From: Alphaproteobacteria bacterium
Lineage (GTDB): Bacteria > Pseudomonadota > Alphaproteobacteria > Thalassobaculales > Thalassobaculaceae
NCBI GenBank assembly: GCA_013203465.1
Contig: JABMNR010000017.1
Span: 1 to 64,000, forward strand
DNA length: 64,000 nucleotides
Reading direction: 5' to 3'
The position numbers and the translations under genes were made by a program. This document shows positions 1 through 64,000 of this stretch, piece after piece. Position 1 is the stretch's first letter, and every line of letters starts with the position of its first letter. The notes under the pieces are model-generated. The model was not told the DNA's origin and made no database searches. It worked only from the letters and a program-made list of their open reading frames with translations.

Positions 1-1
1 A

Positions 2-73
2 TACATGACGCTGGAAACCATCGGCCGGATCAGCGACGATCCCCTCATCAGCCTGCCCGCCGTGGCGCGCTGA
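2..73 (+). CDS. C-terminal tail of a gene cut by the window edge
   Basis: An open frame enters from the left edge and stops at a TGA after 23 visible codons. The visible peptide runs from Tyr-Met-Thr-Leu-Glu to Pro-Ala-Val-Ala-Arg. It is too short to assign to a family with confidence. It resembles the loose C-terminal tail of many enzymes and could be a flavin-reductase-type protein, but that is a guess. It is the only plus-strand frame in the first 100 bases that ends cleanly, and it precedes transposase debris. The parent gene may be intact to the left or may itself be a remnant. Confidence 0.35.
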   Translation, partial: YMTLETIGRISDDPLISLPAVAR

Positions 74-110
74 TCATCCCGGCCTTGCCGGAGAGCGCGG
101 CCATCAGCCG

Positions 111-512
111 TCAGCTACACCACGCCAAGGGACACGACCTCTCGTCGAACAGGGTTTTGTCCAGACCGTGCGCTACCAGCGCCTTGCGGAAACGAACGAA
201 AGTGGTGCGCTCCGGTGTCGGCTCCGAAACGGAAAAGCCGCAGAAGCGTCGGAACGAGGCGCGGTCGTCCAGCGTCTCGGCGAGCTTCACATCGGACAGG
301 TCGTACCAGATCGAAAGCAGCATTGCCTTGAACAGCGGCAGCGGTGGCCAGGCCGGCTCGCCCTTGGCGGCACAGGAAATCACTTTGAGAGCGCGATCGA
401 CCGGCACCCAGCCGATCAGCTTCGAAAGCTCATCCAACGACGAGCGCTGGCCGCGCTCGCTCGATAGCAAATCCAAACTTCTCCTGGCCAATGCGCCGAT
501 GTCCCATGGCAT
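111..512 (-). pseudogene. IS5-family transposase, N-terminal remnant
   Basis: The 133-residue frame carries the N-terminal DUF772-type region of IS5-family transposases. Hallmarks are Trp-Pro-Pro-Leu-Pro-Leu-Phe-Lys-Ala-Met-Leu, then Leu-Ser-Asp-Val-Lys-Leu-Ala-Glu-Thr-Leu-Asp-Asp-Arg-Ala-Ser-Phe-Arg-Arg-Phe-Cys-Gly-Phe, then Thr-Phe-Val-Arg-Phe-Arg. It ends abruptly after Gly-Leu-Asp-Lys-Thr-Leu-Phe. The DDE catalytic half, roughly 200 more residues in full-length relatives, is missing. The copy therefore cannot transpose by itself. No terminal inverted repeat pair was found around it. It marks an old insertion or deletion scar next to the suyB end of the large operon. Confidence 0.8.
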
Positions 513-586
513 CCCTCAATCCATTGTTCGGATCGATAGAATCATCGAAATTCACGCCCGTCCAGCTACCCGCGCACAGGTCTCAT

Positions 587-682
587 AACCATTTCAATCT
601 CGACCGTCATCTGAACAGCCGTGAAACTTTCAAACAGGACCGTGCCGCTGCTCTGGCCGAGTGGCGTCATCTCGCAGCTTGA
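587..682 (+). pseudogene. Probable IS6-family transposase, C-terminal remnant
   Basis: A short open segment begins Asn-His-Phe-Asn-Leu-Asp-Arg-His-Leu and ends Ala-Ala-Ala-Leu-Ala-Glu-Trp-Arg-His-Leu-Ala-Ala before TGA. This pattern (NHFN...RHL...R..F+..R..AL.EW) resembles the extreme C-terminus of IS6-type DDE transposases. No catalytic region precedes it. It is best read as a roughly 32-codon scar lying head to head with the IS5 fragment. The family call rests on pattern memory over a short peptide, so confidence is limited. Confidence 0.45.
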
Positions 683-750
683 GCATTAAATCGTTCGTGA
701 ATTTCTCGGACCTTGCGAGTTGGTCTGACAATGCTCGTTGATGTGACAGT

Positions 751-776
751 GCCGGCGCGCGGGAGTTCGGGCCGGC
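751..776 (-). terminator. Weak hairpin downstream of suyB-like gene
   Basis: Two GCCGGC blocks (each its own reverse complement) at 751-756 and 771-776 can pair across a 14-base loop, just after the stop of the last gene of the minus-strand run. No U tract follows, so this is a possible mRNA 3-prime end or stabiliser rather than a textbook Rho-independent terminator. Confidence 0.3.
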
Positions 777-799
777 GGGTTTCTTCGCGGCGTGCCGGC

Positions 800-1975
800 T
801 CAGGCGCTGCGGTAGAGCTTGGTCATGACGAACTCCTTGTGGCCGAGCGCCTCGGCGGCGGCGGCGCGGCCGTTGGCGGTGCGGATGATCATCGCGATCA
901 GCGCGTCGCCGGCCTGGTCGATGGTCATCTTGCCCTTCAGCACGTCGGAGACGTCGACGTCGACATGCTCGGCCATGGTGCGGACGGTGCGCGGGTTGCC
1001 GGTGATCTTGATCACCGGCACGATCGGGTTGCCGATCACGTTGCCCTGGCCGGTCGGGAAGGTGTGCACCACGTAGCCCGCCGCCGCCATCAGGGTGACG
1101 CACTCGGCCGCCGCCGAGGAGGTGTCCATGAAGTACAGCCCGCGCCCCTTGGCCGGCACCTCGGCCGGGCCGAGGGCGTCGATGTAGGTCGAGGTGCGGC
1201 CGATCTTCTCCAGATTGCCCAGCGCCTTCTCCTCGATGGTGGTCAGCCCGCCCAGGATGTTGCCCTTGGTCGGCTGGCTGTCGGACAAATCGGAGGTCTT
1301 GTGCGCCTCGATCACCTCGTCCTGGTAGGCCTGGAACAACGCCATGAACTTGGCGCCGGCCTCCGGCGTGGCGGCGCGCTCGGCGCAGATGTGCTCGGCT
1401 CCGGTGATCTCCGAGGTCTCGCCGAAGCAGCCGTACAGCCCGTGCGGCAGCAGCTTGTCGTACATGTTGCCCACCGTCGGGCAGCTCGACAGCCCGGTGG
1501 TGGTATCGGACTCGCCGCACTTGGTCGACACCCACAGATCGGTGAGCGGGCAGTCCTCTTTCTGCAACTCGGTCGCCCAGTGCACGAACTCCTTGGCCTT
1601 CCAGCTGGCCTGCCGGATGGTCTCGAAGTCGCCCTTCTGCTCGATCGAGAAGCCCTCGACCGGTTTGCCGGTCTTGGCGATGCCGTCGACGATCAGCTGG
1701 GTCCACTCCGGCTCGATGCCGATCACCACCACGGCGGCGACGTTCGGGTTGGCCCCGGTGCCGATCATGGTGCGGAAATGCAACTCCAGATCCTCGCCGA
1801 ACTGCAGCCGGCCATAGGAGTGCGGCAGGGCGACCGTGCCCTTGACGTTGTTGGCGACCGCCTCGCAGGCGGCGTTGGAGATGTCGTCAACCGGCAGGAT
1901 GATGACATGGTTGCGCACGCCGACCCGGCCGTTCTCGCGGCGCCAGGCCCGCACGCTCTGCGTTTCGTACCCCAT
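800..1975 (-). CDS. suyB: UxaA-family lyase, sulfolactate sulfo-lyase beta subunit-like
   Basis: The 391-residue protein belongs to the UxaA/altronate dehydratase large-subunit family. It carries the [11 protein letters not shown] block and the [10 protein letters not shown] block typical of that fold. With a separate small SAF-domain subunit encoded immediately upstream (10-base gap), the arrangement matches SuyAB, which splits (R)-3-sulfolactate into pyruvate and sulfite. The same architecture also serves sugar-acid dehydratases, so the sulfonate substrate is inferred from split-gene organisation and length. No sulfite exporter or sulfite dehydrogenase was seen nearby. The start ATG at 1975 was chosen because family homology begins there, just after the preceding gene. 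It is the last gene of the nine-gene run. Confidence 0.7.
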
Positions 1976-1985
1976 GATCGGCTCC

Positions 1986-2276
1986 TTACCAGCGCTTGGT
2001 TTTGAGGTTGTGGACGTGGATATGGCGGCCCTTGCCGGCGGCGCCGACCATGCGGCCGATGTCCACACCGTACTTGATCGCCGTGTCGCCCTCGCCGAGA
2101 TCGACCAGCGCCACCTTGTGGCCGATCGGCACATCGTCCAGCACGACCAGCCGGAAGGTCGAGTTGTCCTCGGTCACCCGGCACAGCATCTCGGCGCCGG
2201 CCTTGAGGCCCTCCACCACGACAACACCCACGTTGTCGGCGCGATCGTGAACCAAAAGCTGCGGTTCCTCGCTCAT
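1986..2276 (-). CDS. suyA: SAF-domain small subunit, sulfolactate sulfo-lyase alpha-like
   Basis: The 96-residue protein is a single SAF domain. It has the signature Pro-Ile-Gly-His-Lys-Val-Ala-Leu followed by Ile-Lys-Tyr-Gly and ends near Val-His-Asn-Leu, as in SuyA and the N-terminal part of altronate dehydratases. It should form a complex with the adjacent UxaA-type subunit. A purine-rich ribosome site (GGGGAGTGAG in the transcript) precedes the ATG at 2276. In-frame sequence upstream has no family similarity. A leader of about 180 bases separates it from the oxidase gene, so suyAB may also have its own promoter. Confidence 0.72.
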
Positions 2277-2293
2277 CTCACTCCCCTCATGGT

Positions 2294-2316
2294 GTCGCGC
2301 GACGGAAGGGCGCGAC
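2294..2316 (-). other. Hairpin in the leader of suyA
   Basis: GTCGCGC at 2294-2300 and GCGCGAC at 2310-2316 form a perfect 7-bp stem with a 9-base loop, about 18 bases upstream of the suyA start. A wider inverted pair, GTATTGGC at 2322-2329 and GCCAATAC at 2415-2422, lies in the same 180-base leader. These could tune translation or mark a regulator site; nothing further can be said. Confidence 0.3.
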
Positions 2317-2455
2317 CGTAAGTATTGGCCCGCTGGAACCATGCCGAGCGGACTTTTGATGTCTGATGTCCTGAAGTGTCGTCGGACCCACGTCAAGGCC
2401 GTTGCGTGCTCGGAGCCAATACCGCCATCGCACCTCGGTATAGCTCCGTCTTTGC

Positions 2456-3655
2456 CTATAGCGTTGCCGGTGTCGATACCCAACCCCGGCGGCGGCGCCA
2501 GTCGGGGTCCAATCCATCGAATCGGGCGAGCGCGAAGCTTGACAAATCGGCGAAACCGCAGCGCCCGGCCGTCACCAACTCCTGGATCGCATGGCCGCTC
2601 GCCGGTGACAGGCCGAAGCCGACGCTCGACATGGTGGCCACAACCACGTTCTCCGGCTCCGTCAGGCGGTCGATCACCGGACGGCCGTCCGGCGTGTTCT
2701 CAATAAAGCCGGCCCAACTGCGGATCACCCGGGCGTGGGCGGCCTTCGGGAACAGCTCGGCCACGCGTTTGGCGATGCTGCGGGAGAGCGGCGAGGACGG
2801 CGGGCGTTGGTCCTCCATGTCGTCGAGGTCGAACCATTCGTGCGGCCCGCCGCCATAGGCCAGATTGCCGCGCAAGGTTTGGCGGCCGTAGAGGCCGTTG
2901 CCGTCGACCCCGCCGAGCGGCATCAGCGGCAGCGGCTCGGTCACGATCATCTCGGCCCGCGCCGGCGCGACCGGCACCTCGGTGCCGAGCAGTGCGGTCA
3001 GCGTCCCGGTGTAGGGACCGGCGGCGATCACGAGTTGATCGCAGCCGATGCTGCCGCGCGAGGTCTCGACGGCGACCACCCGACCGCCGGACATGGTGAA
3101 GTTGTGCACCTGGGTATGCTGCAGCACCCGACCGCCGTGGTCCTGGATCGCCCAGGCATAAGCCTGCACCGTGCGATGCGGGTTGGCGTGTCCGCCGAAG
3201 GCATGATGGAAGCCACCGATCGATCCCTCACCGGCGAGCGGCACGACCTCACGAAGCTGGGTTGAATCGAGTTCCTCGGAGCGGAAGCCCAGCCGGCCGC
3301 CGATTTCATGGGTGCGTCGCAATCGCGCCATCTGCTCCTCGTCGAAGGCAATCCGGATGCGCTCGGGGGAAAACTCGGTCGGATAGCCGAGCAGGTCGTC
3401 CATCATCGGCCAGAGCCGCTGTTCCTCCACGAAGAGAGGAGAGTAGCCATGGGTACAGCCGCCGCCGTTCCGCCCCGACGCGCCGAAGCCGACGATGCCC
3501 GCTTCAACAACCAGAACATCAATACCGGCGCGCGCCAGCCACCAGGCGGCGCTAAGCCCCGTGGCCCCGCCGCCGACCACGACGACGGAGGCGCCGGGCA
3601 CGTCCTCCTCGGTGCCGGTCGGCCGCTCCACCGGTTCGGGAGCCGCTTTAGTCAT
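2456..3655 (-). CDS. FAD-dependent oxidoreductase, DAO family
   Basis: The 399-residue flavoprotein is of the D-amino-acid oxidase (DAO/DadA) superfamily. The dinucleotide-binding Gly-Gly-Gly-Ala-Thr-Gly-Leu-Ser-Ala-Ala lies near residues 27-36, followed by Gly-Phe-Gly-Ala-Ser-Gly-Arg-Asn-Gly-Gly, the FAD contact seen in sarcosine and glycine oxidases. A C-terminal Asn-Thr-Pro-Asp-Gly-Arg-Pro-Val-Ile-Asp closes the FAD site. It probably oxidises a C-N bond of an amino or N-methyl acid in the cytoplasm. It overlaps the upstream BFD-type oxidoreductase gene by 8 bases, so the two may be subunits of one dehydrogenase, as in HcnB/HcnC or OoxA/OoxB pairs. The ATG at 3655 was preferred for that coupling. 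The substrate is unknown. Confidence 0.8.
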   Translation of the reverse strand: MTKAAPEPVERPTGTEEDVPGASVVVVGGGATGLSAAWWLARAGIDVLVVEAGIVGFGASGRNGGGCTHGYSPLFVEEQRLWPMMDDLLGYPTEFSPERIRIAFDEEQMARLRRTHEIGGRLGFRSEELDSTQLREVVPLAGEGSIGGFHHAFGGHANPHRTVQAYAWAIQDHGGRVLQHTQVHNFTMSGGRVVAVETSRGSIGCDQLVIAAGPYTGTLTALLGTEVPVAPARAEMIVTEPLPLMPLGGVDGNGLYGRQTLRGNLAYGGGPHEWFDLDDMEDQRPPSSPLSRSIAKRVAELFPKAAHARVIRSWAGFIENTPDGRPVIDRLTEPENVVVATMSSVGFGLSPASGHAIQELVTAGRCGFADLSSFALARFDGLDPDWRRRRGWVSTPATL

Positions 3656-5270
3656 CGCTATCGTCCGCCAAGGGCCTGCCGTCCGGTCCAAGCTCCCAAG
3701 GAGCGAGCCACATAGACGGAATACCGAACCAACCTTCCCAGGTCTCGGTCATCTCCGGTTGCTCCTCGGTTTCGGCGAGTTGGTCGAGCCGGATCGGCCG
3801 GACCGGCGCTCGATAGGTGGCGAGCGGTACCCCGGCGAGCGGCACACCGGCGCCAAGCGCCAGCAGAACGGCGACCTGCTCGCGGCAGCGCCGGCCTTGG
3901 CATTGTCCCATGCCGGCCCGGGTCAGCCGCTTCACTTGGTCCGGGTTCGGCGGCCCGTTGCCGAGCAGGGAGACGAGATCAGTCGGCTTCTGGGTCGGCG
4001 CCTGCCAGTCGAGATAACGCGGCGGGCGGACCTCAAGCACGTCGCGGGCGGTCACGTCCTCGCATTGGCAGACGTGCGGTTCGCCCGCTGCTTCAATCAC
4101 GCTGGCCCTGACCCAATGCTTTAGATAGGCGTCGATATCGATTGCCGGTTCGGGTGGCGCGGCGCTGATGTCCAGCCTGTCCTCCGTTGCCAGGATTGCC
4201 GCCACCGCCCGTTGCGCCTCCGCCACCGCCACCGACGGATCAGTCGACTTTTCCGGCCATATCCCAGCAATGTCGCCGATCGCGTAAATTCCAGGCCGTG
4301 AAGTGCGTTGACCGCTGTCGAGCACGGGAACTTGACCTCCTCGGCGCGCATCGAAGGTCATGCGGCAGCCCGCCGCCTCCAGCAGCTCGATCGCTGGGAT
4401 GGCGGCGATGCCGAGCACCACGGTGTCGCATTCGATGGCCCGCGCCGAGCCGGCGACGTGGCGCCCGTCCCGGTCGACCGCCGCCACCATGACGCGGGTC
4501 ACGCCGTCCAAGTCGCCTTCGGCCTGGGCAACGACGTGATCGGTCAAGATCTCGGTGCCGCGTTCCGTGATCTGGGATATCAGATCGGATGGACCGATCG
4601 GCGCGCCCGCCGCCTCGACCACGGCGGCACAGGCGGTACCGGCCTCGATGAGGGTAAGAGCCGTGAGGAGCGCCTCGGCGCCGCTGCCGAGAATCACCGC
4701 CCGGCGGGCGGCGAGCGCATCGTAATGTGTCGCGAGACGACGGGCGGCGGCGGCGCCCATCACGCCCGGCAACTCCCAACCTGGAAAGGCGAGCCCCATA
4801 TCGCGGCTGCCGGCGGCGATAATGGCGTGCTCGAAGCCGATGTGGCGAACGCCTTCGGCGTCGGCGATGCCCGCCATCGGCCGGTCGACCCAGGTCGCGG
4901 TCGGCGCTTTGACAAACAAACCCCAGCAGGCGGTGCCGAGCCGAACGTCGACTCCGGCCTCGAAAGCCTCGGCGATCGCCGGTGAACCTTCCAACACCGC
5001 GTCGGTCATCGCGTTGCGGTTGCGCACCGCACCGGTCATCCGGCCGCCGAAATGCAGCGGAATCTCGTTGTTCATGGCCTCGAAGTCGACCGGGTTTTCG
5101 TCGACCAGCATGACCTTCAAGCCCCGGCCCGCTGCGTCGATGGCGGCGGCGCACCCGGCCGGACCGGCGCCAATGACCAAGAGGTCGGTCATTTCGGCGA
5201 TCGTCGGGGTCTTACCGGAAACCGATGTTCGGTCCATGCCCGCCGGACTCATCTCAGGCTCCCGCGCCAT
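3648..5270 (-). CDS. FAD/NAD(P) oxidoreductase with BFD-type [2Fe-2S] domain
   Basis: The 540-residue protein resembles HcnB, OoxA and the D-hydroxyproline dehydrogenase alpha subunit. The N-terminal Gly-Ala-Gly-Pro-Ala-Gly-Cys-Ala-Ala-Ala binds FAD (about residues 34-43), a second Gly-Ser-Gly-Ala-Glu-Ala follows, and Ile-Gly-Asp-Ile-Ala-Gly closes the FAD site. A Fer2_BFD region has cysteines at about 401, 403, 457 and 462 (Cys-Gln-Cys-Glu-Asp and Cys-Gln-Gly-Arg-Arg-Cys). A tail of about 70 residues after the last cysteine pair is unusual. The start at 5270 follows an AAGGA ribosome site; an upstream in-frame start would overlap the preceding gene. It likely passes electrons for the co-encoded DAO protein. 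Confidence 0.8.
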   Translation of the reverse strand: MAREPEMSPAGMDRTSVSGKTPTIAEMTDLLVIGAGPAGCAAAIDAAGRGLKVMLVDENPVDFEAMNNEIPLHFGGRMTGAVRNRNAMTDAVLEGSPAIAEAFEAGVDVRLGTACWGLFVKAPTATWVDRPMAGIADAEGVRHIGFEHAIIAAGSRDMGLAFPGWELPGVMGAAAARRLATHYDALAARRAVILGSGAEALLTALTLIEAGTACAAVVEAAGAPIGPSDLISQITERGTEILTDHVVAQAEGDLDGVTRVMVAAVDRDGRHVAGSARAIECDTVVLGIAAIPAIELLEAAGCRMTFDARRGGQVPVLDSGQRTSRPGIYAIGDIAGIWPEKSTDPSVAVAEAQRAVAAILATEDRLDISAAPPEPAIDIDAYLKHWVRASVIEAAGEPHVCQCEDVTARDVLEVRPPRYLDWQAPTQKPTDLVSLLGNGPPNPDQVKRLTRAGMGQCQGRRCREQVAVLLALGAGVPLAGVPLATYRAPVRPIRLDQLAETEEQPEMTETWEGWFGIPSMWLAPWELGPDGRPLADDSDD

Positions 5271-5286
5271 GCCGTTCCTTGTGTCA

Positions 5287-6495
5287 TCATGCCCCAGCCA
5301 GGGCGTCATCGAGGTCGGCGATGATGTCCTCCGCCGTCTCGAGGCCGACCGAGAAGCGGATCAGATCGTCAGTTATTCCCTGGGCCGCACCTTCCTTGGG
5401 GTGTAGCCGAGCGCGGCCTTGGATCAGGCTTGCCGGATGGATCATCAGGGATTCGGCGTCACCGAGGCTGACCGCGCGGGAGACCAGGCGCAGACGGTCC
5501 AACATCCGGACCGCGCCGTCGAAACCACCCACCAGACCAAAGGACATCATCGCGCTGCCGTTGGCCATCTGGCGAACCGCGACGTCGTGGCGCGGATGGC
5601 TCTCCAGCCATGGGTAGCGAACCCAGGCGACTTTCGGATGGCTTTCAAGAAACTGGGCCGCCGCGAGCGCGTTCTCGGCATGCCGCTGCATCCGGACCGG
5701 TAGCGACTTCAGACCGCGCAGCACCAGATGCGCCGACATCGGCGAGATCACCGCGCCGGTGATGTAGCGCAGGCCATGGGCTCGGACCGCGCCGACCCGC
5801 TCGGCGTCGCCGAGCACGGCTCCGGCCAGCACGTCGCCGTGGCCGCTCGCGTATTTGGTCAGCGAGTGGATCACCAGATCGGCGCCGTGCTCGATCGGCC
5901 GCTGCACCGCCGGAGAAGCGAACGTGCTGTCGACGGCGACCGGCGCGCCGTGCCGATGGGCAATCGTGGAGATTTCCCGGATGTCGACGATGTCGATCGT
6001 CGGGTTGCTCGGCGTCTCGAAATAGACCAGCCGCGTGCGGGCATCGATCGCCGCCTCCACCGCCGCCGGATCACCGAAGTCGACCAACATGACGTCGACG
6101 CCCCAGCGCGGCAGCGCCTGGGTCACGAAGGCGAAGGTGTTGCTGTAAAGCGTGTGATGCGCCACCAGCCGGTCACCGGCGGACAGCATGGTCAGCAACA
6201 TCGAGCACACCGCCCCCATGCCGGAGGCGAAGGCGAGCCCAGCCTCGGCCCCCTCCAGATCGGCGAGGCGGCGTTCCAGCACCTCCTGGGTCGGGTTATG
6301 GCTGCGGCCATAGATGTAACCGGCCTTGGTACCGCCGATGATCTCGGCACCGTCGGCGACGCTGTCGAACACGTAGGTCGACGTCATGTAGATCGGCGGG
6401 TTGAGCGCGCCCATCGCTGTCGCCGGGTCGTAGCCATGATGGATCGCCCTGGTCTCGATCCCCTGCCGGTTCCGTCGCTCATCCGATGTGGGCAT
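5287..6495 (-). CDS. PLP-dependent Cys/Met-metabolism enzyme, methionine gamma-lyase-like
   Basis: The 402-residue fold-type I PLP enzyme belongs to the cystathionine gamma-synthase/methionine gamma-lyase family. The Schiff-base lysine is Lys214 in Ser-Leu-Thr-Lys-Tyr-Ala-Ser-Gly-His. The phosphate-binding Ala-Ser-Gly-Met-Gly-Ala is near residue 90, Tyr-Gly-Arg near 62-64, and Thr-Pro-Ser-Asn-Pro near 161. The position of the gamma-lyase active-site cysteine (Cys116 in the Pseudomonas putida enzyme, in a Tyr-Gly-Cys-Thr context) is Tyr-Ser-Asn-Thr here. Classical methionine gamma-lyase activity is therefore doubtful; a C-S lyase or gamma-replacement reaction on another substrate is possible. 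A GGAGG site precedes the start. It sits 27 bases after soxG and 16 bases before the next gene. Confidence 0.82.
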   Translation of the reverse strand: MPTSDERRNRQGIETRAIHHGYDPATAMGALNPPIYMTSTYVFDSVADGAEIIGGTKAGYIYGRSHNPTQEVLERRLADLEGAEAGLAFASGMGAVCSMLLTMLSAGDRLVAHHTLYSNTFAFVTQALPRWGVDVMLVDFGDPAAVEAAIDARTRLVYFETPSNPTIDIVDIREISTIAHRHGAPVAVDSTFASPAVQRPIEHGADLVIHSLTKYASGHGDVLAGAVLGDAERVGAVRAHGLRYITGAVISPMSAHLVLRGLKSLPVRMQRHAENALAAAQFLESHPKVAWVRYPWLESHPRHDVAVRQMANGSAMMSFGLVGGFDGAVRMLDRLRLVSRAVSLGDAESLMIHPASLIQGRARLHPKEGAAQGITDDLIRFSVGLETAEDIIADLDDALAGA

Positions 6496-6522
6496 GATCG
6501 CCTCCGCCTTCCGCTCCTGCCT

Positions 6523-7017
6523 TTATCCCTCGGTCACGCCGAATTCAGCTCCAAGATCGAGCAGATAATCCCGGAGCGCCTTACCGAGGCTTCGGTCGAC
6601 ATGGAGGTCGTAGCTGTTGGCTTCCGCACGATGCAGCAACACCCGGTAGGCGCCGAAACGGCAGACCGCGCTTGCCAAGACCGGGAAATGCCGGTCATCG
6701 AGGTCGATCGCCGCCGCCTTGGCGACGACCGCTTGGGCCTTTTCACCGCTGAGCCGGAACACGACCTGCGAGGAGGAGATTTCGACGACAAGCGTGCCGG
6801 TATCCGCGTCATATCCGGGAGCGGGTAGCTCAGCTTCCCCGATCGCCACGAGTAGCGTCTCGCCCGGGCCGACCGCATGACGCTCGATCCCCGTTGCCGC
6901 GCCCGCCACCTCGGCGCCGTCCGAACCATCTATTCGCTTGACCAGCCGCTTGGTGAGGCCGAGGCGTTCGGCCACGACCACCGCGGTGGCGCCCAAGGAT
7001 GTCGCTGTCTCAGCCAC
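6523..7017 (-). CDS. soxG: Sarcosine oxidase gamma subunit
   Basis: The roughly 164-residue protein occupies the soxG position after soxA and shows the SoxG pattern: a central Leu-Val-Val-Glu-Ile-Ser-Ser-Ser-Gln-Val-Val-Phe-Arg-Leu-Ser-Gly segment, Ala-Val-Cys-Arg-Phe near 120, and a C-terminal Tyr-Asp-Leu-His-Val-Asp-Arg-Ser. SoxG is needed for assembly of the tetramer. A GTG at 7017 preceded by GGAGGG at good spacing was chosen; an ATG at 7032 is the alternative. Either start overlaps the end of soxA, implying translational coupling. Confidence 0.85.
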   Translation of the reverse strand: MAETATSLGATAVVVAERLGLTKRLVKRIDGSDGAEVAGAATGIERHAVGPGETLLVAIGEAELPAPGYDADTGTLVVEISSSQVVFRLSGEKAQAVVAKAAAIDLDDRHFPVLASAVCRFGAYRVLLHRAEANSYDLHVDRSLGKALRDYLLDLGAEFGVTEG

Positions 7018-9961
7018 TCTGCCGCCCTCCATCCGGGTCGTAGAAGTGCGGCGCGACGAGGTCGACGGCGACCTTCTTGCCGGCGATCGGCGCGTAAGCC
7101 AGCAGGCGCTCGCCAGTCCGGGCGTGTCCACCCTCGACCAACGCGAGGGCGATGTCGTGGTCCAAGGTCGGGCTCCAGGCCATCGAGGCGACCCAGCCTT
7201 GGCTGCCACCCACCTTGTCGGGTGCCTCCGGCAGCACCAGATGCGCGCTGCTTGGTAGCCGTTCGGTCTTGTTCGCCGGCACCACGCCGACCAACTGGCG
7301 GCGGCGCGGGTTCTTCATCTCCGGGAAGTCGAGCGCCTCCTTGCCGACGAACCATTTCTTGGTACTGACCATGCGGCCAAGCCCGATATCGTAGGGATTG
7401 GTACGCCCCTCGGCTTCGCGGCCGATGACGAAATGGCCTTTTTCAAGCCGCAACACGCCCATGGATTCAAGACCATAGGGTGCCATCTCTTCCGGTCGGC
7501 CAGCGTCAAGCAGGGCGGTCCATAGCTCCTCGCCACGATCCGCCGGCACATTAATTTCGTAGCTGAGTTCGCCCGAGAAGCTGATCCGGAACACCCGTGC
7601 CGGGATGCCGGCGACGCGGCCGACACGCCCGCCCATGAACGGAAAGGCGTCGTTCGATACCTCGAAGCCCTCGGCGACGCGCCCCAATACCTCACGTGCC
7701 TTCGGTCCAGCGAGCGCCGCCGCGAACCACTGCTCGGTGACCGGCATCAGCGTCACCCGCAAGTCACGCCAGCGGGTCTCCAACAACATGGTCAGCCATT
7801 CGTAGACCGCGCCAGCGCCGCTCGAGGTGGTGCTCATGACGAAATGCTGCTCGCCAAGCCGCATGGTCACGCCGTCATCGAAGACAATGCCATCCTCGCG
7901 CAGCATGAGGCCGTAGCGGCCCATGCCGACCTTCAGGGTCGACCAGCCGTTGGTGTACACGCGGTTAAGGAAGGTGATGGTATCCGGGCCGGCGATCTCG
8001 ATCTTGCCGAGCGTCGAAACATCGACAAGCCCAACGTTGCGCCGCACCGCCAGCACCTCGCGATTGACCGCCTCAAGATCGGTCTCGCCGCCACGCCGAT
8101 AGAACTGCGGGCGAAGCCAGGCACCCGCGTTCAACCAGACGCAACCGGCCGCCTCGTGCAATTGGTGCGCCGCCGTGCGCCGCATCGGGTGGTGCTGATC
8201 CGGTGAGAGGTGGGCCGCCACCACGCCCATCGGCAACGGCACATAGGGTGGGCGGAACCGGGTCGTGCCGACCGCCGACATCGCCTCACCACGGGCCTCG
8301 GCGATCGCCTTCACGCCGTTGACGTTTCCGAGCTTGCCCTGGTCGGTGCCCATGCCGAGGGTGGTGTAGCGTTTGACGTGCTCAATCGAGCGGTAGCCCT
8401 CCTGCACGGCGAGGTCGAGGTCGGCGACGGTGACGTCGTTCTGGATGTCGACGAAACAGCGCTTGCGGCCGCGAACCTCCGACCATTGACCGGCGCCGGC
8501 CGTATCGTGGCTGTTCTCCGCGACGGGGGACCTCGCCGCCGCTGTGAGACGAATGGCCTCGCATACCTTTACGGCGGCCGAGGTCGCCTCACCCAGCGCT
8601 GCCCCGAGATCGAAGGTTCCGTTGCAGGCGCCGACGGTAACCGCCCCTTGCTCCGTTGTGCCGGGGATGAACATCTGACGCGTGTCATCCCAAACTGGCT
8701 TGCCGCCGGTCTGAGCGTAGAGATGCAATGCCGGGCTCCACCCGCCGCTGGTGGCCACGATGTCCGCCGGCACCCAGCGATGCCCAGCCGACCCCTCGAT
8801 CCGGACGGTGGTTACCCCGGCACGGCCGCGTGTGTTGACGGCGCGGGCGCGCCATTCAACCGATGCGCCTGCCTCCAACGCGATCCGGCTGCCACTGTCG
8901 CGGCTGTCGACCACCGTCACCTGGGCGCCTGCCCGAGCCAGCCGCGCCGCCGCGTCGTGCGCCGCGTCGTCGCCCGCCGCCACCATGATGCGTCCGCCGA
9001 CCAGCACGCCATAGCGGTCGAGGTAGCCCACGGCGGCCGAGGTGGTCATCACGCCCGGCCGGTCGTTGTTGGCGAACAGCAGCGGGCGTTCGATCGCGCC
9101 GGTGGCGATGATGGTTTGTTTCACCCGAAGCTTCCACAGTCGCCAGCGAGGCATCGGATCTCCCGCCGCCGGTGGGGCGTCGCGCAGATTCTGGCACAGG
9201 ATGACAAAGCCTTGCTCGTAACGGCCGGCGACACTGGTCCGTTTGAGCAGGGTGACGTTTTCGAACTGGGCCAGCTCCTTCCCAACCTCGCGCGCCCAGT
9301 CATGCGCCGGGAGACCGTCGATCGTCGCCGTCTCGCCGAGAAGACCAAGCCCGAACCAGGGGTTTTCGTCGGCGAGGATGACCCGCGCACCGGCCCGCGC
9401 CGCGATCAGCGCCGCCTGAAGCCCGGCTGCCCCGCCACCCGCGACTAGGATGTCGGCGTGAGCGTGGGTGCTGGTGTAGATTTCTCGATCGGCCACCCGT
9501 GGCACCTCACCGAGGCCGGCGATGCGGCGGATCATCCGCTCGTAGAACGGCCAAGCGCTGACTGGCTCCATGAATGTTTTGTAATAAAACCCGGCCGGGA
9601 ACAGCGGGGATAGCACATCGTTGACGGCGGTGAGATCGAAGCGCACCGAAGGCCAGGCGTTTTGGCCGCGTGCCTCCAGTCCGTCGTAAAGCTCGACCGT
9701 GGTCGCGCGGACGTTCGGCTCGTCGCCGGTTGGCCGGGCGATCGTGACCAATGCTCCAGGTTCTTCGTTGCCGATGCCCATGACGCCACGGGGGCGGTGG
9801 TACTTAAAACTGCGGGCGACCACCCGTTCGCCGTTCGCGATCAACGCCGCCGCCAAGCTTTCACCGGCAACGCCGGTGTGACGGTGGCCGTCGAAACAGA
9901 AGCTGACCGGTGGCGCACCGGCGAGCAAACCAGCGCCGGGGATCCGGCGGGCGCCGCTCAT
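7010..9961 (-). CDS. soxA: Sarcosine oxidase alpha subunit
   Basis: The 983-residue protein has the full SoxA layout. An N-terminal ferredoxin-like domain has lost its cysteines (Gly-Val-Met-Gly-Ile-Gly-Asn-Glu-Glu-Pro). An NAD-binding domain (Ala-Gly-Gly-Gly-Ala-Ala-Gly-Leu-Gln-Ala, about 172-181) follows. The C-terminal half from about residue 600 is a folate-binding GcvT-like domain ending around Gly-Leu-Glu-Ser-Met-Gly-Val-Leu-Arg-Leu-Glu-Lys-Gly. Heterotetrameric sarcosine oxidase demethylates sarcosine to glycine, passing formaldehyde to tetrahydrofolate. A strong AAGGAGG site precedes the ATG, which overlaps soxD by 4 bases. Related operons act on other N-methyl compounds, so sarcosine is the default rather than a proven substrate. 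Confidence 0.93.
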   Translation of the reverse strand: MSGARRIPGAGLLAGAPPVSFCFDGHRHTGVAGESLAAALIANGERVVARSFKYHRPRGVMGIGNEEPGALVTIARPTGDEPNVRATTVELYDGLEARGQNAWPSVRFDLTAVNDVLSPLFPAGFYYKTFMEPVSAWPFYERMIRRIAGLGEVPRVADREIYTSTHAHADILVAGGGAAGLQAALIAARAGARVILADENPWFGLGLLGETATIDGLPAHDWAREVGKELAQFENVTLLKRTSVAGRYEQGFVILCQNLRDAPPAAGDPMPRWRLWKLRVKQTIIATGAIERPLLFANNDRPGVMTTSAAVGYLDRYGVLVGGRIMVAAGDDAAHDAAARLARAGAQVTVVDSRDSGSRIALEAGASVEWRARAVNTRGRAGVTTVRIEGSAGHRWVPADIVATSGGWSPALHLYAQTGGKPVWDDTRQMFIPGTTEQGAVTVGACNGTFDLGAALGEATSAAVKVCEAIRLTAAARSPVAENSHDTAGAGQWSEVRGRKRCFVDIQNDVTVADLDLAVQEGYRSIEHVKRYTTLGMGTDQGKLGNVNGVKAIAEARGEAMSAVGTTRFRPPYVPLPMGVVAAHLSPDQHHPMRRTAAHQLHEAAGCVWLNAGAWLRPQFYRRGGETDLEAVNREVLAVRRNVGLVDVSTLGKIEIAGPDTITFLNRVYTNGWSTLKVGMGRYGLMLREDGIVFDDGVTMRLGEQHFVMSTTSSGAGAVYEWLTMLLETRWRDLRVTLMPVTEQWFAAALAGPKAREVLGRVAEGFEVSNDAFPFMGGRVGRVAGIPARVFRISFSGELSYEINVPADRGEELWTALLDAGRPEEMAPYGLESMGVLRLEKGHFVIGREAEGRTNPYDIGLGRMVSTKKWFVGKEALDFPEMKNPRRRQLVGVVPANKTERLPSSAHLVLPEAPDKVGGSQGWVASMAWSPTLDHDIALALVEGGHARTGERLLAYAPIAGKKVAVDLVAPHFYDPDGGRQSG

Positions 9962-10239
9962 CCCGTGCCTCCTTCCGAGGCGGATTTCACCGAGAATATC
10001 TCGTGGGTGACCGTGTCGCGTTCGGCAACCAGCCAGCGTCGGCAGCCATAGCGGTGCACCCAGTACTCGGCATGCCGGCCCTTTGGGTTATCGCGGAGGT
10101 ACAAATAATCAGCATATTGCTCGACGCTGGCCGGCTCGGTCCCGTCGCCGCCGCCTTGGTGCCGCACGCTCGCGTCGCCGCCGAAGCCGAACTCGTCTTC
10201 CGGCCGTTCACCGCAGAAGGGACAGGATATCAGCAGCAT
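9958..10239 (-). CDS. soxD: Sarcosine oxidase delta subunit
   Basis: The 93-residue protein begins with the zinc-ligand motif Cys-Pro-Phe-Cys-Gly and continues with Tyr-Leu-Tyr-Leu-Arg-Asp-Asn-Pro-Lys-Gly and Glu-Tyr-Trp-Val-His-Arg-Tyr-Gly-Cys-Arg-Arg-Trp, both diagnostic of SoxD. The small zinc protein completes the alpha-beta-gamma-delta enzyme. It has a GGGGGAG ribosome site, starts 14 bases after soxB and overlaps soxA by 4 bases. Confidence 0.93.
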   Translation of the reverse strand: MLLISCPFCGERPEDEFGFGGDASVRHQGGGDGTEPASVEQYADYLYLRDNPKGRHAEYWVHRYGCRRWLVAERDTVTHEIFSVKSASEGGTG

Positions 10240-10253
10240 GCCCGAACTCCCCC

Positions 10254-11507
10254 TCAGTGATGATGTGGCAGATTGCCGACACCGCGTTCGGTCAAGGTAC
10301 GGCCGGAGCGGAAGCGGTCGAGCGAGAAACCCTCATTCAGCGGGTGCGGCGCGTCGTTGGCGATGGTCGAGGCGAAGACCCAGCCGGAGCCGGGCGTCGC
10401 CTTAAAGCCGCCGTAACACCAGCCGCCGTTGAGATAGAGGTGTTGGATCGGTGTCTTTGAGATGATCGGCGCGCCATCCATGGTCATGTCCATGACGCCG
10501 CCCCAGGTGCGCATCAGCTTGAGGCCCCGCAGCCTCGGCAGCAGCGCGACCGAGGCGGAGACCACATCCTCGATGGCTGGCCAGGTGCCGCGTTGAGAGT
10601 ACGAATTGTAGCCGTCGAGCGCACCGCCCATCAGCACCTCGCCTTTGTCGGTCTGGCTGACATACAGGTGTAGGCCGGGCGAGATGACAACGGTGTCGAG
10701 GAACGGCTTCACCGGTTCGGAAACCATGGCCTGCAGCAAATGGGTCTCGATCGGCAGGCGGAGCCCGGCCATCGCCGCCACGGTGCCGGAATGCCCGGCG
10801 ACGGCTATTCCGACCTTGCCGGCGCCGATCTCGCCGCGACTGGTGCGCACGCCGGTCACTTGGCCGTTGGCGATGTCGAAGCCGGTTACCTCGCAGTTCT
10901 CGATGATGTCGACACCGCGCCGATCGGCCGCCCGCGCGAAACCCCACGCCACGGCGTCGTGCCGGGCAACGCCGCTTCTCGGTTGGTTCATCGCGCCGAA
11001 GACCGGGAACCGCGCGGTCGGCGAGAAGTCGAGATCGGGAACCCGGCGGCGCACCTCCTCGCGGGTCAGGAATTCGCCGTCGATGCCGTTCAGGCGCAGC
11101 GCGTTGTAGCGCATCGTCGCGCCCTCGGCGCCGCCGAAATCATGGGTTAGAATGATATTGCCGCGTTGGCTGAACATGACGTTGAAGTTCAGGTCCAGCG
11201 ACAGGCCCTCCCAGAGCTTCAACGCGTGCTCGTAGAAGAAGGCGTTATCCTTCAGGAAGTAGTTCGAGCGGACGATCGTCGTGTTACGGCCGGTATTGCC
11301 GCCGCCGATCCAGCCACGCTCCAGAACCGCGACGTTGGTAATGCCATGCAGCTTGGCGAGGTAATAAGCGGTGGCAAGGCCGTGACCGCCGCCGCCGATG
11401 ATCACGACGTCGTAGCGCCGCTTCGGCTCCGGTTTGCGCCATGCCTCCGGCCAGCCCGCATGTCCCGCGAGCGCCTGACGAGCCAAAGAGAAAACCGAAT
11501 ACCGCAC
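10254..11507 (-). CDS. soxB: Sarcosine oxidase beta subunit
   Basis: The protein is a DAO-family flavoprotein carrying the catalytic oxidase site. The Gly-Gly-Gly-Gly-His-Gly-Leu-Ala-Thr-Ala-Tyr-Tyr-Leu block binds FAD. The segment Ala-Arg-His-Asp-Ala-Val-Ala-Trp contains the histidine corresponding to the covalent FMN attachment site of known SoxB proteins. Homologues begin close to Arg-Tyr-Ser-Val-Phe-Ser-Leu, so a GTG at 11507 is preferred (417 residues). A TTG at 11558 would add 17 residues of unrelated sequence. It is the first gene of a minus-strand run that reads on through soxDAG and five further genes to position 800. The divergent neighbour is an ABC permease. Confidence 0.92.
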   Translation of the reverse strand: MRYSVFSLARQALAGHAGWPEAWRKPEPKRRYDVVIIGGGGHGLATAYYLAKLHGITNVAVLERGWIGGGNTGRNTTIVRSNYFLKDNAFFYEHALKLWEGLSLDLNFNVMFSQRGNIILTHDFGGAEGATMRYNALRLNGIDGEFLTREEVRRRVPDLDFSPTARFPVFGAMNQPRSGVARHDAVAWGFARAADRRGVDIIENCEVTGFDIANGQVTGVRTSRGEIGAGKVGIAVAGHSGTVAAMAGLRLPIETHLLQAMVSEPVKPFLDTVVISPGLHLYVSQTDKGEVLMGGALDGYNSYSQRGTWPAIEDVVSASVALLPRLRGLKLMRTWGGVMDMTMDGAPIISKTPIQHLYLNGGWCYGGFKATPGSGWVFASTIANDAPHPLNEGFSLDRFRSGRTLTERGVGNLPHHH

Positions 11508-11579
11508 GATGGTCCAGTCGAGGTTGGACCCCGTCACTGGGCCCGTTGGATCGCGCAATCACCTAATCACGCAACATGA

Positions 11580-11608
11580 TCGTTGCGCTGACATGGGATG
11601 GCTGTCAA
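11580..11608 (-). promoter_or_regulatory. Candidate promoter of the soxB-suyB run
   Basis: On the minus strand a consensus -35 hexamer TTGACA (11608-11603) is followed, after 17 bases, by CAACGA as the only -10 candidate. The -10 match is poor, so the promoter may need an activator. It sits in the 245-base gap between soxB and the divergent permease gene, where one regulator could control both. Confidence 0.3.
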
Positions 11609-11752
11609 CAATCCCTCGGCTGCATCTTCCTTTCTCCGGAACTGGAGCGATGCGAAGAGGGTGTTTACCGTTTCCGGTCGATGGTCGGCCTCATGATCCT
11701 GGATCGGCCGTCTCAGTCTGCCGGCTGACCCGATGATCGGGAAAGGGAGGCC

Positions 11753-12706
11753 ATGCTCCATTTCATCCTTAAACGGCTGCTGTATGCCATCCCGTTGTTG
11801 ATCGGCGTCTCGATCATCGGCTTCGGGCTGATGCATCTCGCCCCGGGTGGGCCACTTGGTGTCTACACCTTGAACCCGACGGTATCCGTCCAGGACATTG
11901 AGCGGATCAAGGTGATCTACGGTCTCGATCAACCCATTTACGTCCAGTATGTGAGCTGGGCCGGCAATCTCTTGACCGGCGACTGGGGCCACACTTTCTT
12001 CGGTGGGCGTCCGGTTTTTACCGTGATCCTTGAGCGGGTCCCGGCGACACTCCTGCTGGCGGGACTGTCGCTGTCGCTGGCGATCCTGATCGGCACGGCG
12101 ATCGGCATGCTGGGCGCGGTCAAGCGCTATTCGATTTTCGACTATCTGGCCACCACCGGTGCGATGTTCGCGCTGTCTTTCCCGACGTTCTGGTTCGGAT
12201 TGATGGCGATCTTCATCTTCGCGGTGGAACTGCGCTGGCTTCCCTCCGGCGGCATGTACGATCTCGGCGAGGAGGGCAACTCGCTCGACCTGTTGCGCCA
12301 TTTGATCCTGCCGACAGCCGTGCTTTCGTTGGTGATCGTCGCCACCTGGAGCCGTTATTCCCGCTCCAGCTTCCTTGAGGTCATCGGCCAGGACTATATC
12401 CGGACGGCGCATGCCAAGGGGGTTCCGAACCGGTTGGTGATCACCCGGCACGCCTTTCCAAATGCCGCTATCCCGCTGATCGCGCTGCTCGGCGTGCAGC
12501 TTCCCTTCCTATTCTCAGGCGCCTTGGTGACCGAAACCATCTTTGGTTGGCCCGGTATAGGGCGGCTGTTCGTCGATGCGCTGACCATGAAGGAATACCC
12601 GGTTCTGATGGGTATGATGATGTTCACCGCGATTTTCGTGATCATCGGCAATCTGCTGGCCGATATCGGTGTCGCGATGGTCGACCCTCGTATCAGGCTG
12701 GAATGA
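11753..12706 (+). CDS. Dpp/Opp-type ABC transporter permease, DppB-like
   Basis: The 317-residue inner-membrane protein has about six hydrophobic segments. It begins with the DppB-type Leu-Lys-Arg-Leu-Leu-Tyr-Ala-Ile-Pro and has Tyr-Gly-Leu-Asp-Gln-Pro in the periplasmic loop. The cytoplasmic loop that contacts the ATPase reads Tyr-Ile-Arg-Thr-Ala-His-Ala-Lys-Gly-Val. A GGGAGG site lies just before the ATG. It starts a plus-strand set with a second permease and a binding protein but no ATPase. Divergence from soxB suggests uptake of the substrate used by that operon; this is inference. Confidence 0.9.
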   Translation: MLHFILKRLLYAIPLLIGVSIIGFGLMHLAPGGPLGVYTLNPTVSVQDIERIKVIYGLDQPIYVQYVSWAGNLLTGDWGHTFFGGRPVFTVILERVPATLLLAGLSLSLAILIGTAIGMLGAVKRYSIFDYLATTGAMFALSFPTFWFGLMAIFIFAVELRWLPSGGMYDLGEEGNSLDLLRHLILPTAVLSLVIVATWSRYSRSSFLEVIGQDYIRTAHAKGVPNRLVITRHAFPNAAIPLIALLGVQLPFLFSGALVTETIFGWPGIGRLFVDALTMKEYPVLMGMMMFTAIFVIIGNLLADIGVAMVDPRIRLE

Positions 12707-12822
12707 CACGCGACGACTCACGTGCCTTGCGTCGATGTCGGTGTTGGGTGCTTAATTCGGAAATGCACACGTTTGTATTCAATCTGATCAAGGACGACAT
12801 ACGGCCTAGAGAGTAGGATCCC

Positions 12823-13740
12823 ATGGGCGTTATCGACGCTGAGATACGTGCTGAAGCAACCGAGCCGAGCGCCTTGACGGCGCGGCACGAGAGCCACGCA
12901 CGCCGCGTTCTCAGGCGGTTTCTGCGCCACCGTCTGGCGGTGTTTGGCGGGATCATGGTGGTCCTGCTGCTCAGTTCCGCGCTGTTCGCCGAACTGCTGT
13001 CTCCCCACGATCCTCTGCGTATCGAGACCAGCAACCGGTTCTTCGACCCCGGCCAGAATCTCGACTATCCGCTTGGCACCGACGAGCTCGGCCGGGATAC
13101 GCTCAGCCGATTGCTGCATGGCGGCCAAGTGTCCCTGATCGTCGGAATCGCCGCCATGCTGGCGACCGTGGTGACGGGCAGCGTGATCGGCATCGTATCG
13201 GGCTATTTCGGCGGTTGGATCGACAACATCCTCATGCGCTTCGTGGACACCATGCTGTGCTTTCCACAGGTGTTCCTGCTGCTCGTCATCGCGGCCTTCG
13301 TGACGCCGACCCTGCTGTCGATCTCGCTGATCATCGGCTTCACCAGTTGGATGGAGGTGGCACGCATCGTTCGCTCGGAAATCCTTACGCTCAAGGAGCA
13401 GGACTTCATAAAAGCGGCGATCGGCTTCGGCTCGAGCCACACGCGGATCATGGTCCGCGAGTTGCTGCCGAACGCCATGGCGCCGATCCTGGTGGCGGCG
13501 ACGCTGAAGGTGGCGACGGCGGTGCTGATGGAATCCTACATCAGCTATCTCGGCTATGGCATCCAACCGCCGTTGGCGAGCTGGGGCAACATGCTGACCA
13601 ACGCTCAGGGCTATTTCGATACGGTGCCGTTTCTCGCGATCCTACCGGGCGTGATGATCACGTTTACGGTCATGAGTTTCAACTTCTTAGGTGACGGGTT
13701 GCGCGATGCGCTCGATCCGCGCCTCAAGATGGAGCAGTAA
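12823..13740 (+). CDS. Dpp/Opp-type ABC transporter permease, DppC-like
   Basis: The 305-residue inner-membrane protein is the partner permease. It shows the family marker Leu-Gly-Thr-Asp-Glu-Leu-Gly-Arg-Asp near residue 85, the coupling-helix segment Phe-Ile-Lys-Ala-Ala-Ile-Gly-Phe-Gly, and a C-terminal Asn-Phe-Leu-Gly-Asp-Gly-Leu-Arg-Asp-Ala-Leu-Asp-Pro. The 116-base gap after the first permease is larger than usual for such pairs. No ATPase follows; the next gene is the binding protein and then a convergent operon. It must borrow ATPases, for example those encoded at 15.6-17.6 kb. Confidence 0.9.
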   Translation: MGVIDAEIRAEATEPSALTARHESHARRVLRRFLRHRLAVFGGIMVVLLLSSALFAELLSPHDPLRIETSNRFFDPGQNLDYPLGTDELGRDTLSRLLHGGQVSLIVGIAAMLATVVTGSVIGIVSGYFGGWIDNILMRFVDTMLCFPQVFLLLVIAAFVTPTLLSISLIIGFTSWMEVARIVRSEILTLKEQDFIKAAIGFGSSHTRIMVRELLPNAMAPILVAATLKVATAVLMESYISYLGYGIQPPLASWGNMLTNAQGYFDTVPFLAILPGVMITFTVMSFNFLGDGLRDALDPRLKMEQ

Positions 13741-13834
13741 CCACGGAGATGCGGTGACCTGCTTCGCCTGATCGTCGCGGAACTTTCCACGATGATCCAC
13801 GATTGAGGCCCTTGAAGCCAGAAAGGGGAGCCAC

Positions 13835-15481
13835 ATGGCACCGAGCAAGGATAAAGGATTCTTCACGCGGCGTGATTTTGTAAAGGCGACCGGCGCGGCG
13901 GCCGGCGCGGTCGCGGCGGCCAACATCCTGCCGTCGAAGGCCGACGCCGCCGGCAAGGACCGCATCATTACCGCCCACTCGCAGGAGCCGGTTCAGTACA
14001 ACCCGCTGCTGTACGTCAACCGCGGTACCGAGAATGGACCCGAGGCGGCGATGTTCGACGCGCTTTGGGACATGAACGAGAAGGGTCAGTTCGTGGCGAA
14101 CCTGGCGACCGAGGTGCCGAGCCGGGAGAACGGCCGGGTCTCGGAAGATGGCAGGGTCTGGAAGATCGGGCTCAAGCGCGATGTCCGCTGGCATGATGGC
14201 CAACCCTTCACCGCCAAGGACGTGGCCTTCACCTACGAGACCATCATGGACTCGAAGACGGCGGTACGCTCGCGCTCCGGCTTCGACTTGATCAAGAATT
14301 TCAAGACGGTCGATGACTACAACGTCGAGATCGAGTTGGCCGAGCCCTATACACCGTTTCTGTGGTCATGGCAGGAGATGCACATCGTCCCGCGCCATAT
14401 CCTGAAGGACGAGCCGGACATCAACACCTCGGCCTTCAACAGCGAGCCGACCGGCACCGGGCCGTTCCGGTACAAGAGCCGGACGGCGGGCAGCCACATC
14501 GTGTTCGAGCGGTTCGATGACTATCACCGTGGCGCCGCCAAGGTGAAAACCCTGATCCAGAAGACAGTTCCGGACACCATGGTGCTGTATGGCCAGGTAA
14601 AGACCGGCGAGGTCGACTACATGATGACCAGCCTGCCCTATGACCGCTGGGATGAGGCGGCGGCATTGCCCGACCGCACCTTTTTCGACCTGCCGCTGCC
14701 CTGGGTACAGTTCATCTACTTCAATTGCGGCAAGCCGCAGTTCAGCGACCCGAAGGTGCGCAAGGCGCTGTACATGGCGCTCGAGATGCAGAAGTCGCTG
14801 GACGACATCTATCTTGGTCGCTGGAAGCGGACCTTTTCCTATCTCCACACCTCGCACTGGGCCTACAACCCCAGCCTTAAGGAAGAGACGCCGAATCCCC
14901 AACTCGCGGCCAAGATGCTGGAAGAAGCCGGCTGGAAGGTCGGCGCCGACGGCATCCGCGAGAAGGATGGCCACAAGATGAAGTTCACCATGTCGACAAC
15001 CGCCGGCAACACCGCCCGGCAAGGCTGCCAAGCACTGTTCCAGCAGAACTGGAAGGCGATCGGGGTCGAAATGGAGATTAAGAACATGCCCGGATCGGTG
15101 GTCTGGGGCGAGTACACCACCAAGTCGCAGTTCGACACCCTGCTGGTCGCCTGGGCGCCGATCGTCGGCATGGACCCTGACTACACGGCGCGTTGTCACT
15201 CCAAGTTCATCCCGGCCAAGTATGGCCAGGGCTCGAATTATGTTCAGTACGAGAACACCGAGGTCGACCGGCTGCTCGAGAAAGGAGCCGTTCAGGTCGA
15301 CCGCCAGGGCCGCAAGGAAACCTATATGGAGGTCCAGAAGATTCTGCTGGATGAGGTGCCGTTCGCCCCACAAGGCGGTGTATTCGGCGGTTTCGTGCGC
15401 AACAAGAACCTGATGGGCTTGAAACCGAACCAGTACGTCACCGACTCCACCTGGAACATCCAGGATTGGTACTGGGGCTGA
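13835..15481 (+). CDS. Extracellular solute-binding protein family 5, Tat signal
   Basis: The 548-residue family-5 binding protein is of the peptide/nickel/opine class. The N-terminus carries Arg-Arg-Asp-Phe-Val-Lys followed by an alanine-rich hydrophobic stretch, a twin-arginine signal that implies export in folded form. The lobe pattern Val-Arg-Trp-His-Asp-Gly-Gln-Pro-Phe-Thr-Ala-Lys-Asp-Val-Ala-Phe is the family hallmark. It is last in the plus-strand transporter set and is followed by a strong hairpin. The ligand cannot be read from the sequence; candidates are a modified peptide, opine or N-methylated compound feeding the divergent sox operon. Confidence 0.9.
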   Translation: MAPSKDKGFFTRRDFVKATGAAAGAVAAANILPSKADAAGKDRIITAHSQEPVQYNPLLYVNRGTENGPEAAMFDALWDMNEKGQFVANLATEVPSRENGRVSEDGRVWKIGLKRDVRWHDGQPFTAKDVAFTYETIMDSKTAVRSRSGFDLIKNFKTVDDYNVEIELAEPYTPFLWSWQEMHIVPRHILKDEPDINTSAFNSEPTGTGPFRYKSRTAGSHIVFERFDDYHRGAAKVKTLIQKTVPDTMVLYGQVKTGEVDYMMTSLPYDRWDEAAALPDRTFFDLPLPWVQFIYFNCGKPQFSDPKVRKALYMALEMQKSLDDIYLGRWKRTFSYLHTSHWAYNPSLKEETPNPQLAAKMLEEAGWKVGADGIREKDGHKMKFTMSTTAGNTARQGCQALFQQNWKAIGVEMEIKNMPGSVVWGEYTTKSQFDTLLVAWAPIVGMDPDYTARCHSKFIPAKYGQGSNYVQYENTEVDRLLEKGAVQVDRQGRKETYMEVQKILLDEVPFAPQGGVFGGFVRNKNLMGLKPNQYVTDSTWNIQDWYWG

Positions 15482-15487
15482 TGTGAC

Positions 15488-15523
15488 GCCTGCGGCGACG
15501 GCCAACCGACCGTCGCCGCAGGC
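15488..15523 (+). terminator. Strong hairpin ending the plus-strand transporter operon
   Basis: GCCTGCGGCGACGG at 15488-15501 pairs perfectly over 14 bp with CCGTCGCCGCAGGC at 15510-15523, with an 8-base loop, 6 bases after the stop codon. No U run follows on either strand. The position between convergent operons suits a transcript end for the plus strand. Confidence 0.7.
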
Positions 15524-15636
15524 CCACCACGAGGAGCGTTGGGCACGACGGATGGCGGCTCGATGGGGCCGCAATCCCGTGTGTGGTAGACGACGTCCAC
15601 AGGAACGAGCCGCCTCGACTGTGGATCGGGCCGACA

Positions 15637-16602
15637 TCAAGAGGCCGCGAGATCCTCGGCGAAATGACAGGCGACGAGGTGATCCGGGGCCAATGCGCGC
15701 CACGTAGGCGCCTCGGCACGGCAGCGTTCCCGAGCAAATGGACAGCGGGTGTGGAAGCTGCAGCCCGATGGCGGGTTGACCGGGCTCGGGATGTCGCCGA
15801 CGAGCGGCGCGTGTCCCTTCGGCTGGGTTGCTTCCGGCCACGGCACGGCACTCAGCAGGGCTTGGGTATAAGGGTGCTTGGGGGTAGTGAAGACCGTCTC
15901 GGTCGCACCTTCCTCGACGATACGCCCGAGATACATCACCGCGACACGCGAGCACAGATACCGGACCACCGCCAAATTGTGCGAGATGAACAGGAAGGTC
16001 AGGCCCAGGTCGCTCTGCAACGTCTTCAGGAACTCCAGAATCTGAGCTTGTACGGAGACATCGAGCGCCGAGGTTGGCTCGTCCAGGACCAGCAGATCGG
16101 GGTTCAGCGCGATCGCCCGGGCGATGCAGACGCGCTGTTTCTGACCGCCGGACAGCTCGTGCTGGTACCGGTAGAGGAACTGAGCTTGCAAGCCGACGAT
16201 CTCCAGCAGCTCGATCACCCGCCGCGTTAGCGCCTGGCCCCGCAATGCGGTGTGCAGAATCAGGGGTTCGGCAACGCTGCGCAGAATGTTCATCCGTGGA
16301 TTGAGCGCCGAATGGGGGTCCTGGAACACCATCTGCGCCTTGCGCCGCAGCGGCATTTGGCGGCCACGTTCGAGATGGGTGATGTCCACGCCGTCCAACA
16401 GGATGTGGCCGTCCGTCGTGTCGACCAGACGCAGCGCGGCCTTGCCGACGGTCGATTTACCGGATCCGGACTCGCCAACCAAGGCAACGGCCTCACCCCT
16501 GCCGATGTTCAGGTTAATGCCGTTCACCGCCCGGACGATGGTCTTGCCCTTGCCGCGTTTGGAGACGTCGAAATGAACGCTGAGATTACGCAACTCCAGC
16601 AC
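15637..16602 (-). CDS. Oligopeptide/dipeptide ABC transporter ATPase, OppF/DppF-like
   Basis: The 321-residue ABC ATPase has Walker A Gly-Glu-Ser-Gly-Ser-Gly-Lys-Ser-Thr (about residues 43-51), signature Leu-Ser-Gly-Gly-Gln-Lys-Gln-Arg and Walker B Leu-Leu-Val-Leu-Asp-Glu-Pro. The C-terminal oligopeptide-transporter domain has the conserved Cys-Ser-Phe-His-Thr-Arg-Cys-Pro. It starts with GTG inside the end of the OppD-like gene (17-base overlap) and is last in the complete minus-strand transporter operon. It probably pairs with the OppD-like ATPase and may also serve the ATPase-less set that converges on it. Confidence 0.92.
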   Translation of the reverse strand: MLELRNLSVHFDVSKRGKGKTIVRAVNGINLNIGRGEAVALVGESGSGKSTVGKAALRLVDTTDGHILLDGVDITHLERGRQMPLRRKAQMVFQDPHSALNPRMNILRSVAEPLILHTALRGQALTRRVIELLEIVGLQAQFLYRYQHELSGGQKQRVCIARAIALNPDLLVLDEPTSALDVSVQAQILEFLKTLQSDLGLTFLFISHNLAVVRYLCSRVAVMYLGRIVEEGATETVFTTPKHPYTQALLSAVPWPEATQPKGHAPLVGDIPSPVNPPSGCSFHTRCPFARERCRAEAPTWRALAPDHLVACHFAEDLAAS

Positions 16603-17602
16603 GGCTCGCCTCCGGTGCGTGGAGGTGGCAGGCTACCCGCTGGCCGTCGGCGACAGCGTACAATGGCGGCACGGTGGTGCACATCGGCATGGCATGCGCG
16701 CACCGGCTCTGGAACCGGCAACCGGCAGGCGGGTCGTATAGGTTCGGCAGTGTACCGGGAATGCCCGACAGCGTGGAAGCCGCTCGCCCGGGATGTGGCA
16801 CCGCTTTGAGCAGGCCCTGCGTGTATGGATGGCCTGGCTCCGAGAACAGCCGTGTTACCGATGCGTCCTCGACCACTTGGCCGGCGTACATGACGACCAC
16901 TCTTTGGCACAGGCTCGCGACCACTCCGAGGTCGTGCGAGATCAAGATCACCGACAGGTCGAACTCTCCCATCAACTCGGCGATCAGGTCGAGAATCTGT
17001 GCCTGAATCGTGACATCGAGCGCGGTGGTCGGCTCGTCGGCGATCAGCAGACGGGGGTTTCCGGAGAGTGCTTGGGCGATCAACACACGCTGGCGCATTC
17101 CACCGGACAGCTGGTGCGGATAGGCGTCCAGCTGACGCTCCGGGTTCGGCAAGTGCACCCGACTGAGCATGTCGATCGCATGGTCGCGCGCCTGCGCGCG
17201 GTTCAGGCGCTGCTCGGACGGCCGCCAGCGTTGATGCGCCAGGATAACGTCGACCAGTTGTTGGCCGATCGTGAACACCGGATTCAAGTAGGTCATCGGG
17301 TCCTGGAAGATCATGGCGATCTCCACCCCGCGGAGCGCCCGCAGCCGCTCCTCGCCGACGGTGAGCAAATCCTCGCCGTTATACAAGATCTGGCCGGAGA
17401 CAACGCGGGCCGGCGGCGTCGGCACCAAGCCGAGAATGCTCTTGGCGGTCACCGATTTACCGCATCCGGTCTCGCCAACGATGCCAAGTGACTCGCCCGG
17501 AATGAGATCGAAATTGACCCCGTCAATCGCCCGGTAAACACCGTCAAAAGTGTCGAATTCGAGCCGGAAATCACGGACCGAAAGCAGGGGCTGGTCGGTC
17601 AT
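16586..17602 (-). CDS. Oligopeptide/dipeptide ABC transporter ATPase, OppD/DppD-like
   Basis: The 338-residue ABC ATPase shows Walker A Gly-Glu-Thr-Gly-Cys-Gly-Lys-Ser, signature Leu-Ser-Gly-Gly-Met-Arg-Gln-Arg, Walker B Leu-Leu-Ile-Ala-Asp-Glu-Pro, and the oligopeptide C-terminal domain with Cys-Arg-Phe-Gln-Ser-Arg-Cys. The ATG at 17602 overlaps the stop of the upstream permease by 4 bases (ATGA), which fixes the start. An in-frame extension upstream lacks any family similarity. Confidence 0.93.
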
Positions 17603-18519
17603 TCGCGATGCTTCGGATCGAGGATGTCGCGCAATCCGTCGCCCAGTAGGTTGAACCCGAGGACCGTGATGACAATCGCGGTACCGGGGAAAAACGAATA
17701 CCACCACCAGTCCGGTAGGTAGGTCCGGGCAACGCTGATCATCGCCCCCCATTCCGGGAACGGCGGCTGAGCACCCAGGCCGAGAAAGCCGAGGCTGGCG
17801 GCGCCGAGGATCGCCATGCCCATATCCATGCTCGCCTTGACGATGATCGGCGAGGTGCAGTTCGGCAGGAGGTGCACGAAGACGATGCGCAGGCTGCCCG
17901 CGCCCATCGAGCGCGCGGCATCGACGTAAATCTCGTTCTTCAGCGACAGAGTCTTGGCCTGCACCAACCGGACATAGCCCGGCCACCAGACCAGCGATAG
18001 CGCCACCATGGCGTTCACGATTCCGGGTCCCAACGCGCCGACGATGGCGATCGCGAGCATCAGGCCGGGCACCGACAGGAATACATCGGTGATCCGCATG
18101 ATCACTTCCTGCACCCAGCCGCCCATATACCCGGCGATCATGCCAAGCGGGATGCCGATCAGCATTGCCACGCCGGTGATGATGCAGGCGATCTGGAGCG
18201 TCACACGGGCGCCGACAATCACCCGGGTGAATACGTCATTGCCGACCTCGTCGGTTCCGAACCAATGGACGGCGTCAGGCGGTTGCAGCTTGCGTTCGAT
18301 ATGGACGGAACCGGTCGCGTCGTCCGGGAACGGCACGAAATACGGCCCGATCGCCGCGGTCGTCAGGAACAGCAGAACCAAACCAAGGCCGAGCATCGCG
18401 GAGCCGTTGCGGGCGAACGTCCGGGCATAGAGCCGGAGCATGCGGATCGTACTCACGTGCCGCTCGCGCCAATCAAGGCTTACCGTCAGTTCGTGCGCCT
18501 CTTTTGTCAGTTCTGCCAC
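17599..18519 (-). CDS. Dpp/Opp-type ABC transporter permease, DppC-like
   Basis: The 306-residue membrane protein has the DppC hallmark Phe-Gly-Thr-Asp-Glu-Val-Gly-Asn-Asp-Val-Phe-Thr-Arg, the coupling segment Tyr-Val-Asp-Ala-Ala-Arg-Ser-Met-Gly-Ala, and the C-terminal Asn-Leu-Leu-Gly-Asp-Gly-Leu-Arg-Asp-Ile-Leu-Asp-Pro. It starts with GTG, 10 bases after the upstream permease gene, and its stop overlaps the OppD-like start. It belongs to the second, complete transporter set. Confidence 0.92.
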   Translation of the reverse strand: MAELTKEAHELTVSLDWRERHVSTIRMLRLYARTFARNGSAMLGLGLVLLFLTTAAIGPYFVPFPDDATGSVHIERKLQPPDAVHWFGTDEVGNDVFTRVIVGARVTLQIACIITGVAMLIGIPLGMIAGYMGGWVQEVIMRITDVFLSVPGLMLAIAIVGALGPGIVNAMVALSLVWWPGYVRLVQAKTLSLKNEIYVDAARSMGAGSLRIVFVHLLPNCTSPIIVKASMDMGMAILGAASLGFLGLGAQPPFPEWGAMISVARTYLPDWWWYSFFPGTAIVITVLGFNLLGDGLRDILDPKHRE

Positions 18520-18529
18520 GGTCGGGTCC

Positions 18530-19540
18530 CTATACCTGTTCGCGCACTCTCGGATCGAGGGTGCCGTAGATCATGTCGATCAAGAGATTCGTTAACATGA
18601 AGAAGAAGCCGAGCACGATGGTCGCCCCCATGATCGGTTCGAAATCCGAGCTGATCGCCGCCTGTACCGCGTAGAGGCCAATACCTGGCCAATCGAACAC
18701 GGTTTCGATCAGCACGGTGCCGCCGAGCATCCAGCCAAACCGCAACCCGATCATCGCCATGGTCGGCAGCATGGCGTTGCGCAGCGCGTAGACCGCGACG
18801 ATCCTGAAGGTCGAGAGCCCTTGAGCGCGGGCATTGACGATGTAGTCCTGTTTCAGCGTTTCCAGCATTTCCGCCCGGTTCACGCGGATGATCGACGCGA
18901 GCGCCGGGAAGCACAGCGCGACCGCCGGCAGCACCATGTGGTGCAGAGCGTCGACGAAGGTTCCAAAGTGGCCGTTCAGCAAGGCATCGACCAGCAACAA
19001 GTGGGTGATCGCCTGCGGTGGATCGGTCATCATCTCGATGCGCCCGCCGAGCGGGAACCAGCCGAGTTTCAAGGCGAAGAACAGCTGCGCCATGAGGCCA
19101 AGCCAGAACATCGGCATGGCGACGCCAGTGACGGTCAGCACGCGAATGACATGGTCGATTGGGCGGTTCTGGTTGACTGCGGCGACGATGCCCAGCGGTA
19201 TGCCGAACAGAACCGCGATGGCGATCGAGAACACCACCAACTCAACGGTATTGGGGAAGTAGGTGACGAGGTCGTCCCACACCGGCCGAGTGGTGTGGAT
19301 CGATTTACCCCAGTCGCCAGAGAGTAATTTGCCGAGATAGACGAGGAATTGCTCCGCCAACGGTCGATCCAGGCCGTACTCTACCCGATAACGCTCGATC
19401 ATCTCGACATTGGCGTCCGGCCCAGCGGCGAGGGCCGCCGGATCGGCCGGCACGATATGCGAGATGGTGAAGGTGATCGCCAACAACCCGAGCAACATGA
19501 GCACCATCAGCATGAGGCGCTTGAAGGTGAAACGGATCAT
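18530..19540 (-). CDS. Dpp/Opp-type ABC transporter permease, DppB-like
   Basis: The 336-residue membrane protein starts with Phe-Lys-Arg-Leu-Met-Leu-Met-Val-Leu. It has Tyr-Gly-Leu-Asp-Arg-Pro in the first periplasmic loop and the coupling segment Tyr-Ile-Val-Asn-Ala-Arg-Ala-Gln-Gly-Leu. About six transmembrane segments are visible. The gap of 113 bases before it contains a 30-base perfect palindrome, which probably reduces permease expression relative to the binding protein upstream. Confidence 0.92.
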   Translation of the reverse strand: MIRFTFKRLMLMVLMLLGLLAITFTISHIVPADPAALAAGPDANVEMIERYRVEYGLDRPLAEQFLVYLGKLLSGDWGKSIHTTRPVWDDLVTYFPNTVELVVFSIAIAVLFGIPLGIVAAVNQNRPIDHVIRVLTVTGVAMPMFWLGLMAQLFFALKLGWFPLGGRIEMMTDPPQAITHLLLVDALLNGHFGTFVDALHHMVLPAVALCFPALASIIRVNRAEMLETLKQDYIVNARAQGLSTFRIVAVYALRNAMLPTMAMIGLRFGWMLGGTVLIETVFDWPGIGLYAVQAAISSDFEPIMGATIVLGFFFMLTNLLIDMIYGTLDPRVREQV

Positions 19541-19584
19541 GGCCGTATCAACTCGCGGTCGGTGGGCCCAAGGCGGTGCAGCAT

Positions 19585-19614
19585 CCCGTCGACTGGTCGC
19601 GACCAGTCGACGGG
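19585..19614 (-). repeat. 30-base perfect palindrome between binding-protein and permease genes
   Basis: CCCGTCGACTGGTC at 19585-19598, GC at the centre, and GACCAGTCGACGGG at 19601-19614 form a perfect 30-base dyad. In RNA it would be a near-maximal hairpin. No U tract follows on the minus strand. The place, directly after a binding-protein gene inside a transporter operon, matches known RNA-stabilising or attenuating hairpins that raise binding-protein output over permease output. Confidence 0.75.
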
Positions 19615-19653
19615 GATGGCGTGGAACGACCGGTCACGCTGCCGGCTCCGATG

Positions 19654-21231
19654 TCACTCGATGTACATCGGGTAGAGATCGACCTCCTCGGTCATCCGCA
19701 CTGGGCTGTATTCGAACCCCTTGACCCAGTCGCGGTAGACGATGCGGCGTTCCCGCATCATGCCGAAGATTTCCGGCTGATCGTCGGTGATCATCTGTTG
19801 GATCTTGGCATACAGCGGCGCCCGTTTCTCCCACTCGCCGGTGAAGCGGGCCTCCTCGATCAGCTTGGTGACCTCGGGATTGTCGTAGAAATGCACGCCG
19901 TAGTACGCACCGTGGCTGGATGGATGATACTGGATCGCCACGGCGTCCGGGTCGGTCGATACCGGGGTCGCGAAAATCGCGATCATGTCCGGTGACGTTT
20001 CTTTCTTCGAACCGCGCGCCACCATGTTGGCCCAGGTGAGCGGGACCATTTTCACGGTGATGTTCAGATCCTTGAGGTTGTCGATCAGCACCAGACCCAT
20101 CAGGCGCTCTTCTTCAAGGCCCTGGACATACACGTATTCCAACTCGATCCCACCGGTTGGCCATTGCGACTTGGCGAGATATTCCTTGGCCTTTGCTAAG
20201 TCCTGGCGCGGCATGTTCGGAACATTGACCTTGCCCTTGATGGAATCGGTGAACGGGCTGGTCTGCAGCACGGCCCGGCCGTTGTAGATCTTGACCAGGG
20301 CATCGTAGTCGAAGGCATAGGCGACCGCCTTGCGGAGGTTCTTGTCGGAAGTGTACTTGCCTTGGGTGTTGAACTTGATGCCGAAGGCGGTGAGGGCCGG
20401 CTCGGTCGAGGTCACCATGCCCTTGATTTTGGCCAGCTGATCGAACTCGTCCGGACTCAGACCAGTGGAGATGTCGGCCTCGCCCTTCATCAGCGCGGCG
20501 CGCTGGGCCGAGGATTCGCGGATCAGCTTGTAGATGATGCCGCCGAGCGGACCCTTGTGGCCCTTCCAATAGTCCTGTACCCGCTCAAGCTCGTACAGCG
20601 TGCCCTGCTCGACCCGCCTCAGCTTATAGGGGCCGGAGCCGGCTTCATGGTCGATCAGCCATTTCTGGCCCATGTCGCCGTCGACCTCGTTTGCCATCAC
20701 CTGCGCAGGATTCATGATGTACCACCACGGCAGAAAGCTGGTGAACGGCGCGAACGACCGGTCCAGCGTGAAGCTGACGGTATGATCGTCGACCGCCTTG
20801 ATGTTCTCCGCCTTGAGGAAGGCGTTCAGCATCCAGGCCGGGCCCTTGCCGAGCTTCAGGGTGCGCGCGAACGACCAGCGTACCGCCTCGGCCGTAACTG
20901 GATCGCCGTTGTGGAACTTGGCGTTCTTGACCAGATAGAAGGTGTAGGTCAGCCCATCATCACTCGCCTCGAAACGTTCCGCCAACCAAGGCGTTACCGT
21001 GGGCGGTGTGCCGGTATATTTCATGAGGCCGTCGTACATCGCCTGCTGCATCGTTCGGATCGAGGCGTCGTATTTGATGCTTGGATCCATGATCGGCACC
21101 GCTTGGCGCTGGGCCATGACCATGATCTTCTGACCATTACGCCGTTCGAATGCGTCCACCGCAGGTGACACCGTGGCGAGCACCGCAGCCGCCACTCCAG
21201 CGACCAAAGTTAATTTGAACAGTTTTCTCAT
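19654..21231 (-). CDS. Extracellular solute-binding protein family 5
   Basis: The 525-residue periplasmic binding protein has an N-terminal Sec signal (Met-Arg-Lys-Leu-Phe-Lys then a hydrophobic Val-Ala-Gly-Val-Ala-Ala-Ala-Val-Leu stretch). The family-5 lobe pattern Lys-Phe-His-Asn-Gly-Asp-Pro-Val-Thr-Ala-Glu-Ala-Val-Arg-Trp-Ser is present. The ATG at 21231 follows an AGGGGG site; upstream in-frame sequence is not signal-like. It is first in the complete minus-strand transporter operon. The ligand is unknown; the presence of AroM/DUF917 genes next door allows a hydantoin, peptide or opine-like compound. Confidence 0.9.
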   Translation of the reverse strand: MRKLFKLTLVAGVAAAVLATVSPAVDAFERRNGQKIMVMAQRQAVPIMDPSIKYDASIRTMQQAMYDGLMKYTGTPPTVTPWLAERFEASDDGLTYTFYLVKNAKFHNGDPVTAEAVRWSFARTLKLGKGPAWMLNAFLKAENIKAVDDHTVSFTLDRSFAPFTSFLPWWYIMNPAQVMANEVDGDMGQKWLIDHEAGSGPYKLRRVEQGTLYELERVQDYWKGHKGPLGGIIYKLIRESSAQRAALMKGEADISTGLSPDEFDQLAKIKGMVTSTEPALTAFGIKFNTQGKYTSDKNLRKAVAYAFDYDALVKIYNGRAVLQTSPFTDSIKGKVNVPNMPRQDLAKAKEYLAKSQWPTGGIELEYVYVQGLEEERLMGLVLIDNLKDLNITVKMVPLTWANMVARGSKKETSPDMIAIFATPVSTDPDAVAIQYHPSSHGAYYGVHFYDNPEVTKLIEEARFTGEWEKRAPLYAKIQQMITDDQPEIFGMMRERRIVYRDWVKGFEYSPVRMTEEVDLYPMYIE

Positions 21232-21257
21232 GAGAACCCCCTGTTTGCCGTCGTATT

Positions 21258-21271
21258 CCGTACGCATACGG
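21258..21271. promoter_or_regulatory. Dyad operator candidate upstream of the binding-protein gene
   Basis: CCGTA-CGCA-TACGG is a perfect 5-bp-arm dyad lying 27 bases upstream of the binding-protein start, a location typical for a repressor site or 5-prime leader element. No regulator can be assigned; the AroM-LuxR protein encoded just beyond is the nearest. Confidence 0.3.
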
Positions 21272-21393
21272 TTATCCACTGCTGGCAGCCCGCTTGGTGG
21301 CAATTCTCCAAGCAATTAATCCCTTCCGGTGCGCTCTCTGTCGCATTACGGCGGGGAAGTTTACGCTACATTTCGGATCGCGCCATATACGCG

Positions 21394-21409
21394 CCGCCAC
21401 GTAGGGCGG
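21394..21409. other. Short hairpin after the AroM-LuxR gene
   Basis: CCGCC at 21394-21398 and GGCGG at 21405-21409 pair over a 6-base loop, 11 bases downstream of the regulator stop. A TTTCTT run follows only on the plus strand, where no gene ends, so terminator function for the regulator is uncertain. Confidence 0.25.
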
Positions 21410-21419
21410 TTTCTTGTGG

Positions 21420-22382
21420 TTAGAACTCTGACAGACTATCCACGGTTCGCACCAGATCAGTCATCGTCCGGAAGTCCATCTTGCTCATCATGCGGGCACG
21501 ATGGATTTCGACGGTGCGGAAGCTGATGCCGAGCCGGAACGCAATTTCCTTATTGGACAAACCTCCTGCTACCAGGAACATGATCTCCCGTTCACGCACG
21601 CTGAGCAAGCGAAGTCGGTTGGACAGTGGTTCGCACCGCGGGTTCGCATCCCTAGGCGCGGCCAGACGGTCGAGCGCATCCCGGATGGCGCTGGCCACCA
21701 TGCGTCGGGCGAGCACCACGGGCCGGCCGGACCGCGCAGCGGCGAATTTACGCTCCGGCTCGGAATAGGTCACCGAATGCAGCACCACGACGTCACAGCC
21801 TTCCAGCTCGTCGATGGCTGTTTCGAGGGCCACTCGATCGCCAGGGCGAGCGATCGCCACGCGAAGCATCTTTGACCATGGACAGCCGGAGACGATGTGC
21901 TCGCTCTGGTTTTCCAGCGACAGCACGAGGCCCACGATCAACCCGGCGTGGGCGAACGTCTCGATGGCGCGCGCCGCGACGCGATCACAGAAGATCGTGG
22001 CGCGGGCCGGGGCCGGGGCCACTCCCAGCATGGTTGACATCAGCACCACCAGATCGATGTCTTGGCTGGCGATCTGGTGGTGAATCTCCCCCATACGGTC
22101 GCTGGTCCAGTCGAGCGACAAGACCACGTCGCTGCCGTCGCGCAGCCGGGTCAGCAAGGCGGGGTCGCCCGGATCGGGTCCGGCGAGTGCCATGACGTCT
22201 CGCGACACGTTATCCAAGACCCCGAACTCAAGAATCTCCATCGGGCTGCCCACCAGACGGCACAGCTCGGGTACGACATCGTTTCTAGGCGTTTGGCCGA
22301 GCGTGACAAACGCCACGCGCTGCGCGGACGACGGGGAACGAATGTCCGATCCTTTCGACGGGCTTGCCGTATCCCGCGCCAA
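21420..22382 (-). CDS. AroM-family domain fused to LuxR-type DNA-binding domain (regulator)
   Basis: The 320-residue protein joins two domains. Residues about 22-240 match the AroM family: Val-Thr-Leu-Gly-Gln-Thr-Pro-Arg-Asn-Asp-Val near 26-36, as in Val-Val-Gly-Gln-Ser-Pro-Arg of the AroM gene at 25.3 kb. Residues about 255-315 are a LuxR/GerE helix-turn-helix (Leu-Ser-Val-Arg-Glu-Arg-Glu-Ile, then Gly-Leu-Ser-Asn-Lys-Glu-Ile-Ala, then Arg-Thr-Val-Glu-Ile-His). Both cysteines of the enzymatic paralogue align with serines here (Ser116, Ser203), so the domain may sense a ligand rather than catalyse. The start is TTG at 22382, supported by GGAGG seven bases upstream. It is divergent from the DUF917 operon, its likely target. 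Confidence 0.85.
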   Translation of the reverse strand: MARDTASPSKGSDIRSPSSAQRVAFVTLGQTPRNDVVPELCRLVGSPMEILEFGVLDNVSRDVMALAGPDPGDPALLTRLRDGSDVVLSLDWTSDRMGEIHHQIASQDIDLVVLMSTMLGVAPAPARATIFCDRVAARAIETFAHAGLIVGLVLSLENQSEHIVSGCPWSKMLRVAIARPGDRVALETAIDELEGCDVVVLHSVTYSEPERKFAAARSGRPVVLARRMVASAIRDALDRLAAPRDANPRCEPLSNRLRLLSVREREIMFLVAGGLSNKEIAFRLGISFRTVEIHRARMMSKMDFRTMTDLVRTVDSLSEF

Positions 22383-22409
22383 TGCCGTGCCTCCGTCCGA
22401 TCAGGAGCG

Positions 22410-22425
22410 ATCCAGCCAACTGGAT
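22410..22425. promoter_or_regulatory. Dyad in the divergent AroM-LuxR/DUF917 promoter region
   Basis: ATCCAG-CCAA-CTGGAT is a perfect 6-bp-arm dyad, 28-43 bases upstream of the TTG start of the regulator and about 120 bases before DUF917. It is the clearest dyad in the intergenic region and a candidate site for autoregulation by the LuxR-type domain. Confidence 0.35.
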
Positions 22426-22546
22426 TGATGCTACAGCACGCGGAAAGGTCTGATCAAGGCGGGGTGCGTCGCCGGTACGGGCTGGCTCGTATTGGGGCGT
22501 GTCCAACCCTCCCTTTATCATGGCGTACTGGACTGTCGTTCGGACC

Positions 22547-23710
22547 ATGACAACGGAGATGCATTTGCCCGGCCCCCTCGATACCGAGATCGCGTCACGA
22601 CGGCCCGCCGTGGAGCCGCGACCGCCTAGGGAGTTGACCCTTGACGACATCGAGGCCCTGGCGCTCGGCGCCTGGATTCTGGGTACCGGTGGTGGCGGTG
22701 ACCCGTACAACAAACTGCTGAACATGCGCGAGCTGTACCGTCAGGGCCGCTCGGTCACGCTGATCGACCCGCTGAGCTTGTCTGATGACGCGCTGGTTGC
22801 CGTGTTGTCGAACATGGGAGCGCCCTTGGTCGGACAGGAGCGGCTGGCCGACGCCGCCTTCGCGGTCAAGCCGGTGCGCACCATGGAACGCTATCTGGGG
22901 CGCGCTTTCGACGCCGTGATGTCATTGGAGATCGGTGGCGGCAACGGCGTCCACCCGCTGATGGTGGCCGCGTTGACCGGCTATCCGGTGGTCGATGCCG
23001 ACACCATGGGCCGGGCTTACCCCGAGGCGCAGATGACCAGCGTCGCGGTCGCCAACCTGCGTTGCTACCCATTGACGCTCGCCGATATCCGCGACAACGA
23101 GGTGATCATCCCACGGGCCGAGAGTTGGCGTTGGATGGAGCGGATCAGCCGCAAGGTCTGCACCGAGGTCGGTTCGATCGCCGCCACCTGCAAGGCGCCG
23201 AGGACCGGGCGCGAGGTGAAGGATCACGCCATCCTGCATACCACCACCAAGGCGATCGATCTCGGCCGAGCCGTCATGGAGGCGCGAGTACGGCACCGCG
23301 ATCCGGTTCAGGCGATCCTGGGCGCTTGCGACGGCTTAACGCTGTTCACCGGCAAGGTGATCGATGTCGACCGGCGCGCGACCGAGGGATTCCTGCGTGG
23401 TCAGGCGCGGATCGAGGGCCTTGATCGGGATGCCGGGAGCCTGTTCACCGTGCATTTTCAGAACGAGTTTTCGGTCGGTTACCGGGATGGCGAGCCGGTC
23501 GTGATGACCCCGGACCTGATCTGCGTGGTCGACAGCGTGAGCGGCGATGGGATTGGCACCGACGTGATCCGCTACGGCCAGCGGGTCACCGTGTTGGCGC
23601 TTCCCGGTCCCGAGGTGTTCATGAGCGAACGCGGCCTGGAGGCGGTCGGTCCAAGGGCTTTCGGCTTCGATCTCGACTTCCGATCGGTGTTCGAGGGAGG
23701 TCGGTCATGA
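22547..23710 (+). CDS. DUF917 family protein, S-methyl-thiohydantoin desulfurase-like
   Basis: The roughly 387-residue protein is of the DUF917 family, whose domains have been renamed S-Me-THD (S-methyl thiohydantoin desulfurase) in Pfam as I recall it. The glycine-rich Ile-Leu-Gly-Thr-Gly-Gly-Gly-Gly-Asp-Pro near residue 43, the Glu-Ile-Gly-Gly-Gly-Asn-Gly block near 127, and Asp-Ala-Asp-Thr-Met-Gly-Arg-Ala-Tyr-Pro-Glu near 150 are family marks. The start is uncertain: GTG at 22499 and ATGs at 22520, 22547 and 22559 are all in frame and none has a good ribosome site. It overlaps the HyuA-like gene by 4 bases, so the products probably act together on a hydantoin-like ring. Confidence 0.8.
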   Translation: MTTEMHLPGPLDTEIASRRPAVEPRPPRELTLDDIEALALGAWILGTGGGGDPYNKLLNMRELYRQGRSVTLIDPLSLSDDALVAVLSNMGAPLVGQERLADAAFAVKPVRTMERYLGRAFDAVMSLEIGGGNGVHPLMVAALTGYPVVDADTMGRAYPEAQMTSVAVANLRCYPLTLADIRDNEVIIPRAESWRWMERISRKVCTEVGSIAATCKAPRTGREVKDHAILHTTTKAIDLGRAVMEARVRHRDPVQAILGACDGLTLFTGKVIDVDRRATEGFLRGQARIEGLDRDAGSLFTVHFQNEFSVGYRDGEPVVMTPDLICVVDSVSGDGIGTDVIRYGQRVTVLALPGPEVFMSERGLEAVGPRAFGFDLDFRSVFEGGRS

Positions 23711-25269
23711 AGCGGATCGGCGTCGATGTCGGCGGCACCAATACCGACGCGGTTCTGGTCGACGGCGCCGACGTCCTGGGTGCGGTCAAGACGGCGACCA
23801 CCGAGGACGTGACGAGCGGCGTCCGCACCGCGCTGCGCGAGCTGGCAGCGCAGGTCGGTGACGCGATCACGGGTGTTGGGGCGGTGATGATCGGCACTAC
23901 CCACTTCGTCAACGCCGTGGTCCAGCGCCGTCATCTCAACAGGGCGGCCGCGCTCCGGATCTGCCTGCCGTCGTGCGCCAGCCTGCCGCCGATGGTCGAC
24001 TGGCCACAGGATCTTGCGGCTCTGGTCGACGGTGGCAAATATCTGGTCCAGGGCGGTCACGAGTACGATGGCCGCCCGCTGATGCCACTGGACGAGGTGG
24101 CGGTCGCCGAGGCCGCCCGCCAGATGCGCACCGATGGCGTCCGATCGGCGGCGGTCACCTCCGTGTTCTCGCCACTGACCGCCGAATTCGAGGAGCGCGC
24201 GGCCGGCATTCTTCGTGCCGAGCACCCGGACATCCAGGTCACGCTGTCCAGTACGTTGGGGCGGATCGGGTTGCTGGAGCGCGAAAACGTAACAATTCTG
24301 AACGCCTGCCTCGCCGACCTCGCCAACCGTACGGTGAAGGCTTTCGAGGAAGCGATCGCCGAGAGTGGCATCGACGCCCCGTTGTACATCACGCAGAACG
24401 ATGGGACGGTGGCGAGCGCCGCGATCGCGCGCGAGCAGCCGGTCTTCAGCTTCGCTTCCGGTCCGACCAACAGCATGCGCGGTGCCGCCTTCCTGTCCGG
24501 AATCGACGACGCGATGGTGTTGGATGTCGGCGGTACCACCAGCGACGTCGGATGCCTGCGCGCCGGGTTTCCGCGCGAGGCCAACAACGTCGTTCAGGTC
24601 GGCGGCGTCAGGACCCTGTTCCGTATGCCCGATCTGATGTCGATCGGGCTCGGCGGCGGCACCATCGTCCAGGCCGAACCGTTCACCGTCGGCCCGGTCA
24701 GCGTTGGACACCGGCTGACCCAGGACGCGTTGGTGTTTGGTGGCGATACCTTAACCTTGACCGACATCGCGGTGGCTGCCGGCCTTGCCGATATTGGCGA
24801 CCGTAGCCGGGTGGCGACGCTCTCCGGTAGTTTGGTCAATCGCACTGTCATGGACATTCACCGGCGCCTGTTCGAAACCGTCGACCGAATGAAAACCGAT
24901 GCCAGTGAGGTTCCGTTGTTGGCGGTTGGTGGCGGGGCCATGTTGGCGCCGGAGCGCATGGACGGAATATCCGAGGTGGTGCGGGTTGAACACCACGCGG
25001 TCGCCAACGCAGTCGGCGCCGCGATCGCGCAGGTCAGCGGCGAGGTCGATCACGTGTTCCGCGATATGGACCGGGACGAGCTGCTGCGGGTGGCGGAGGA
25101 TATGGCACGTGCGAAGGCGGTGTCCGCTGGGGCCGACCCGTCAACGCTTAAGGTCGTCGACATGGAGGATCTGCCGCTTGCCTATCTGCCGGGCCGCTCG
25201 GTGCGTGCGCGGGTGAGGGTGGTCGGCGACATCGGTGAAACTCAACCTGGAGGGATCACGCATGGCTAA
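23707..25269 (+). CDS. Hydantoinase/oxoprolinase family protein, HyuA-like
   Basis: The 520-residue protein has the actin-like ATPase fold of the hydantoinase A/5-oxoprolinase family: Val-Asp-Val-Gly-Gly-Thr-Asn-Thr-Asp-Ala near residue 6, Leu-Asp-Val-Gly-Gly-Thr-Thr-Ser-Asp-Val in the middle, and Gly-Leu-Gly-Gly-Gly-Thr-Ile. It is shorter than the roughly 690-residue HyuA of HyuAB pairs and lacks a HyuB partner. DUF917 overlaps it upstream (4 bases) and AroM overlaps it downstream (8 bases). It probably phosphorylates or opens a cyclic amide with ATP. Confidence 0.88.
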   Translation: MKRIGVDVGGTNTDAVLVDGADVLGAVKTATTEDVTSGVRTALRELAAQVGDAITGVGAVMIGTTHFVNAVVQRRHLNRAAALRICLPSCASLPPMVDWPQDLAALVDGGKYLVQGGHEYDGRPLMPLDEVAVAEAARQMRTDGVRSAAVTSVFSPLTAEFEERAAGILRAEHPDIQVTLSSTLGRIGLLERENVTILNACLADLANRTVKAFEEAIAESGIDAPLYITQNDGTVASAAIAREQPVFSFASGPTNSMRGAAFLSGIDDAMVLDVGGTTSDVGCLRAGFPREANNVVQVGGVRTLFRMPDLMSIGLGGGTIVQAEPFTVGPVSVGHRLTQDALVFGGDTLTLTDIAVAAGLADIGDRSRVATLSGSLVNRTVMDIHRRLFETVDRMKTDASEVPLLAVGGGAMLAPERMDGISEVVRVEHHAVANAVGAAIAQVSGEVDHVFRDMDRDELLRVAEDMARAKAVSAGADPSTLKVVDMEDLPLAYLPGRSVRARVRVVGDIGETQPGGITHG

Positions 25270-25936
25270 CCCGAAGATTGGCGCCCTGGTCGTTGGCCAG
25301 AGCCCGAGGCCGGAGATCGAGGCGGAGATTCACGCGTTGGCTGGCGGGTCCATCGATCTCGACCTGCGCGGCGCCCTCGATGGGTTGAGCCGTCAGGAGA
25401 TCGACGCGCTGACACCGGAGAGCGCGGCCGACACATTGTTCACCCGCCTGCCGAACGGGGACGGGGTGCGGATCAGCAAGCGCCGGGTGGTGGAGCACGG
25501 CACCGCGAAGCTCGAAGCACTTGCCGCCGCCGGCTACGACGTCACCTTGGTGATGTGCACCGGCGATTTCCCCGACTGGATGGGCCGGTTCCGGGTGATA
25601 TTTCCGTCCCGAACCATGAACGCCATGGTCAAAGCCTGCCTTCCGGAAGGCAAGCTCGGCGTGTTCACGCCGCTTGCCGAACAATGCCCGAAGAGCGAGG
25701 CGCGCTGGCGCGCCGCCGGTTACGACGCCAAGGTGGTCGCGTTGTCACCGAACGCCGGCGAGGACGAAATCCGCGAGGCGGCTGCCACGCTGCGCGATCA
25801 TCGTTCCGAACTGCTGGTGCTCGACTGTATGAGCTATACCCGAACCACCAAGAAAATCGCGCGCGAGGTCGCGGGTGCACCGGCCATCTTGGCGGTGTCG
25901 ACCGCGGTGCGGACAGTGCTCGAATTAGCGACCTGA
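25262..25936 (+). CDS. AroM family protein, candidate racemase-fold enzyme
   Basis: The 224-residue AroM-family protein has the N-terminal Val-Val-Gly-Gln-Ser-Pro-Arg-Pro-Glu block. Two cysteines fall where the two halves of an Asp/Glu-racemase-like site would be: Cys99 in Val-Met-Cys-Thr-Gly-Asp and Cys189 in Leu-Asp-Cys-Met-Ser-Tyr-Thr. No activity is established for AroM to my knowledge; a racemase or isomerase role on a hydantoin-derived acid is inference from the fold and context. A GGAGGG site precedes the ATG at 25262, which overlaps the HyuA-like gene. It is last in the three-gene operon. Confidence 0.85.
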   Translation: MANPKIGALVVGQSPRPEIEAEIHALAGGSIDLDLRGALDGLSRQEIDALTPESAADTLFTRLPNGDGVRISKRRVVEHGTAKLEALAAAGYDVTLVMCTGDFPDWMGRFRVIFPSRTMNAMVKACLPEGKLGVFTPLAEQCPKSEARWRAAGYDAKVVALSPNAGEDEIREAAATLRDHRSELLVLDCMSYTRTTKKIAREVAGAPAILAVSTAVRTVLELAT

Positions 25937-25961
25937 GGGGGGCGAGAACCGGCGCCTCTAC

Positions 25962-28900
25962 TCAATCGTCCGCGTCCACCATCGGCCGTTGCGCACCATC
26001 CTTGCCGCGTAGCCGGTCGCTCGCCGCCCGATCGATGGACCCGTCGGCTGCTATCTCGCAGAGATAGTCGCGGCGGGCACCCTCCGGCGTTACGTATCCC
26101 CCATCCAGGTCGCGTTGCACCTCGTCATAGCTCCGGGTCGTCGGGTCGCCAAAACCGGAGCCACCGGAGATCCGGAGTTCGGCGTATTCTCCCGTGGTGG
26201 AGAGCGTCGACAGGGCGCCAACCCCGACGTCGCGGGCTTCGCCATCGAACGGACCGACACGGCCACTCGCCCGTGTCCCGGCCTTGCCACCGAACAGCCC
26301 TGGTATTTGCTTCAGCACGCCGTTGGGATAAATGCCGACCTGACACGGCTTGCCGTCGTTCTCCAGCTTGCGTGCCGAGATCACCTGACCGAGGCCGCCG
26401 CGCTTGCGTCCGGCGCCGCCGCTGTCGGCGATTAGCGCCTTCTCGATGACGAGTGCCGGCACCCGGGTCTCGAACAGTTCGACAGAGGTATTGGCCGCAC
26501 TGGTTGGATAAAGCAGCGCCGACTGGCCGTCGCCATGGGTCGAGCCGCCCTGGCCACCGCCTTGGAACAGATGGTCGCTGTAGAAGATTCCATCCGGGCC
26601 GACGCCATAGAACAGCGCGCTCGATGGCAGACCGGTAAAAGCTTGCACCTTGTCCGGTGCTGCATCGGCAAGAGCGCCGAAGACGTTAGGCGCGATATAC
26701 CAGCCGGTGCGGGTCCGCATGTTCACCGACAACGGCCGGTCGCAGTTGAGAATACTGTGTTCCGGCGCGCTCACCGCCATCGGCCGATAGCATCCCGCGT
26801 TACCCGGTACCTCCGGCGAGAAGATGCACTTCAGCGGGTAGGTGGCGTGCGCCTTGGTATAGGTCAGCGTGCAATTGCTGCCGCCACGGTCCATCTGCGG
26901 CGGTGCCCCGTCGAAGGAAACCTCGACCTGATCACCTTGGATGGAGACCTGGATCGGGTAGAGCATGCTGCTGTCGATGCCGTCGGCTTCGACCTGATGC
27001 TCGTAGATGCCGTCCGGCAACGCCCTGATGGCATCGCGCATGACGCTCTCGGCACGGTTCTGCACAACCGCGGCCAGGGCCTTTAGGTCATGCATTCCGT
27101 ACTCTTCCATGAATTCGCCGATCCGCTCGGCGCCGGTCATCCCGGCGGCGACAAGCGCATGCACGTCGCCGAGCACCTGGTCCGGCCGACGCACGTTCTT
27201 ACGCAGCAAGGTGAACAGGTCTTCGTTCGGTTGGCCGGCACGGAACAGCTTCATCGGGGGGATTTGGAAGCCTTCATCGTAGATTTCGCGGGCATTCAGG
27301 CTGTCCTTGGTGCCGCCGATATCGGAGACGTGTCCAACCACGCCGACGAAGGATACCACCCGGCTGTTCCGGAATACCGGGACGGCGACGGCGATGTCGA
27401 ACAGATGGCCGGCGCACAGCCATGGATCGTTGGTGACCAGAACGTCGCCGGGTACCAGTGTCTCCGGCGGAAACCGCTCGATCATGGCATTCATGGCGAC
27501 CGGAAGGGTCAGGTTGAACACCGGCATGGCGCGCGGCGAATGGACAATCTGCTTGCCCTCGGCATCGAGGATTTCACAGGCGAAATCTTGTGCTTCCCCG
27601 ATGATCAGTGAGAACGCCGTGCGGATGACCGTGTGCCAGCACTCCTCGGCGATGTTGATCATCCGGCTCCACATGATTTCGAGCCCGATCGGGTCGGCCT
27701 CGATCCGCGCGATTGCGTCGGCAAGTGATGTGTCGGCGCCAACCACAACCCGCTGCGCGGTGGTCTCGGCCAGGATCAGACGCAGATTCAGCTCGTCATC
27801 CACTGTCACGCCGCAGGCATCCGGCACGATGGTCGTTGCCTCGCGCTCCTCGATGATGGCGGGGCCTTGAATTTCGGTTCCTGGTGCCAGGGCATAGCGG
27901 TCATAGACCGGAACCTCGGCAACGACGCCGCGCTCGGGCACCCAGGCCGACCGGTGCCCCTTGAGGGCCGGGCCCACATCACCGCCGCTGGCGAGCCGGG
28001 TCGAAAGATGGACGCTTGGGCCGGCGCAGACTACATGCCAGTTGAGAACCTCGATTTCGGCGCCGTCATAGAGGTGGGTATAGCGGCGCTGGTACTCGGC
28101 GCTGAAGGCGTCGATTACACCCGGCAGGTTGGTGGCCGACAGAGATGTGTCAGGTAGAGGCACCGAGATCTCGTGCATCTGGCCTCGCAACCGCATATCA
28201 GCCTTGCGCTGGATGGTAATGCCGCTTTCGGCTCCGGCCTCGGCCAGCCGGGCTCGGCCCTCGGCTTCCATCTCGGTGAGCATTGTGTCGACCGCATCGA
28301 AGTTCGGCTCGGCGATCCGCATCGGGTATGAGCGTGCCAACTCGTAGCTGATTGGGGCGGCGAGGAAGCCCAGCGCCGAGGCGGCGCCGGAGGCCGCCGG
28401 CACCACGACCTCGCGAATTCCAAGTTTGCGGGCAACCCGCGCGGCATGCAGCGGACCGGCGCCGCCCATCGCCACCATCGCGTAGCGGCGCGGGTCGCGG
28501 CCTTTCTCGACGATGTGCACGCGGGCGGCACCCGCCATGTTCTCGCTCACCAGATCGTAAATACCCCAAGCCGCCTCCAGGGCCGACAGGCCAAGTCGGT
28601 CAGCGAGAGCGGTCATCGCCCGTTCGGCGGCCACGCTGTCCAAGGTCATCCGGCCGCCGAGGAAGTAGCCGGGATCGAGATAACCGAGCAGCAGGTTGGC
28701 GTCGGTCACCGTCGCTTCGGTGCCGCCTTGACCGTAGCAGGCAGGGCCAGGATCGGCGCCGGCGCTGTTGGGGCCGACCTTCAACAGGCCAAGCTCGTCA
28801 ACCCGGGCGATCGAGCCGCCGCCGGCCCCGATCTCGATCATATCGATCACCGGCGCGAACACCGGCAGGCCGCTGCCCTTCTTGAAGCGATGAACCCGGG

Positions 28901-29849
28901 CGGCTTCCAACATCGGGGCTATGTCCGGCTCGCCATTTTGGATCAGCGATGCCTTGGCGGTGGTCCCACCCATGTCGAAGGATAGGATGTCACTCTTGCC
29001 GATCGACCGCCCGATCAAGCTGGTTGCCTGGGCGCCGCCGGCCGGCCCGGATTCCAGGAACCGGATCGGCAGTTCGGCCGCCGTCTCGGGCGCGGTCAAA
29101 CCGCCGGAGGACTGCATCAGATGGAACCGGCCGGCGAAGCCGCGCTCGCGCAACACCTCGTCGAGTTTGCGCACATAGGCCGACATCAGCGGCTGGATAT
29201 AGGCGTTGGCCGCGGTGGTCGAGCTGCGCTCGTACTCCTTGATCTGGGGATGTACGTCGCTTGAGATCGAGACCGTCAAGTTCGGGAACTCGGCGCGGAC
29301 AAGATCACGGACGGCGCGCTCATGCGCCGGGCTTTTGTAAGCGTGCAGAAAGCACACGGCCAGCGCCTCGATGCCATCGGCGCACAGGTCCCTAATCTCT
29401 TCTCGGACTTGGTCCAAGTTGATCGGTTGCAGCACCTTGCCATCATGACTGACGCGTTCGTCAATCTCGCGACGCTGACGGCGCGCGGCCAGCGGCGCCG
29501 GGAAGGTCAGGAACAGATCGTGGATATCGTAACGCTGCTCGGTCCCCATCTCCAGAATATCGCGGAACCCGCGGGTCGTGAGAAAGCCGAGCTTGGCGCC
29601 GTTGCGTTCGATGATCGCGTTGGTGGCGAGCGTGGTGCCATGCACGACATGCCCGACCTCGGAAAGGTTCACACCGGCGGCATCCAGTAGCTCGACCATG
29701 CCTTGGAGTGCACCGATCGACGGATCATGCGCGGTGGTCAGGCATTTGTGCAGATGCAACCGGTGCTCCACACTATCCACGAGAACAAAGTCAGTGAAGG
29801 TGCCACCGATATCGAAACCGAGCCTGTAGCGTGCCATTTCCAACGTCAT
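25962..29849 (-). CDS. Fused hydantoinase A-B, 5-oxoprolinase-like
   Basis: The 1295-residue single chain contains a HyuA part (about residues 1-700; Asp-Ile-Gly-Gly-Thr-Phe-Thr-Asp near the N-terminus, Phe-Asp-Met-Gly-Gly-Thr-Thr-Ala-Lys, Glu-Ile-Gly-Ala-Gly-Gly-Gly-Ser-Ile) and a HyuB part (about 720-1290; Thr-Asn-Asp-Pro-Trp, Gly-His-Val-Ser-Asp-Ile-Gly-Gly, Gly-Gly-Gln-Gly-Gly). Size and order match fused 5-oxoprolinases, which open 5-oxoproline with ATP; relatives open N-methylhydantoin or caprolactam. The ATG at 29849 follows GAGG and was preferred over the in-frame TTG at 29873. It converges on the AroM gene with a 25-base gap. Confidence 0.92.
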   Translation of the reverse strand: MTLEMARYRLGFDIGGTFTDFVLVDSVEHRLHLHKCLTTAHDPSIGALQGMVELLDAAGVNLSEVGHVVHGTTLATNAIIERNGAKLGFLTTRGFRDILEMGTEQRYDIHDLFLTFPAPLAARRQRREIDERVSHDGKVLQPINLDQVREEIRDLCADGIEALAVCFLHAYKSPAHERAVRDLVRAEFPNLTVSISSDVHPQIKEYERSSTTAANAYIQPLMSAYVRKLDEVLRERGFAGRFHLMQSSGGLTAPETAAELPIRFLESGPAGGAQATSLIGRSIGKSDILSFDMGGTTAKASLIQNGEPDIAPMLEAARVHRFKKGSGLPVFAPVIDMIEIGAGGGSIARVDELGLLKVGPNSAGADPGPACYGQGGTEATVTDANLLLGYLDPGYFLGGRMTLDSVAAERAMTALADRLGLSALEAAWGIYDLVSENMAGAARVHIVEKGRDPRRYAMVAMGGAGPLHAARVARKLGIREVVVPAASGAASALGFLAAPISYELARSYPMRIAEPNFDAVDTMLTEMEAEGRARLAEAGAESGITIQRKADMRLRGQMHEISVPLPDTSLSATNLPGVIDAFSAEYQRRYTHLYDGAEIEVLNWHVVCAGPSVHLSTRLASGGDVGPALKGHRSAWVPERGVVAEVPVYDRYALAPGTEIQGPAIIEEREATTIVPDACGVTVDDELNLRLILAETTAQRVVVGADTSLADAIARIEADPIGLEIMWSRMINIAEECWHTVIRTAFSLIIGEAQDFACEILDAEGKQIVHSPRAMPVFNLTLPVAMNAMIERFPPETLVPGDVLVTNDPWLCAGHLFDIAVAVPVFRNSRVVSFVGVVGHVSDIGGTKDSLNAREIYDEGFQIPPMKLFRAGQPNEDLFTLLRKNVRRPDQVLGDVHALVAAGMTGAERIGEFMEEYGMHDLKALAAVVQNRAESVMRDAIRALPDGIYEHQVEADGIDSSMLYPIQVSIQGDQVEVSFDGAPPQMDRGGSNCTLTYTKAHATYPLKCIFSPEVPGNAGCYRPMAVSAPEHSILNCDRPLSVNMRTRTGWYIAPNVFGALADAAPDKVQAFTGLPSSALFYGVGPDGIFYSDHLFQGGGQGGSTHGDGQSALLYPTSAANTSVELFETRVPALVIEKALIADSGGAGRKRGGLGQVISARKLENDGKPCQVGIYPNGVLKQIPGLFGGKAGTRASGRVGPFDGEARDVGVGALSTLSTTGEYAELRISGGSGFGDPTTRSYDEVQRDLDGGYVTPEGARRDYLCEIAADGSIDRAASDRLRGKDGAQRPMVDADD

Positions 29850-30139
29850 GATTACCTCGTCCATCGGACACAAAACCGCGTTAGGCTAGCATTATGGTGA
29901 ATGGCTCGAGCAAGCGCCATGGCCGTGACGGTATGGACGCGGCGACCTCGGCTAAATTCCTGATTTTGGGTATTTCCACGATGTCCGTATTCAAACAGTC
30001 ACCTGTCGTGTGGTGTCCGTTCCAAAGACTTCGCGAACACAAGAGATTGTGCAACGCTAAGACGTTGAGTGATTTTGGTTCTTGAGAGCATACAGCCGCA
30101 CCGGGATGTTCCGCCACTGTTCAGCTTGAGGATGAAGCC
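29850..30139. other. Divergent intergenic region, HyuA-HyuB versus DUF3830 operon
   Basis: This 290-base gap holds no convincing gene. On the plus strand TTGAGT followed after 18 bases by CATACA, ending about 40 bases before the DUF3830 start, is the best promoter-like pair. The sequence is visibly more AT-rich than its flanks, which fits a shared promoter region. No strong dyad was found. Confidence 0.4.
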
Positions 30140-30553
30140 GTGTCCAATCTTCGTATCACTATAGGACCGTATGAGTTCGATGCCCGTTTCGAGCGGGAAA
30201 AGGCGCCCAAAACATGCGCCGCGTTTGAGGCGGCCATGCCATTTGTAAGCAAGGTCGTGCATGTGCGGTGGAGCGGGGAAGCGGTTTGGATTCCGCTCGG
30301 CGACCGGGACTTCGGCGTCGACTACGAGAACCACACCAGCTATCCAGCGCCGGGGCAGTTCATCCTCTATCCGGGTGGCATCAGCGAGACCGAGATTCTG
30401 CTCGCCTATGGCGGTGTGCACTTCGCCAGCAAGATGGGCCAGTTGGCCGGCAATCATTTCATTACGCTGACGTCCGGGCTTGAGCTTCTGTCCGAACTTG
30501 GACCGGCGACGTTGTGGAAAGGCGCGCACGACATTCGGTTTGAGGCGGTCTGA
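30140..30553 (+). CDS. DUF3830 family protein, cyclophilin-like fold
   Basis: The 137-residue protein matches DUF3830, a cyclophilin-like small-barrel family. Marks are Ala-Pro-Lys-Thr-Cys-Ala-Ala-Phe near residue 21, Val-Arg-Trp-Ser-Gly-Glu-Ala-Val-Trp near 42, and Phe-Ile-Leu-Tyr-Pro-Gly near 74. It has no signal peptide and is probably cytoplasmic. The function of the family is unknown; members recur beside amidohydrolases and racemases, as here. The GTG at 30140 follows GAGG in the leader. It heads a three-gene plus-strand operon with a racemase-fold protein and an allantoinase-like deacetylase. Confidence 0.8.
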   Translation: MSNLRITIGPYEFDARFEREKAPKTCAAFEAAMPFVSKVVHVRWSGEAVWIPLGDRDFGVDYENHTSYPAPGQFILYPGGISETEILLAYGGVHFASKMGQLAGNHFITLTSGLELLSELGPATLWKGAHDIRFEAV

Positions 30554-30625
30554 TAGGCGGGATGCGCTCGCCGCGCGCATGATTAATGCACTCCTGAACC
30601 TCACACCCCTGAACCTCCGAGGCGA

Positions 30626-31306
30626 ATGGTGATGGATGTCGCGACTGGCGGACGGCGGATTTGTCTCCTCAACCCAAACAGCACGGCGGCGGCGACCGAC
30701 CGGATGGCGGCGATCGCGCGTGCCACTCTTGGGTCGGACTGGACGGTCGAGACGAGCACAACGCCGGATTCCCCGGCGATCATTGTCGACGAGCACGGCT
30801 TGCGCCGAGCGACGGCGGCGGTGGTCGCGTTGTTTGAAGACGGTCTCGACCCGCTCGACGGGGTCATCGTCTCCGCCTTCCTCGATCCGGGCGTTACGGA
30901 GCTGAAAGCGTTGCTTGCGGTTCCCGTCGTCGGCATCGCCGGCGCCGCGATGGCCGAGGCGGCTCGTCATGGGCGGTTCGCCATTGCCTCGACCACCCCC
31001 GACCTTGATGCGGCGATCGGCCGTTTGGTCGCATACTATGGGTACTCGGAGCAATTAGCCGGAATTCACACCACCAAGGGTGATCCTCATGAGGTTATGG
31101 GCGATCCGGTTCGGCTTGAGGCAGCCCTCGAGACGTTGGTGCGTGAGGTGCTGGCTCAAAATGACGTGTCAGCCATCGTGATCGGCGGCGGCCCTTTGGC
31201 CGATGCCGCCCGCGCGCTCGCGGCGCGTTCGCCGGTGCCGATTATCGAGCCGGTTCCCGCCGCGGCACGAGCCCTGGCGCGCCTGTTGGCAGGGGAGGAA
31301 ACCTGA
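30626..31306 (+). CDS. Asp/Glu/hydantoin racemase superfamily protein lacking both cysteines
   Basis: The 226-residue protein opens with the hydantoin-racemase hallmark Leu-Leu-Asn-Pro-Asn-Ser-Thr. It keeps Asp-Pro-Gly after the first active-site strand and Pro-Val-Val-Gly-Ile downstream. The two catalytic cysteines of the family (in Ala-Cys-Phe-x-Asp-Pro-Gly and Leu-Gly-Cys-Ala-Gly) are replaced by Ala84 (Ser-Ala-Phe-Leu-Asp-Pro) and Gly188 (Ile-Gly-Gly-Gly-Pro). A cysteine two-base racemase reaction is therefore unlikely; a decarboxylase, isomerase or binding role is possible. It lies 3 bases before the allantoinase-like gene, so coupling is likely. The ATG at 30632 is an alternative start. 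Confidence 0.82.
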   Translation: MVMDVATGGRRICLLNPNSTAAATDRMAAIARATLGSDWTVETSTTPDSPAIIVDEHGLRRATAAVVALFEDGLDPLDGVIVSAFLDPGVTELKALLAVPVVGIAGAAMAEAARHGRFAIASTTPDLDAAIGRLVAYYGYSEQLAGIHTTKGDPHEVMGDPVRLEAALETLVREVLAQNDVSAIVIGGGPLADAARALAARSPVPIIEPVPAAARALARLLAGEET

Positions 31307-31308
31307 CT

Positions 31309-32220
31309 ATGTCCACGCGCGATTTGCTTGGGTATGGCGACCGCCGACCCGACCCCCAGTGGCCGGACAACGCACGGTTGGCGGTGTCGATCGTCGTCAA
31401 TGTCGAGGAAGGGGCCGAGCTGTCGGTCAGTCTCGGTGATGAGCGTAACGAGTCGGTCTACGATATCGTCGAGGAGGTCACGGGCGCGCCGGACCCGTGC
31501 AAGGACACTCATTTCGACTACGGCACCCGGTCGGGGTATTGGCGGGTGATGGAGCTGCTCGATCGGTTCGGGGTCAAGGCCTACATGAATTGCTGCGCCC
31601 GCGCCTTGACCTTGTCGCCCTGGTTGGCCCGGGACGCGGCGGCAAGGGGGCACGAGATCGGTTGCCACTCCTACCGGTGGGAGCGTCATGCCGGCATGGA
31701 GGAGGCGCATGAGCGGGCGATCATCGCGCGTTGCGTGGCCGAGATCCGCGAGGCCGCCGGTGTCCGGCCGGTCGGTTGGCACACTCGCTCCGCTCCCAGC
31801 CCGAACACCCGCCGTCTGTTGGTGGAGGAGGGCGGGTTTCTTTACGATTCCGACGCCTATAACGACGATTTGCCCTTTGTCGTCGACGTCGCCGGTCGTC
31901 CGCACGTGGTGTTGCCGTATTCCTTCGACACCAACGACATGCGGTTCCAACGCAACGGCGGTTTCGTGCACGCCGACGACTTCGCCCGGTATTGCATTGA
32001 TGCGATCGATTGGCTCTGGGAGGAGGGGGCGACGAGCCCCAAGATGATGACCATCGGTCTGCACCTGCGGATCATCGGACGGCCGGGCCGGATCGCCGGG
32101 CTGGAGCGGGTGCTGGTCCATATCCGGGAACGTGGAGGTATTTGGGTCGCCCGCCGCGACGCCATCGCGCACCACTGGCGTGATCTCGTCGGGCTGCCGC
32201 GCTGGCGCGACGGTGCGTGA
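31309..32220 (+). CDS. Polysaccharide deacetylase family protein, PuuE allantoinase-like
   Basis: The 303-residue NodB-fold hydrolase belongs to the PuuE class. It has the family sequence Val-Asn-Val-Glu-Glu-Gly-Ala-Glu near residue 28, Arg-Ser-Gly-Tyr-Trp-Arg near 72, and Glu-Ile-Gly-Cys-His-Ser-Tyr-Arg-Trp-Glu around 115-124, where the histidine sits. PuuE hydrolyses allantoin; relatives act on other ureido rings or on sugar amides. Length fits PuuE (about 300). Its place after a hydantoin-racemase-fold gene supports ring-opening of a ureide. It ends 10 bases from the convergent amidohydrolase. Confidence 0.85.
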   Translation: MSTRDLLGYGDRRPDPQWPDNARLAVSIVVNVEEGAELSVSLGDERNESVYDIVEEVTGAPDPCKDTHFDYGTRSGYWRVMELLDRFGVKAYMNCCARALTLSPWLARDAAARGHEIGCHSYRWERHAGMEEAHERAIIARCVAEIREAAGVRPVGWHTRSAPSPNTRRLLVEEGGFLYDSDAYNDDLPFVVDVAGRPHVVLPYSFDTNDMRFQRNGGFVHADDFARYCIDAIDWLWEEGATSPKMMTIGLHLRIIGRPGRIAGLERVLVHIRERGGIWVARRDAIAHHWRDLVGLPRWRDGA

Positions 32221-32230
32221 GTAACGGCGG

Positions 32231-33592
32231 TTAGGGCGCCGCGCGCGCCCGTTCCCACAGCGCATCCGCCACGCCCTGCGCCTCGGCGATCACCGTTTCG
32301 AGGTCGAAGGTCGTGGGCCGTCCGTTTTCCACAACGATGTGGCCGTCGCAAATCGACGTTCGCACGTTCGGGCCGGATCCGGAATGGACCAGAATACCAA
32401 CTCCGTCGACGATCGGCCGCAGGTTGGGTGCGTCGGGGTCGAGCACGATCAGATCGGCGAGGTAACCCGGCGCGATCCGCCCAAGCCGGCCATCCATGCC
32501 AAGAGCGGCCGCGCCACCCACGGTCGCCCATTCCAGCACCGTGGCTGCGTTCAGCACGAAACGCCCTTCGGCACGGATCCGGGCAACCTTGATCGCCGCG
32601 CGCATGGTCTCGAACATGTCGCCGGACTTGCTGTCGGTGCAAAGTGTGATGCGTGCCCCGGCTTCCATCAGATCGACGATCGGCGCGATTTCTCCGCCGG
32701 TCGCATTGCCGGTCGGCGCGTGGGCCACGAAGGTGCCGCTTTCCGCGATTCGCTTGATCTCATCGGCGTCCAGATGGATGCAATGCGCCGCGATCAACCG
32801 GTCATTCAGCAGCCCGACCTCGTCAAGAATGTCGCTCGACCGCTTGCCGTACCGCGTTTGAACCCGCTCGACCTCGATCTTCGATTGAGCCAGATGAGTG
32901 TGTACGATCCGTCCGTCCGAGTTGGCGAGATCGGCGACCCGGCGCATCAGCTCGGGCGAGCAAGTGTCCACCGCGTGCGGCCCCAGGACGCAGCGCAGCC
33001 GCCCGTCGGCGCGGCCGTCCCAACGGGCGATCACGTCGAGATTGTCGGCCAGTGTCGCCTCGCCCAGATCGGGCCGGGTCTCGAAACGGCCATTGGCCAG
33101 AGCGGCGGTGTCCACATCCATGATCCGTCCGCCCACGAAACCGCGCAGGCCGGATTCCGCCATCGCCCGCGCCAACGGGTCCGGTCGGTTGTAGAAATCC
33201 ACCACCGTGGTGCAGCCCTGGCACAGCAGCTCGGCCAGACCGAGCCGGGCCAGCGCGAAGGTCTCTTCGTCACCGAGCCAATGCCCCTGAGGTACGCCCG
33301 GCGTGTAGGCGGGCGCGAAGCCGAGATCCTCGACCATGCCGCGGACCGACATGATGGGCGTGTGATTGTGGGTGTTGATCAGGCCGGGCGCGCAGAGGCC
33401 ACCACGGCCGTCGATCCTACGGCGGGCGGGCGTGTCGGCGACGCTGTCGCGAGGGGCTACCGCGACGATCTCTCGGCCGGTGATCGCCACCGACCAGCCC
33501 CGGCGCACCGGCTCGCCCGGCGAAACCAGGGCAACGTCGTCGATGAGCAGATCGACGGCGGAGCCGGATGGATGTGGGGCGCCGTCGGTCAT
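32231..33592 (-). CDS. Amidohydrolase family protein, TRZ/ATZ/SAH-deaminase type
   Basis: The 453-residue metal-dependent amidohydrolase has the His-x-His motif in Asn-Thr-His-Asn-His-Thr-Pro near residue 75, a ligand histidine in Thr-His-Leu-Ala-Gln-Ser, another in Ala-His-Cys-Ile-His-Leu, and the catalytic aspartate in Leu-Cys-Thr-Asp-Ser-Lys-Ser-Gly. This resembles the chlorohydrolase/S-adenosylhomocysteine-deaminase subgroup, which removes amino or chloro groups from heterocycles. Guanine or other purine or triazine deamination is possible. It is 13 bases downstream of the TRAP large-permease gene and so probably shares that operon and its substrate. Confidence 0.87.
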   Translation of the reverse strand: MTDGAPHPSGSAVDLLIDDVALVSPGEPVRRGWSVAITGREIVAVAPRDSVADTPARRRIDGRGGLCAPGLINTHNHTPIMSVRGMVEDLGFAPAYTPGVPQGHWLGDEETFALARLGLAELLCQGCTTVVDFYNRPDPLARAMAESGLRGFVGGRIMDVDTAALANGRFETRPDLGEATLADNLDVIARWDGRADGRLRCVLGPHAVDTCSPELMRRVADLANSDGRIVHTHLAQSKIEVERVQTRYGKRSSDILDEVGLLNDRLIAAHCIHLDADEIKRIAESGTFVAHAPTGNATGGEIAPIVDLMEAGARITLCTDSKSGDMFETMRAAIKVARIRAEGRFVLNAATVLEWATVGGAAALGMDGRLGRIAPGYLADLIVLDPDAPNLRPIVDGVGILVHSGSGPNVRTSICDGHIVVENGRPTTFDLETVIAEAQGVADALWERARAAP

Positions 33593-33605
33593 CGCGTGCT
33601 CCTCG

Positions 33606-34913
33606 TCAATTCTTGCTGATCATGTACTCAACCGGCCACAGCACGATCTCCGGAACGAGCGTGATGATCAGAATGCCGAGTAGCATCAAGAAAAAGAACG
33701 GCATGGCGGCGCGGGTCACCTGCAACAAATCCCGGCCGGTCATGGCTTGCAGGACGAACAGATTGAAGCCGACCGGTGGTGTGATCTGTGCCATCTCAAC
33801 CACGATCACCGTGAAGACGCCGAACCAGATCATATCGATTCCGGCATTCCGGACCATGGGCAGGACGACCGCGGCGGTCAGCACCATCATCGACACACCG
33901 TCGAGGAAACAGCCGAGGAAGGCATAGAGTACCGTCAATAGCGCCAGCAGCATGAACGGGGAGAGGTTCCAGGCATCGACGTAGCCGGCAAGAACGCGCG
34001 GCACGCCGGTGAACCCCATGGCGATCGACAGGAACGCGGCGCCCGCCAGGATAAAAGCGATCATGCACGAGGTGCGCACCGCGCCCATCAGGCTTTCCAT
34101 GAAGGAGCCCCAAGAGAGAGACTTCGACCACCACGCCAATCCCAGAGCGCCGAGCACGCCAATCGTCGCCGCTTCGGTCGGTGTCGCATACCCGCCATAG
34201 ATCGACCCGATGACGAAAAAAATCAGCATGATCACGGGGAACAACAGGCGCGACGCTTCGAGCTTCTCCATGAAGCTGGTTCGTATGCCGTCGCTTGGGG
34301 CGAGATCGGGGTTGAGCAGGGCGCGGATCATCACGTAGCCCATGAAAATCCCAATGATCATGATCCCCGGCAAGACACCGGCGATGAACATGCGCGAGAT
34401 CGATACTTCGGCGATCACGCCGTAGACGATCAGCATGATCGACGGCGGAATCAGCAGGCCGAGGGTGCCGGAGCCCGCCAAGGTGCCGATCGACAACCGC
34501 TCGTCATAGCCGCGCTTGCGCAGCTCAGGGATGCTCATGCGCCCCACGGTGGCGCAGGTGACGGCGCTGGAGCCGGCGACCGCCGCCATCACACCGCAGC
34601 CGACGATGTTGACGTGCAACAATCCACCGGGCAGCCGCGCCAGCCACGGGGCGAGACCGTTGAACATGTCGGACGACAGCCGCGTACGGAACAGTATCTC
34701 ACCCATCCAGACAAACAGCGGTAAAGCCGTCAGCGCCCAGTTCCAACTGGCGTCCCAAACCGTGCTGCCGAGTAGTGAGCCGGCCGGCGCCGGCGAGAAA
34801 AATTCCAACGCGATAAAGCCGACGGCGAGCAGCGCCGGCGCCACCCAGATGCCGGAGGCCAAGAGCAGGAGCATGAGGCTGAACACAATCAGCGAGATCG
34901 CGCCGGCGTCCAT
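33606..34913 (-). CDS. dctM: TRAP transporter large permease, DctM-like
   Basis: The 435-residue protein with about 12 hydrophobic segments is the DctM channel subunit. It shows Pro-Pro-Ser-Ile-Met-Leu-Ile-Val-Tyr-Gly near residue 155 and Pro-Val-Gly-Phe-Asn-Leu-Phe-Val-Leu near 377. TRAP systems use the sodium or proton gradient for high-affinity uptake of carboxylates and related anions. It shares a base with the stop of the small permease (TGATG). The downstream amidohydrolase suggests a heterocyclic or ureido acid as cargo. Confidence 0.93.
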   Translation of the reverse strand: MDAGAISLIVFSLMLLLLASGIWVAPALLAVGFIALEFFSPAPAGSLLGSTVWDASWNWALTALPLFVWMGEILFRTRLSSDMFNGLAPWLARLPGGLLHVNIVGCGVMAAVAGSSAVTCATVGRMSIPELRKRGYDERLSIGTLAGSGTLGLLIPPSIMLIVYGVIAEVSISRMFIAGVLPGIMIIGIFMGYVMIRALLNPDLAPSDGIRTSFMEKLEASRLLFPVIMLIFFVIGSIYGGYATPTEAATIGVLGALGLAWWSKSLSWGSFMESLMGAVRTSCMIAFILAGAAFLSIAMGFTGVPRVLAGYVDAWNLSPFMLLALLTVLYAFLGCFLDGVSMMVLTAAVVLPMVRNAGIDMIWFGVFTVIVVEMAQITPPVGFNLFVLQAMTGRDLLQVTRAAMPFFFLMLLGILIITLVPEIVLWPVEYMISKN

Positions 34914-35452
34914 CAGCGTGCCTCCGATGCATCGTCGGTTTCGATCGTCGAGTAGATCGGCGTGGCGTTCACGATATAGCTCGGGGTTTTACCGCAGAGC
35001 ACGCTCACAAATTCGTCGATTAATGCGATGGTTAAAATCAGCGTGCCGATCGCCATGGCCGAGCGCGGAATCCAGAACGGGATGGCGAGAAGCCCTGGGC
35101 TGATGTCGCCGAAGACATAGGAGAAGTAGACTAGATCAAACGACCAGTAAGTCAGATAACCCATGGCGACGGCGCAGAAGCCAATGGCCCAAAGCTCCAT
35201 CATCTTGCCCAAGGTGCCGGTGGCGAACCGGGTCAGCAGGGTCACCCGGATATGTCCGTCATGGCGAAAGGTATAGGCCAGTCCAAGAAAGGTTGAACCG
35301 GCGAGACTGAACCCCGCACTTTCCGTTGAATCAATGGCGATCCCGACGAAGCGTCCGCCGATCTGCGCGATAATCGTCAAGGCGATCATGACCAGAAACA
35401 CCGCCGCCAGATAGCCGCTCCAAAGATACAATGTGTCGAGGGTGCGTCTCAT
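34913..35452 (-). CDS. dctQ: TRAP transporter small permease, DctQ-like
   Basis: The 179-residue protein has four hydrophobic segments and the typical C-terminal Ser-Ala-Met-Ala-Ile-Gly-Thr-Leu-Ile region. The ATG at 35452 gives the usual length; an in-frame extension to 35503 adds only a charged stretch. It sits between the binding protein and the large permease, as in standard DctPQM operons. Confidence 0.87.
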   Translation of the reverse strand: MRRTLDTLYLWSGYLAAVFLVMIALTIIAQIGGRFVGIAIDSTESAGFSLAGSTFLGLAYTFRHDGHIRVTLLTRFATGTLGKMMELWAIGFCAVAMGYLTYWSFDLVYFSYVFGDISPGLLAIPFWIPRSAMAIGTLILTIALIDEFVSVLCGKTPSYIVNATPIYSTIETDDASEAR

Positions 35453-35504
35453 GGTTCTGGCCCTGGTGTTGCGTGATTTCAGGTGTCGCGCGTGTGGGGT
35501 CAAA

Positions 35505-35544
35505 GAGAAGCGGCCACCCCCAGCAATTGGAGGCGGCCGTCTCC
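35505..35544 (-). terminator. Imperfect hairpin and pyrimidine-rich tail between dctP and dctQ
   Basis: On the minus strand a GC-rich stem (GGCCGCC pairing with GGTGGCC, allowing one G-U pair and flanking pairs) is followed by TTCTCTTTG. It lies just after the dctP stop and before dctQ. This is an attenuator-like element expected to give more binding protein than permease. Confidence 0.45.
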
Positions 35545-35554
35545 ACAGAGCCGT

Positions 35555-36535
35555 TTATTGCAGAGCGAGATAGCGGTCGAGGATCGCGTTCGCCTCGGGA
35601 CTCGCGGTCGTACGCCAGTCCTTCATCATCTCCAGGCCGATCTCCTTCATCCGGGCGATGACATCACCCGGCGCCTTGGCCGTTTTCATACCGTTTTTGT
35701 CTAGAGTTTTGATCTGAGCCGCCGTGGTCGCCGCGCTCATCTCCCAGCCACGCAACTCCGCCTTCGTCGCCGCCGCCAGGATGCCGGCCTGATCCGCCGG
35801 CGACAAGGCCGAGAAGGCTTTCTCGTTCACCACCACGGCGTTCTTCGAGAAGATCGCGCCGGCGTAGGTGAAGTTGCTGGTGTTGTCCCACGCTTGGATG
35901 TCGATGCCGGTCTGCGGGCTGGTGAACAGCGCCTCGATAAGGCCGGTCGAGAACGCTTGGGGAATCTCGGCGAACGGTAGAATGGTCGCGTTGAAGCCAA
36001 GCATCTCACCCATTTTCTGGGTCGCGGTCGAGTAAATCCGCAGCTTCTTACCCATGAAGTCAGCTGTCGAATCCACTGGGAATTTTGTGTAGAAGCCTTG
36101 GCCCGGCCACGGTGTGTAGTACAGGATGCGCAGGCCGGCTTTCTTGAAGGCCGTGTCGAAATACTCTTTCTGCAGATCCTTCAGCAACCAAGCCGAGCCG
36201 TAGTCGGAGGCGATGAACGGCAGGCCGGCGAGGATGTACATCGGGTCCTCGTTTCCGTAGACACCGAGGCGGATTTCGCCAATCGGGATCTGCCCGCGCT
36301 GCAACGCTGTCTTGATCGCATTGAGCTTGATCAGGGAGTCATTGGAGTTGAGCTTGATGTCGACCGAGGTCGACGCTTTCACATCCTCGATGAATTGTTT
36401 GATGTTCTGGGTATGGAAGTTGCTGTCGGGATAGCCCGAAGCCATGATCCATTCGGCCGCCCCGACCGGCATGGCGGTGAGCGCCAAAGCCGCACCGACC
36501 ACGGCCGACCTCAGCAAATTCTTTCCGATCCGCAT
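35555..36535 (-). CDS. dctP: TRAP transporter substrate-binding protein, DctP-like
   Basis: The 326-residue protein has a Sec signal (Met-Arg-Ile-Gly-Lys-Asn-Leu-Leu-Arg, hydrophobic core, Ala-x-Ala-Glu cleavage). The TRAP-family segment Gly-Lys-Lys-Leu-Arg-Ile-Tyr-Ser-Thr-Ala contains the arginine that usually binds a carboxylate, followed by Gly-Leu-Ile-Glu-Ala-Leu-Phe-Thr-Ser-Pro. The start follows AGGAGAGG; upstream in-frame sequence is not signal-like. A ligand carboxylate is likely from the conserved arginine. Confidence 0.9.
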   Translation of the reverse strand: MRIGKNLLRSAVVGAALALTAMPVGAAEWIMASGYPDSNFHTQNIKQFIEDVKASTSVDIKLNSNDSLIKLNAIKTALQRGQIPIGEIRLGVYGNEDPMYILAGLPFIASDYGSAWLLKDLQKEYFDTAFKKAGLRILYYTPWPGQGFYTKFPVDSTADFMGKKLRIYSTATQKMGEMLGFNATILPFAEIPQAFSTGLIEALFTSPQTGIDIQAWDNTSNFTYAGAIFSKNAVVVNEKAFSALSPADQAGILAAATKAELRGWEMSAATTAAQIKTLDKNGMKTAKAPGDVIARMKEIGLEMMKDWRTTASPEANAILDRYLALQ

Positions 36536-37032
36536 TGCTGCCTCTCCTGTTTCATAGTGGTTGGCCCGGAGCCTCATGAGCTGGGCCTTAGTTGGTGACC
36601 ACGACGGATGAACCCACAAGCGCACCGTCATCGGTCGCAATTAGACGTGCTCAGCAAAATCGAGACCAAGCGCCCAGAAGCACGGAGTTCCCCCTCGCAG
36701 AACGCGTTTAGCCTAGCACCACCAGTTTGAGCGGTCTATTGGCGCACAAATCATAGGCAAGTATCTGACGGCATGATCAATTCCTGAACAACCGCAGGGT
36801 GTTGCCGCGTAAATAGTCAGTTTGAGTTTCAGGGCTACCCCTTGCCTGAGACGGAAACCGGTCTTGTATGGCCGTCATAGTCCTGGCCATAGCCCCGGAG
36901 TGATGAGGGCGAGTAGGTTTAGCCGCTCTGATTCATTCCGCTTTCCGGTCGTTTCCCCATGAGGATTGACCGGACTACACCCTGCATCACCTCTTATCTC
37001 GACGATACGGTCTTTCAATCTCTGAGTGATCC
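36536..37032. other. Intergenic region upstream of the TRAP operon
   Basis: Roughly 500 bases hold no supported gene: no open frame shows family similarity or a good ribosome site. The clear structure is the dyad TATGGCC (36867-36873), 11-base spacer, GGCCATA (36885-36891), a spacing seen at LysR-type and related operators. It lies about 330 bases upstream of dctP. The rest carries no obvious repeat. Confidence 0.4.
36867..36891. promoter_or_regulatory. TATGGCC-N11-GGCCATA dyad
   Basis: The two perfect 7-base inverted arms are separated by one helical turn (11 bases), which suits a dimeric regulator. No regulator gene is adjacent, so the binding protein is unknown. Confidence 0.35.
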
Positions 37033-37049
37033 AGGCGCGGGCGGCGCCT
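37033..37049 (-). terminator. Hairpin at the end of the AfuC-like gene
   Basis: AGGCGC (37033-37038) and GCGCCT (37044-37049) form a perfect 6-bp stem with a 5-base loop directly at the stop of the ABC operon on the minus strand. No U tract follows. Confidence 0.4.
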
Positions 37050-38125
37050 TAGTCGGCGTGGGGAATGAGCGCCAGCTTACCACCGAAGCCGACCGCCACC
37101 GACGCGCCGACAGACCGCGCCGGCTCGACCTGCGGATCGATCACGAACAGATCGCCGGCCGGCGTCGAGACTTGGTACTCCAGATGATTACCGAGGTAAG
37201 CTGCCTTTTCGATGGTGCCGACCAGCGGCGAATTGGGGCTGGGTTCGCCGAGAAGGACTGATTCCGGCCGGATCGCTATCTTGGCCGGGCCGGGCGACAA
37301 TCCGCGGCTTGGCAGTTCGGCCTCGACACCGCCGATTAGGACGACGGCAACGCCGTCGGCGACCCTGAGAATATCGACATCGAGTAGATTGGCATCACCG
37401 ATGAAATCGGCAACGAAGAGATCGGCGGGACGTTCGTAAAGATCCCGTGGCGTGCCTTCCTGGGCGATCTCGGCGTTGCGCATGACGATGATCCGGTCGG
37501 ACACCGCCAGCGCCTCCTCCTGATCGTGGGTGACATAGACCACGGTCAGGCCGAGCGACTGTTGTATCTCGCGGATTTCCTCACGGACCCGGCGCCTGAG
37601 TTTCGCGTCGAGGTTCGATAGCGGCTCGTCGAACAGCAGGACCTGCGGTTCCAACACCAGCGCCCGCGCCACGGCGACCCGCTGCTGTTGCCCGCCTGAA
37701 AGCTCGCTCGGCAACCGGTCGCCGTAACCGGTAAGACCAACCAGGGTCAGCCCCTGCTCGGCGCGCTCCCAAGCTTCAGCCTTCGCCATGCCGGTGACCA
37801 CGAACCCGTATGACACGTTCTCAAGCACGGTCATGTGCGGGAACAGCGCATAGGATTGGAACACCATGCAGACATCGCGATCGGTCGCCGGCAGCATCGT
37901 CACGTCCTCGTCACCGATCAGGATGCGGCCGCCAGTCGCCATCTCTAGGCCGGCGACCATTCTCAGTGTCGTGGTTTTGCCGCAACCGCTTGGACCAAGC
38001 AGCGTAACCAGACTGCCGGCGGCGATCTCGAAGGAGACGTCACGCACGGCGACCACCTCGCCAAAGGCCTTGGTGACACCCTCGAAGGTGACGGAGGCGG
38101 CGCGGCTGCCGAACGACATGGTCAT
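37049..38125 (-). CDS. ABC transporter ATPase with TOBE domain, AfuC/FbpC-like
   Basis: The 358-residue ATPase has Walker A Gly-Pro-Ser-Gly-Cys-Gly-Lys-Thr-Thr near residue 38, signature Leu-Ser-Gly-Gly-Gln-Gln-Gln-Arg, Walker B Val-Leu-Leu-Phe-Asp-Glu-Pro and a C-terminal TOBE_2 region from about residue 280. This is the FbpC/PotA/AfuC layout for importers of ferric iron, polyamines or sugar phosphates. It overlaps the permease gene by 4 bases and ends the three-gene operon. Confidence 0.92.
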   Translation of the reverse strand: MTMSFGSRAASVTFEGVTKAFGEVVAVRDVSFEIAAGSLVTLLGPSGCGKTTTLRMVAGLEMATGGRILIGDEDVTMLPATDRDVCMVFQSYALFPHMTVLENVSYGFVVTGMAKAEAWERAEQGLTLVGLTGYGDRLPSELSGGQQQRVAVARALVLEPQVLLFDEPLSNLDAKLRRRVREEIREIQQSLGLTVVYVTHDQEEALAVSDRIIVMRNAEIAQEGTPRDLYERPADLFVADFIGDANLLDVDILRVADGVAVVLIGGVEAELPSRGLSPGPAKIAIRPESVLLGEPSPNSPLVGTIEKAAYLGNHLEYQVSTPAGDLFVIDPQVEPARSVGASVAVGFGGKLALIPHAD

Positions 38126-40365
38126 GCGGGTTGAACTCCCTGGGCGCGGTCGGTTGTTCGGGGTTGCGAGCGCCGGCCGAGTTGGCGTTCGCCGACGACG
38201 AGTTGGACCAACAGAATGGCGGCGAACATCACCAGGATCAGCACCGATGAATAGGCGATGGAGATGCCATAGTCGTTGTTCTCGACGCGGCCGAGAATAT
38301 AGGCGGTGGCCATGTCGTATTCCGCGCTGACCAGGAAGATCACGGCACTGATCGCCGTCATCGCGCGCACGAAGCTATAGACCAACGCCGCCACGATGGC
38401 CGGGCGCAGCAGCGGCATGATAATCCGGCGGATGGTTGTCCAAGTGTTCGCCCGGAGGGTCAGCGAGGCCTCGTCGAGGCTGGCGTCGAGCTGGCTCATC
38501 GAGGCGATGCCGGCGCGAACGCCAACCGGCATGTTGCGGAAGATGAATGAGATCACCAGGATCACGCCGGTGCCGGTCAACTCGAACGGCGGCACGTTGA
38601 AGGCGAGCACGTAGCTGATGCCGATCACCGTGCCGGGGATGGCGAAGCTCAGCATGGTGCCGAACTCGAAGATGTCCTTGCCGGCGAAACGTTGGCGCAC
38701 CAGCAGATAGGCCGTCAGCAAACCAAGGCCAGCGGTGAGCGGTGCCGACACGGCCGAGATCGTCACCGTGGTGAAGAAGGAATTCCAGGCGCCGCCGCTC
38801 CAGACCAACCCGTGATCGCCCTGGGTAATGCCGAACGCGTCGATGTAGTGGCGCAGTGTGAGAGAGTGGTCGAGGCCCCAGATGTTCACGAAACCCCCGA
38901 ACATGATCATCACGTAGATCGCGGCGGTCAGCAGCGCCCAGGGGATCGTCGTGCCGTAGACCGTCCAGTTGAGTCGGTTGGGCAGCGCCACCGGGATTCC
39001 GGCATCGCCCTTGCCGGTGACCGTGGTGTAGGACTTGCGCCCAAGCCAGCGGCGCTGGGCGTAGAAGGCCATTAGGGTGAAGAACAACAGCACCAGCGCC
39101 AGCACGGCGGCGCGTCCCTGGTCAAACTGGGCGCCGACGATGGCGAAGAATATCTCCGTCGACAGCACCTCGAAGTTGCCACCCAACACCATCGGATTGC
39201 CGAAATCCGCCATGCTTTCGATAAACCCGAGCAGGAAGGCGTTGGCGAGGCCGGGCCGCATCAGCGGCAGCGACACGGTGTGGAATGTTGTCCAACGGTC
39301 GGCGCGCAGGGTCTGCGCTGCTTCCTCCATCGACGGGCTGACACCCTCGACAACCCCAATCAGCACCAGAAAGGCGATCGGCGTGAAGGCGAGCATCTGT
39401 GCTAGCCAGACACCGGCGAAGCCATAGAGCCACCGGCTTGGCTGGATGTCGAAGGCCCATTCAAGGAAAGCGGAGGCTGCTCCCGACTGTCCAAAGAGCA
39501 GGATCAAGGCCAAGCCGATGACGAAGGGCGGGGTGATGATCGGCAGTACCGTCAGCGCGCGAAACAATCGTTTGGCGGGAAAGTTCGTGCGCGTAACCAC
39601 GAGGGCGAACGCGAGGCCGAGTAGGGTGGTGCCGGCGCCGACCGCCACGGCAAGCGCCAGCGAGTTCCAAGCCACACCGCAAGCACGCGAGCCGATAACA
39701 CAATGCAGGCCCCAGATCTTGGTGCTGAACAGCTTGTCGAAGAAGGCATCGAGCGCGAAGTTTCCGTCATTATCCTGCACCGCGCTGACCAGCACTTGGG
39801 CGATCGGAAAGAAGATGAACAGGGCAACGACGGCGACGATGAGACCGATGGCGCCGACCACAAAGACATCACCATTGACCGCGCGGCGCGCCGCCAAGCC
39901 GGTGGTCAGAAGGAAAAACAGACCTCCGGCGGTCAACATCGCCCCGTAGCCCATCCCGAACTGACGGTCACCGAGCGGGCCGAACAGGGCTTCCAGCACG
40001 GCGATTTCCCAGCCACCGATGCTTATCGCGAAGCCCTGCAGCAGGACATAGGCGAAACCACCGCCGCCGGCGGCTAACAACACCAACCCGAACAACGGGT
40101 CACGTTTGTCCCGACCTATCAGCAACAGCGGGCCGGCGAGAAATCCCAAAATCGGCCAGAGCCAAGGCTTCTCGCCCGCGAGCAATAGGACGATCGCCGG
40201 CGCGTAGTCCGGGTCGAATGGATAACCGTCGACGATCCAGTCGAACCCCCAGAAACCGTCCTCGATTGCGTACCACGGCAGGATCAAGAATCCGGAGGCG
40301 GCAACAAGCAACCAGATGAGGACGGCTCTGTTCACCAGAGGATTATCGGTGCAGAAGGTCGACAC
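38122..40365 (-). CDS. Two-domain ABC permease, AfuB/FbpB-like
   Basis: The 747-residue membrane protein carries two binding-protein-dependent permease domains in one chain. The first coupling segment contains Glu-Glu-Ala-Ala-Gln-Thr-Leu-Arg-Ala, the second Asp-Glu-Ala-Ser-Leu-Thr-Leu-Arg-Ala. Extra hydrophobic segments occupy the first 200 residues, which ordinary 500-residue FbpB proteins lack; long AfuB-type permeases have them. Length therefore favours an AfuABC-like rather than a plain ferric transporter. It lies 6 bases after the binding-protein gene. Confidence 0.9.
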   Translation of the reverse strand: MSTFCTDNPLVNRAVLIWLLVAASGFLILPWYAIEDGFWGFDWIVDGYPFDPDYAPAIVLLLAGEKPWLWPILGFLAGPLLLIGRDKRDPLFGLVLLAAGGGGFAYVLLQGFAISIGGWEIAVLEALFGPLGDRQFGMGYGAMLTAGGLFFLLTTGLAARRAVNGDVFVVGAIGLIVAVVALFIFFPIAQVLVSAVQDNDGNFALDAFFDKLFSTKIWGLHCVIGSRACGVAWNSLALAVAVGAGTTLLGLAFALVVTRTNFPAKRLFRALTVLPIITPPFVIGLALILLFGQSGAASAFLEWAFDIQPSRWLYGFAGVWLAQMLAFTPIAFLVLIGVVEGVSPSMEEAAQTLRADRWTTFHTVSLPLMRPGLANAFLLGFIESMADFGNPMVLGGNFEVLSTEIFFAIVGAQFDQGRAAVLALVLLFFTLMAFYAQRRWLGRKSYTTVTGKGDAGIPVALPNRLNWTVYGTTIPWALLTAAIYVMIMFGGFVNIWGLDHSLTLRHYIDAFGITQGDHGLVWSGGAWNSFFTTVTISAVSAPLTAGLGLLTAYLLVRQRFAGKDIFEFGTMLSFAIPGTVIGISYVLAFNVPPFELTGTGVILVISFIFRNMPVGVRAGIASMSQLDASLDEASLTLRANTWTTIRRIIMPLLRPAIVAALVYSFVRAMTAISAVIFLVSAEYDMATAYILGRVENNDYGISIAYSSVLILVMFAAILLVQLVVGERQLGRRSQPRTTDRAQGVQPA

Positions 40366-40371
40366 CGGGCC

Positions 40372-41409
40372 TCACTTCGGCAGTGATTTGACCTCCGCGT
40401 CCCATTTGGCGAGCAAACGGCGGCGCTCGTCGGAAGAGCCGTATTTCTTGAAGTCGTAATCGATCAGTTTGATCGATTCGAGTTTCGGTGCCTGCTCAGG
40501 CGGAACCGCGCTCTTGTTCGACATCACCTGATAGGCCTTGGCTTCCTTGGCCCGCTCCTGGATTTCCTTGCGCAGCGCGAAGTCATAGAACTTCTTCGCT
40601 TCTTCAAGATTACGCGCGTCCTTGATGATCGACATCGAGCCGATCTCGTAGCCGGTGCCCTCGCAAGGTGCCACCGGTACGATGGGGAAACCGCTGACCG
40701 CTTGAGTCACCGCGTCGTGCAGGAAGACAATGCCGATGGTATTCTCACCGCGCGCCGCCGACTTGATCGGTGCCGAGCCGGACTTGGTGTAGGTGTTGAT
40801 GTTCTTGTGCAGGCCCTTCATGTACTCGAAGCCCCCATCCTCGCCGAACAACTGCACCATGGTGGCGAGCGTCGTGTAGGCGGTGCCGGAGGAATTCGGG
40901 TTGGCCATCTGCACGTGACCTTTGTACTCGGGCTTCAACAGATCCTTCCAACAAGCCGGGACCGGCAGGCCGTTCTTCTCCAGAATTTCCTTATTGTACC
41001 CGAAGCCAAGGGCGCCGGCATAGATGCCGATGGTCTTGTCGTCGGCCGATTTCGCCTGACTCAACGCCCAGTCATGGAGTTGCGGCCGCATCGGCGTCAT
41101 GTAGGGCTGGGTCAACCCCTCTTCGGCAGCTTGCAGGTGCGGGTCTCCGGTGCCGCCCCACCAGACATCACCCTTGGGGTTGCGCGATTCCGCCTTGATC
41201 TGCGCGAAGGTTTCCCCCGAGCTCTTGCGCGTCATCGCGACCTCGATGCCGGTCTCCTTTTGGAAGGCCTCCACCATCAGGTTGCACCATTCGATTTGTG
41301 GACTGCAGTAGAGCGTGAGCTTGTTCTTGGCCGAGGCCACGCCGACGAATCCGGCAACCAGAAGAGCGGCCGTGAAGCCACCCGTCACGACTCGCGTCGT
41401 CGCTTTCAT
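40372..41409 (-). CDS. Periplasmic binding protein, AfuA/FbpA-like
   Basis: The 345-residue family-1-type solute-binding protein has a clear signal peptide ending Ala-Ser-Ala. The mature start reads Lys-Leu-Thr-Leu-Tyr-Cys-Ser-Pro-Gln-Ile-Glu-Trp-Cys, with Gly-Asp-Val-Trp-Trp-Gly-Gly-Thr-Gly-Asp near residue 80. This pattern resembles AfuA-like proteins, some of which bind hexose phosphates, more than ferric-binding proteins with paired C-terminal tyrosines. It is divergent from a gene for an inositol-monophosphatase-family enzyme, which supports a phosphate-ester ligand. Iron is not excluded. A GGGAGGA site precedes the ATG. Confidence 0.85.
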   Translation of the reverse strand: MKATTRVVTGGFTAALLVAGFVGVASAKNKLTLYCSPQIEWCNLMVEAFQKETGIEVAMTRKSSGETFAQIKAESRNPKGDVWWGGTGDPHLQAAEEGLTQPYMTPMRPQLHDWALSQAKSADDKTIGIYAGALGFGYNKEILEKNGLPVPACWKDLLKPEYKGHVQMANPNSSGTAYTTLATMVQLFGEDGGFEYMKGLHKNINTYTKSGSAPIKSAARGENTIGIVFLHDAVTQAVSGFPIVPVAPCEGTGYEIGSMSIIKDARNLEEAKKFYDFALRKEIQERAKEAKAYQVMSNKSAVPPEQAPKLESIKLIDYDFKKYGSSDERRRLLAKWDAEVKSLPK

Positions 41410-41534
41410 GAGAGTCCTCCCTCTAGGCGCCGGCCTGTTTATCCGTGGGTCGCGTTAGGGCGTCTTGCCTTCGCGCCGTTTCGGCCGGCTGATAGTATCA
41501 GTGTGTTGGAAAGCGGATGGCCAATGCAACAGTT

Positions 41535-41552
41535 CTGTAACAAAATCTTAAC
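41535..41552 (+). promoter_or_regulatory. Pho-box-like sequence in the divergent promoter region
   Basis: CTGTAAC-AAAA-TCTTAAC has the 7-4-7 spacing of a PhoB site. The first half differs by one base from the CTGTCAC/CTGTCAT half-site; the second half matches poorly. It lies between the transporter and phosphatase starts, where a phosphate-starvation switch would make sense. A GCCGCC-CATT-GGCGGC hairpin follows at 41561-41576. Confidence 0.35.
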
Positions 41553-41611
41553 AATGCCGCGCCGCCCATTGGCGGCTGAGGCGACGTGCCGCCGCATAGC
41601 CGGAGACCACA

Positions 41612-42427
41612 GTGACAGACGATCTCGAACAGCGACTTCGGTTCGCCGAAGGTCTCGCCATCGAAGCTGGTGCCGAGGCACATCGCTGGTTCCGTGATCT
41701 CGACTCCCTCCATGTTGAACACAAGGGGCCGCAAGATGTCGTGAGCGAGGCCGATCGATCGGTCGAGCGGATGATCCGCGCGGCGATTGCGAAGGCCTTC
41801 CCCGATGACGGGTTCCTTGGCGAGGAAAGCGGCTCGGCGCAAATCAACGGTGACCGGCCCATCTGGGTCGTCGATCCGATCGACGGCACGCAATGCTTCC
41901 TCGCCGGCATTCCGACCTGGTGCGTGTCGATCGGGTTGGTCTCGGGTGGCCGGCCGGTTGGCGGTGTGATCCGCGATCCCAACGCCGCGGAGACCTTCAC
42001 CGGTCTGGCGGGGCATGGCGCGACCTGCAACGGCCGACCGATGGCGCCGACCGACAGCGGGGATTTCACCAGTGGTTTGACGGAAGTCGGCTTCTCCAGA
42101 CGCATTCCCGCTGGCCCAACGGTGCGTTTGATTCACGATCTGATCGACGCGGGCGGGATTTACCATCGCGGCGGGTCCGGAGCTCTTGGCCTCGCCTATG
42201 TCGCCGCCGGCCGATACATCGCCTATTTCGAGGGCCATATGAATTCGTGGGACTCGGTCGCCGGTATCGCGCTGATCTCCGCGGCCGGTGGCTGGACCAA
42301 TGATATCCTGCATGGCAACGGACTGCTTGATGGCGCTGTCATCGCGGCAAGCGGCCAACGGCTCGCGCCGGCGCTGAAGGAACTCGCTGGGAGCGTCGGG
42401 TATACGGTACTGGAACCGCCGGGATGA
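41612..42427 (+). CDS. Inositol monophosphatase family protein
   Basis: The 271-residue phosphatase has all metal-site motifs: Leu-Gly-Glu-Glu-Ser-Gly near residue 70, Asp-Pro-Ile-Asp-Gly-Thr-Gln-Cys-Phe near 88, and Ser-Trp-Asp-Ser-Val-Ala-Gly near 213. The usual Thr-Asn-Phe of the second motif is Gln-Cys-Phe, so specificity may differ from inositol phosphate. The GTG start follows GGAG. It overlaps the SDR gene by 4 bases. With the divergent AfuABC-like importer it could dephosphorylate an imported sugar or polyol phosphate in the cytoplasm. Confidence 0.9.
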   Translation: MTDDLEQRLRFAEGLAIEAGAEAHRWFRDLDSLHVEHKGPQDVVSEADRSVERMIRAAIAKAFPDDGFLGEESGSAQINGDRPIWVVDPIDGTQCFLAGIPTWCVSIGLVSGGRPVGGVIRDPNAAETFTGLAGHGATCNGRPMAPTDSGDFTSGLTEVGFSRRIPAGPTVRLIHDLIDAGGIYHRGGSGALGLAYVAAGRYIAYFEGHMNSWDSVAGIALISAAGGWTNDILHGNGLLDGAVIAASGQRLAPALKELAGSVGYTVLEPPG

Positions 42428-43218
42428 CCGACTGGAATCGTCAAGCCGACCTCGCCGGGAAGATCTACGTGGTGACCGGCGGCACCCAAGGGATCGGTGA
42501 GCAGATCGCCCGACGCCTCGTCGAGCGAAAGGCCGCCGGTGTCGTCATCTGCGGCCGTAACGAGGAGCGGGGATCGGCCGTCGCCGCAAGCCTGACGAAC
42601 GATCAAACCGCGTCACTCTATGTCGCCGCGGACCTTGCCGAGGTCGCGGCCTGCCGCGCGGTCATAGCGGCGGCCGACCGTCGCTTCGGTCGGATCGACG
42701 GTCTGGTCAATGCGGCCGGCCTGACCGATCGTGGCAGCATTGAGGATACCACACCGGAGCTGTGGGACCGGCTGTTCGCGGTTAACACGCGGGCGCCGTT
42801 CTTCCTGGCGCAGGAGACGGTGCGCGTCATGCGGCGGGAACGAATTTCCGGCAGCATCGTCAACATCATCACCATGTCGAGCCATGGCGGACAGCCGAAG
42901 CTTGTGCCTTACAGCGCCTCCAAGGGCGCGCTCGCGGTGCTGACCCGCAACCTCGGGCACGCGCTGCGGCACGACCGGATCCGGGTGAACGGCATCAACA
43001 TCGGCTGGACCAGAACGCCCAACGAACACCAGATTCAGCTTGCCGAGGGGCGGCCGGAAGGTTGGTTGGCCGAGGCCGAGGCCGCGCAACCGTTTGGCCG
43101 TCTGATCGATCCGGACGATGTCGCTCGCTTCACGGTTTTTCTGCTCTCTTCTGATTCCGGTATCATGACCGGCAGCGTGATCGATCACGACCAGATGGTG
43201 GTGGGTGCCTACGATTGA
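42424..43218 (+). CDS. Short-chain dehydrogenase/reductase
   Basis: The 264-residue classical SDR has Thr-Gly-Gly-Thr-Gln-Gly-Ile-Gly near residue 18, Val-Asn-Ala-Ala-Gly near 94 and the catalytic Tyr-Ser-Ala-Ser-Lys near 163 with the upstream serine. It uses NAD(P) to oxidise or reduce an alcohol or ketone. Coupling to the phosphatase gene by a 4-base overlap suggests it oxidises the dephosphorylated sugar or polyol. Confidence 0.92.
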   Translation: MTDWNRQADLAGKIYVVTGGTQGIGEQIARRLVERKAAGVVICGRNEERGSAVAASLTNDQTASLYVAADLAEVAACRAVIAAADRRFGRIDGLVNAAGLTDRGSIEDTTPELWDRLFAVNTRAPFFLAQETVRVMRRERISGSIVNIITMSSHGGQPKLVPYSASKGALAVLTRNLGHALRHDRIRVNGINIGWTRTPNEHQIQLAEGRPEGWLAEAEAAQPFGRLIDPDDVARFTVFLLSSDSGIMTGSVIDHDQMVVGAYD

Positions 43219-43221
43219 AAA

Positions 43222-43244
43222 GACCGCGAACGCACCGCGCGGTC
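43222..43244 (+). terminator. Hairpin after the SDR gene
   Basis: GACCGCG (43222-43228) pairs with CGCGGTC (43238-43244) over a 9-base loop, 4 bases after the SDR stop. There is no U tract, so it is a weak terminator or 3-prime stabiliser. Confidence 0.35.
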
Positions 43245-43273
43245 ACGGAACATGTGGCGGTCACGGAGCATGT
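43239..43273 (+). repeat. Tandem 17-base direct repeat before the Na/Pi cotransporter
   Basis: GCGGTCACGGAACATGT (43239-43255) is followed one base later by the same 17-mer with a single A-to-G change (43257-43273), an 18-base period. It lies about 90 bases before the cotransporter start. Direct repeats in a promoter region can be paired activator sites, but the sequence is not a Pho box. Confidence 0.55.
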
Positions 43274-43363
43274 AATCGCCGGGTAGACACACCAACCCGA
43301 GGGCGTGGTGTCGCCATGGAAACGACCGTGCACGTCGAGCCACGGATAGGGAGGTAACCGAAC

Positions 43364-45064
43364 TTGCAGACCCTCATTGAGATCGCCGGCGGTGTCGCCC
43401 TGCTCCTGTGGGGTATTCGCATGGTGCGAACCGGGGTGACCCGAGCCTTCGGATCGGCGATCCGCCGCGGGATCGCGAACGCAACCCGCAATCGGTTCAC
43501 CGCTTTCTGCACCGGCCTCGTGGTGACCGGCATTCTGCAAAGCAGCACGGCGACCGCGCTGATCGTTGCATCGTTTGGCGCCCGTCGCATGATCACATTG
43601 ACCGCCGCGCTTGCCGTGATGCTCGGGGCTGACGTCGGCAGCACCCTGGTTGTTCAAGCGCTGTCGTTCGATATTTCCTGGCTGTCGCCGGTGCTGTTGC
43701 TGATCGGGGTCGTCGGCTTTCTCAGTACGGAGGATTCGACGCGCCGCAGCCTCTCCAGGGTCTTCATCGGGCTTGGCTTGATGCTGCTGGCGATCCAGTT
43801 GGTCGTCCTCGCCTCCCACCCGCTTCGCGATGCCGAAACGGTTTCGGTGTTGCTCCGTCCGTTGATCGACGAACCGCTCCTTGCTATCGCCGTCGCCGCG
43901 GTCCTGGCCTGGATCGCCCATTCCAGCCTGACGGTCGTGGTCCTGGTGATGACACTCGCTTCGTTGCAGGTCATTAGCGTGCAACTGGCCCTCGCCCTCG
44001 TCCTCGGTGCCAATGTCGGCGGCGCGATCACGCCCTATGTGATGACGATGGCCGGGGACCCGCACGCGCGCCGGATTCCGCTCGGCAATCTGCTGATGCG
44101 TGCCGCCGGCGCGTTGGCCACTGTTTGGGCGATCCAGTGGATCATCCCCTATCTCGCCGATCTGTCGGACCAGACGGCACACCAAGTCGCGAATTTTCAC
44201 ACCGCCTTTAATCTCGCGGTTGCCATTGTCTTCCTGCCGTTGATCGGCATGGTCGCGGCCCTTGTGCGGCGGCTCCTACCGGAACGGGACGAAGAGGAGG
44301 ATGAGATGCAGCCGCGCTATCTCGAAACCTCCGCCTTGGAATCACCGTCCGTGGCGCTCACCTGCGCCAGCCGGGAAACCCTGCGGATGGGCGATGTCGT
44401 CCAGACCATGCTGAGCCGGACGATGGAGGTGTTCCGCAACAACGACGCGGCGGTTGCGAAGGAGATCGAACAGGCGGATGACACCGCCGATAGCCTGAAT
44501 GAGGCGATCAAGCTCTACCTGACCCAGCTGTCGCGGAACGAGCTTGATCCGGCGGAGAGCCGCCGCACCGTTGAGATACTGACCTTCACCACCAATCTCG
44601 AACATGTCGGCGACATCATCGACAAGAACCTGATGGAACTGGCGGCGAAGAAGATTCGTGCCCGCGCCTCGTTCTCCGACGAAGGGCTGGCGGAGATCGA
44701 AACCATGCATGCCGAGGTTCTGGGCAATCTGCAACTCGCCTTGAACGTGTTCATGTCAGGCGATATCCGGATGGCCCGCCGGTTGTTGGAACAGAAAGTC
44801 CATATCCGCGAGCTTGAGCGGCGGTTCTCCGAGGCTCACTACGCCCGGATCGCCGCGCGCCTACAGGAATCCGTCAACACCAGCTCGCTGCATCTCGACG
44901 TGTTGCGCGACCTGAAGCGCATCAACAGCCACGTGACGTCGGTGGCCTATCCGATTCTTGAGGACGCCGGCCAGATTATCAGCAGTCGTTTGCGGGACTC
45001 GGAAGATGCCAACATGCTGGACCGTGATCGACCCCCACCATCCTCGCCAGACGGAAACGATTGA
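43364..45064 (+). CDS. Na/Pi cotransporter family protein with PhoU-like tail
   Basis: The 566-residue protein has two Na/Pi-cotransporter repeats. The first carries Leu-Gln-Ser-Ser-Thr-Ala-Thr-Ala-Leu near residue 55, the second His-Ser-Ser-Leu-Thr-Val-Val-Val near 186 (degenerate relative to the QSS motif). About eight transmembrane segments are followed from about residue 330 by a helical PhoU-like domain. Members move phosphate with sodium, often for export in bacteria. The start is TTG, fixed by GGGAGGT at good spacing. Its stop overlaps the hisE start (TGATG). Confidence 0.88.
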   Translation: MQTLIEIAGGVALLLWGIRMVRTGVTRAFGSAIRRGIANATRNRFTAFCTGLVVTGILQSSTATALIVASFGARRMITLTAALAVMLGADVGSTLVVQALSFDISWLSPVLLLIGVVGFLSTEDSTRRSLSRVFIGLGLMLLAIQLVVLASHPLRDAETVSVLLRPLIDEPLLAIAVAAVLAWIAHSSLTVVVLVMTLASLQVISVQLALALVLGANVGGAITPYVMTMAGDPHARRIPLGNLLMRAAGALATVWAIQWIIPYLADLSDQTAHQVANFHTAFNLAVAIVFLPLIGMVAALVRRLLPERDEEEDEMQPRYLETSALESPSVALTCASRETLRMGDVVQTMLSRTMEVFRNNDAAVAKEIEQADDTADSLNEAIKLYLTQLSRNELDPAESRRTVEILTFTTNLEHVGDIIDKNLMELAAKKIRARASFSDEGLAEIETMHAEVLGNLQLALNVFMSGDIRMARRLLEQKVHIRELERRFSEAHYARIAARLQESVNTSSLHLDVLRDLKRINSHVTSVAYPILEDAGQIISSRLRDSEDANMLDRDRPPPSSPDGND

Positions 45065-45378
45065 TGGATCATCCGATCGACTATCTCTATCGGGCGGTAC
45101 AACTCGCTCGCTCGGAACCGATGGAGCAAAGCAAGACCGCGCAATTGCTGATGGACGGCAATCCGAAGATCGCCAAGAAGGTTGTCGAAGAGGCGGCGGA
45201 GGTCGCGCTTGATGCGGTCGTCGCCGACCGCGATGGGGTGATCCAAGAATCCGCCGACCTGATCTACAATCTTACCGTGCTCTGGGTGTGGATGGGCATC
45301 GCCCCGGCGGAGATCTGGCACGAAATGGAGCGCCGCGAGCAGGAACTCGGCATCGCCGGAAAGCTTCCGAAAAAGTAA
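45064..45378 (+). CDS. hisE: Phosphoribosyl-ATP diphosphatase
   Basis: The 104-residue all-alpha MazG-like pyrophosphatase fits HisE. It has Lys-Lys-Val-Val-Glu-Glu-Ala-Ala-Glu-Val near residue 38, with metal-binding glutamates, and Glu-Ser-Ala-Asp-Leu-Ile-Tyr-Asn-Leu near 62. HisE hydrolyses PR-ATP to PR-AMP and pyrophosphate in histidine synthesis. No other his gene is in the window. The ATG overlaps the stop of the phosphate cotransporter, so the two are cotranslated, which is unusual for hisE. Confidence 0.93.
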   Translation: MDHPIDYLYRAVQLARSEPMEQSKTAQLLMDGNPKIAKKVVEEAAEVALDAVVADRDGVIQESADLIYNLTVLWVWMGIAPAEIWHEMERREQELGIAGKLPKK

Positions 45379-45509
45379 TCCTGTCATGGCAACGTGCGGC
45401 GGCATGCGGGAACGGCGCGATGTCACAGTGCAATCTCCATCACGTTCATCCGGCCAGCCTTCGGTCGCATTGCTTTCATGCACGAGCGGATGGCGTCTGG
45501 AATAGCGGG

Positions 45510-45528
45510 GCCACGTCCGGCTCGTGGC
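45510..45528. terminator. Hairpin between convergent hisE and helicase genes
   Basis: GCCACG (45510-45515) and CGTGGC (45523-45528) pair over a 7-base loop in the gap of about 210 bases between two convergent genes. It could end either transcript. The rest of the gap shows no gene. Confidence 0.35.
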
Positions 45529-45591
45529 TACAAGCACAACTCGAACGTGGCACCACCACCCCTTAGGTTTTCTACATCGACACGGCGTTCA

Positions 45592-47025
45592 TTACTGGAA
45601 TACGGCACGGCCATGCGATGAGCCCGATGCCGATTTCGCGAAACTCCGTCGCCGCTTCTGCTTATCGCCGGCGGTACCGAGCATGCGGGTAAGCCCTGCA
45701 TTTGCCGCGGCATTACCAGGCTTGGCCTCACTCCGGCGGGTTGGCTCGGCTGCAGCCGATTTGCCGCGATGATTGCGAGCGTGGCTATTGCGCTTCTGGC
45801 CCGTCTTGGCTCCAGTTGGTTCGCCAGCGGTCGCCGCCGATCGTTGTGGCATCGATACATGCGGAACCAAGTCACCCGACGCGTTTAGCGAACACCCAAT
45901 CAGCCGTTCTATGTCGCGCAGCATGCCACGCTCGGTGTGGTCACACAGCGAGATGGCAACTCCGTTCTTACCAGCCCTGGCCGTCCGGCCGATGCGATGG
46001 ACATAGGCTTCTGGTACATTCGGCAACTCGTAGTTAACGACGTGAGAAACGTCATCCACATCAATGCCCCGAGCCGCGATGTCCGTTGCGACAAGAATGG
46101 TCACCCGCCCTGACCGGAATGCGGCCAAGGTGCGTTCACGCTGCGACTGGCTCTTGTTGCCATGGATCGCATCGGTGGACAGGCCCGCTTTTTGAAGATG
46201 CAGGCTTACCTTGTCAGCGCCGCGTTTGGTGCGTGTGAACACAATGGCGCGCTCGACCTGCGGGCCTCCAAGAAGATCGACCAGTACGCCGCGCTTAGCC
46301 GTGCTATCGACGTGCATTACCTTCTGGTTGATCCGCTCGATCGGCCGTGCGACCTGCGCGACGGCGATCTCTGCTGGATTGTTGAGGAAATCATGCGCCA
46401 GATCACGGATCTGTTTCGGCATGGTCGCCGACAACAGCATGGTTTGCCGTTTAGCGGGCAGCTTTGCCATGATCCGGCGGATAGCCGGCATGAAGCCGAG
46501 ATCCAGCATCTGATCGCCTTCGTCGAGAATAACGGTCGTCGTGCGATCGAGTCGGATCACGCCGGATGCCATATGATCCAGCAGCCGGCCAGGTGTGGCG
46601 ACAATGATATCGACACCCCCTGCCACCGCGCGGATTTGCGGCCCCGGCTTCGCGCCACCGATGATCACCGCGACCGAAGGGCGCATGAAGCGGCCATAGG
46701 TGCGGATGCTCTCGGCGATCTGGGCCGCGAGTTCCCGTGTGGGAGCCAGGATCAACGTGGTACAGCATTTGGAGCCAGGCACCACGCGCTGTTGGTTGAT
46801 GTTATGCAGAAGCGGCAAAACAAAGGCTGCGGTCTTACCGGTTCCCGTCTGGGCTATGCCGACGATGTCCCGTCCAGCCAACATGGCGGGGATCACTTCG
46901 ACTTGAATAGGAGTAGGGGTGGTGTAGCCTTCGGCCGACACGGCGCGAAGGAGAACCTCGGCAAGGCCGAGGTCATTGAACTGTTTCAAGTGGAATCTTT
47001 CATTTGTCGTCGCGACCCGACGCAT
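45592..47025 (-). CDS. DEAD-box RNA helicase, RhlE-like, with DEGD motif II
   Basis: The roughly 477-residue helicase has the Q motif region, motif I Ala-Gln-Thr-Gly-Thr-Gly-Lys-Thr, Ia Pro-Thr-Arg-Glu-Leu-Ala, III Ser-Ala-Thr and VI His-Arg-Ile-Gly-Arg-Thr-Ala-Arg. Motif II reads Asp-Glu-Gly-Asp instead of Asp-Glu-Ala-Asp. The last 100 residues are basic and alanine/serine-rich, a typical unstructured RNA-binding tail. The start is uncertain: ATG 47025 is used here; TTG 46989 sits closer to the conserved Phe-Asn-Asp-Leu-Gly-Leu, and GTG 47106 is longer. It probably acts in ribosome assembly or RNA decay. Confidence 0.9.
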   Translation of the reverse strand: MRRVATTNERFHLKQFNDLGLAEVLLRAVSAEGYTTPTPIQVEVIPAMLAGRDIVGIAQTGTGKTAAFVLPLLHNINQQRVVPGSKCCTTLILAPTRELAAQIAESIRTYGRFMRPSVAVIIGGAKPGPQIRAVAGGVDIIVATPGRLLDHMASGVIRLDRTTTVILDEGDQMLDLGFMPAIRRIMAKLPAKRQTMLLSATMPKQIRDLAHDFLNNPAEIAVAQVARPIERINQKVMHVDSTAKRGVLVDLLGGPQVERAIVFTRTKRGADKVSLHLQKAGLSTDAIHGNKSQSQRERTLAAFRSGRVTILVATDIAARGIDVDDVSHVVNYELPNVPEAYVHRIGRTARAGKNGVAISLCDHTERGMLRDIERLIGCSLNASGDLVPHVSMPQRSAATAGEPTGAKTGQKRNSHARNHRGKSAAAEPTRRSEAKPGNAAANAGLTRMLGTAGDKQKRRRSFAKSASGSSHGRAVFQ

Positions 47026-47106
47026 CGGTCGGTGACACGCGACGATGTGGTGTCTTAATGAGGAGCTTGCGTAGATCAGCTGCCGGGGTGATGTGCCTTG
47101 GGGCAC

Positions 47107-47481
47107 CCTGTAGATGGCAACGATCTATACGGAAGGTTGCTCTCAGACGCACCGCTAACGATCTCACGATCATCTACGCGCGGCACATATTGACGTAAAC
47201 ACCACACAATACTCGAGATAGCAACTGAATTTATCGACGTCTCGGTTGCGGTGGCCGACGTTAGTGGGGGCCACGGTCGATCGAGAGCATGGCCGTCGGG
47301 GTATTTCATGGTCGCCAGCGTCACCGCCTGAACGACCACGAGTCACGGTATGTGGACGTTTAGGACAGGATGCAGTTGGTCGGCTTGCGGCTTGATGCGG
47401 ATCGGGTTGTTAGTACTAAGTTGGCCGCGTGGGGCTCGTTGGCGACGTGCCGGGACAGTCGTATAGACCGATAAGGGTGGT
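47107..47481. other. Intergenic region between helicase and RND pump genes
   Basis: About 375 bases hold no supported gene. It should contain the helicase promoter and possibly a long 5-prime leader, common for cold-responsive helicases. A weak minus-strand pair TTTACG-N17-TAGATG near 47175-47205 is the only promoter-like sequence noticed. No strong dyad or repeat was seen. Confidence 0.35.
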
Positions 47482-50400
47482 TCATTGTCCAGCACCGGGG
47501 ACCGACGGCGCTGGGCGGGCTCGGCCGCGGACTTTGGCGTGGGCCCACTCCCGGATGTTCTGCGCGATCATGTACAGCGGCGGGATGAAGAAGATGCCGA
47601 TCGCCGTCGCCGCCAACATGCCGAAGAACACGACGTAGCCAACCGACACCCGGCTCGCCGCCCCGGCCCCGGTGGCGACCACCAGCGGGGCGACGCCGAG
47701 GATGAACGACACCGCGGTCATCATCACCGCCCGGTAGCGTAGGCGGGCGGCCTCCAATGCTGAATCGTAGGTGCTCGCTCCGGCCTCGCGACGCTCCTTG
47801 GCGAACTCGACGATCAGGATGGCACTCTTCGCCGCCAAGCCGATGAGCATCACAATGCCGATCTGGGCGTACAGGTTGAACGCCAGGAACGGCAACAGCA
47901 CCACCGGCAGCATGGCGCCGACAACGGCGATCACCACCGAGAGAATCACCGAGACCGGTGTGGTCCAGCTCTCATACTGCGCCACCAGGAACAAGAAGGC
48001 GAAGGTGATGGCGAGGGCGAAGATGATCGCGACTAGGCCGCCGGCCTCCAGCTCCTGTTGCGCGGTGCCGGTCCACACGATCCGGTAACCGTCCGGCAAC
48101 GCCTCGGCCGCCGCCCGTTCCATGGCGGCGATCGCCTGGCCGGTGCTGATCCCCGCCGCCGGCGTACCGCTGACCGACGCGCTTTGAAACTGGTTGTAGC
48201 GCTTGATGCTCAGCGGGCCCAGGGCCGGCTCGACCCGGACCAGGGTGCGCAGCGGCACCATATTACCCGCCGTGTTGCGGACGTACAGCCGGTTGAGGTC
48301 CTCGACCCGCTCGCGGAACCGGGGTTCGGCTTGAATCATGACCCGGTAGACCTGACCGAACAGATTGAAGTCGTTGACGTAGGCCGACCCCAAATTGGCC
48401 TGAAGCGTTGCGAATATCTCGGCCAAAGGCACACCCAGAACCTTGGCTTTCTCGCGGTCGACATCCAGGAACAGCTGCGGCACATCCGCCGAGTAAGCGC
48501 TGAACACACTGGAGAATTCCGGTTGCTGGTTGGCGGTGAAGATCAGGCTTCGCACCGCCTCGCCAAGCTCCCGTGGCGACCGGCCCTGCACATCCTGCAA
48601 CTCCACCTCGACGCCACCGGTCGTGCCAAGCCCGGAGATCGGTGGCAACGGGAAGGCGAATGCGTTGGCTTCCGCGATGGTGGCCAGTCGCTGGTTGGCC
48701 GCGTCGAGAATCCGGTTCCATTGCAGCTCAGGCGTCGTCCGCTCATCCCACGACGTCAGGATCGGGATGAGCAACACCGCATTCGACGCACTGCCGGCGA
48801 GCAGGCTGAATCCCGACACCGCGATCACATCCGACACACCATCGAGCCCGCGCAGCATCTCGGTGGCGTCCCGCGCCACCTGCTGGCTACGCGGCAACGA
48901 CGCGCCCGCCGGCAACTGCACATCGACGAAGAACGCCCCTTTGTCCTCGTAGGGCAGAAACCCGCTCGGCGCTTGCTGAAACAGCACGCCGGAGGCAACC
49001 ACGAACAGGCCGAACAGCAGCGCCGAAAGACCAAGCCGGCGCAGCATGAGCGCGACCACACGGACATAGCCGTCGCGGCTGCGATCGACCAGGTTTGAGA
49101 ACCACCGGAGCGGGCCGCGCGGCTTCGCGCCACCTGATTTGAACAGCATCGCGCTCAACGCCGGCGCTAGGGTCAACGCGTTGAGTGAGGAAATCGTCAC
49201 CGACACGCAGATCGTTACCGAGAACTGCTGGTACAGCTTGCCGGTGATCCCGGGCATGAAAGCAACCGGCACGAACACCGCCAGCAACACCAGGGTGGTC
49301 GCGATGACCGGACCGGTGATCTCGGCCATCGCCTGGCGCGTCGCCTCGCGTGGGTCCAGCCCTTCGTCGTCCATCAGCCGTTGAACGTTCTCGACCACGA
49401 CGATGCTGTCGTCGACCACGATGCCGATCGCCAGGATGATGGCGAACAAGGTAATCAAATTGAGCGAAAAGCCGAGCGCCAGAAGCACCGCGAACGTGCC
49501 GATCAACGACACCGGGATCGCTAGCGCCGGGATCAGGGTCGCACGCCAATCCGCGAGAAACAGGAACGTAACGGTTACCACCAGCACGAAGGTGATGAAC
49601 ACGTTGTCGATGACCTCCGCCACCGACGCCCGCACGGCCTTGGTGGTATCGTACAGAATCTTGTATTCAACATCCGGCGGGAAGCGCTTCGACAACTGGT
49701 CCAGCTCGCGATAGACCTGATCCGCTACATCCAATGCGTTGGCGCCCGGTGACTGATAGACGGCGATCGTGGCGGACGGTTGATTGTTCAAGGTCGCGGC
49801 CACCGAATACGACTGCGATCCAAGCTCGACACGGGCAACATCGCGCAATCGCACGAAGGAACCGTCGTTGTTGGCGCGCAGGATGATGTCCTCGAACTCA
49901 TCGACCGTGATCAGACGGCCCTTGGCCAAGATGGTGAATTGGAACTGTGGATTGCTCTCGAACGGCGGTGCTCCGAGCTGGCCGGCCGTCGCTTGCAAGT
50001 TTTGGCCATTGATCGCGGCAACCACGTCGGAAGTGGTGAGTTCCAACGCGGTCATGCGCGTTGGATCGAGCCAGACCCGCATGCCGTAATCCAAGGGTCC
50101 GAACTGCGACACGCTGCCGACACCATCCAGGCGCGCCAGCGCTCCTTGTAGGTTGATCGTCGAGTAATTGCTGAGAAACAGCGCGTCGCGGCTTCCGCCC
50201 GGCGACATCAAGTTGATCACCAACAGCATGTTGGTGGACTGTTTCTTAGTAATCACGCCGTCGCGGATCACCTCTTGCGGCAGACGGGCGCTGGCCGCCG
50301 ACACCCGATTTTGGACATTCACCGCCGCGATATCAGGATCGGTGCCGACCTCGAATGTGACGGTTAGGGTATAGTCGCCGCTGTTGCTGCTGGTCGAGGA

Positions 50401-50637
50401 CATGGAAATCATGCCGTCGACGCCGTTAACCTTATCCTCGATCGGGGCGGCCACGGAATCTTGCAAGACGCTGGCATTGGCGCCGCTATAGCTGGCGGTC
50501 ACTTGAACCTGAGGCGGAACGATGTCCGGGTACTCGGCGATCGGCAGCAGTTTCAATGCGATGGCCCCGGCCAACGTGATCACGATCGAGATCACCAGGG
50601 CGAATTTCGGCCGGTCGATGAAGAAGGCTGAGAACAC
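47482..50637 (-). CDS. HAE1-family RND efflux pump inner-membrane subunit
   Basis: The 1051-residue protein is a full-length AcrB/MexB-type hydrophobe/amphiphile efflux pump. It begins Phe-Ile-Asp-Arg-Pro-Lys-Phe-Ala. Transmembrane helix 4 carries the proton-relay pair [10 protein letters not shown]. Residue count and the repeated 12-helix pattern fit the family. It exports drugs, detergents or solvents using the proton gradient, as a trimer with an adaptor and an outer-membrane channel. The adaptor gene lies 4 bases upstream; no outer-membrane factor is encoded here, so a TolC-like protein from elsewhere is needed. Confidence 0.95.
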
Positions 50638-50641
50638 GGGC

Positions 50642-51790
50642 TTAGCCCTCTGCCTGCTCGACCGGGTTCACTTGCTCGTTCGGACGAACCTTCTGCAGGC
50701 CACGAATGATCACGCGCTCGTCGGAGGCGAGCCCTTGTTCGATCACCCAGTTGGCGTCGATTTGCGGGCCGACCTGGACACGCCGGACCTCCACCTTGTT
50801 CTCGCGGTCAACCACCAGCACGAAATAGCCGCGGCTGTCCTGCTGAACGGCCGCCTGTGAAACGGTCAGTCCTGGTTCGCGCCGTTTGTGGCGTACCGTC
50901 ACCTGGACGAACTGACCGGGCACGAGAATGCGCCTCGGGTTCGGAAACACCGCTCGGCCAATCACCGTGTCGGTGCTGCGATCGACCTGGGGTGCCAGGT
51001 AGTCGAACTCGCCCCGAAACGAATACTCGCTGCCGTCGGACAGTATCAGAAACGGCTCAACCGGTGGGTTGTCCATATCGATCCCCTGCTTGCGCGCGTC
51101 GAGCAACTGCTTTTCGCTGATTGCCATCGTCACATGGATCGGGTCCATGCTGAGCACCGTGGCGAGTGGATCGCTGGAGGCGCCAACCAGATTGCCGACG
51201 CTGTAGGTGGATTGGCTGATTTGACCGGTGATCGGGCTGCGGATTTCGGTGTAACCGAGATCAAGCTGCGCCTGCCGAAGAAATGCTTGGGCCTTCAATA
51301 CGTCGGCCTTGGCGATACCAAGTTGGGCCCGCGACAGGTCGACGGAGGCTTGAGGGATGTTACCGCGCTCGACCAAGGTGGATTTACGCTCGAAATCGGC
51401 CTCGGCGTTCACCAGTGACGCGCGCGTCGCCGCCAACTCCGCGTCGCGCTGCTGAACGACCACCTCGTAGGGCGCTCGTTCGATGACAAACAACAGGTCG
51501 CCCCGGAGCACGTCCGCGCCGTCCTGGAAGTTCTGCTCCTCCAGGATGCCGTCGACCCGGGCGCGCAAATCCACGGTCTCGATCGCCTCGACCCGCCCGA
51601 TGTATTTGAACTGCGGCGCGACGTCGCGCTCGGTCACCCTTTGAACCACAACACTGGGCACCGAATCCGTGGGCGTTTGAGCGGACGCCGACGAGGTAAG
51701 GCCGAACAAAATGACCGCCGATAGCAACGCACACATAGTCTTTTGACCAACGACCGACGGTGAACCGAGAAGCTTCCCAGCATCAACCAT
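50642..51790 (-). CDS. RND efflux periplasmic adaptor (membrane fusion protein)
   Basis: The 382-residue adaptor has an N-terminal signal region ([11 protein letters not shown] then Ala-Ser-Ala-Gln), a lipoyl/barrel-sandwich part (Val-Asp-Leu-Arg-Ala-Arg-Val-Asp-Gly), a coiled-coil hairpin of about 60 residues and [13 protein letters not shown], all classic for AcrA/MexA. No lipobox cysteine was seen. The ATG at 51790 follows AGAGGA. It connects the pump to an outer-membrane channel. Confidence 0.93.
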
Positions 51791-52104
51791 CACACAATCC
51801 TCTCTCGGTTTGACTAACACCCAGCACCGGTATGTCTCAGCTAACCGCTAGCTCCAGGCAGGATGATGTCTGAACTGACCCTTTTGGGCAAACAGCACTT
51901 AATCCCTTGTCCGATTGGCTCTGAAGGCGTGGCGTCCGGCCAATGTCATTTCGTGGCGGTTACGCATAAGACCGCACTGGATCGCCGACGCTGCCACAGC
52001 CATGGGGGTGCGTGCAGGACGACACCAAACCGGAGTGCAATTGGCCAAGACGGGGCGCTAGCGGGGCTTCAGAGCGCACTGATCGACGACCAGCTTGCGC
52101 CTCG
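51791..52104. other. Intergenic region upstream of the RND operon
   Basis: This gap of about 315 bases should hold the efflux-operon promoter. No regulator gene (TetR or MarR) is adjacent. No convincing coding frame, hairpin or repeat was recognised. Confidence 0.35.
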
Positions 52105-53409
52105 CTATGCGGTGCCGCACCAGTCGGCAATCACCACGGCTGTTGTTTGCACAAGCCGGACGAAATCGTCGACATCCACCCACTCGTCGCACAACCCGTT
52201 CTGGGCCAGATTGCCACCGAGCGAGCCAATGCCGACGGTCGGGATACCCTTTTGCACCAACGGTACGCGGATATCGCTGGACGTGTGCATCGGGTTGACG
52301 GCGGGCTCGGTGCCGGTGACGTCGGTGATCGCCCGGCTGACGGTCTGATAGAGGGGGTGGTCGGTCTTGATCTCGGTACCGGTAACGCCGGACAGCCAGA
52401 TGATATCCGGTGGGTTGTCCTTCATCCACGGATCGGCCGCGATAGCCTCCTTGATCGCGGCGTCGACCTCGGCCTGCACATCCAGCAGCTTCTCGGTCGG
52501 AGGATAAGAGATCGCACCGGCAATCTCGCAGACCGGCGACATCTGGGTCAGGGAACGGTCGAAACCGCTCTGGATCGCCGACACCATAACGTTGGTCGAC
52601 CGGCCGACAGCGGCGTCGAGGGTCTGATGGTGGACCCGTTTGGCGCGCGCATCGCCAAGTGCCGTTAGCGCCTGATGCAGGACGATGGCCTTGTCGATCG
52701 GGTTGATGGCCAGATGGGCGAAGGCGGCATGGCCCGGTTCGGTGGTGTCGGGGCGGCGGCCAGTCACTTTGATGCGGAACACAAGTTGGCCTGAAGCCAG
52801 GGCCTTGATCTCGCGCAGCCCGACGCCTGACTCGGCCGGATGCAGATAGAGGGCGGCATCCGCGCTGTAGCCATTGTTGAGGACAGCGGTCACCCCACGC
52901 GCATGGCGCTTGCTCGGCGTGCTCGCCATGATGACGTCGCCGTTCAGGCGTGTCTTGCTGGCGGCGATGATGTCGAGCGCGCAAACACCGGCGGCAACGC
53001 CCATCAGATCATCGGCGACACCCCAGCCGTACATCCGACCGCCGTCGATTTCGGCGGCGAAGGGGTCATGCGCCCATTCCTCGGTCCGCGCGATCGGTTC
53101 ACCGTCGGGATGGGCGAACATGATCAGGCTGCGACCGCCATTCGCCCCTGGAAAGCGGCCGATCACGCTTACCCGTTCGCCGGCGTGAATCGCGTGCTCC
53201 GAGGCGAATTCGTCCTTGAGCATCATGCCGACGGGATTGTAGGCGAGGTCCTCGATCGTGCAGCCGATCTCCGCCAGCCGCGCCGACACCAACGCCTGGA
53301 CCGCGGCTTCACCGTCGCGTTGCGCCCGTACCAGATCGCCTAGGAAGCCGATCACCCGGTCGCGGCTGTCCTCAGCCTGTTTCAATAACCCGGTTCTGAC
53401 ATCGCTCAT
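52105..53409 (-). CDS. M20-like metallopeptidase family protein with atypical active site
   Basis: The 434-residue protein has the M20 bi-domain layout. It has Met-Phe-Ala-His-Pro-Asp-Gly-Glu (first metal histidine and aspartate) near residue 95 and Gly-Trp-Gly-Val-Ala-Asp-Asp near 125. The Glu-Glu pair that normally acts as base and metal ligand is absent; the aligned region reads Ser-Thr-Pro-Ser-Lys-Arg-His-Ala-Arg-Gly. A His-Thr-Ser-Ser-Asp-Ile-Arg segment near 395 could supply a ligand. It may be a divergent hydrolase or non-catalytic. The ATG at 53409 follows GGAG. It lies about 48 bases after the oxidoreductase fusion gene. Confidence 0.82.
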   Translation of the reverse strand: MSDVRTGLLKQAEDSRDRVIGFLGDLVRAQRDGEAAVQALVSARLAEIGCTIEDLAYNPVGMMLKDEFASEHAIHAGERVSVIGRFPGANGGRSLIMFAHPDGEPIARTEEWAHDPFAAEIDGGRMYGWGVADDLMGVAAGVCALDIIAASKTRLNGDVIMASTPSKRHARGVTAVLNNGYSADAALYLHPAESGVGLREIKALASGQLVFRIKVTGRRPDTTEPGHAAFAHLAINPIDKAIVLHQALTALGDARAKRVHHQTLDAAVGRSTNVMVSAIQSGFDRSLTQMSPVCEIAGAISYPPTEKLLDVQAEVDAAIKEAIAADPWMKDNPPDIIWLSGVTGTEIKTDHPLYQTVSRAITDVTGTEPAVNPMHTSSDIRVPLVQKGIPTVGIGSLGGNLAQNGLCDEWVDVDDFVRLVQTTAVVIADWCGTA

Positions 53410-53456
53410 CGTCTGCTCCATATCCACGACGTGCCGTCGTTGTTGCCCGATGCCGG

Positions 53457-56435
53457 TCAGGCGAACCGCGCCATGCCGAATGGCGAAAGATCTCGTTCGT
53501 TGCGTCCCTCGGTTACCAGTTCCGCCGTCAGCTTGCCCATCAGGGGCCCAAGAGTGTAGCCGTTCGCGGTCGCCGCGATGAAGGCGCCAGGGCAACCCGG
53601 CAACGCGCCGAGCAGGGGGGCGCCGTCGATGTTGACGTTCATCGCCGCCCAACTGCGGATCAGGTGCAGGCCGCCGACCGCTGGCACCGTGCGCTCGGCG
53701 ACCCAGAGATTACCTTCGATGCTGTCGCGCAGAATGCGTGCCCGCCCAGTGATCGGGTCGTCTCCCGCCGTCCAGGCACCACCGATTATGAGATTGCCGT
53801 TCGAGGCTTGTTTCATGGTCAGATGCCGGTCGGCGTGGGCGACGAGCTGTTTGACGATGGGTGGAGCGGGCTCGGTCACCAGCATTTGCAACGGCGCCCC
53901 TTGTACCGGGATCGGTACCCCGATCATCCGGCCAAGCTGCGCCGACCAGCCGCCAGCGGCGATTACCAGCTTCTCTGTTCTGATGCGCGCGCCGCCGGCG
54001 GTGATGGCGATCCAGGCGTTGCCGTCCCGCTCAATTCCAACAACCTCGACCCCTGACGCGAACCGAGCGCCCCTGCGGCAGGCTTCGGCGACGATGGCGG
54101 GAGTGCCCTTGAGCGGGTTGATCTTGCCTTCACCAGGGCAGTATGCGGCGACAACCATCCGATCGGAGATGAACGGTGCGAGCGATTTCAAATCGCTGCG
54201 GCCGATCACTTCCGTTTCAACCCCGACGGATCGCTCGGCGGCGACCTTCTGTTCGAGGTAAACCGCATCCGCCTCGTTTTCGGCGACCATCAGCCCTCCG
54301 GTTATGGCGATCTCGAAATCACTACCAAGGGTAGCCTCGATCTCTCGCCACAATGTCACCGCGTCGCGTTGCAGCGGCAAGGTCAGCAGGGCGGGAGTGC
54401 CGCCGGCCATCGCCTTGACGCCAAAATCCCACGAGAGCAGTTGGACATGCAGACTCCCGGCGTTGCCGCCGGAGGCTTGACTGTTCGGTGAATTCCGGTC
54501 GATGACCAGGGTGTCGAGGCCGGCGCCGGCGGCGTACATGGCCGTTGACGCACCGATGATACCGGCCCCGATGACCAGGAGATCACATGCCTCCGGCAGC
54601 GGTCGCGCATCGGCGATGCTGGTGGGTGGTCGGCTCGCCTCCACCTCCCTATGGCCGCCCCATTCCGGTTTCTCGACCAGCAGTGCGGCGGCCGGGACCG
54701 GTTTGACCGGATTCTGTGGCGCGAACAGGTCGAAGGGTTCAATCCGCCGGTTAAGGCGTCCCACCAGCATCCGGGCTGCCATACCTGAACAATACCGGCC
54801 CTGGCAGCGGCCCATCCCAAGACGTGTCACCCGCTTCAGGCTGCCGAGATCGGTCACGCCCTCCGTGATTCGGTCCTGGATGTCACGCGCGGTCACGTCC
54901 TCGCACCGGCAGACGATCACCGAATCCGGGGCTGACGGCTGTGGTGCGACGGGTCGAAAAAGCCGCCAGAGTGCCGCCTGAAAGCGTCGAGCACGTGCGA
55001 GGTTCCGTCTTGCGGCGACTTCCTCGGGCAATCGTTCTGCGCGGTCATCACCGTTCGTCAGAAACCGATTCGCTTCAAGGCCCGCCAACTGACCTTGCGC
55101 CAAAGCGGCGACGCTGCCACCCATGCCACCGCCATCACCGGCGATCCAGATGTTAGGCTGGCTGCTCACACCGGAATCGGTGCGCTCCGCAACCGGCTGA
55201 CCCGTCGTCTGATCCACCGAATAGCGACAGCCAAGCAACCTCGCGAGTTCCAGCGATGGGGCCAGACCGTAGCCGAGACAGACCGCATCGACCGCGAAAT
55301 GTCGGGGCTGTCCGGGTTTGTCCAGCGCGTTGACCACGGCTTCCTCGACATGGCCGTCGCCACGCAGCGCCGTCACCGCATGGCCGGTCAACAACGGTAC
55401 ACCCGCGCGGCGCAAGGCGGCGCGATACCCGAGGCCTTTCAGCATCAGTCCGGGCGCGGTTGCGAATGCCCGGGTGACGTCCGTAACGGCATCCAACCGC
55501 TCAGGTTTCGCGCTTTCGACCAGCGCCACGACGGAGACGCCAAGGCCACTGAGTTCGGCGGCAAGTTGCCAATTCAAGGGCCCGTTGCCGGCAATGAGCA
55601 CCCGATCACCCGGTGCGACGCGATAGCTGCGCAGCAGCGTTTGGGCCGCACCCGTCGTCATCACTCCCGGCAGTGTCCAACCTTCGATCAAGGATGGAAT
55701 CTCGTAGGCCCCCGTCGCTAGAATCAAAGCGCGCGGGTGGATCAGACTGGCGCCGGTGCCGTCATACAATCCGAGCGTCAGGCTGCCGTCGCTCTCCCGG
55801 GCGGCGTGCCAGACAGTGTTGGCGAGCCGGAACTCGACACCCGCGGCATCGGTGGCGGCGATCAATTTCGCGCCGTCCGAAAACTGTGGGTCGGGCGCCG
55901 CGTCATCCAGAAACCGATGAGACGTGCCGAGCTGTTTGTAGAATTGACCACCGGCGATCGATCTTTCGTCGACGACGACCACTTTTGTGCCCCGCCGCGC
56001 GGCGGCCAGAGCCGCAGCCAGCCCCGCCGGTCCAGCGCCGATCACGACGAGATCGGCGGGTGTGGCCGGGATAGCGCCGGAAGGGTAGGGCGCGAGGGGC
56101 TTCAAGCCATCGCCAACAGCGTCTGTCCAGGCGGCGTGGCGATGGGTTCTTACCTCCATGCCCGGCGTAACCGTCGTCATGCAAGCCCGTTGTCCGGTCT
56201 TTCCGTCGACCTCGACCAGACACTCCTGGCAGACACCGATACCGCAGAACAGGCCGCGTGGCGCTTTGGTGGCGGTGCGCCGCTGAGCGTTGCGTCCGGC
56301 GGCGATCAAGGCGGCGGCGACGGTTTCGCCGGCGACTGCCTTGATCGTGTCGCCATCAAAGCTGAATATGACGGGCTCGCCCGTTCGGACAATGCCCGGA
56401 CCTGTCAGTCGCCGCGATGCGACGGGTGCGGTCAT
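53457..56435 (-). CDS. HcnA-HcnB-HcnC-like single-chain flavoprotein dehydrogenase
   Basis: The 992-residue chain joins three modules that are usually separate subunits. Residues 15-95 are a [2Fe-2S] ferredoxin-like domain with Cys64, Cys69, Cys72 and Cys85. Residues about 125-480 are an FAD/NAD(P) domain (Gly-Ala-Gly-Pro-Ala-Gly-Leu-Ala-Ala-Ala) followed by a BFD [2Fe-2S] domain with Cys509, Cys511, Cys544 and Cys549. Residues 618-992 are a DAO-type FAD domain (Gly-Ala-Gly-Ile-Ile-Gly-Ala-Ser). Such sets oxidise D-hydroxyproline, opines or glycine. The start at 56435 shares one base with the DapA-like stop. Context favours a D-amino acid or opine; cyanide synthesis is unlikely. Confidence 0.9.
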   Translation of the reverse strand: MTAPVASRRLTGPGIVRTGEPVIFSFDGDTIKAVAGETVAAALIAAGRNAQRRTATKAPRGLFCGIGVCQECLVEVDGKTGQRACMTTVTPGMEVRTHRHAAWTDAVGDGLKPLAPYPSGAIPATPADLVVIGAGPAGLAAALAAARRGTKVVVVDERSIAGGQFYKQLGTSHRFLDDAAPDPQFSDGAKLIAATDAAGVEFRLANTVWHAARESDGSLTLGLYDGTGASLIHPRALILATGAYEIPSLIEGWTLPGVMTTGAAQTLLRSYRVAPGDRVLIAGNGPLNWQLAAELSGLGVSVVALVESAKPERLDAVTDVTRAFATAPGLMLKGLGYRAALRRAGVPLLTGHAVTALRGDGHVEEAVVNALDKPGQPRHFAVDAVCLGYGLAPSLELARLLGCRYSVDQTTGQPVAERTDSGVSSQPNIWIAGDGGGMGGSVAALAQGQLAGLEANRFLTNGDDRAERLPEEVAARRNLARARRFQAALWRLFRPVAPQPSAPDSVIVCRCEDVTARDIQDRITEGVTDLGSLKRVTRLGMGRCQGRYCSGMAARMLVGRLNRRIEPFDLFAPQNPVKPVPAAALLVEKPEWGGHREVEASRPPTSIADARPLPEACDLLVIGAGIIGASTAMYAAGAGLDTLVIDRNSPNSQASGGNAGSLHVQLLSWDFGVKAMAGGTPALLTLPLQRDAVTLWREIEATLGSDFEIAITGGLMVAENEADAVYLEQKVAAERSVGVETEVIGRSDLKSLAPFISDRMVVAAYCPGEGKINPLKGTPAIVAEACRRGARFASGVEVVGIERDGNAWIAITAGGARIRTEKLVIAAGGWSAQLGRMIGVPIPVQGAPLQMLVTEPAPPIVKQLVAHADRHLTMKQASNGNLIIGGAWTAGDDPITGRARILRDSIEGNLWVAERTVPAVGGLHLIRSWAAMNVNIDGAPLLGALPGCPGAFIAATANGYTLGPLMGKLTAELVTEGRNERDLSPFGMARFA

Positions 56436-57331
56436 CAGGTCACCGCGAGGGTCTTGATCTGGAGACTTTCGAGGGTGCGTCGTACCGCTTCCCACTCGGT
56501 TTGGGGCAGGGGAAGCCGGGGCGATCGCGGGTTGCCCATCGGCATCCCCATCATGGTCAGAGCCGCTTTCGACGCGGTGACGTATCGATGCCCGGCGACC
56601 ATTCGGATCACCGGCAGGATGTCGCGATACAGTTTTCGCGCCGCGTCATAGTCCTGCTTGTCAGCGGTGAGGGTGAATAGTCGAGCGAAGGCGTTGGGCA
56701 TAACGTTCGATCCGACCGCGACCCAGCCGACGGCGCCCTCGACGATGGACTCGAAACCGAGAATGCCGCCGAACACGGCCATCCGCTCACCGCAAAGATC
56801 GATGATGTCGCGTACTCGTGTCACCTCAAGGGTCGATTCCTTGATGTAGTTCACATTGTCGATCTCGCTCAACCGGGCAACCATCGGCGGCACGATGTCG
56901 ACATTGGCCGTCGCGGGGTTGTTGTAGACCATGATGGGTATCGAGATTGCGTCGGCAATCCGCCGGTAATGCTCGAACAACTCTTCCTCGGTCGGTGTCG
57001 AATAGAACGGCGGGATGATCATGACACCATCAGCCCCCAGGCTCTCGGCTTCGCGCGAGTAGCGGATGACGTCCTCGGTCGATTCCGCGCCTGTTCCGAT
57101 CAAAACCGGTACCCGCCCGGCAGCGGCGCGGATTACCGTTTCGGCGACGGCATTGCGCTCCTCGTCGGTCAACGATAGGAACTCGCCCGTCGAGCCAAGC
57201 GGGATCAGGCCGTGGATGCCTTCCCGGATCTGCCAATCCGTAAAATCAGCCGTGGCTCGCAGGTCGACGGCGCCGAACCCATCAAATGCCGTTACCGTTA
57301 CCGTGTAGGTGCCGCGGAAAGTTTCTGTCAT
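56435..57331 (-). CDS. Dihydrodipicolinate synthase family lyase
   Basis: The 298-residue class I aldolase-fold protein has the Schiff-base Lys164 in Tyr-Ile-Lys-Glu-Ser-Thr, the relay tyrosine Tyr136 in Val-Tyr-Asn-Asn-Pro, and Gly-Ser-Thr-Gly-Glu near residue 46. The family covers DapA, N-acetylneuraminate lyase, keto-deoxy-sugar-acid aldolases and 1-pyrroline-4-hydroxy-2-carboxylate deaminase. The last would match a hydroxyproline pathway, given the adjacent dehydrogenase fusion. Biosynthetic DapA is less likely in this operon. The ATG at 57331 overlaps the upstream gene by 4 bases (ATGA). Confidence 0.9.
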   Translation of the reverse strand: MTETFRGTYTVTVTAFDGFGAVDLRATADFTDWQIREGIHGLIPLGSTGEFLSLTDEERNAVAETVIRAAAGRVPVLIGTGAESTEDVIRYSREAESLGADGVMIIPPFYSTPTEEELFEHYRRIADAISIPIMVYNNPATANVDIVPPMVARLSEIDNVNYIKESTLEVTRVRDIIDLCGERMAVFGGILGFESIVEGAVGWVAVGSNVMPNAFARLFTLTADKQDYDAARKLYRDILPVIRMVAGHRYVTASKAALTMMGMPMGNPRSPRLPLPQTEWEAVRRTLESLQIKTLAVT

Positions 57332-58371
57332 TGCTCGGTTTCCTCGGACGCTCCCGGCATCGCCAGAATATGCAGGGGGTTTGCGCTGATAAGCTGATTG
57401 ATCTCCGCCGCGGCAAAACCCAGGGCCTTCATCAGCGGCACGACGTTCCGAAACATATGGCCGTAGCCATGCCCACCCCATGTCAGCAGCCGGGTGCGGG
57501 TGCAGATGTCCTGACTGACGAGCACGCGGTGGCCGAGACCGCGTTCGAACATATCGCGGATCAGCCGCAGCCGGCCGCGGTCGGTCGGCAGCTCGACATC
57601 GCCCATCCAATAGTGCGATTGCTCGATGCCGAAAAAATCCCACTCGACGGCGACGCCGGCCGCCGCCAATTCCGCGACCCGCTCGCCCGTGGGATAGGTC
57701 CGGTCCATATGACACATGGCCACGCGCGACAGTTCGGCGCCTTCGTGGCCAAGGATATCAACGATCTCGAAGGGCGCGTCGGTGTGCCGCCCGGGATGCA
57801 CGCTGATCCCCGCTCCGGTTCGCCGGCTGGCTCGGGCCGCCGCCTTGAGCGCCCGCCGCTCGACCTCTTCCAGTGGTGCTGAGCAGCCGATCTCGCCGAT
57901 GAGACCGGCTTTCACCGTGGTGCCGTCCAGGCCGGTGTCGACTTCCTGCACAAACCGCTCGGTCAGGCCGTCGACGTCCATCGCGTGGATGGCTTCATCC
58001 AGATAGGCCGCCGTATAGGTCCCGGCGCAAGCGACCACGGCGATCCCAGCCTTGTCGGACGCCCGTTGCAGGCCGGCCGGATCACGGGCCAAACCGTAAG
58101 TCGACTGGTCAACGATCAAATCGCCACCATCGCCGGCGAGGTGGCCGATCTCCTCGGTCGCGACTGCGACATCCTGCTGCAGCGCGTTTTCCGGATTCTC
58201 GTTGGACCGGTAGTCGGTCTGCCAACGGTTCTTCGTGTCGATCGACTCGCAGCCGAGCAAATGCCGCCGGTCCGGCGGTACGATGTCCCAAAGCACATGT
58301 TCGTGCATGAGGACATGGCGAAAATCATGCGCCGGAAGATCGCCACGAACGGTCCGGACGAAAGCGGTCAT
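57328..58371 (-). CDS. Phosphotriesterase family metal-dependent hydrolase
   Basis: The 347-residue TIM-barrel hydrolase has the His-x-His motif in Leu-Met-His-Glu-His-Val, a Gly-Glu-Ile-Gly-Cys segment where the bridging residue sits, histidines in Val-His-Pro-Gly and Met-Cys-His-Met-Asp, and the terminal aspartate in Ser-Gln-Asp-Ile-Cys. Family members hydrolyse lactones, phosphotriesters or N-acyl amino acids. With an amino-acid-type transporter and dehydrogenase, a lactonase or N-acyl/N-carbamoyl hydrolase is plausible. It is cotranscribed with the DapA-like gene. Confidence 0.87.
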   Translation of the reverse strand: MTAFVRTVRGDLPAHDFRHVLMHEHVLWDIVPPDRRHLLGCESIDTKNRWQTDYRSNENPENALQQDVAVATEEIGHLAGDGGDLIVDQSTYGLARDPAGLQRASDKAGIAVVACAGTYTAAYLDEAIHAMDVDGLTERFVQEVDTGLDGTTVKAGLIGEIGCSAPLEEVERRALKAAARASRRTGAGISVHPGRHTDAPFEIVDILGHEGAELSRVAMCHMDRTYPTGERVAELAAAGVAVEWDFFGIEQSHYWMGDVELPTDRGRLRLIRDMFERGLGHRVLVSQDICTRTRLLTWGGHGYGHMFRNVVPLMKALGFAAAEINQLISANPLHILAMPGASEETEQ

Positions 58372-58501
58372 GGGACGCTCCTCCGACTACCCTCTTGTTC
58401 AATTAGAGAAAACGGGTTCACGTGAAGACGCAGAGCCACCGGGGGGGCTGGATTTCTCACCATCTGCTCGACGGGCCACACGACGCGGTACCGGCCGTGA
58501 C

Positions 58502-59338
58502 TTAGCGCAGAATCTTGGCGAGGAACTGCCGTGTCGCCTCGCTCTTCGGAGCGTCGAAGAACTCGGTCGGCGGCGCGTCTTCCTCGATCTGGCCGTTGTG
58601 CATCAGGATGACCCGGTCCGCCGCCGCCCGAGCGAAGCCCATCTCGTGGCTGACGACGATCATGGTCATGCCTTGCTTCGACAGATCGACCATCACATTC
58701 AGCACCTCGCTGATCATCTCCGGATCAAGCGCCGACGTCGGTTCGTCGAACAACATGACCTTGGGTTTCATGGCCAGCGCCCGGGCAATCGCAACGCGTT
58801 GTTGCTGGCCACCGGAAAGTTGTTTCGGGTAGGCGGTCTCCTTCTCCGGCAGATCGACGCGAACAAGCAGGTCGCGCGCTTCCGCCCGGGCTTTTTCCGG
58901 GTCCACGCCCAAAACATGGACCGGCGCCGCCGTGATGTTGTCGATGACACTGAGATGCGGGAACAGATTGAATTGCTGGAACACCACGCCGATATCGCGG
59001 CGTTGGAACGCGACCTGCTTGTCCGTCAGTTCGACGAGCTTGCCGTTCTCCTCGCTGTAGCCGACAAGGTGCCCGTTCACGAAGATCCGTCCGGCATCGA
59101 TCGTTTCCAGATGGTCGATACAACGGAGCAGGGTGCTCTTGCCGCTGCCCGATCGTCCGGCGATAAGGACAACCTCGCCGAAACAGACTTCCAGCGTGAC
59201 GCCCTTAAGAACCTGATTGTCGCCGAACGCTTTGTGGACGTTACGGGCGTCGACCATCAGATCGCCGCTGGACGGTGTCCCCGCGTTGCCGCTGGTTTTC
59301 TGTCGAGTCGATGCCTGCTGGTCGTTCATGGTGTCCAT
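58502..59338 (-). CDS. Polar amino acid ABC transporter ATPase, GlnQ/HisP-like
   Basis: The 278-residue ATPase has Walker A Gly-Arg-Ser-Gly-Ser-Gly-Lys-Ser-Thr, signature Leu-Ser-Gly-Gly-Gln-Gln-Gln-Arg, Walker B Val-Met-Leu-Phe-Asp-Glu-Pro and the H-loop Val-Ser-His-Glu-Met-Gly-Phe-Ala typical of the amino-acid group. The first 28 residues are a polar extension not usual for the family. It lies 130 bases before the phosphotriesterase gene on the same strand and 69 bases after the permease gene. Confidence 0.93.
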   Translation of the reverse strand: MDTMNDQQASTRQKTSGNAGTPSSGDLMVDARNVHKAFGDNQVLKGVTLEVCFGEVVLIAGRSGSGKSTLLRCIDHLETIDAGRIFVNGHLVGYSEENGKLVELTDKQVAFQRRDIGVVFQQFNLFPHLSVIDNITAAPVHVLGVDPEKARAEARDLLVRVDLPEKETAYPKQLSGGQQQRVAIARALAMKPKVMLFDEPTSALDPEMISEVLNVMVDLSKQGMTMIVVSHEMGFARAAADRVILMHNGQIEEDAPPTEFFDAPKSEATRQFLAKILR

Positions 59339-59407
59339 ACCGGGTGTCTTCCTGTCGTCTTCGCTTTTGTGTGCGTCGCCGAGCGGATCATGGGATGAGG
59401 TGTCCGG

Positions 59408-60112
59408 CTACCGTGGCATCGAAGCCGCCGCGACGCCCTGTACGCTTCCGCCGAACGGTTTGTCGTAATGCGCCTCGATGCGCTTCTGAATGGCACCCCA
59501 GACCGAGGTCATGATCAGATAGCCGATCGCCGCGACGATATAGACTTCCAGCACCCGAAATTCGATCTGCGCCAATTGTTGTGCATGACGCAACAGCTCT
59601 TCCATCGAGATCACCGAGGCGAGTGATGAGGTTTTGAGCATGCCGTTAAACTGGTTACCGAGCGGCGGGATGATGACCCGTGTCGCTTGCGGCAAAATGA
59701 CGATGCGCATCAGTCGACGATAATCCATCCCAAGTGCCCTGGCGGCGTCGTTCTGGCCGCGGTCGACCGACATGATCCCGGCCCGAACGATCTCGGCGAA
59801 GTACGCACCCTCGTTGACGGCAAGGCCCAGGATGGCGGATTCGATGACCCCGAGGCGAATGCCGATCTGTGGCAGCCCGGCATAGATAATGACCAGTTGG
59901 ACCAACAGCGGTGTCCCACGCCACAGCCACACATAAAAGTCGGCGATGCCTCGAAGCACCGGGTTTTTCGACATCTTCATCAGGGCGGCCACGAAACCCA
60001 GTGAACACCCGATCACCATCGATACCACCGACAGCCAGATCGTGGTCCAGGCTCCTTGCAGCATGTAGTAGCTGAACATGTACTCGAAGAACGAATCCCA
60101 GCTCCAGGTCAC
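59408..60112 (-). CDS. Polar amino acid ABC transporter permease, HisM/GlnP-like
   Basis: The 234-residue membrane protein has about five hydrophobic segments. The family mark Trp-Arg-Gly-Thr-Pro-Leu-Leu-Val-Gln-Leu is near residue 63, and the coupling segment Asn-Asp-Ala-Ala-Arg-Ala-Leu-Gly-Met is near 120. Only one permease gene is present, so it should act as a homodimer. The start is GTG. It follows the binding-protein gene after a hairpin-containing gap. Confidence 0.92.
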   Translation of the reverse strand: MTWSWDSFFEYMFSYYMLQGAWTTIWLSVVSMVIGCSLGFVAALMKMSKNPVLRGIADFYVWLWRGTPLLVQLVIIYAGLPQIGIRLGVIESAILGLAVNEGAYFAEIVRAGIMSVDRGQNDAARALGMDYRRLMRIVILPQATRVIIPPLGNQFNGMLKTSSLASVISMEELLRHAQQLAQIEFRVLEVYIVAAIGYLIMTSVWGAIQKRIEAHYDKPFGGSVQGVAAASMPR

Positions 60113-60145
60113 GTCGGATACCTCTGTGTCGTCTTTCCGGAAAAG

Positions 60146-60173
60146 CGCCGGTCACGGAAAGCCGCGACCGGCG
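60146..60173 (-). terminator. Hairpin plus short U run between binding-protein and permease genes
   Basis: On the minus strand CGCCGGTC pairs with GACCGGCG over a 12-base loop and is followed by CTTTTCC. The position inside the operon suggests partial termination that favours the binding protein. Confidence 0.55.
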
Positions 60174-60236
60174 TTTGAGGTTGCCCCAGGCGCATGCATT
60201 TCCCAGGGCGTCAGGGTCGGATGCGTCAGGATAGGA

Positions 60237-61112
60237 TCAGGGATTGTAGTAGTAGCGGATCTTGCCTTCCCACAGCTTCCACGCGTCGATCTTCGTGGTG
60301 CCGTAGGCATCCATCATTTTCGCGTAGGTGCCGTCCTCATACATGCTCTGGAGCGCCGCCGTGATGGCTTCCGCCAGCTTGATATCAACGGTCGCGAAAG
60401 CGCCCGGCGTGCCGGGCAGCAGGCCGGTCGCCGCTTTGGTGAATTTGCCTTGTTGCTGGTAGTAGGTGCCGATGGCGTCGCCGGCGAACACGGCCTCGAC
60501 CTGTCCGGCACCAAGCGCGAGGAAGGTCTCGCCATAGGTGTTGAAGACCCGGATGTTCATGGGTTTCAGGCCCTGCTTAACCTGGGCGGCGTCCATTTCG
60601 CGGAGCTTCTTTTCCTCGAAACCGGCGATTTCGACGCCGACCACATGACCGGCCAGATCCTCGGGTCCCTTGATGCCGAGCGGATTGCCGGCGGCGGCGA
60701 TCAACGCAAGGGCATTCACGCTGTAGGGCGTGAGCTGCATCAGCTTTGAGCGCGCTTCGGTGTAATAGAGGCCAGTATTGATCATGTCCCAGCGCTTGTT
60801 CTGAAGGCCGGGGATCTGAACCTCGAACTGCACGCGCGCGTACTCCGGCTTGAGGCAGAGACGGCGTGCGATTTCGTTCCCAAGGTCGACATGCAACCCG
60901 ATGAGATTGCCCTGCTTGTCGATATATTGTTTCGGCGGGATCGTCGGGTTGATCGACATGGTGAGATAGCCGGCCTTGGTCACCGGCAGTGGTTCGACCG
61001 GGCATTTCACGGCAGACTGTGCCTGGGCCTGGGTCGCGATTGGCAGGACCGCCAGCATCCCGATGGCAAGAGCGAGCCTTGAGCATACCCCGGTCTTGAA
61101 TAGTCCCTTCAT
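60237..61112 (-). CDS. Polar amino acid ABC transporter substrate-binding protein
   Basis: The 291-residue family-3 binding protein has a Sec signal (Arg-Leu-Ala-Leu-Ala-Ile-Gly-Met-Leu then Ala-Gln-Ala-Gln). The lobe pattern Leu-Ile-Gly-Leu-His-Val-Asp-Leu-Gly-Asn-Glu-Ile and Arg-Trp-Asp-Met-Ile-Asn-Thr-Gly-Leu follow. The family usually contacts the alpha-amino and carboxyl groups of amino acids or opines. It is first in the minus-strand operon and faces the GntR gene. Confidence 0.9.
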   Translation of the reverse strand: MKGLFKTGVCSRLALAIGMLAVLPIATQAQAQSAVKCPVEPLPVTKAGYLTMSINPTIPPKQYIDKQGNLIGLHVDLGNEIARRLCLKPEYARVQFEVQIPGLQNKRWDMINTGLYYTEARSKLMQLTPYSVNALALIAAAGNPLGIKGPEDLAGHVVGVEIAGFEEKKLREMDAAQVKQGLKPMNIRVFNTYGETFLALGAGQVEAVFAGDAIGTYYQQQGKFTKAATGLLPGTPGAFATVDIKLAEAITAALQSMYEDGTYAKMMDAYGTTKIDAWKLWEGKIRYYYNP

Positions 61113-61303
61113 CGTAGCCTCCTGGTTTCTCTGTTCCGTATCAAGACGTTCCTCCCGGATTCAACGCCACCGGTTATGGTGTCGGACATGCAGAACAAGC
61201 GCGTATGGCGGTATCCTTGTTCCGGGCTCTCGTTGGGGCCAGCGGGCTGCCCTCCTAGGCGAAAACGTATCGCCACAGATCTTTAGCATACAGTGCATAT
61301 CAT

Positions 61304-61313
61304 TGGTATACCA
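61304..61313. promoter_or_regulatory. GntR-type operator candidate
   Basis: TGGTATACCA is a perfect 10-base palindrome of the TGGT-N2-ACCA type bound by FadR/FCD-group GntR repressors. It lies about 10 bases downstream of the -10 candidate of the binding-protein promoter, where binding would block transcription. The GntR gene is divergent from the same gap. Confidence 0.55.
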
Positions 61314-61322
61314 TGCGTACAC

Positions 61323-61350
61323 CGTATGGATATTCGATTGATGTTGTCAA
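61323..61350 (-). promoter_or_regulatory. Promoter candidate of the amino-acid transporter operon
   Basis: On the minus strand TTGACA (61350-61345) is followed after 16 bases by CATACG (61328-61323). The -35 is consensus, the -10 is fair. The TGGTATACCA operator lies just downstream, and the operon start is about 210 bases away, leaving a long leader. Confidence 0.45.
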
Positions 61351-61472
61351 CCGGATCGATGCGCGTGGATGTCGTCGATCTTGACCAGTGTATGCAGACG
61401 TCTAATCGGGTACAGGGATTAGGAAAATGAAGTCACCGGAGAGTAAATAAATCCGGGAAAAGGGAGAATGCA

Positions 61473-62159
61473 GTGGATGACGTAGCGGCAGATGATCAAG
61501 AGTCGGTTTCATCGGACGGTGACGGTAGTCCAGGCAAGCAGGGCAACCTCGCGGATGTCGCCTACAACTCCGTCTTTCACATGATTCTCAGCCGTGAACT
61601 GGCTGGCGGCACGGTGATTCAGGAACGCAAGTTGGCGGATTCCCTGGGCATTTCACGGACTCCGATGCGCGAAGCTCTGAAGCGGTTGGAGGGTGAGGGA
61701 TGGTTGGTACGCCTCACCGATCGCCTGCTATCGGTGAAGCTGGTGACGTTGGAGGAATACCTACAGGCGCTGGGCGCACGCCGTATGCTGGAGGCCGGTG
61801 CGATCGAAATCGCGGTAAAACGCATGGATGAGGCGATGATCGACTCATTACAGGCGCAACTCGACACCCTGAGGGAGCACACCAAACCGAGCAACGTCAT
61901 GCACTGGGAGTTCGACGATAACCTGCATGAGGGCATCGCCGAGGCCACCGGTAATGCCATTGTCGTGCGCCTTATCAAGGAGTTGCGCAACATTACCCAT
62001 CTCTTCGAAACCCAGACCGTGCCACCTCGTCTTCTGCCGGGCATCTCGGAGCATCAGGCGATCATTGACGCCCTGCGCAAACGTGACCCGGCGCTCGCCC
62101 GCGACCGTATGCTCATTCATCTGGAATGCGTCCGCACGGGGGTCATGGACGGATTGTAG
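61473..62159 (+). CDS. GntR-family transcriptional regulator, FCD type
   Basis: The 228-residue regulator has a winged helix at about 28-88 (Leu-Ala-Asp-Ser-Leu-Gly-Ile-Ser-Arg-Thr-Pro-Met-Arg-Glu-Ala-Leu) and an FCD domain at about 95-220. Metal-ligand residues appear in Phe-Asp-Asp-Asn-Leu-His, Glu-His-Gln-Ala-Ile and Ile-His-Leu-Glu-Cys. FCD regulators bind carboxylate or amino-acid metabolites and usually repress the neighbouring operon. A GTG start follows GGGAG. It faces the amino-acid transport and dehydrogenase operon, its most likely target. Confidence 0.92.
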   Translation: MDDVAADDQESVSSDGDGSPGKQGNLADVAYNSVFHMILSRELAGGTVIQERKLADSLGISRTPMREALKRLEGEGWLVRLTDRLLSVKLVTLEEYLQALGARRMLEAGAIEIAVKRMDEAMIDSLQAQLDTLREHTKPSNVMHWEFDDNLHEGIAEATGNAIVVRLIKELRNITHLFETQTVPPRLLPGISEHQAIIDALRKRDPALARDRMLIHLECVRTGVMDGL

Positions 62160-62272
62160 CGATCCGCATCGACGCACGCTCGTTGTCGGCTCCCTACGGA
62201 TCACACCATCTTTGTCAAAGGAAACACCCTTCGCGCGGTGAATTCCTCCACCTCTATCCATGCACCTTGGTA

Positions 62273-63277
62273 TTAACCATTGCCGGCCGCCTCGAGCTTG
62301 ATCTGCTCCCAGGTGCCGCGCATCCACTCGACACAGGCGATCCCCTGCTCGAACAGGGAATATCGACAACCCTCGCCATAGTCGGTGTTCGGGATGAACT
62401 CGGTCGAAATCTGCCCCAGCTTGCCGTTGGGATCGCGCGCGTGATGACGCATCAGGATGCGAATGCCTTCCTTCCAGGGCTCCAGCGCTTCCTCGTGCCA
62501 GTCGGCATGATAGTCGCCAGGGCGAGGCTTTTTGAATGGATACTGGATGCCTCGGCCGACGTGGCCGTCCGGGTGGCGGGCGGCGGTATTTTTCGGGTTG
62601 TTCGGCACCGCCGCTCGAGCGTGACAGTGGCGCACCCAGCCGGCCGTCACCCACTCGGCGATTACATTGCCTTTCTGGAACGGGTCCAGGATCAGTTCGC
62701 CCGAAGCAATCTTCTTGTCCGTATCGAAAATCGCCTGTTCATCCGGATTGTCGATCTTAAAGATCACATGGCTGTGGTCGAGGGTCAGGTTGAACTCGAC
62801 GCCGCGAGCTTCCACCATCCGACCCACGGCGGAGACGCGAGTGAAATCCTCCGACCACATGTTCACATGCACTTCAAAGCAGGGCACGCATCCATAGGTA
62901 TCGCCAAGCTCAGTTGCTCGGAGATAGGCCTCTGTTACCTCTTCATCGGTGACCGGATGCCCCATGGCGTGAAGCATCTTGATCTGGGTGTTGTGCACGA
63001 GCGAGCCGAGTTCTCGGCCGGTCCGCAGGTTCTGCTCCAGCAGCGTCTCGTCCGCGCCTAAGGCATAAAACCATCCACCGGCCCGCACGGGCAGGCCGTA
63101 CTTGTCACGCGCCTTGAGGAACTCCTCGATCTGATCCGAGTCAGGCGTCTTGTCCACATAGTCGAAAACCCCTGCATCGCGCACCATAGAGAAGCGGGTG
63201 TCTATATCCGGCATCGGGTCGGCATGAGTGTGCTTGATGCCGTTGGTTTGGATGCCGAAAAGCAGCTCGGTCGCCAT
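62273..63277 (-). CDS. Xylose-isomerase-like TIM-barrel protein
   Basis: The 334-residue protein is of the sugar phosphate isomerase/epimerase (AP endonuclease 2-like) TIM-barrel group. It has Cys-Phe-Glu-Val-His-Val-Asn-Met-Trp near residue 132, Leu-Thr-Leu-Asp-His-Ser-His near 163 and a C-terminal Ser-Thr-Glu-Phe-Ile-Pro, which can supply the Glu-Asp-His-Glu metal site. An epimerase or isomerase acting on a sugar or hydroxy-acid is likely; the substrate is unknown. It converges with the GntR gene with a 113-base gap. No partner gene is visible in the same operon. Confidence 0.78.
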   Translation of the reverse strand: MATELLFGIQTNGIKHTHADPMPDIDTRFSMVRDAGVFDYVDKTPDSDQIEEFLKARDKYGLPVRAGGWFYALGADETLLEQNLRTGRELGSLVHNTQIKMLHAMGHPVTDEEVTEAYLRATELGDTYGCVPCFEVHVNMWSEDFTRVSAVGRMVEARGVEFNLTLDHSHVIFKIDNPDEQAIFDTDKKIASGELILDPFQKGNVIAEWVTAGWVRHCHARAAVPNNPKNTAARHPDGHVGRGIQYPFKKPRPGDYHADWHEEALEPWKEGIRILMRHHARDPNGKLGQISTEFIPNTDYGEGCRYSLFEQGIACVEWMRGTWEQIKLEAAGNG

Positions 63278-63473
63278 GATGTCCTGCCCGGTCGATTGGT
63301 TTCGGGAACGGTTGCATGAGCTATTCCCGAATATTTGACGAATGTGACGCTAATTTAAACTGCGGGTTTCACCTGCCCGCCGGCAGCTCGGCGTCGGTCA
63401 TGTTCGAGCAACGTCATTCCCAGAACCACCCGCGCAGAGGTTGGGCGCGGGTTCTTTGGCGAGACTGGGCGAC

Positions 63474-63503
63474 TGGGCGCTTACCTCGCCCAGGGAGCGC
63501 CCA
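63474..63503 (-). terminator. Hairpin downstream of the M20 amidohydrolase gene
   Basis: TGGGCGCT (63474-63481) and AGCGCCCA (63496-63503) form a perfect 8-bp stem over a 14-base loop, 3 bases after the stop of the partial amidohydrolase on the minus strand. No U tract follows. Confidence 0.5.
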
Positions 63504-63506
63504 TCT

Positions 63507-64000
63507 TCATCCGACGCGCGGCAACTCCTGCTCAACCAGGGTCGACCAGAGGCTGGCGCCGGTGGTCAGAATCTCGTCATTGAAGTCATACTCGGGGTGA
63601 TGGACGGAGTGGGTGTGGGTCTCGTCCCTGCCACCAAGGAAGATGAACGCCCCGGGACGCGCCTCGATCATGTAAGAGAAATCCTCGCTGCCCATCAACG
63701 GAGCGCAGTCCGTATCGACGTTGTCGGCGCCGACGACGGTCGCGGCCGCCTTGGCGATCTTGTCGACCTGTTCGGCGTGGTTCGATGTGACGGGATACCC
63801 GAAACGGTAGTTGCAGACGATCTCCACGCCGTGGAGTGCCGCCATGCTGTCGCAAAGCTGCTGGAACCGATCGCGGATCATCTCGCGGGTGTCCGCCCGC
63901 GTCGTCCGGATCGAGGCGTTGAGCGTCGCTTGGTGCGGGATGACGTTGTTGGCGGACCCGGCGTGGAACTGGGTGATGCTGATGACCACGTTGTCGAACG
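63507..64000 (-). CDS. M20-family amidohydrolase, C-terminal part (cut by window edge)
   Basis: The open frame continues off the right edge; about 164 residues are visible. It shows the dimerisation-domain pattern Phe-His-Ala-Gly-Ser-Ala-Asn-Asn-Val-Ile-Pro, Arg-Thr-Thr-Arg-Ala-Asp-Thr-Arg, then Met-Gly-Ser-Glu-Asp-Phe-Ser-Tyr-Met and His-Thr-His-Ser-Val-His-His-Pro-Glu-Tyr-Asp-Phe-Asn-Asp. These are typical of hippurate hydrolase/N-acyl-amino-acid amidohydrolases, which use a binuclear metal site. The catalytic N-terminal half lies outside the window. Confidence 0.92.
   Translation of the reverse strand, partial: FDNVVISITQFHAGSANNVIPHQATLNASIRTTRADTREMIRDRFQQLCDSMAALHGVEIVCNYRFGYPVTSNHAEQVDKIAKAAATVVGADNVDTDCAPLMGSEDFSYMIEARPGAFIFLGGRDETHTHSVHHPEYDFNDEILTTGASLWSTLVEQELPRVG

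Follow-up and report, generated by a model that had tools for sequence, protein, structure and literature searches.

A racemase-like AroM domain without its cysteines in a predicted family of LuxR-type regulators from Alphaproteobacteria

Introduction

What does an AroM domain do in a protein that also carries a LuxR-type DNA-binding domain and has no cysteine at either of the positions where stand-alone AroM proteins carry one? The question is raised by an open reading frame in the 64,000-nucleotide stretch of Thalassobaculaceae DNA analysed here (the window). Quite probably the encoded protein is a one-component, ligand-responsive activator with a catalytically dead AroM sensor, controlling the promoters of a predicted DUF917-HyuA-AroM operon and of an importer. 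The features of the regulator are as follows.

21420 to 22382, minus strand: AroM-GerE regulator, 320 amino acids, TTG start; Pfam AroM and GerE
21681 to 22316, minus strand: AroM (racemase-like) domain, putatively sensing; PF07302; predicted fold similar to racemases and arylmalonate decarboxylase (AMDase)
21444 to 21605, minus strand: GerE (NarL/FixJ-like) DNA-binding domain, residues 260-313; Pfam PF00196
22035 to 22037, minus strand: Ser116 codon, at the position of Cys99 of the stand-alone AroM protein in alignments
21774 to 21776, minus strand: Ser203 codon, at the position of Cys189 in alignments

Domain architecture and predicted fold

The fusion of an AroM domain to a LuxR DNA-binding domain, as claimed in the original prediction, is found in Pfam with both parts above the cut-offs applied (23.8 bits for AroM, 23.5 bits for GerE): residues 23-234 match AroM (PF07302) with 121.7 bits (E 4.2e-35) over positions 1-216 of the 219 in the profile, and residues 260-313 match GerE (PF00196) with 60.5 bits (E 1.2e-16). 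The score against the NCBIfam AroM equivalog is 110 bits, below its cut-off of 198. By sequence, the nearest solved helix-turn-helix domains to the GerE part are those of FixJ and EL222. Pfam matches neither a receiver domain, the N-terminus being AroM, nor an autoinducer-binding domain of the LuxR quorum-sensing type, and since there is no receiver domain a phosphorelay is not expected. Full-length orthologues with 65-69% identity and the same gene order are present in four related genomes (Thalassobaculum fulvum, strain BAL199, and two MAGs, one labelled Thalassobaculaceae), and the start position is kept in all four, as ATG or TTG. The source genome has two AroM matches only, the regulator and the stand-alone AroM protein at 25262-25936. 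A phage origin of the regulator was considered and rejected, with no matches among 50,697 phage records.

Models of the regulator and of the stand-alone AroM protein were made with AlphaFold2 from ten-sequence alignments; confidence is moderate for the regulator (pLDDT 78, pTM 0.67), and the AroM model has a pLDDT of 87. In Foldseek the regulator model matches AMDase and the racemases of allantoin, hydantoin, and glutamate, with E-values as low as 3e-6, a probability of 1.00, and TM-scores of about 0.4-0.5 over the whole chain; it separately matches NarL/FixJ-type regulators. The AroM model hits the same set of enzymes. The N-terminus, on whose AroM-like character the original prediction had staked itself, is thus modelled with the two-lobe alpha/beta fold of the racemase superfamily. 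According to DSSP, the two serines lie just past the ends of strands 111-114 and 198-201 of the regulator model, and the cysteines of the AroM model likewise lie just past strands 94-98 and 184-187. No solved AroM structure was found, nor any solved structure closely related to AroM in sequence.

Gene neighbourhood and predicted operators

The genes around the regulator fall into a divergent operon and a set of importer genes.

22547 to 23710, plus strand: DUF917 / S-Me-THD-like protein, encoded first in the divergent operon, start inferred; Pfam PF06032 and PF20906
23707 to 25269, plus strand: hydantoinase A-like protein (HyuA520); Pfam PF05378 and PF01968
25262 to 25936, plus strand: stand-alone AroM protein with Cys99 and Cys189; Pfam PF07302, 200 bits
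15637 to 21231, minus strand: Opp/Dpp-type ABC importer genes, starts inferred; SBP_bac_5; synteny in orthologues

The importer genes (two ATPases, two permeases, and a family-5 binding protein) lie downstream of the regulator on the same strand, and across 28 fusion loci an importer of the Opp/Dpp type often adjoins the fusion gene. The regulator is directly head-to-head with the DUF917 gene in 27 of these 28 loci, the exception being L109, where about 2 kb separate the two; a HyuA-like gene follows DUF917 wherever the contig extends. No GerE protein was found near related operons that have no fusion. Some loci vary the arrangement: two consecutive DUF917 genes lie between the regulator and the HyuA-like gene in group f67 (L106, L107, L113, L114, L116-L122), and some f42 genomes have two AroM-GerE regulators (L108 8399-9283 and 15843-16742), one divergent from a stand-alone AroM gene and the other from DUF917-HyuA; the predicted operators of the two are of the same type.

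A 16-bp dyad, TAnG-N8-CGTAT, is common to the divergent intergenic regions of fusion loci, and in the window it occurs twice.

22476 to 22492, plus strand: predicted operator TACG-GGCTGGCT-CGTAT at the promoter of the DUF917 operon; dyad in 27 of 27 adjacent fusion loci
22516 to 22521, plus strand: predicted -10 element TATCAT, which places the dyad centre at -44.5; similar spacing in most lineages
21387 to 21403, minus strand: another copy of the predicted operator, TACG-TGGCGGCG-CGTAT, ahead of the ABC importer genes
21358 to 21363, minus strand: predicted -10 element TAAACT for the importer genes, with the dyad centre at -44.5

The dyad was scored on its eight fixed bases with a match threshold of 7/8. 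At least seven are present in every one of the 27 promoters of adjacent fusion loci (23 perfect, four at 7/8 only), although many of the f67 sites are near-copies and only about eight lineages are independent. Of 15 promoters from related loci without the fusion, none reaches the threshold, and the fusion locus L109 has no clear dyad. Nine lineage representatives give nine matches, against about 1.1 expected from dinucleotide shuffles, and five perfect sites against 0.03; only the N8 spacing of the half-sites yields the signal. The dyad was first spotted by eye in the same intergenic regions that were later scored, so the stronger tests are promoters outside motif discovery. There it is present in six of six divergent AroM promoters of the second regulator in group f42, and at promoters of importer genes, in five Thalassobaculaceae loci and three further genomes; the importer-side site at 21387 is conserved at four orthologous loci. 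These unused promoters and the non-fusion controls reduce the circularity, but not fully. A genome-wide scan, by pattern matching only, finds six perfect core sites in the 4.48 Mb source genome, two of which (22476 and 21387) flank the regulator gene. As far as sequence can indicate, then, the fusion is linked head-to-head with DUF917-HyuA and accompanied by an operator-like dyad that tracks its presence.

In most lineages a -10-like hexamer begins 23-25 nt past the dyad, so that the dyad centre would lie at -43.5 to -45.5. NarL binds 7-2-7 inverted repeats and activates ogt from -44.5 (PMC7419079). The dyad appears to have a 7-2-7-like geometry and to abut the -35 region, and by analogy a centre near -44, as counted from a -10-like element, would be the position of an activator. 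A site at this position can also act in repression.

The same protein could be mainly a repressor or autorepressor, which would free the shared divergent promoter region once its ligand appears. NarL-type proteins are capable of repression, and the DUF917 dyad lies between the two divergent genes, in the intergenic region that they share; some lineages have it near the regulator's own start. A mainly repressive role is nevertheless doubtful, since in most lineages the dyad centre precedes the predicted start by about 43.5-45.5 bp, at two separate promoters, and this is the position from which NarL activates (PMC7419079).

A stand-alone AroM gene is near the fusion in many, but not all, loci, and the AroM domain of the regulator might sense by binding that enzyme in a hetero-oligomer instead of a small molecule; the linkage of two AroM copies at many loci would fit this, and Asp/Glu racemases are commonly dimeric. 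However, the fusion is the sole AroM match in four whole genomes (G202, G298, G776, and G796), so the regulator needs no AroM partner, and no stand-alone AroM lies near the fusion at the loci of Ketogulonicigenium and Shinella. Given the fusion-only genomes, sensing through the AroM protein is unlikely, and we give it very little credence. Binding of a small molecule by the AroM domain is the preferred reading.

Loss of both cysteines

BLASTP aligns the regulator with the stand-alone AroM protein of the window over the whole AroM domain (23% identity, E 1e-10), and the correspondence of Cys99 with Ser116 and of Cys189 with Ser203, as first proposed, was reproduced in alignments. Both serines are invariant across five regulator orthologues; the regulator is thus without the signature of two cysteines, one per lobe, of Asp/Glu racemase-type enzymes. 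AroM domains were then compared from 39 distinct AroM-GerE fusions and 77 stand-alone proteins. Among the fusions, site 1 is Ser in 26 and Met in 13 and site 2 is Ser in 37 and Ala in two, with Cys at neither site. Of the 77 stand-alone proteins, 69 carry Cys at site 1 and every one carries it at site 2, and so the conservation on which the argument had been made to depend does exist. The claim that both cysteines have become serine is correct for the lineage of the window, but too narrow for the family, in which Met and Ala also occur; with Ser or Met at one site and Ser or Ala at the other, the general rule is that both cysteines are lost.

The eight stand-alone proteins that lack Cys at site 1 are enterobacterial AroMs, that of E. 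coli among them, so loss at site 1 alone is no mark of a sensor. At the Enterobacteriaceae loci L045-L048, L050-L052, and L132, AroM has Ser at site 1, keeps Cys at site 2, and has no GerE fusion, a single-cysteine state like that of AMDase. Separately, a divergent AroM-like protein at the C-terminal end of an open frame in L029 (G070) has no GerE domain and is missing both cysteines; its N-terminal AroM motif is unrecognisable.

Aligned with the P. horikoshii hydantoin racemase 2eq5, the AroM profile places both sites on cysteines of the enzyme, with a weak E of 0.0066. A racemase review contained no usable statement on Cys-to-Ser changes. As of 2024 no AroM protein had been characterised experimentally (PMC11055893), so a catalytic role for the AroM cysteines is one that we infer.

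The domain could also be that of a trigger enzyme, still catalytic through non-cysteine residues and regulating transcription as well. Other motif residues (the G-P-R, Gln, and Tyr columns) are kept in the fusions, E. coli AroM keeps site 2 only, and single-cysteine members of the superfamily exist, such as AMDase. Both sites, however, are lost in 39 of 39 fusions and the replacement is not fixed at either, which makes retained catalysis improbable and favours a dead enzyme fold used as a sensor.

Distribution and origin of the fusion

AroM (PF07302) was found in 7 of 36 genomes at the level of the order, 15 of 385 at that of the class, and 14 of 398 at that of the phylum, and these surveys were supplemented by targeted ones. 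All fusions found are from Alphaproteobacteria, in about eight lineages: the family of the window, genome groups f16, f42, f67, f128, and f148, and, on plasmids, Neorhizobium, Shinella, and Ketogulonicigenium. Another proteobacterial class, sampled with 369 genomes, yielded no AroM-GerE fusion, and the only AroM in that sample is stand-alone. Seven fusions checked in Pfam (that of the window and six from other lineages) all have AroM and GerE above the cut-offs. The search across genomes that the original prediction called for has therefore returned a recurrent architecture, with the same neighbourhood and a shared predicted operator. That about eight lineages share gene order and an operator-like dyad tracking the fusion makes it scarcely credible that the fusion is accidental or degenerate and regulates nothing.

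In a tree of AroM domains built with both cysteine columns removed, the fusions are a single clade (support 99/97), so the fusion was one event that has been inherited. The clade adjoins a Cys-Cys stand-alone subfamily whose members often neighbour a fusion gene. Most simply, cysteine loss was a single event, no later than the fusion, and was then retained; the reading of 39 fusions as 39 independent losses was rejected, and the cysteine pattern is to be counted as one correlated event. The stand-alone AroM protein of the window falls in a subclade other than that of the fusions' neighbours and was rejected as the parent of the regulator. The regulator had been described as divergent from the operon of its cysteine-bearing paralogue: the head-to-head arrangement stands, but that paralogue is not the closest one. 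Sequence comparison thus supports the architecture, a family-wide loss of both cysteines, and a single origin.

Public labels do not always reflect this architecture. The AroM-GerE regulators at L125 11980-12894, L126 11789-12739, and L124 10946-11836 are called "AroM family protein" or "hypothetical protein," labels that miss the DNA-binding domain. Entries filed publicly as "AroM family protein" thus include regulators, in Ketogulonicigenium and Shinella.

Proposed function and ligand

In the proposed mechanism, the dead AroM fold, of the Asp/Glu/hydantoin-racemase superfamily, would bind one of the pathway's small molecules; the likeliest is a hydantoin-like or cyclic-peptide-like compound that the cell imports, or something formed early in its breakdown. 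A GerE dimer of the NarL/FixJ type would bind the dyads immediately upstream of the -35 regions (22476-22492 and 21387-21403), and the ligand-bound regulator would recruit RNA polymerase from about -44.5, as NarL does, and so turn on uptake and catabolism. DNA binding, dimerisation, ligand binding, the identity of the ligand, and activation over repression are what we infer here.

PMC11055893 describes AroM and DUF917 proteins as experimentally uncharacterised in 2024, with hydantoin-like rings as predicted substrates or isomerisation as the predicted activity, and reports that their genes occur with dipeptide transporters; together these suggest, but do not prove, a hydantoin-like or cyclic-peptide-like ligand. 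Nothing usable on thiohydantoin desulfurase biochemistry was found in the literature searched. Outside Alphaproteobacteria, AroM is found with DUF1177, peptidases, and Opp/Dpp or OPT transporters (L128, L129, and L130), neighbours pointing to peptide-like substrates.

Beyond the single locus, we lean towards an undescribed family of alphaproteobacterial activators with a racemase-fold sensor, cysteines lost once, a pathway for hydantoin-like or cyclic-peptide compounds, and a recognisable operator. If this is true, the ligand of the regulator would show what the uncharacterised DUF917/HyuA/AroM module acts on, and any inducer of the promoter would be a candidate ligand pointing to the module's substrate. 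The family would also be a single-origin example of an enzyme fold apparently turned sensor with loss of both catalytic residues.

Comparison with known systems

The original prediction knew of no described AroM-LuxR transcription factor family, and the literature searched likewise yielded no AroM-LuxR factor, PF07302 regulator, or racemase-derived regulator. The regulator locus has the same gene families as the DUF917/hydantoin-racemase/AroM/dipeptide-ABC clusters, which are neighbours of CDO-like enzymes in PMC11055893; the available part of that paper describes no AroM-fused regulator or operator.

The N-terminal domain resembles the AroM family (PF07302; E. coli AroM, PRK10481) in homology over its full length, but differs in the loss of both cysteine positions and the attached GerE domain. 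The predicted fold is like that of the Asp/Glu/hydantoin racemase superfamily (PF01177; 2eq5, allantoin racemase, MurI, AMDase), from which the regulator differs in having neither cysteine. With NarL/FixJ-type members of the LuxR family it shares the GerE helix-turn-helix and a predicted 16-bp 7-2-7-like dyad near -44.5, but AroM takes the place of the receiver domain. Enzyme-derived sensors are found in other one-component regulators, such as the ROK repressors, RpiR/SIS, and MocR; among those known to us or found described, none joins a racemase/AroM fold to GerE. The regulator is like these in placing an enzyme fold, here as a predicted ligand sensor, beside a helix-turn-helix.
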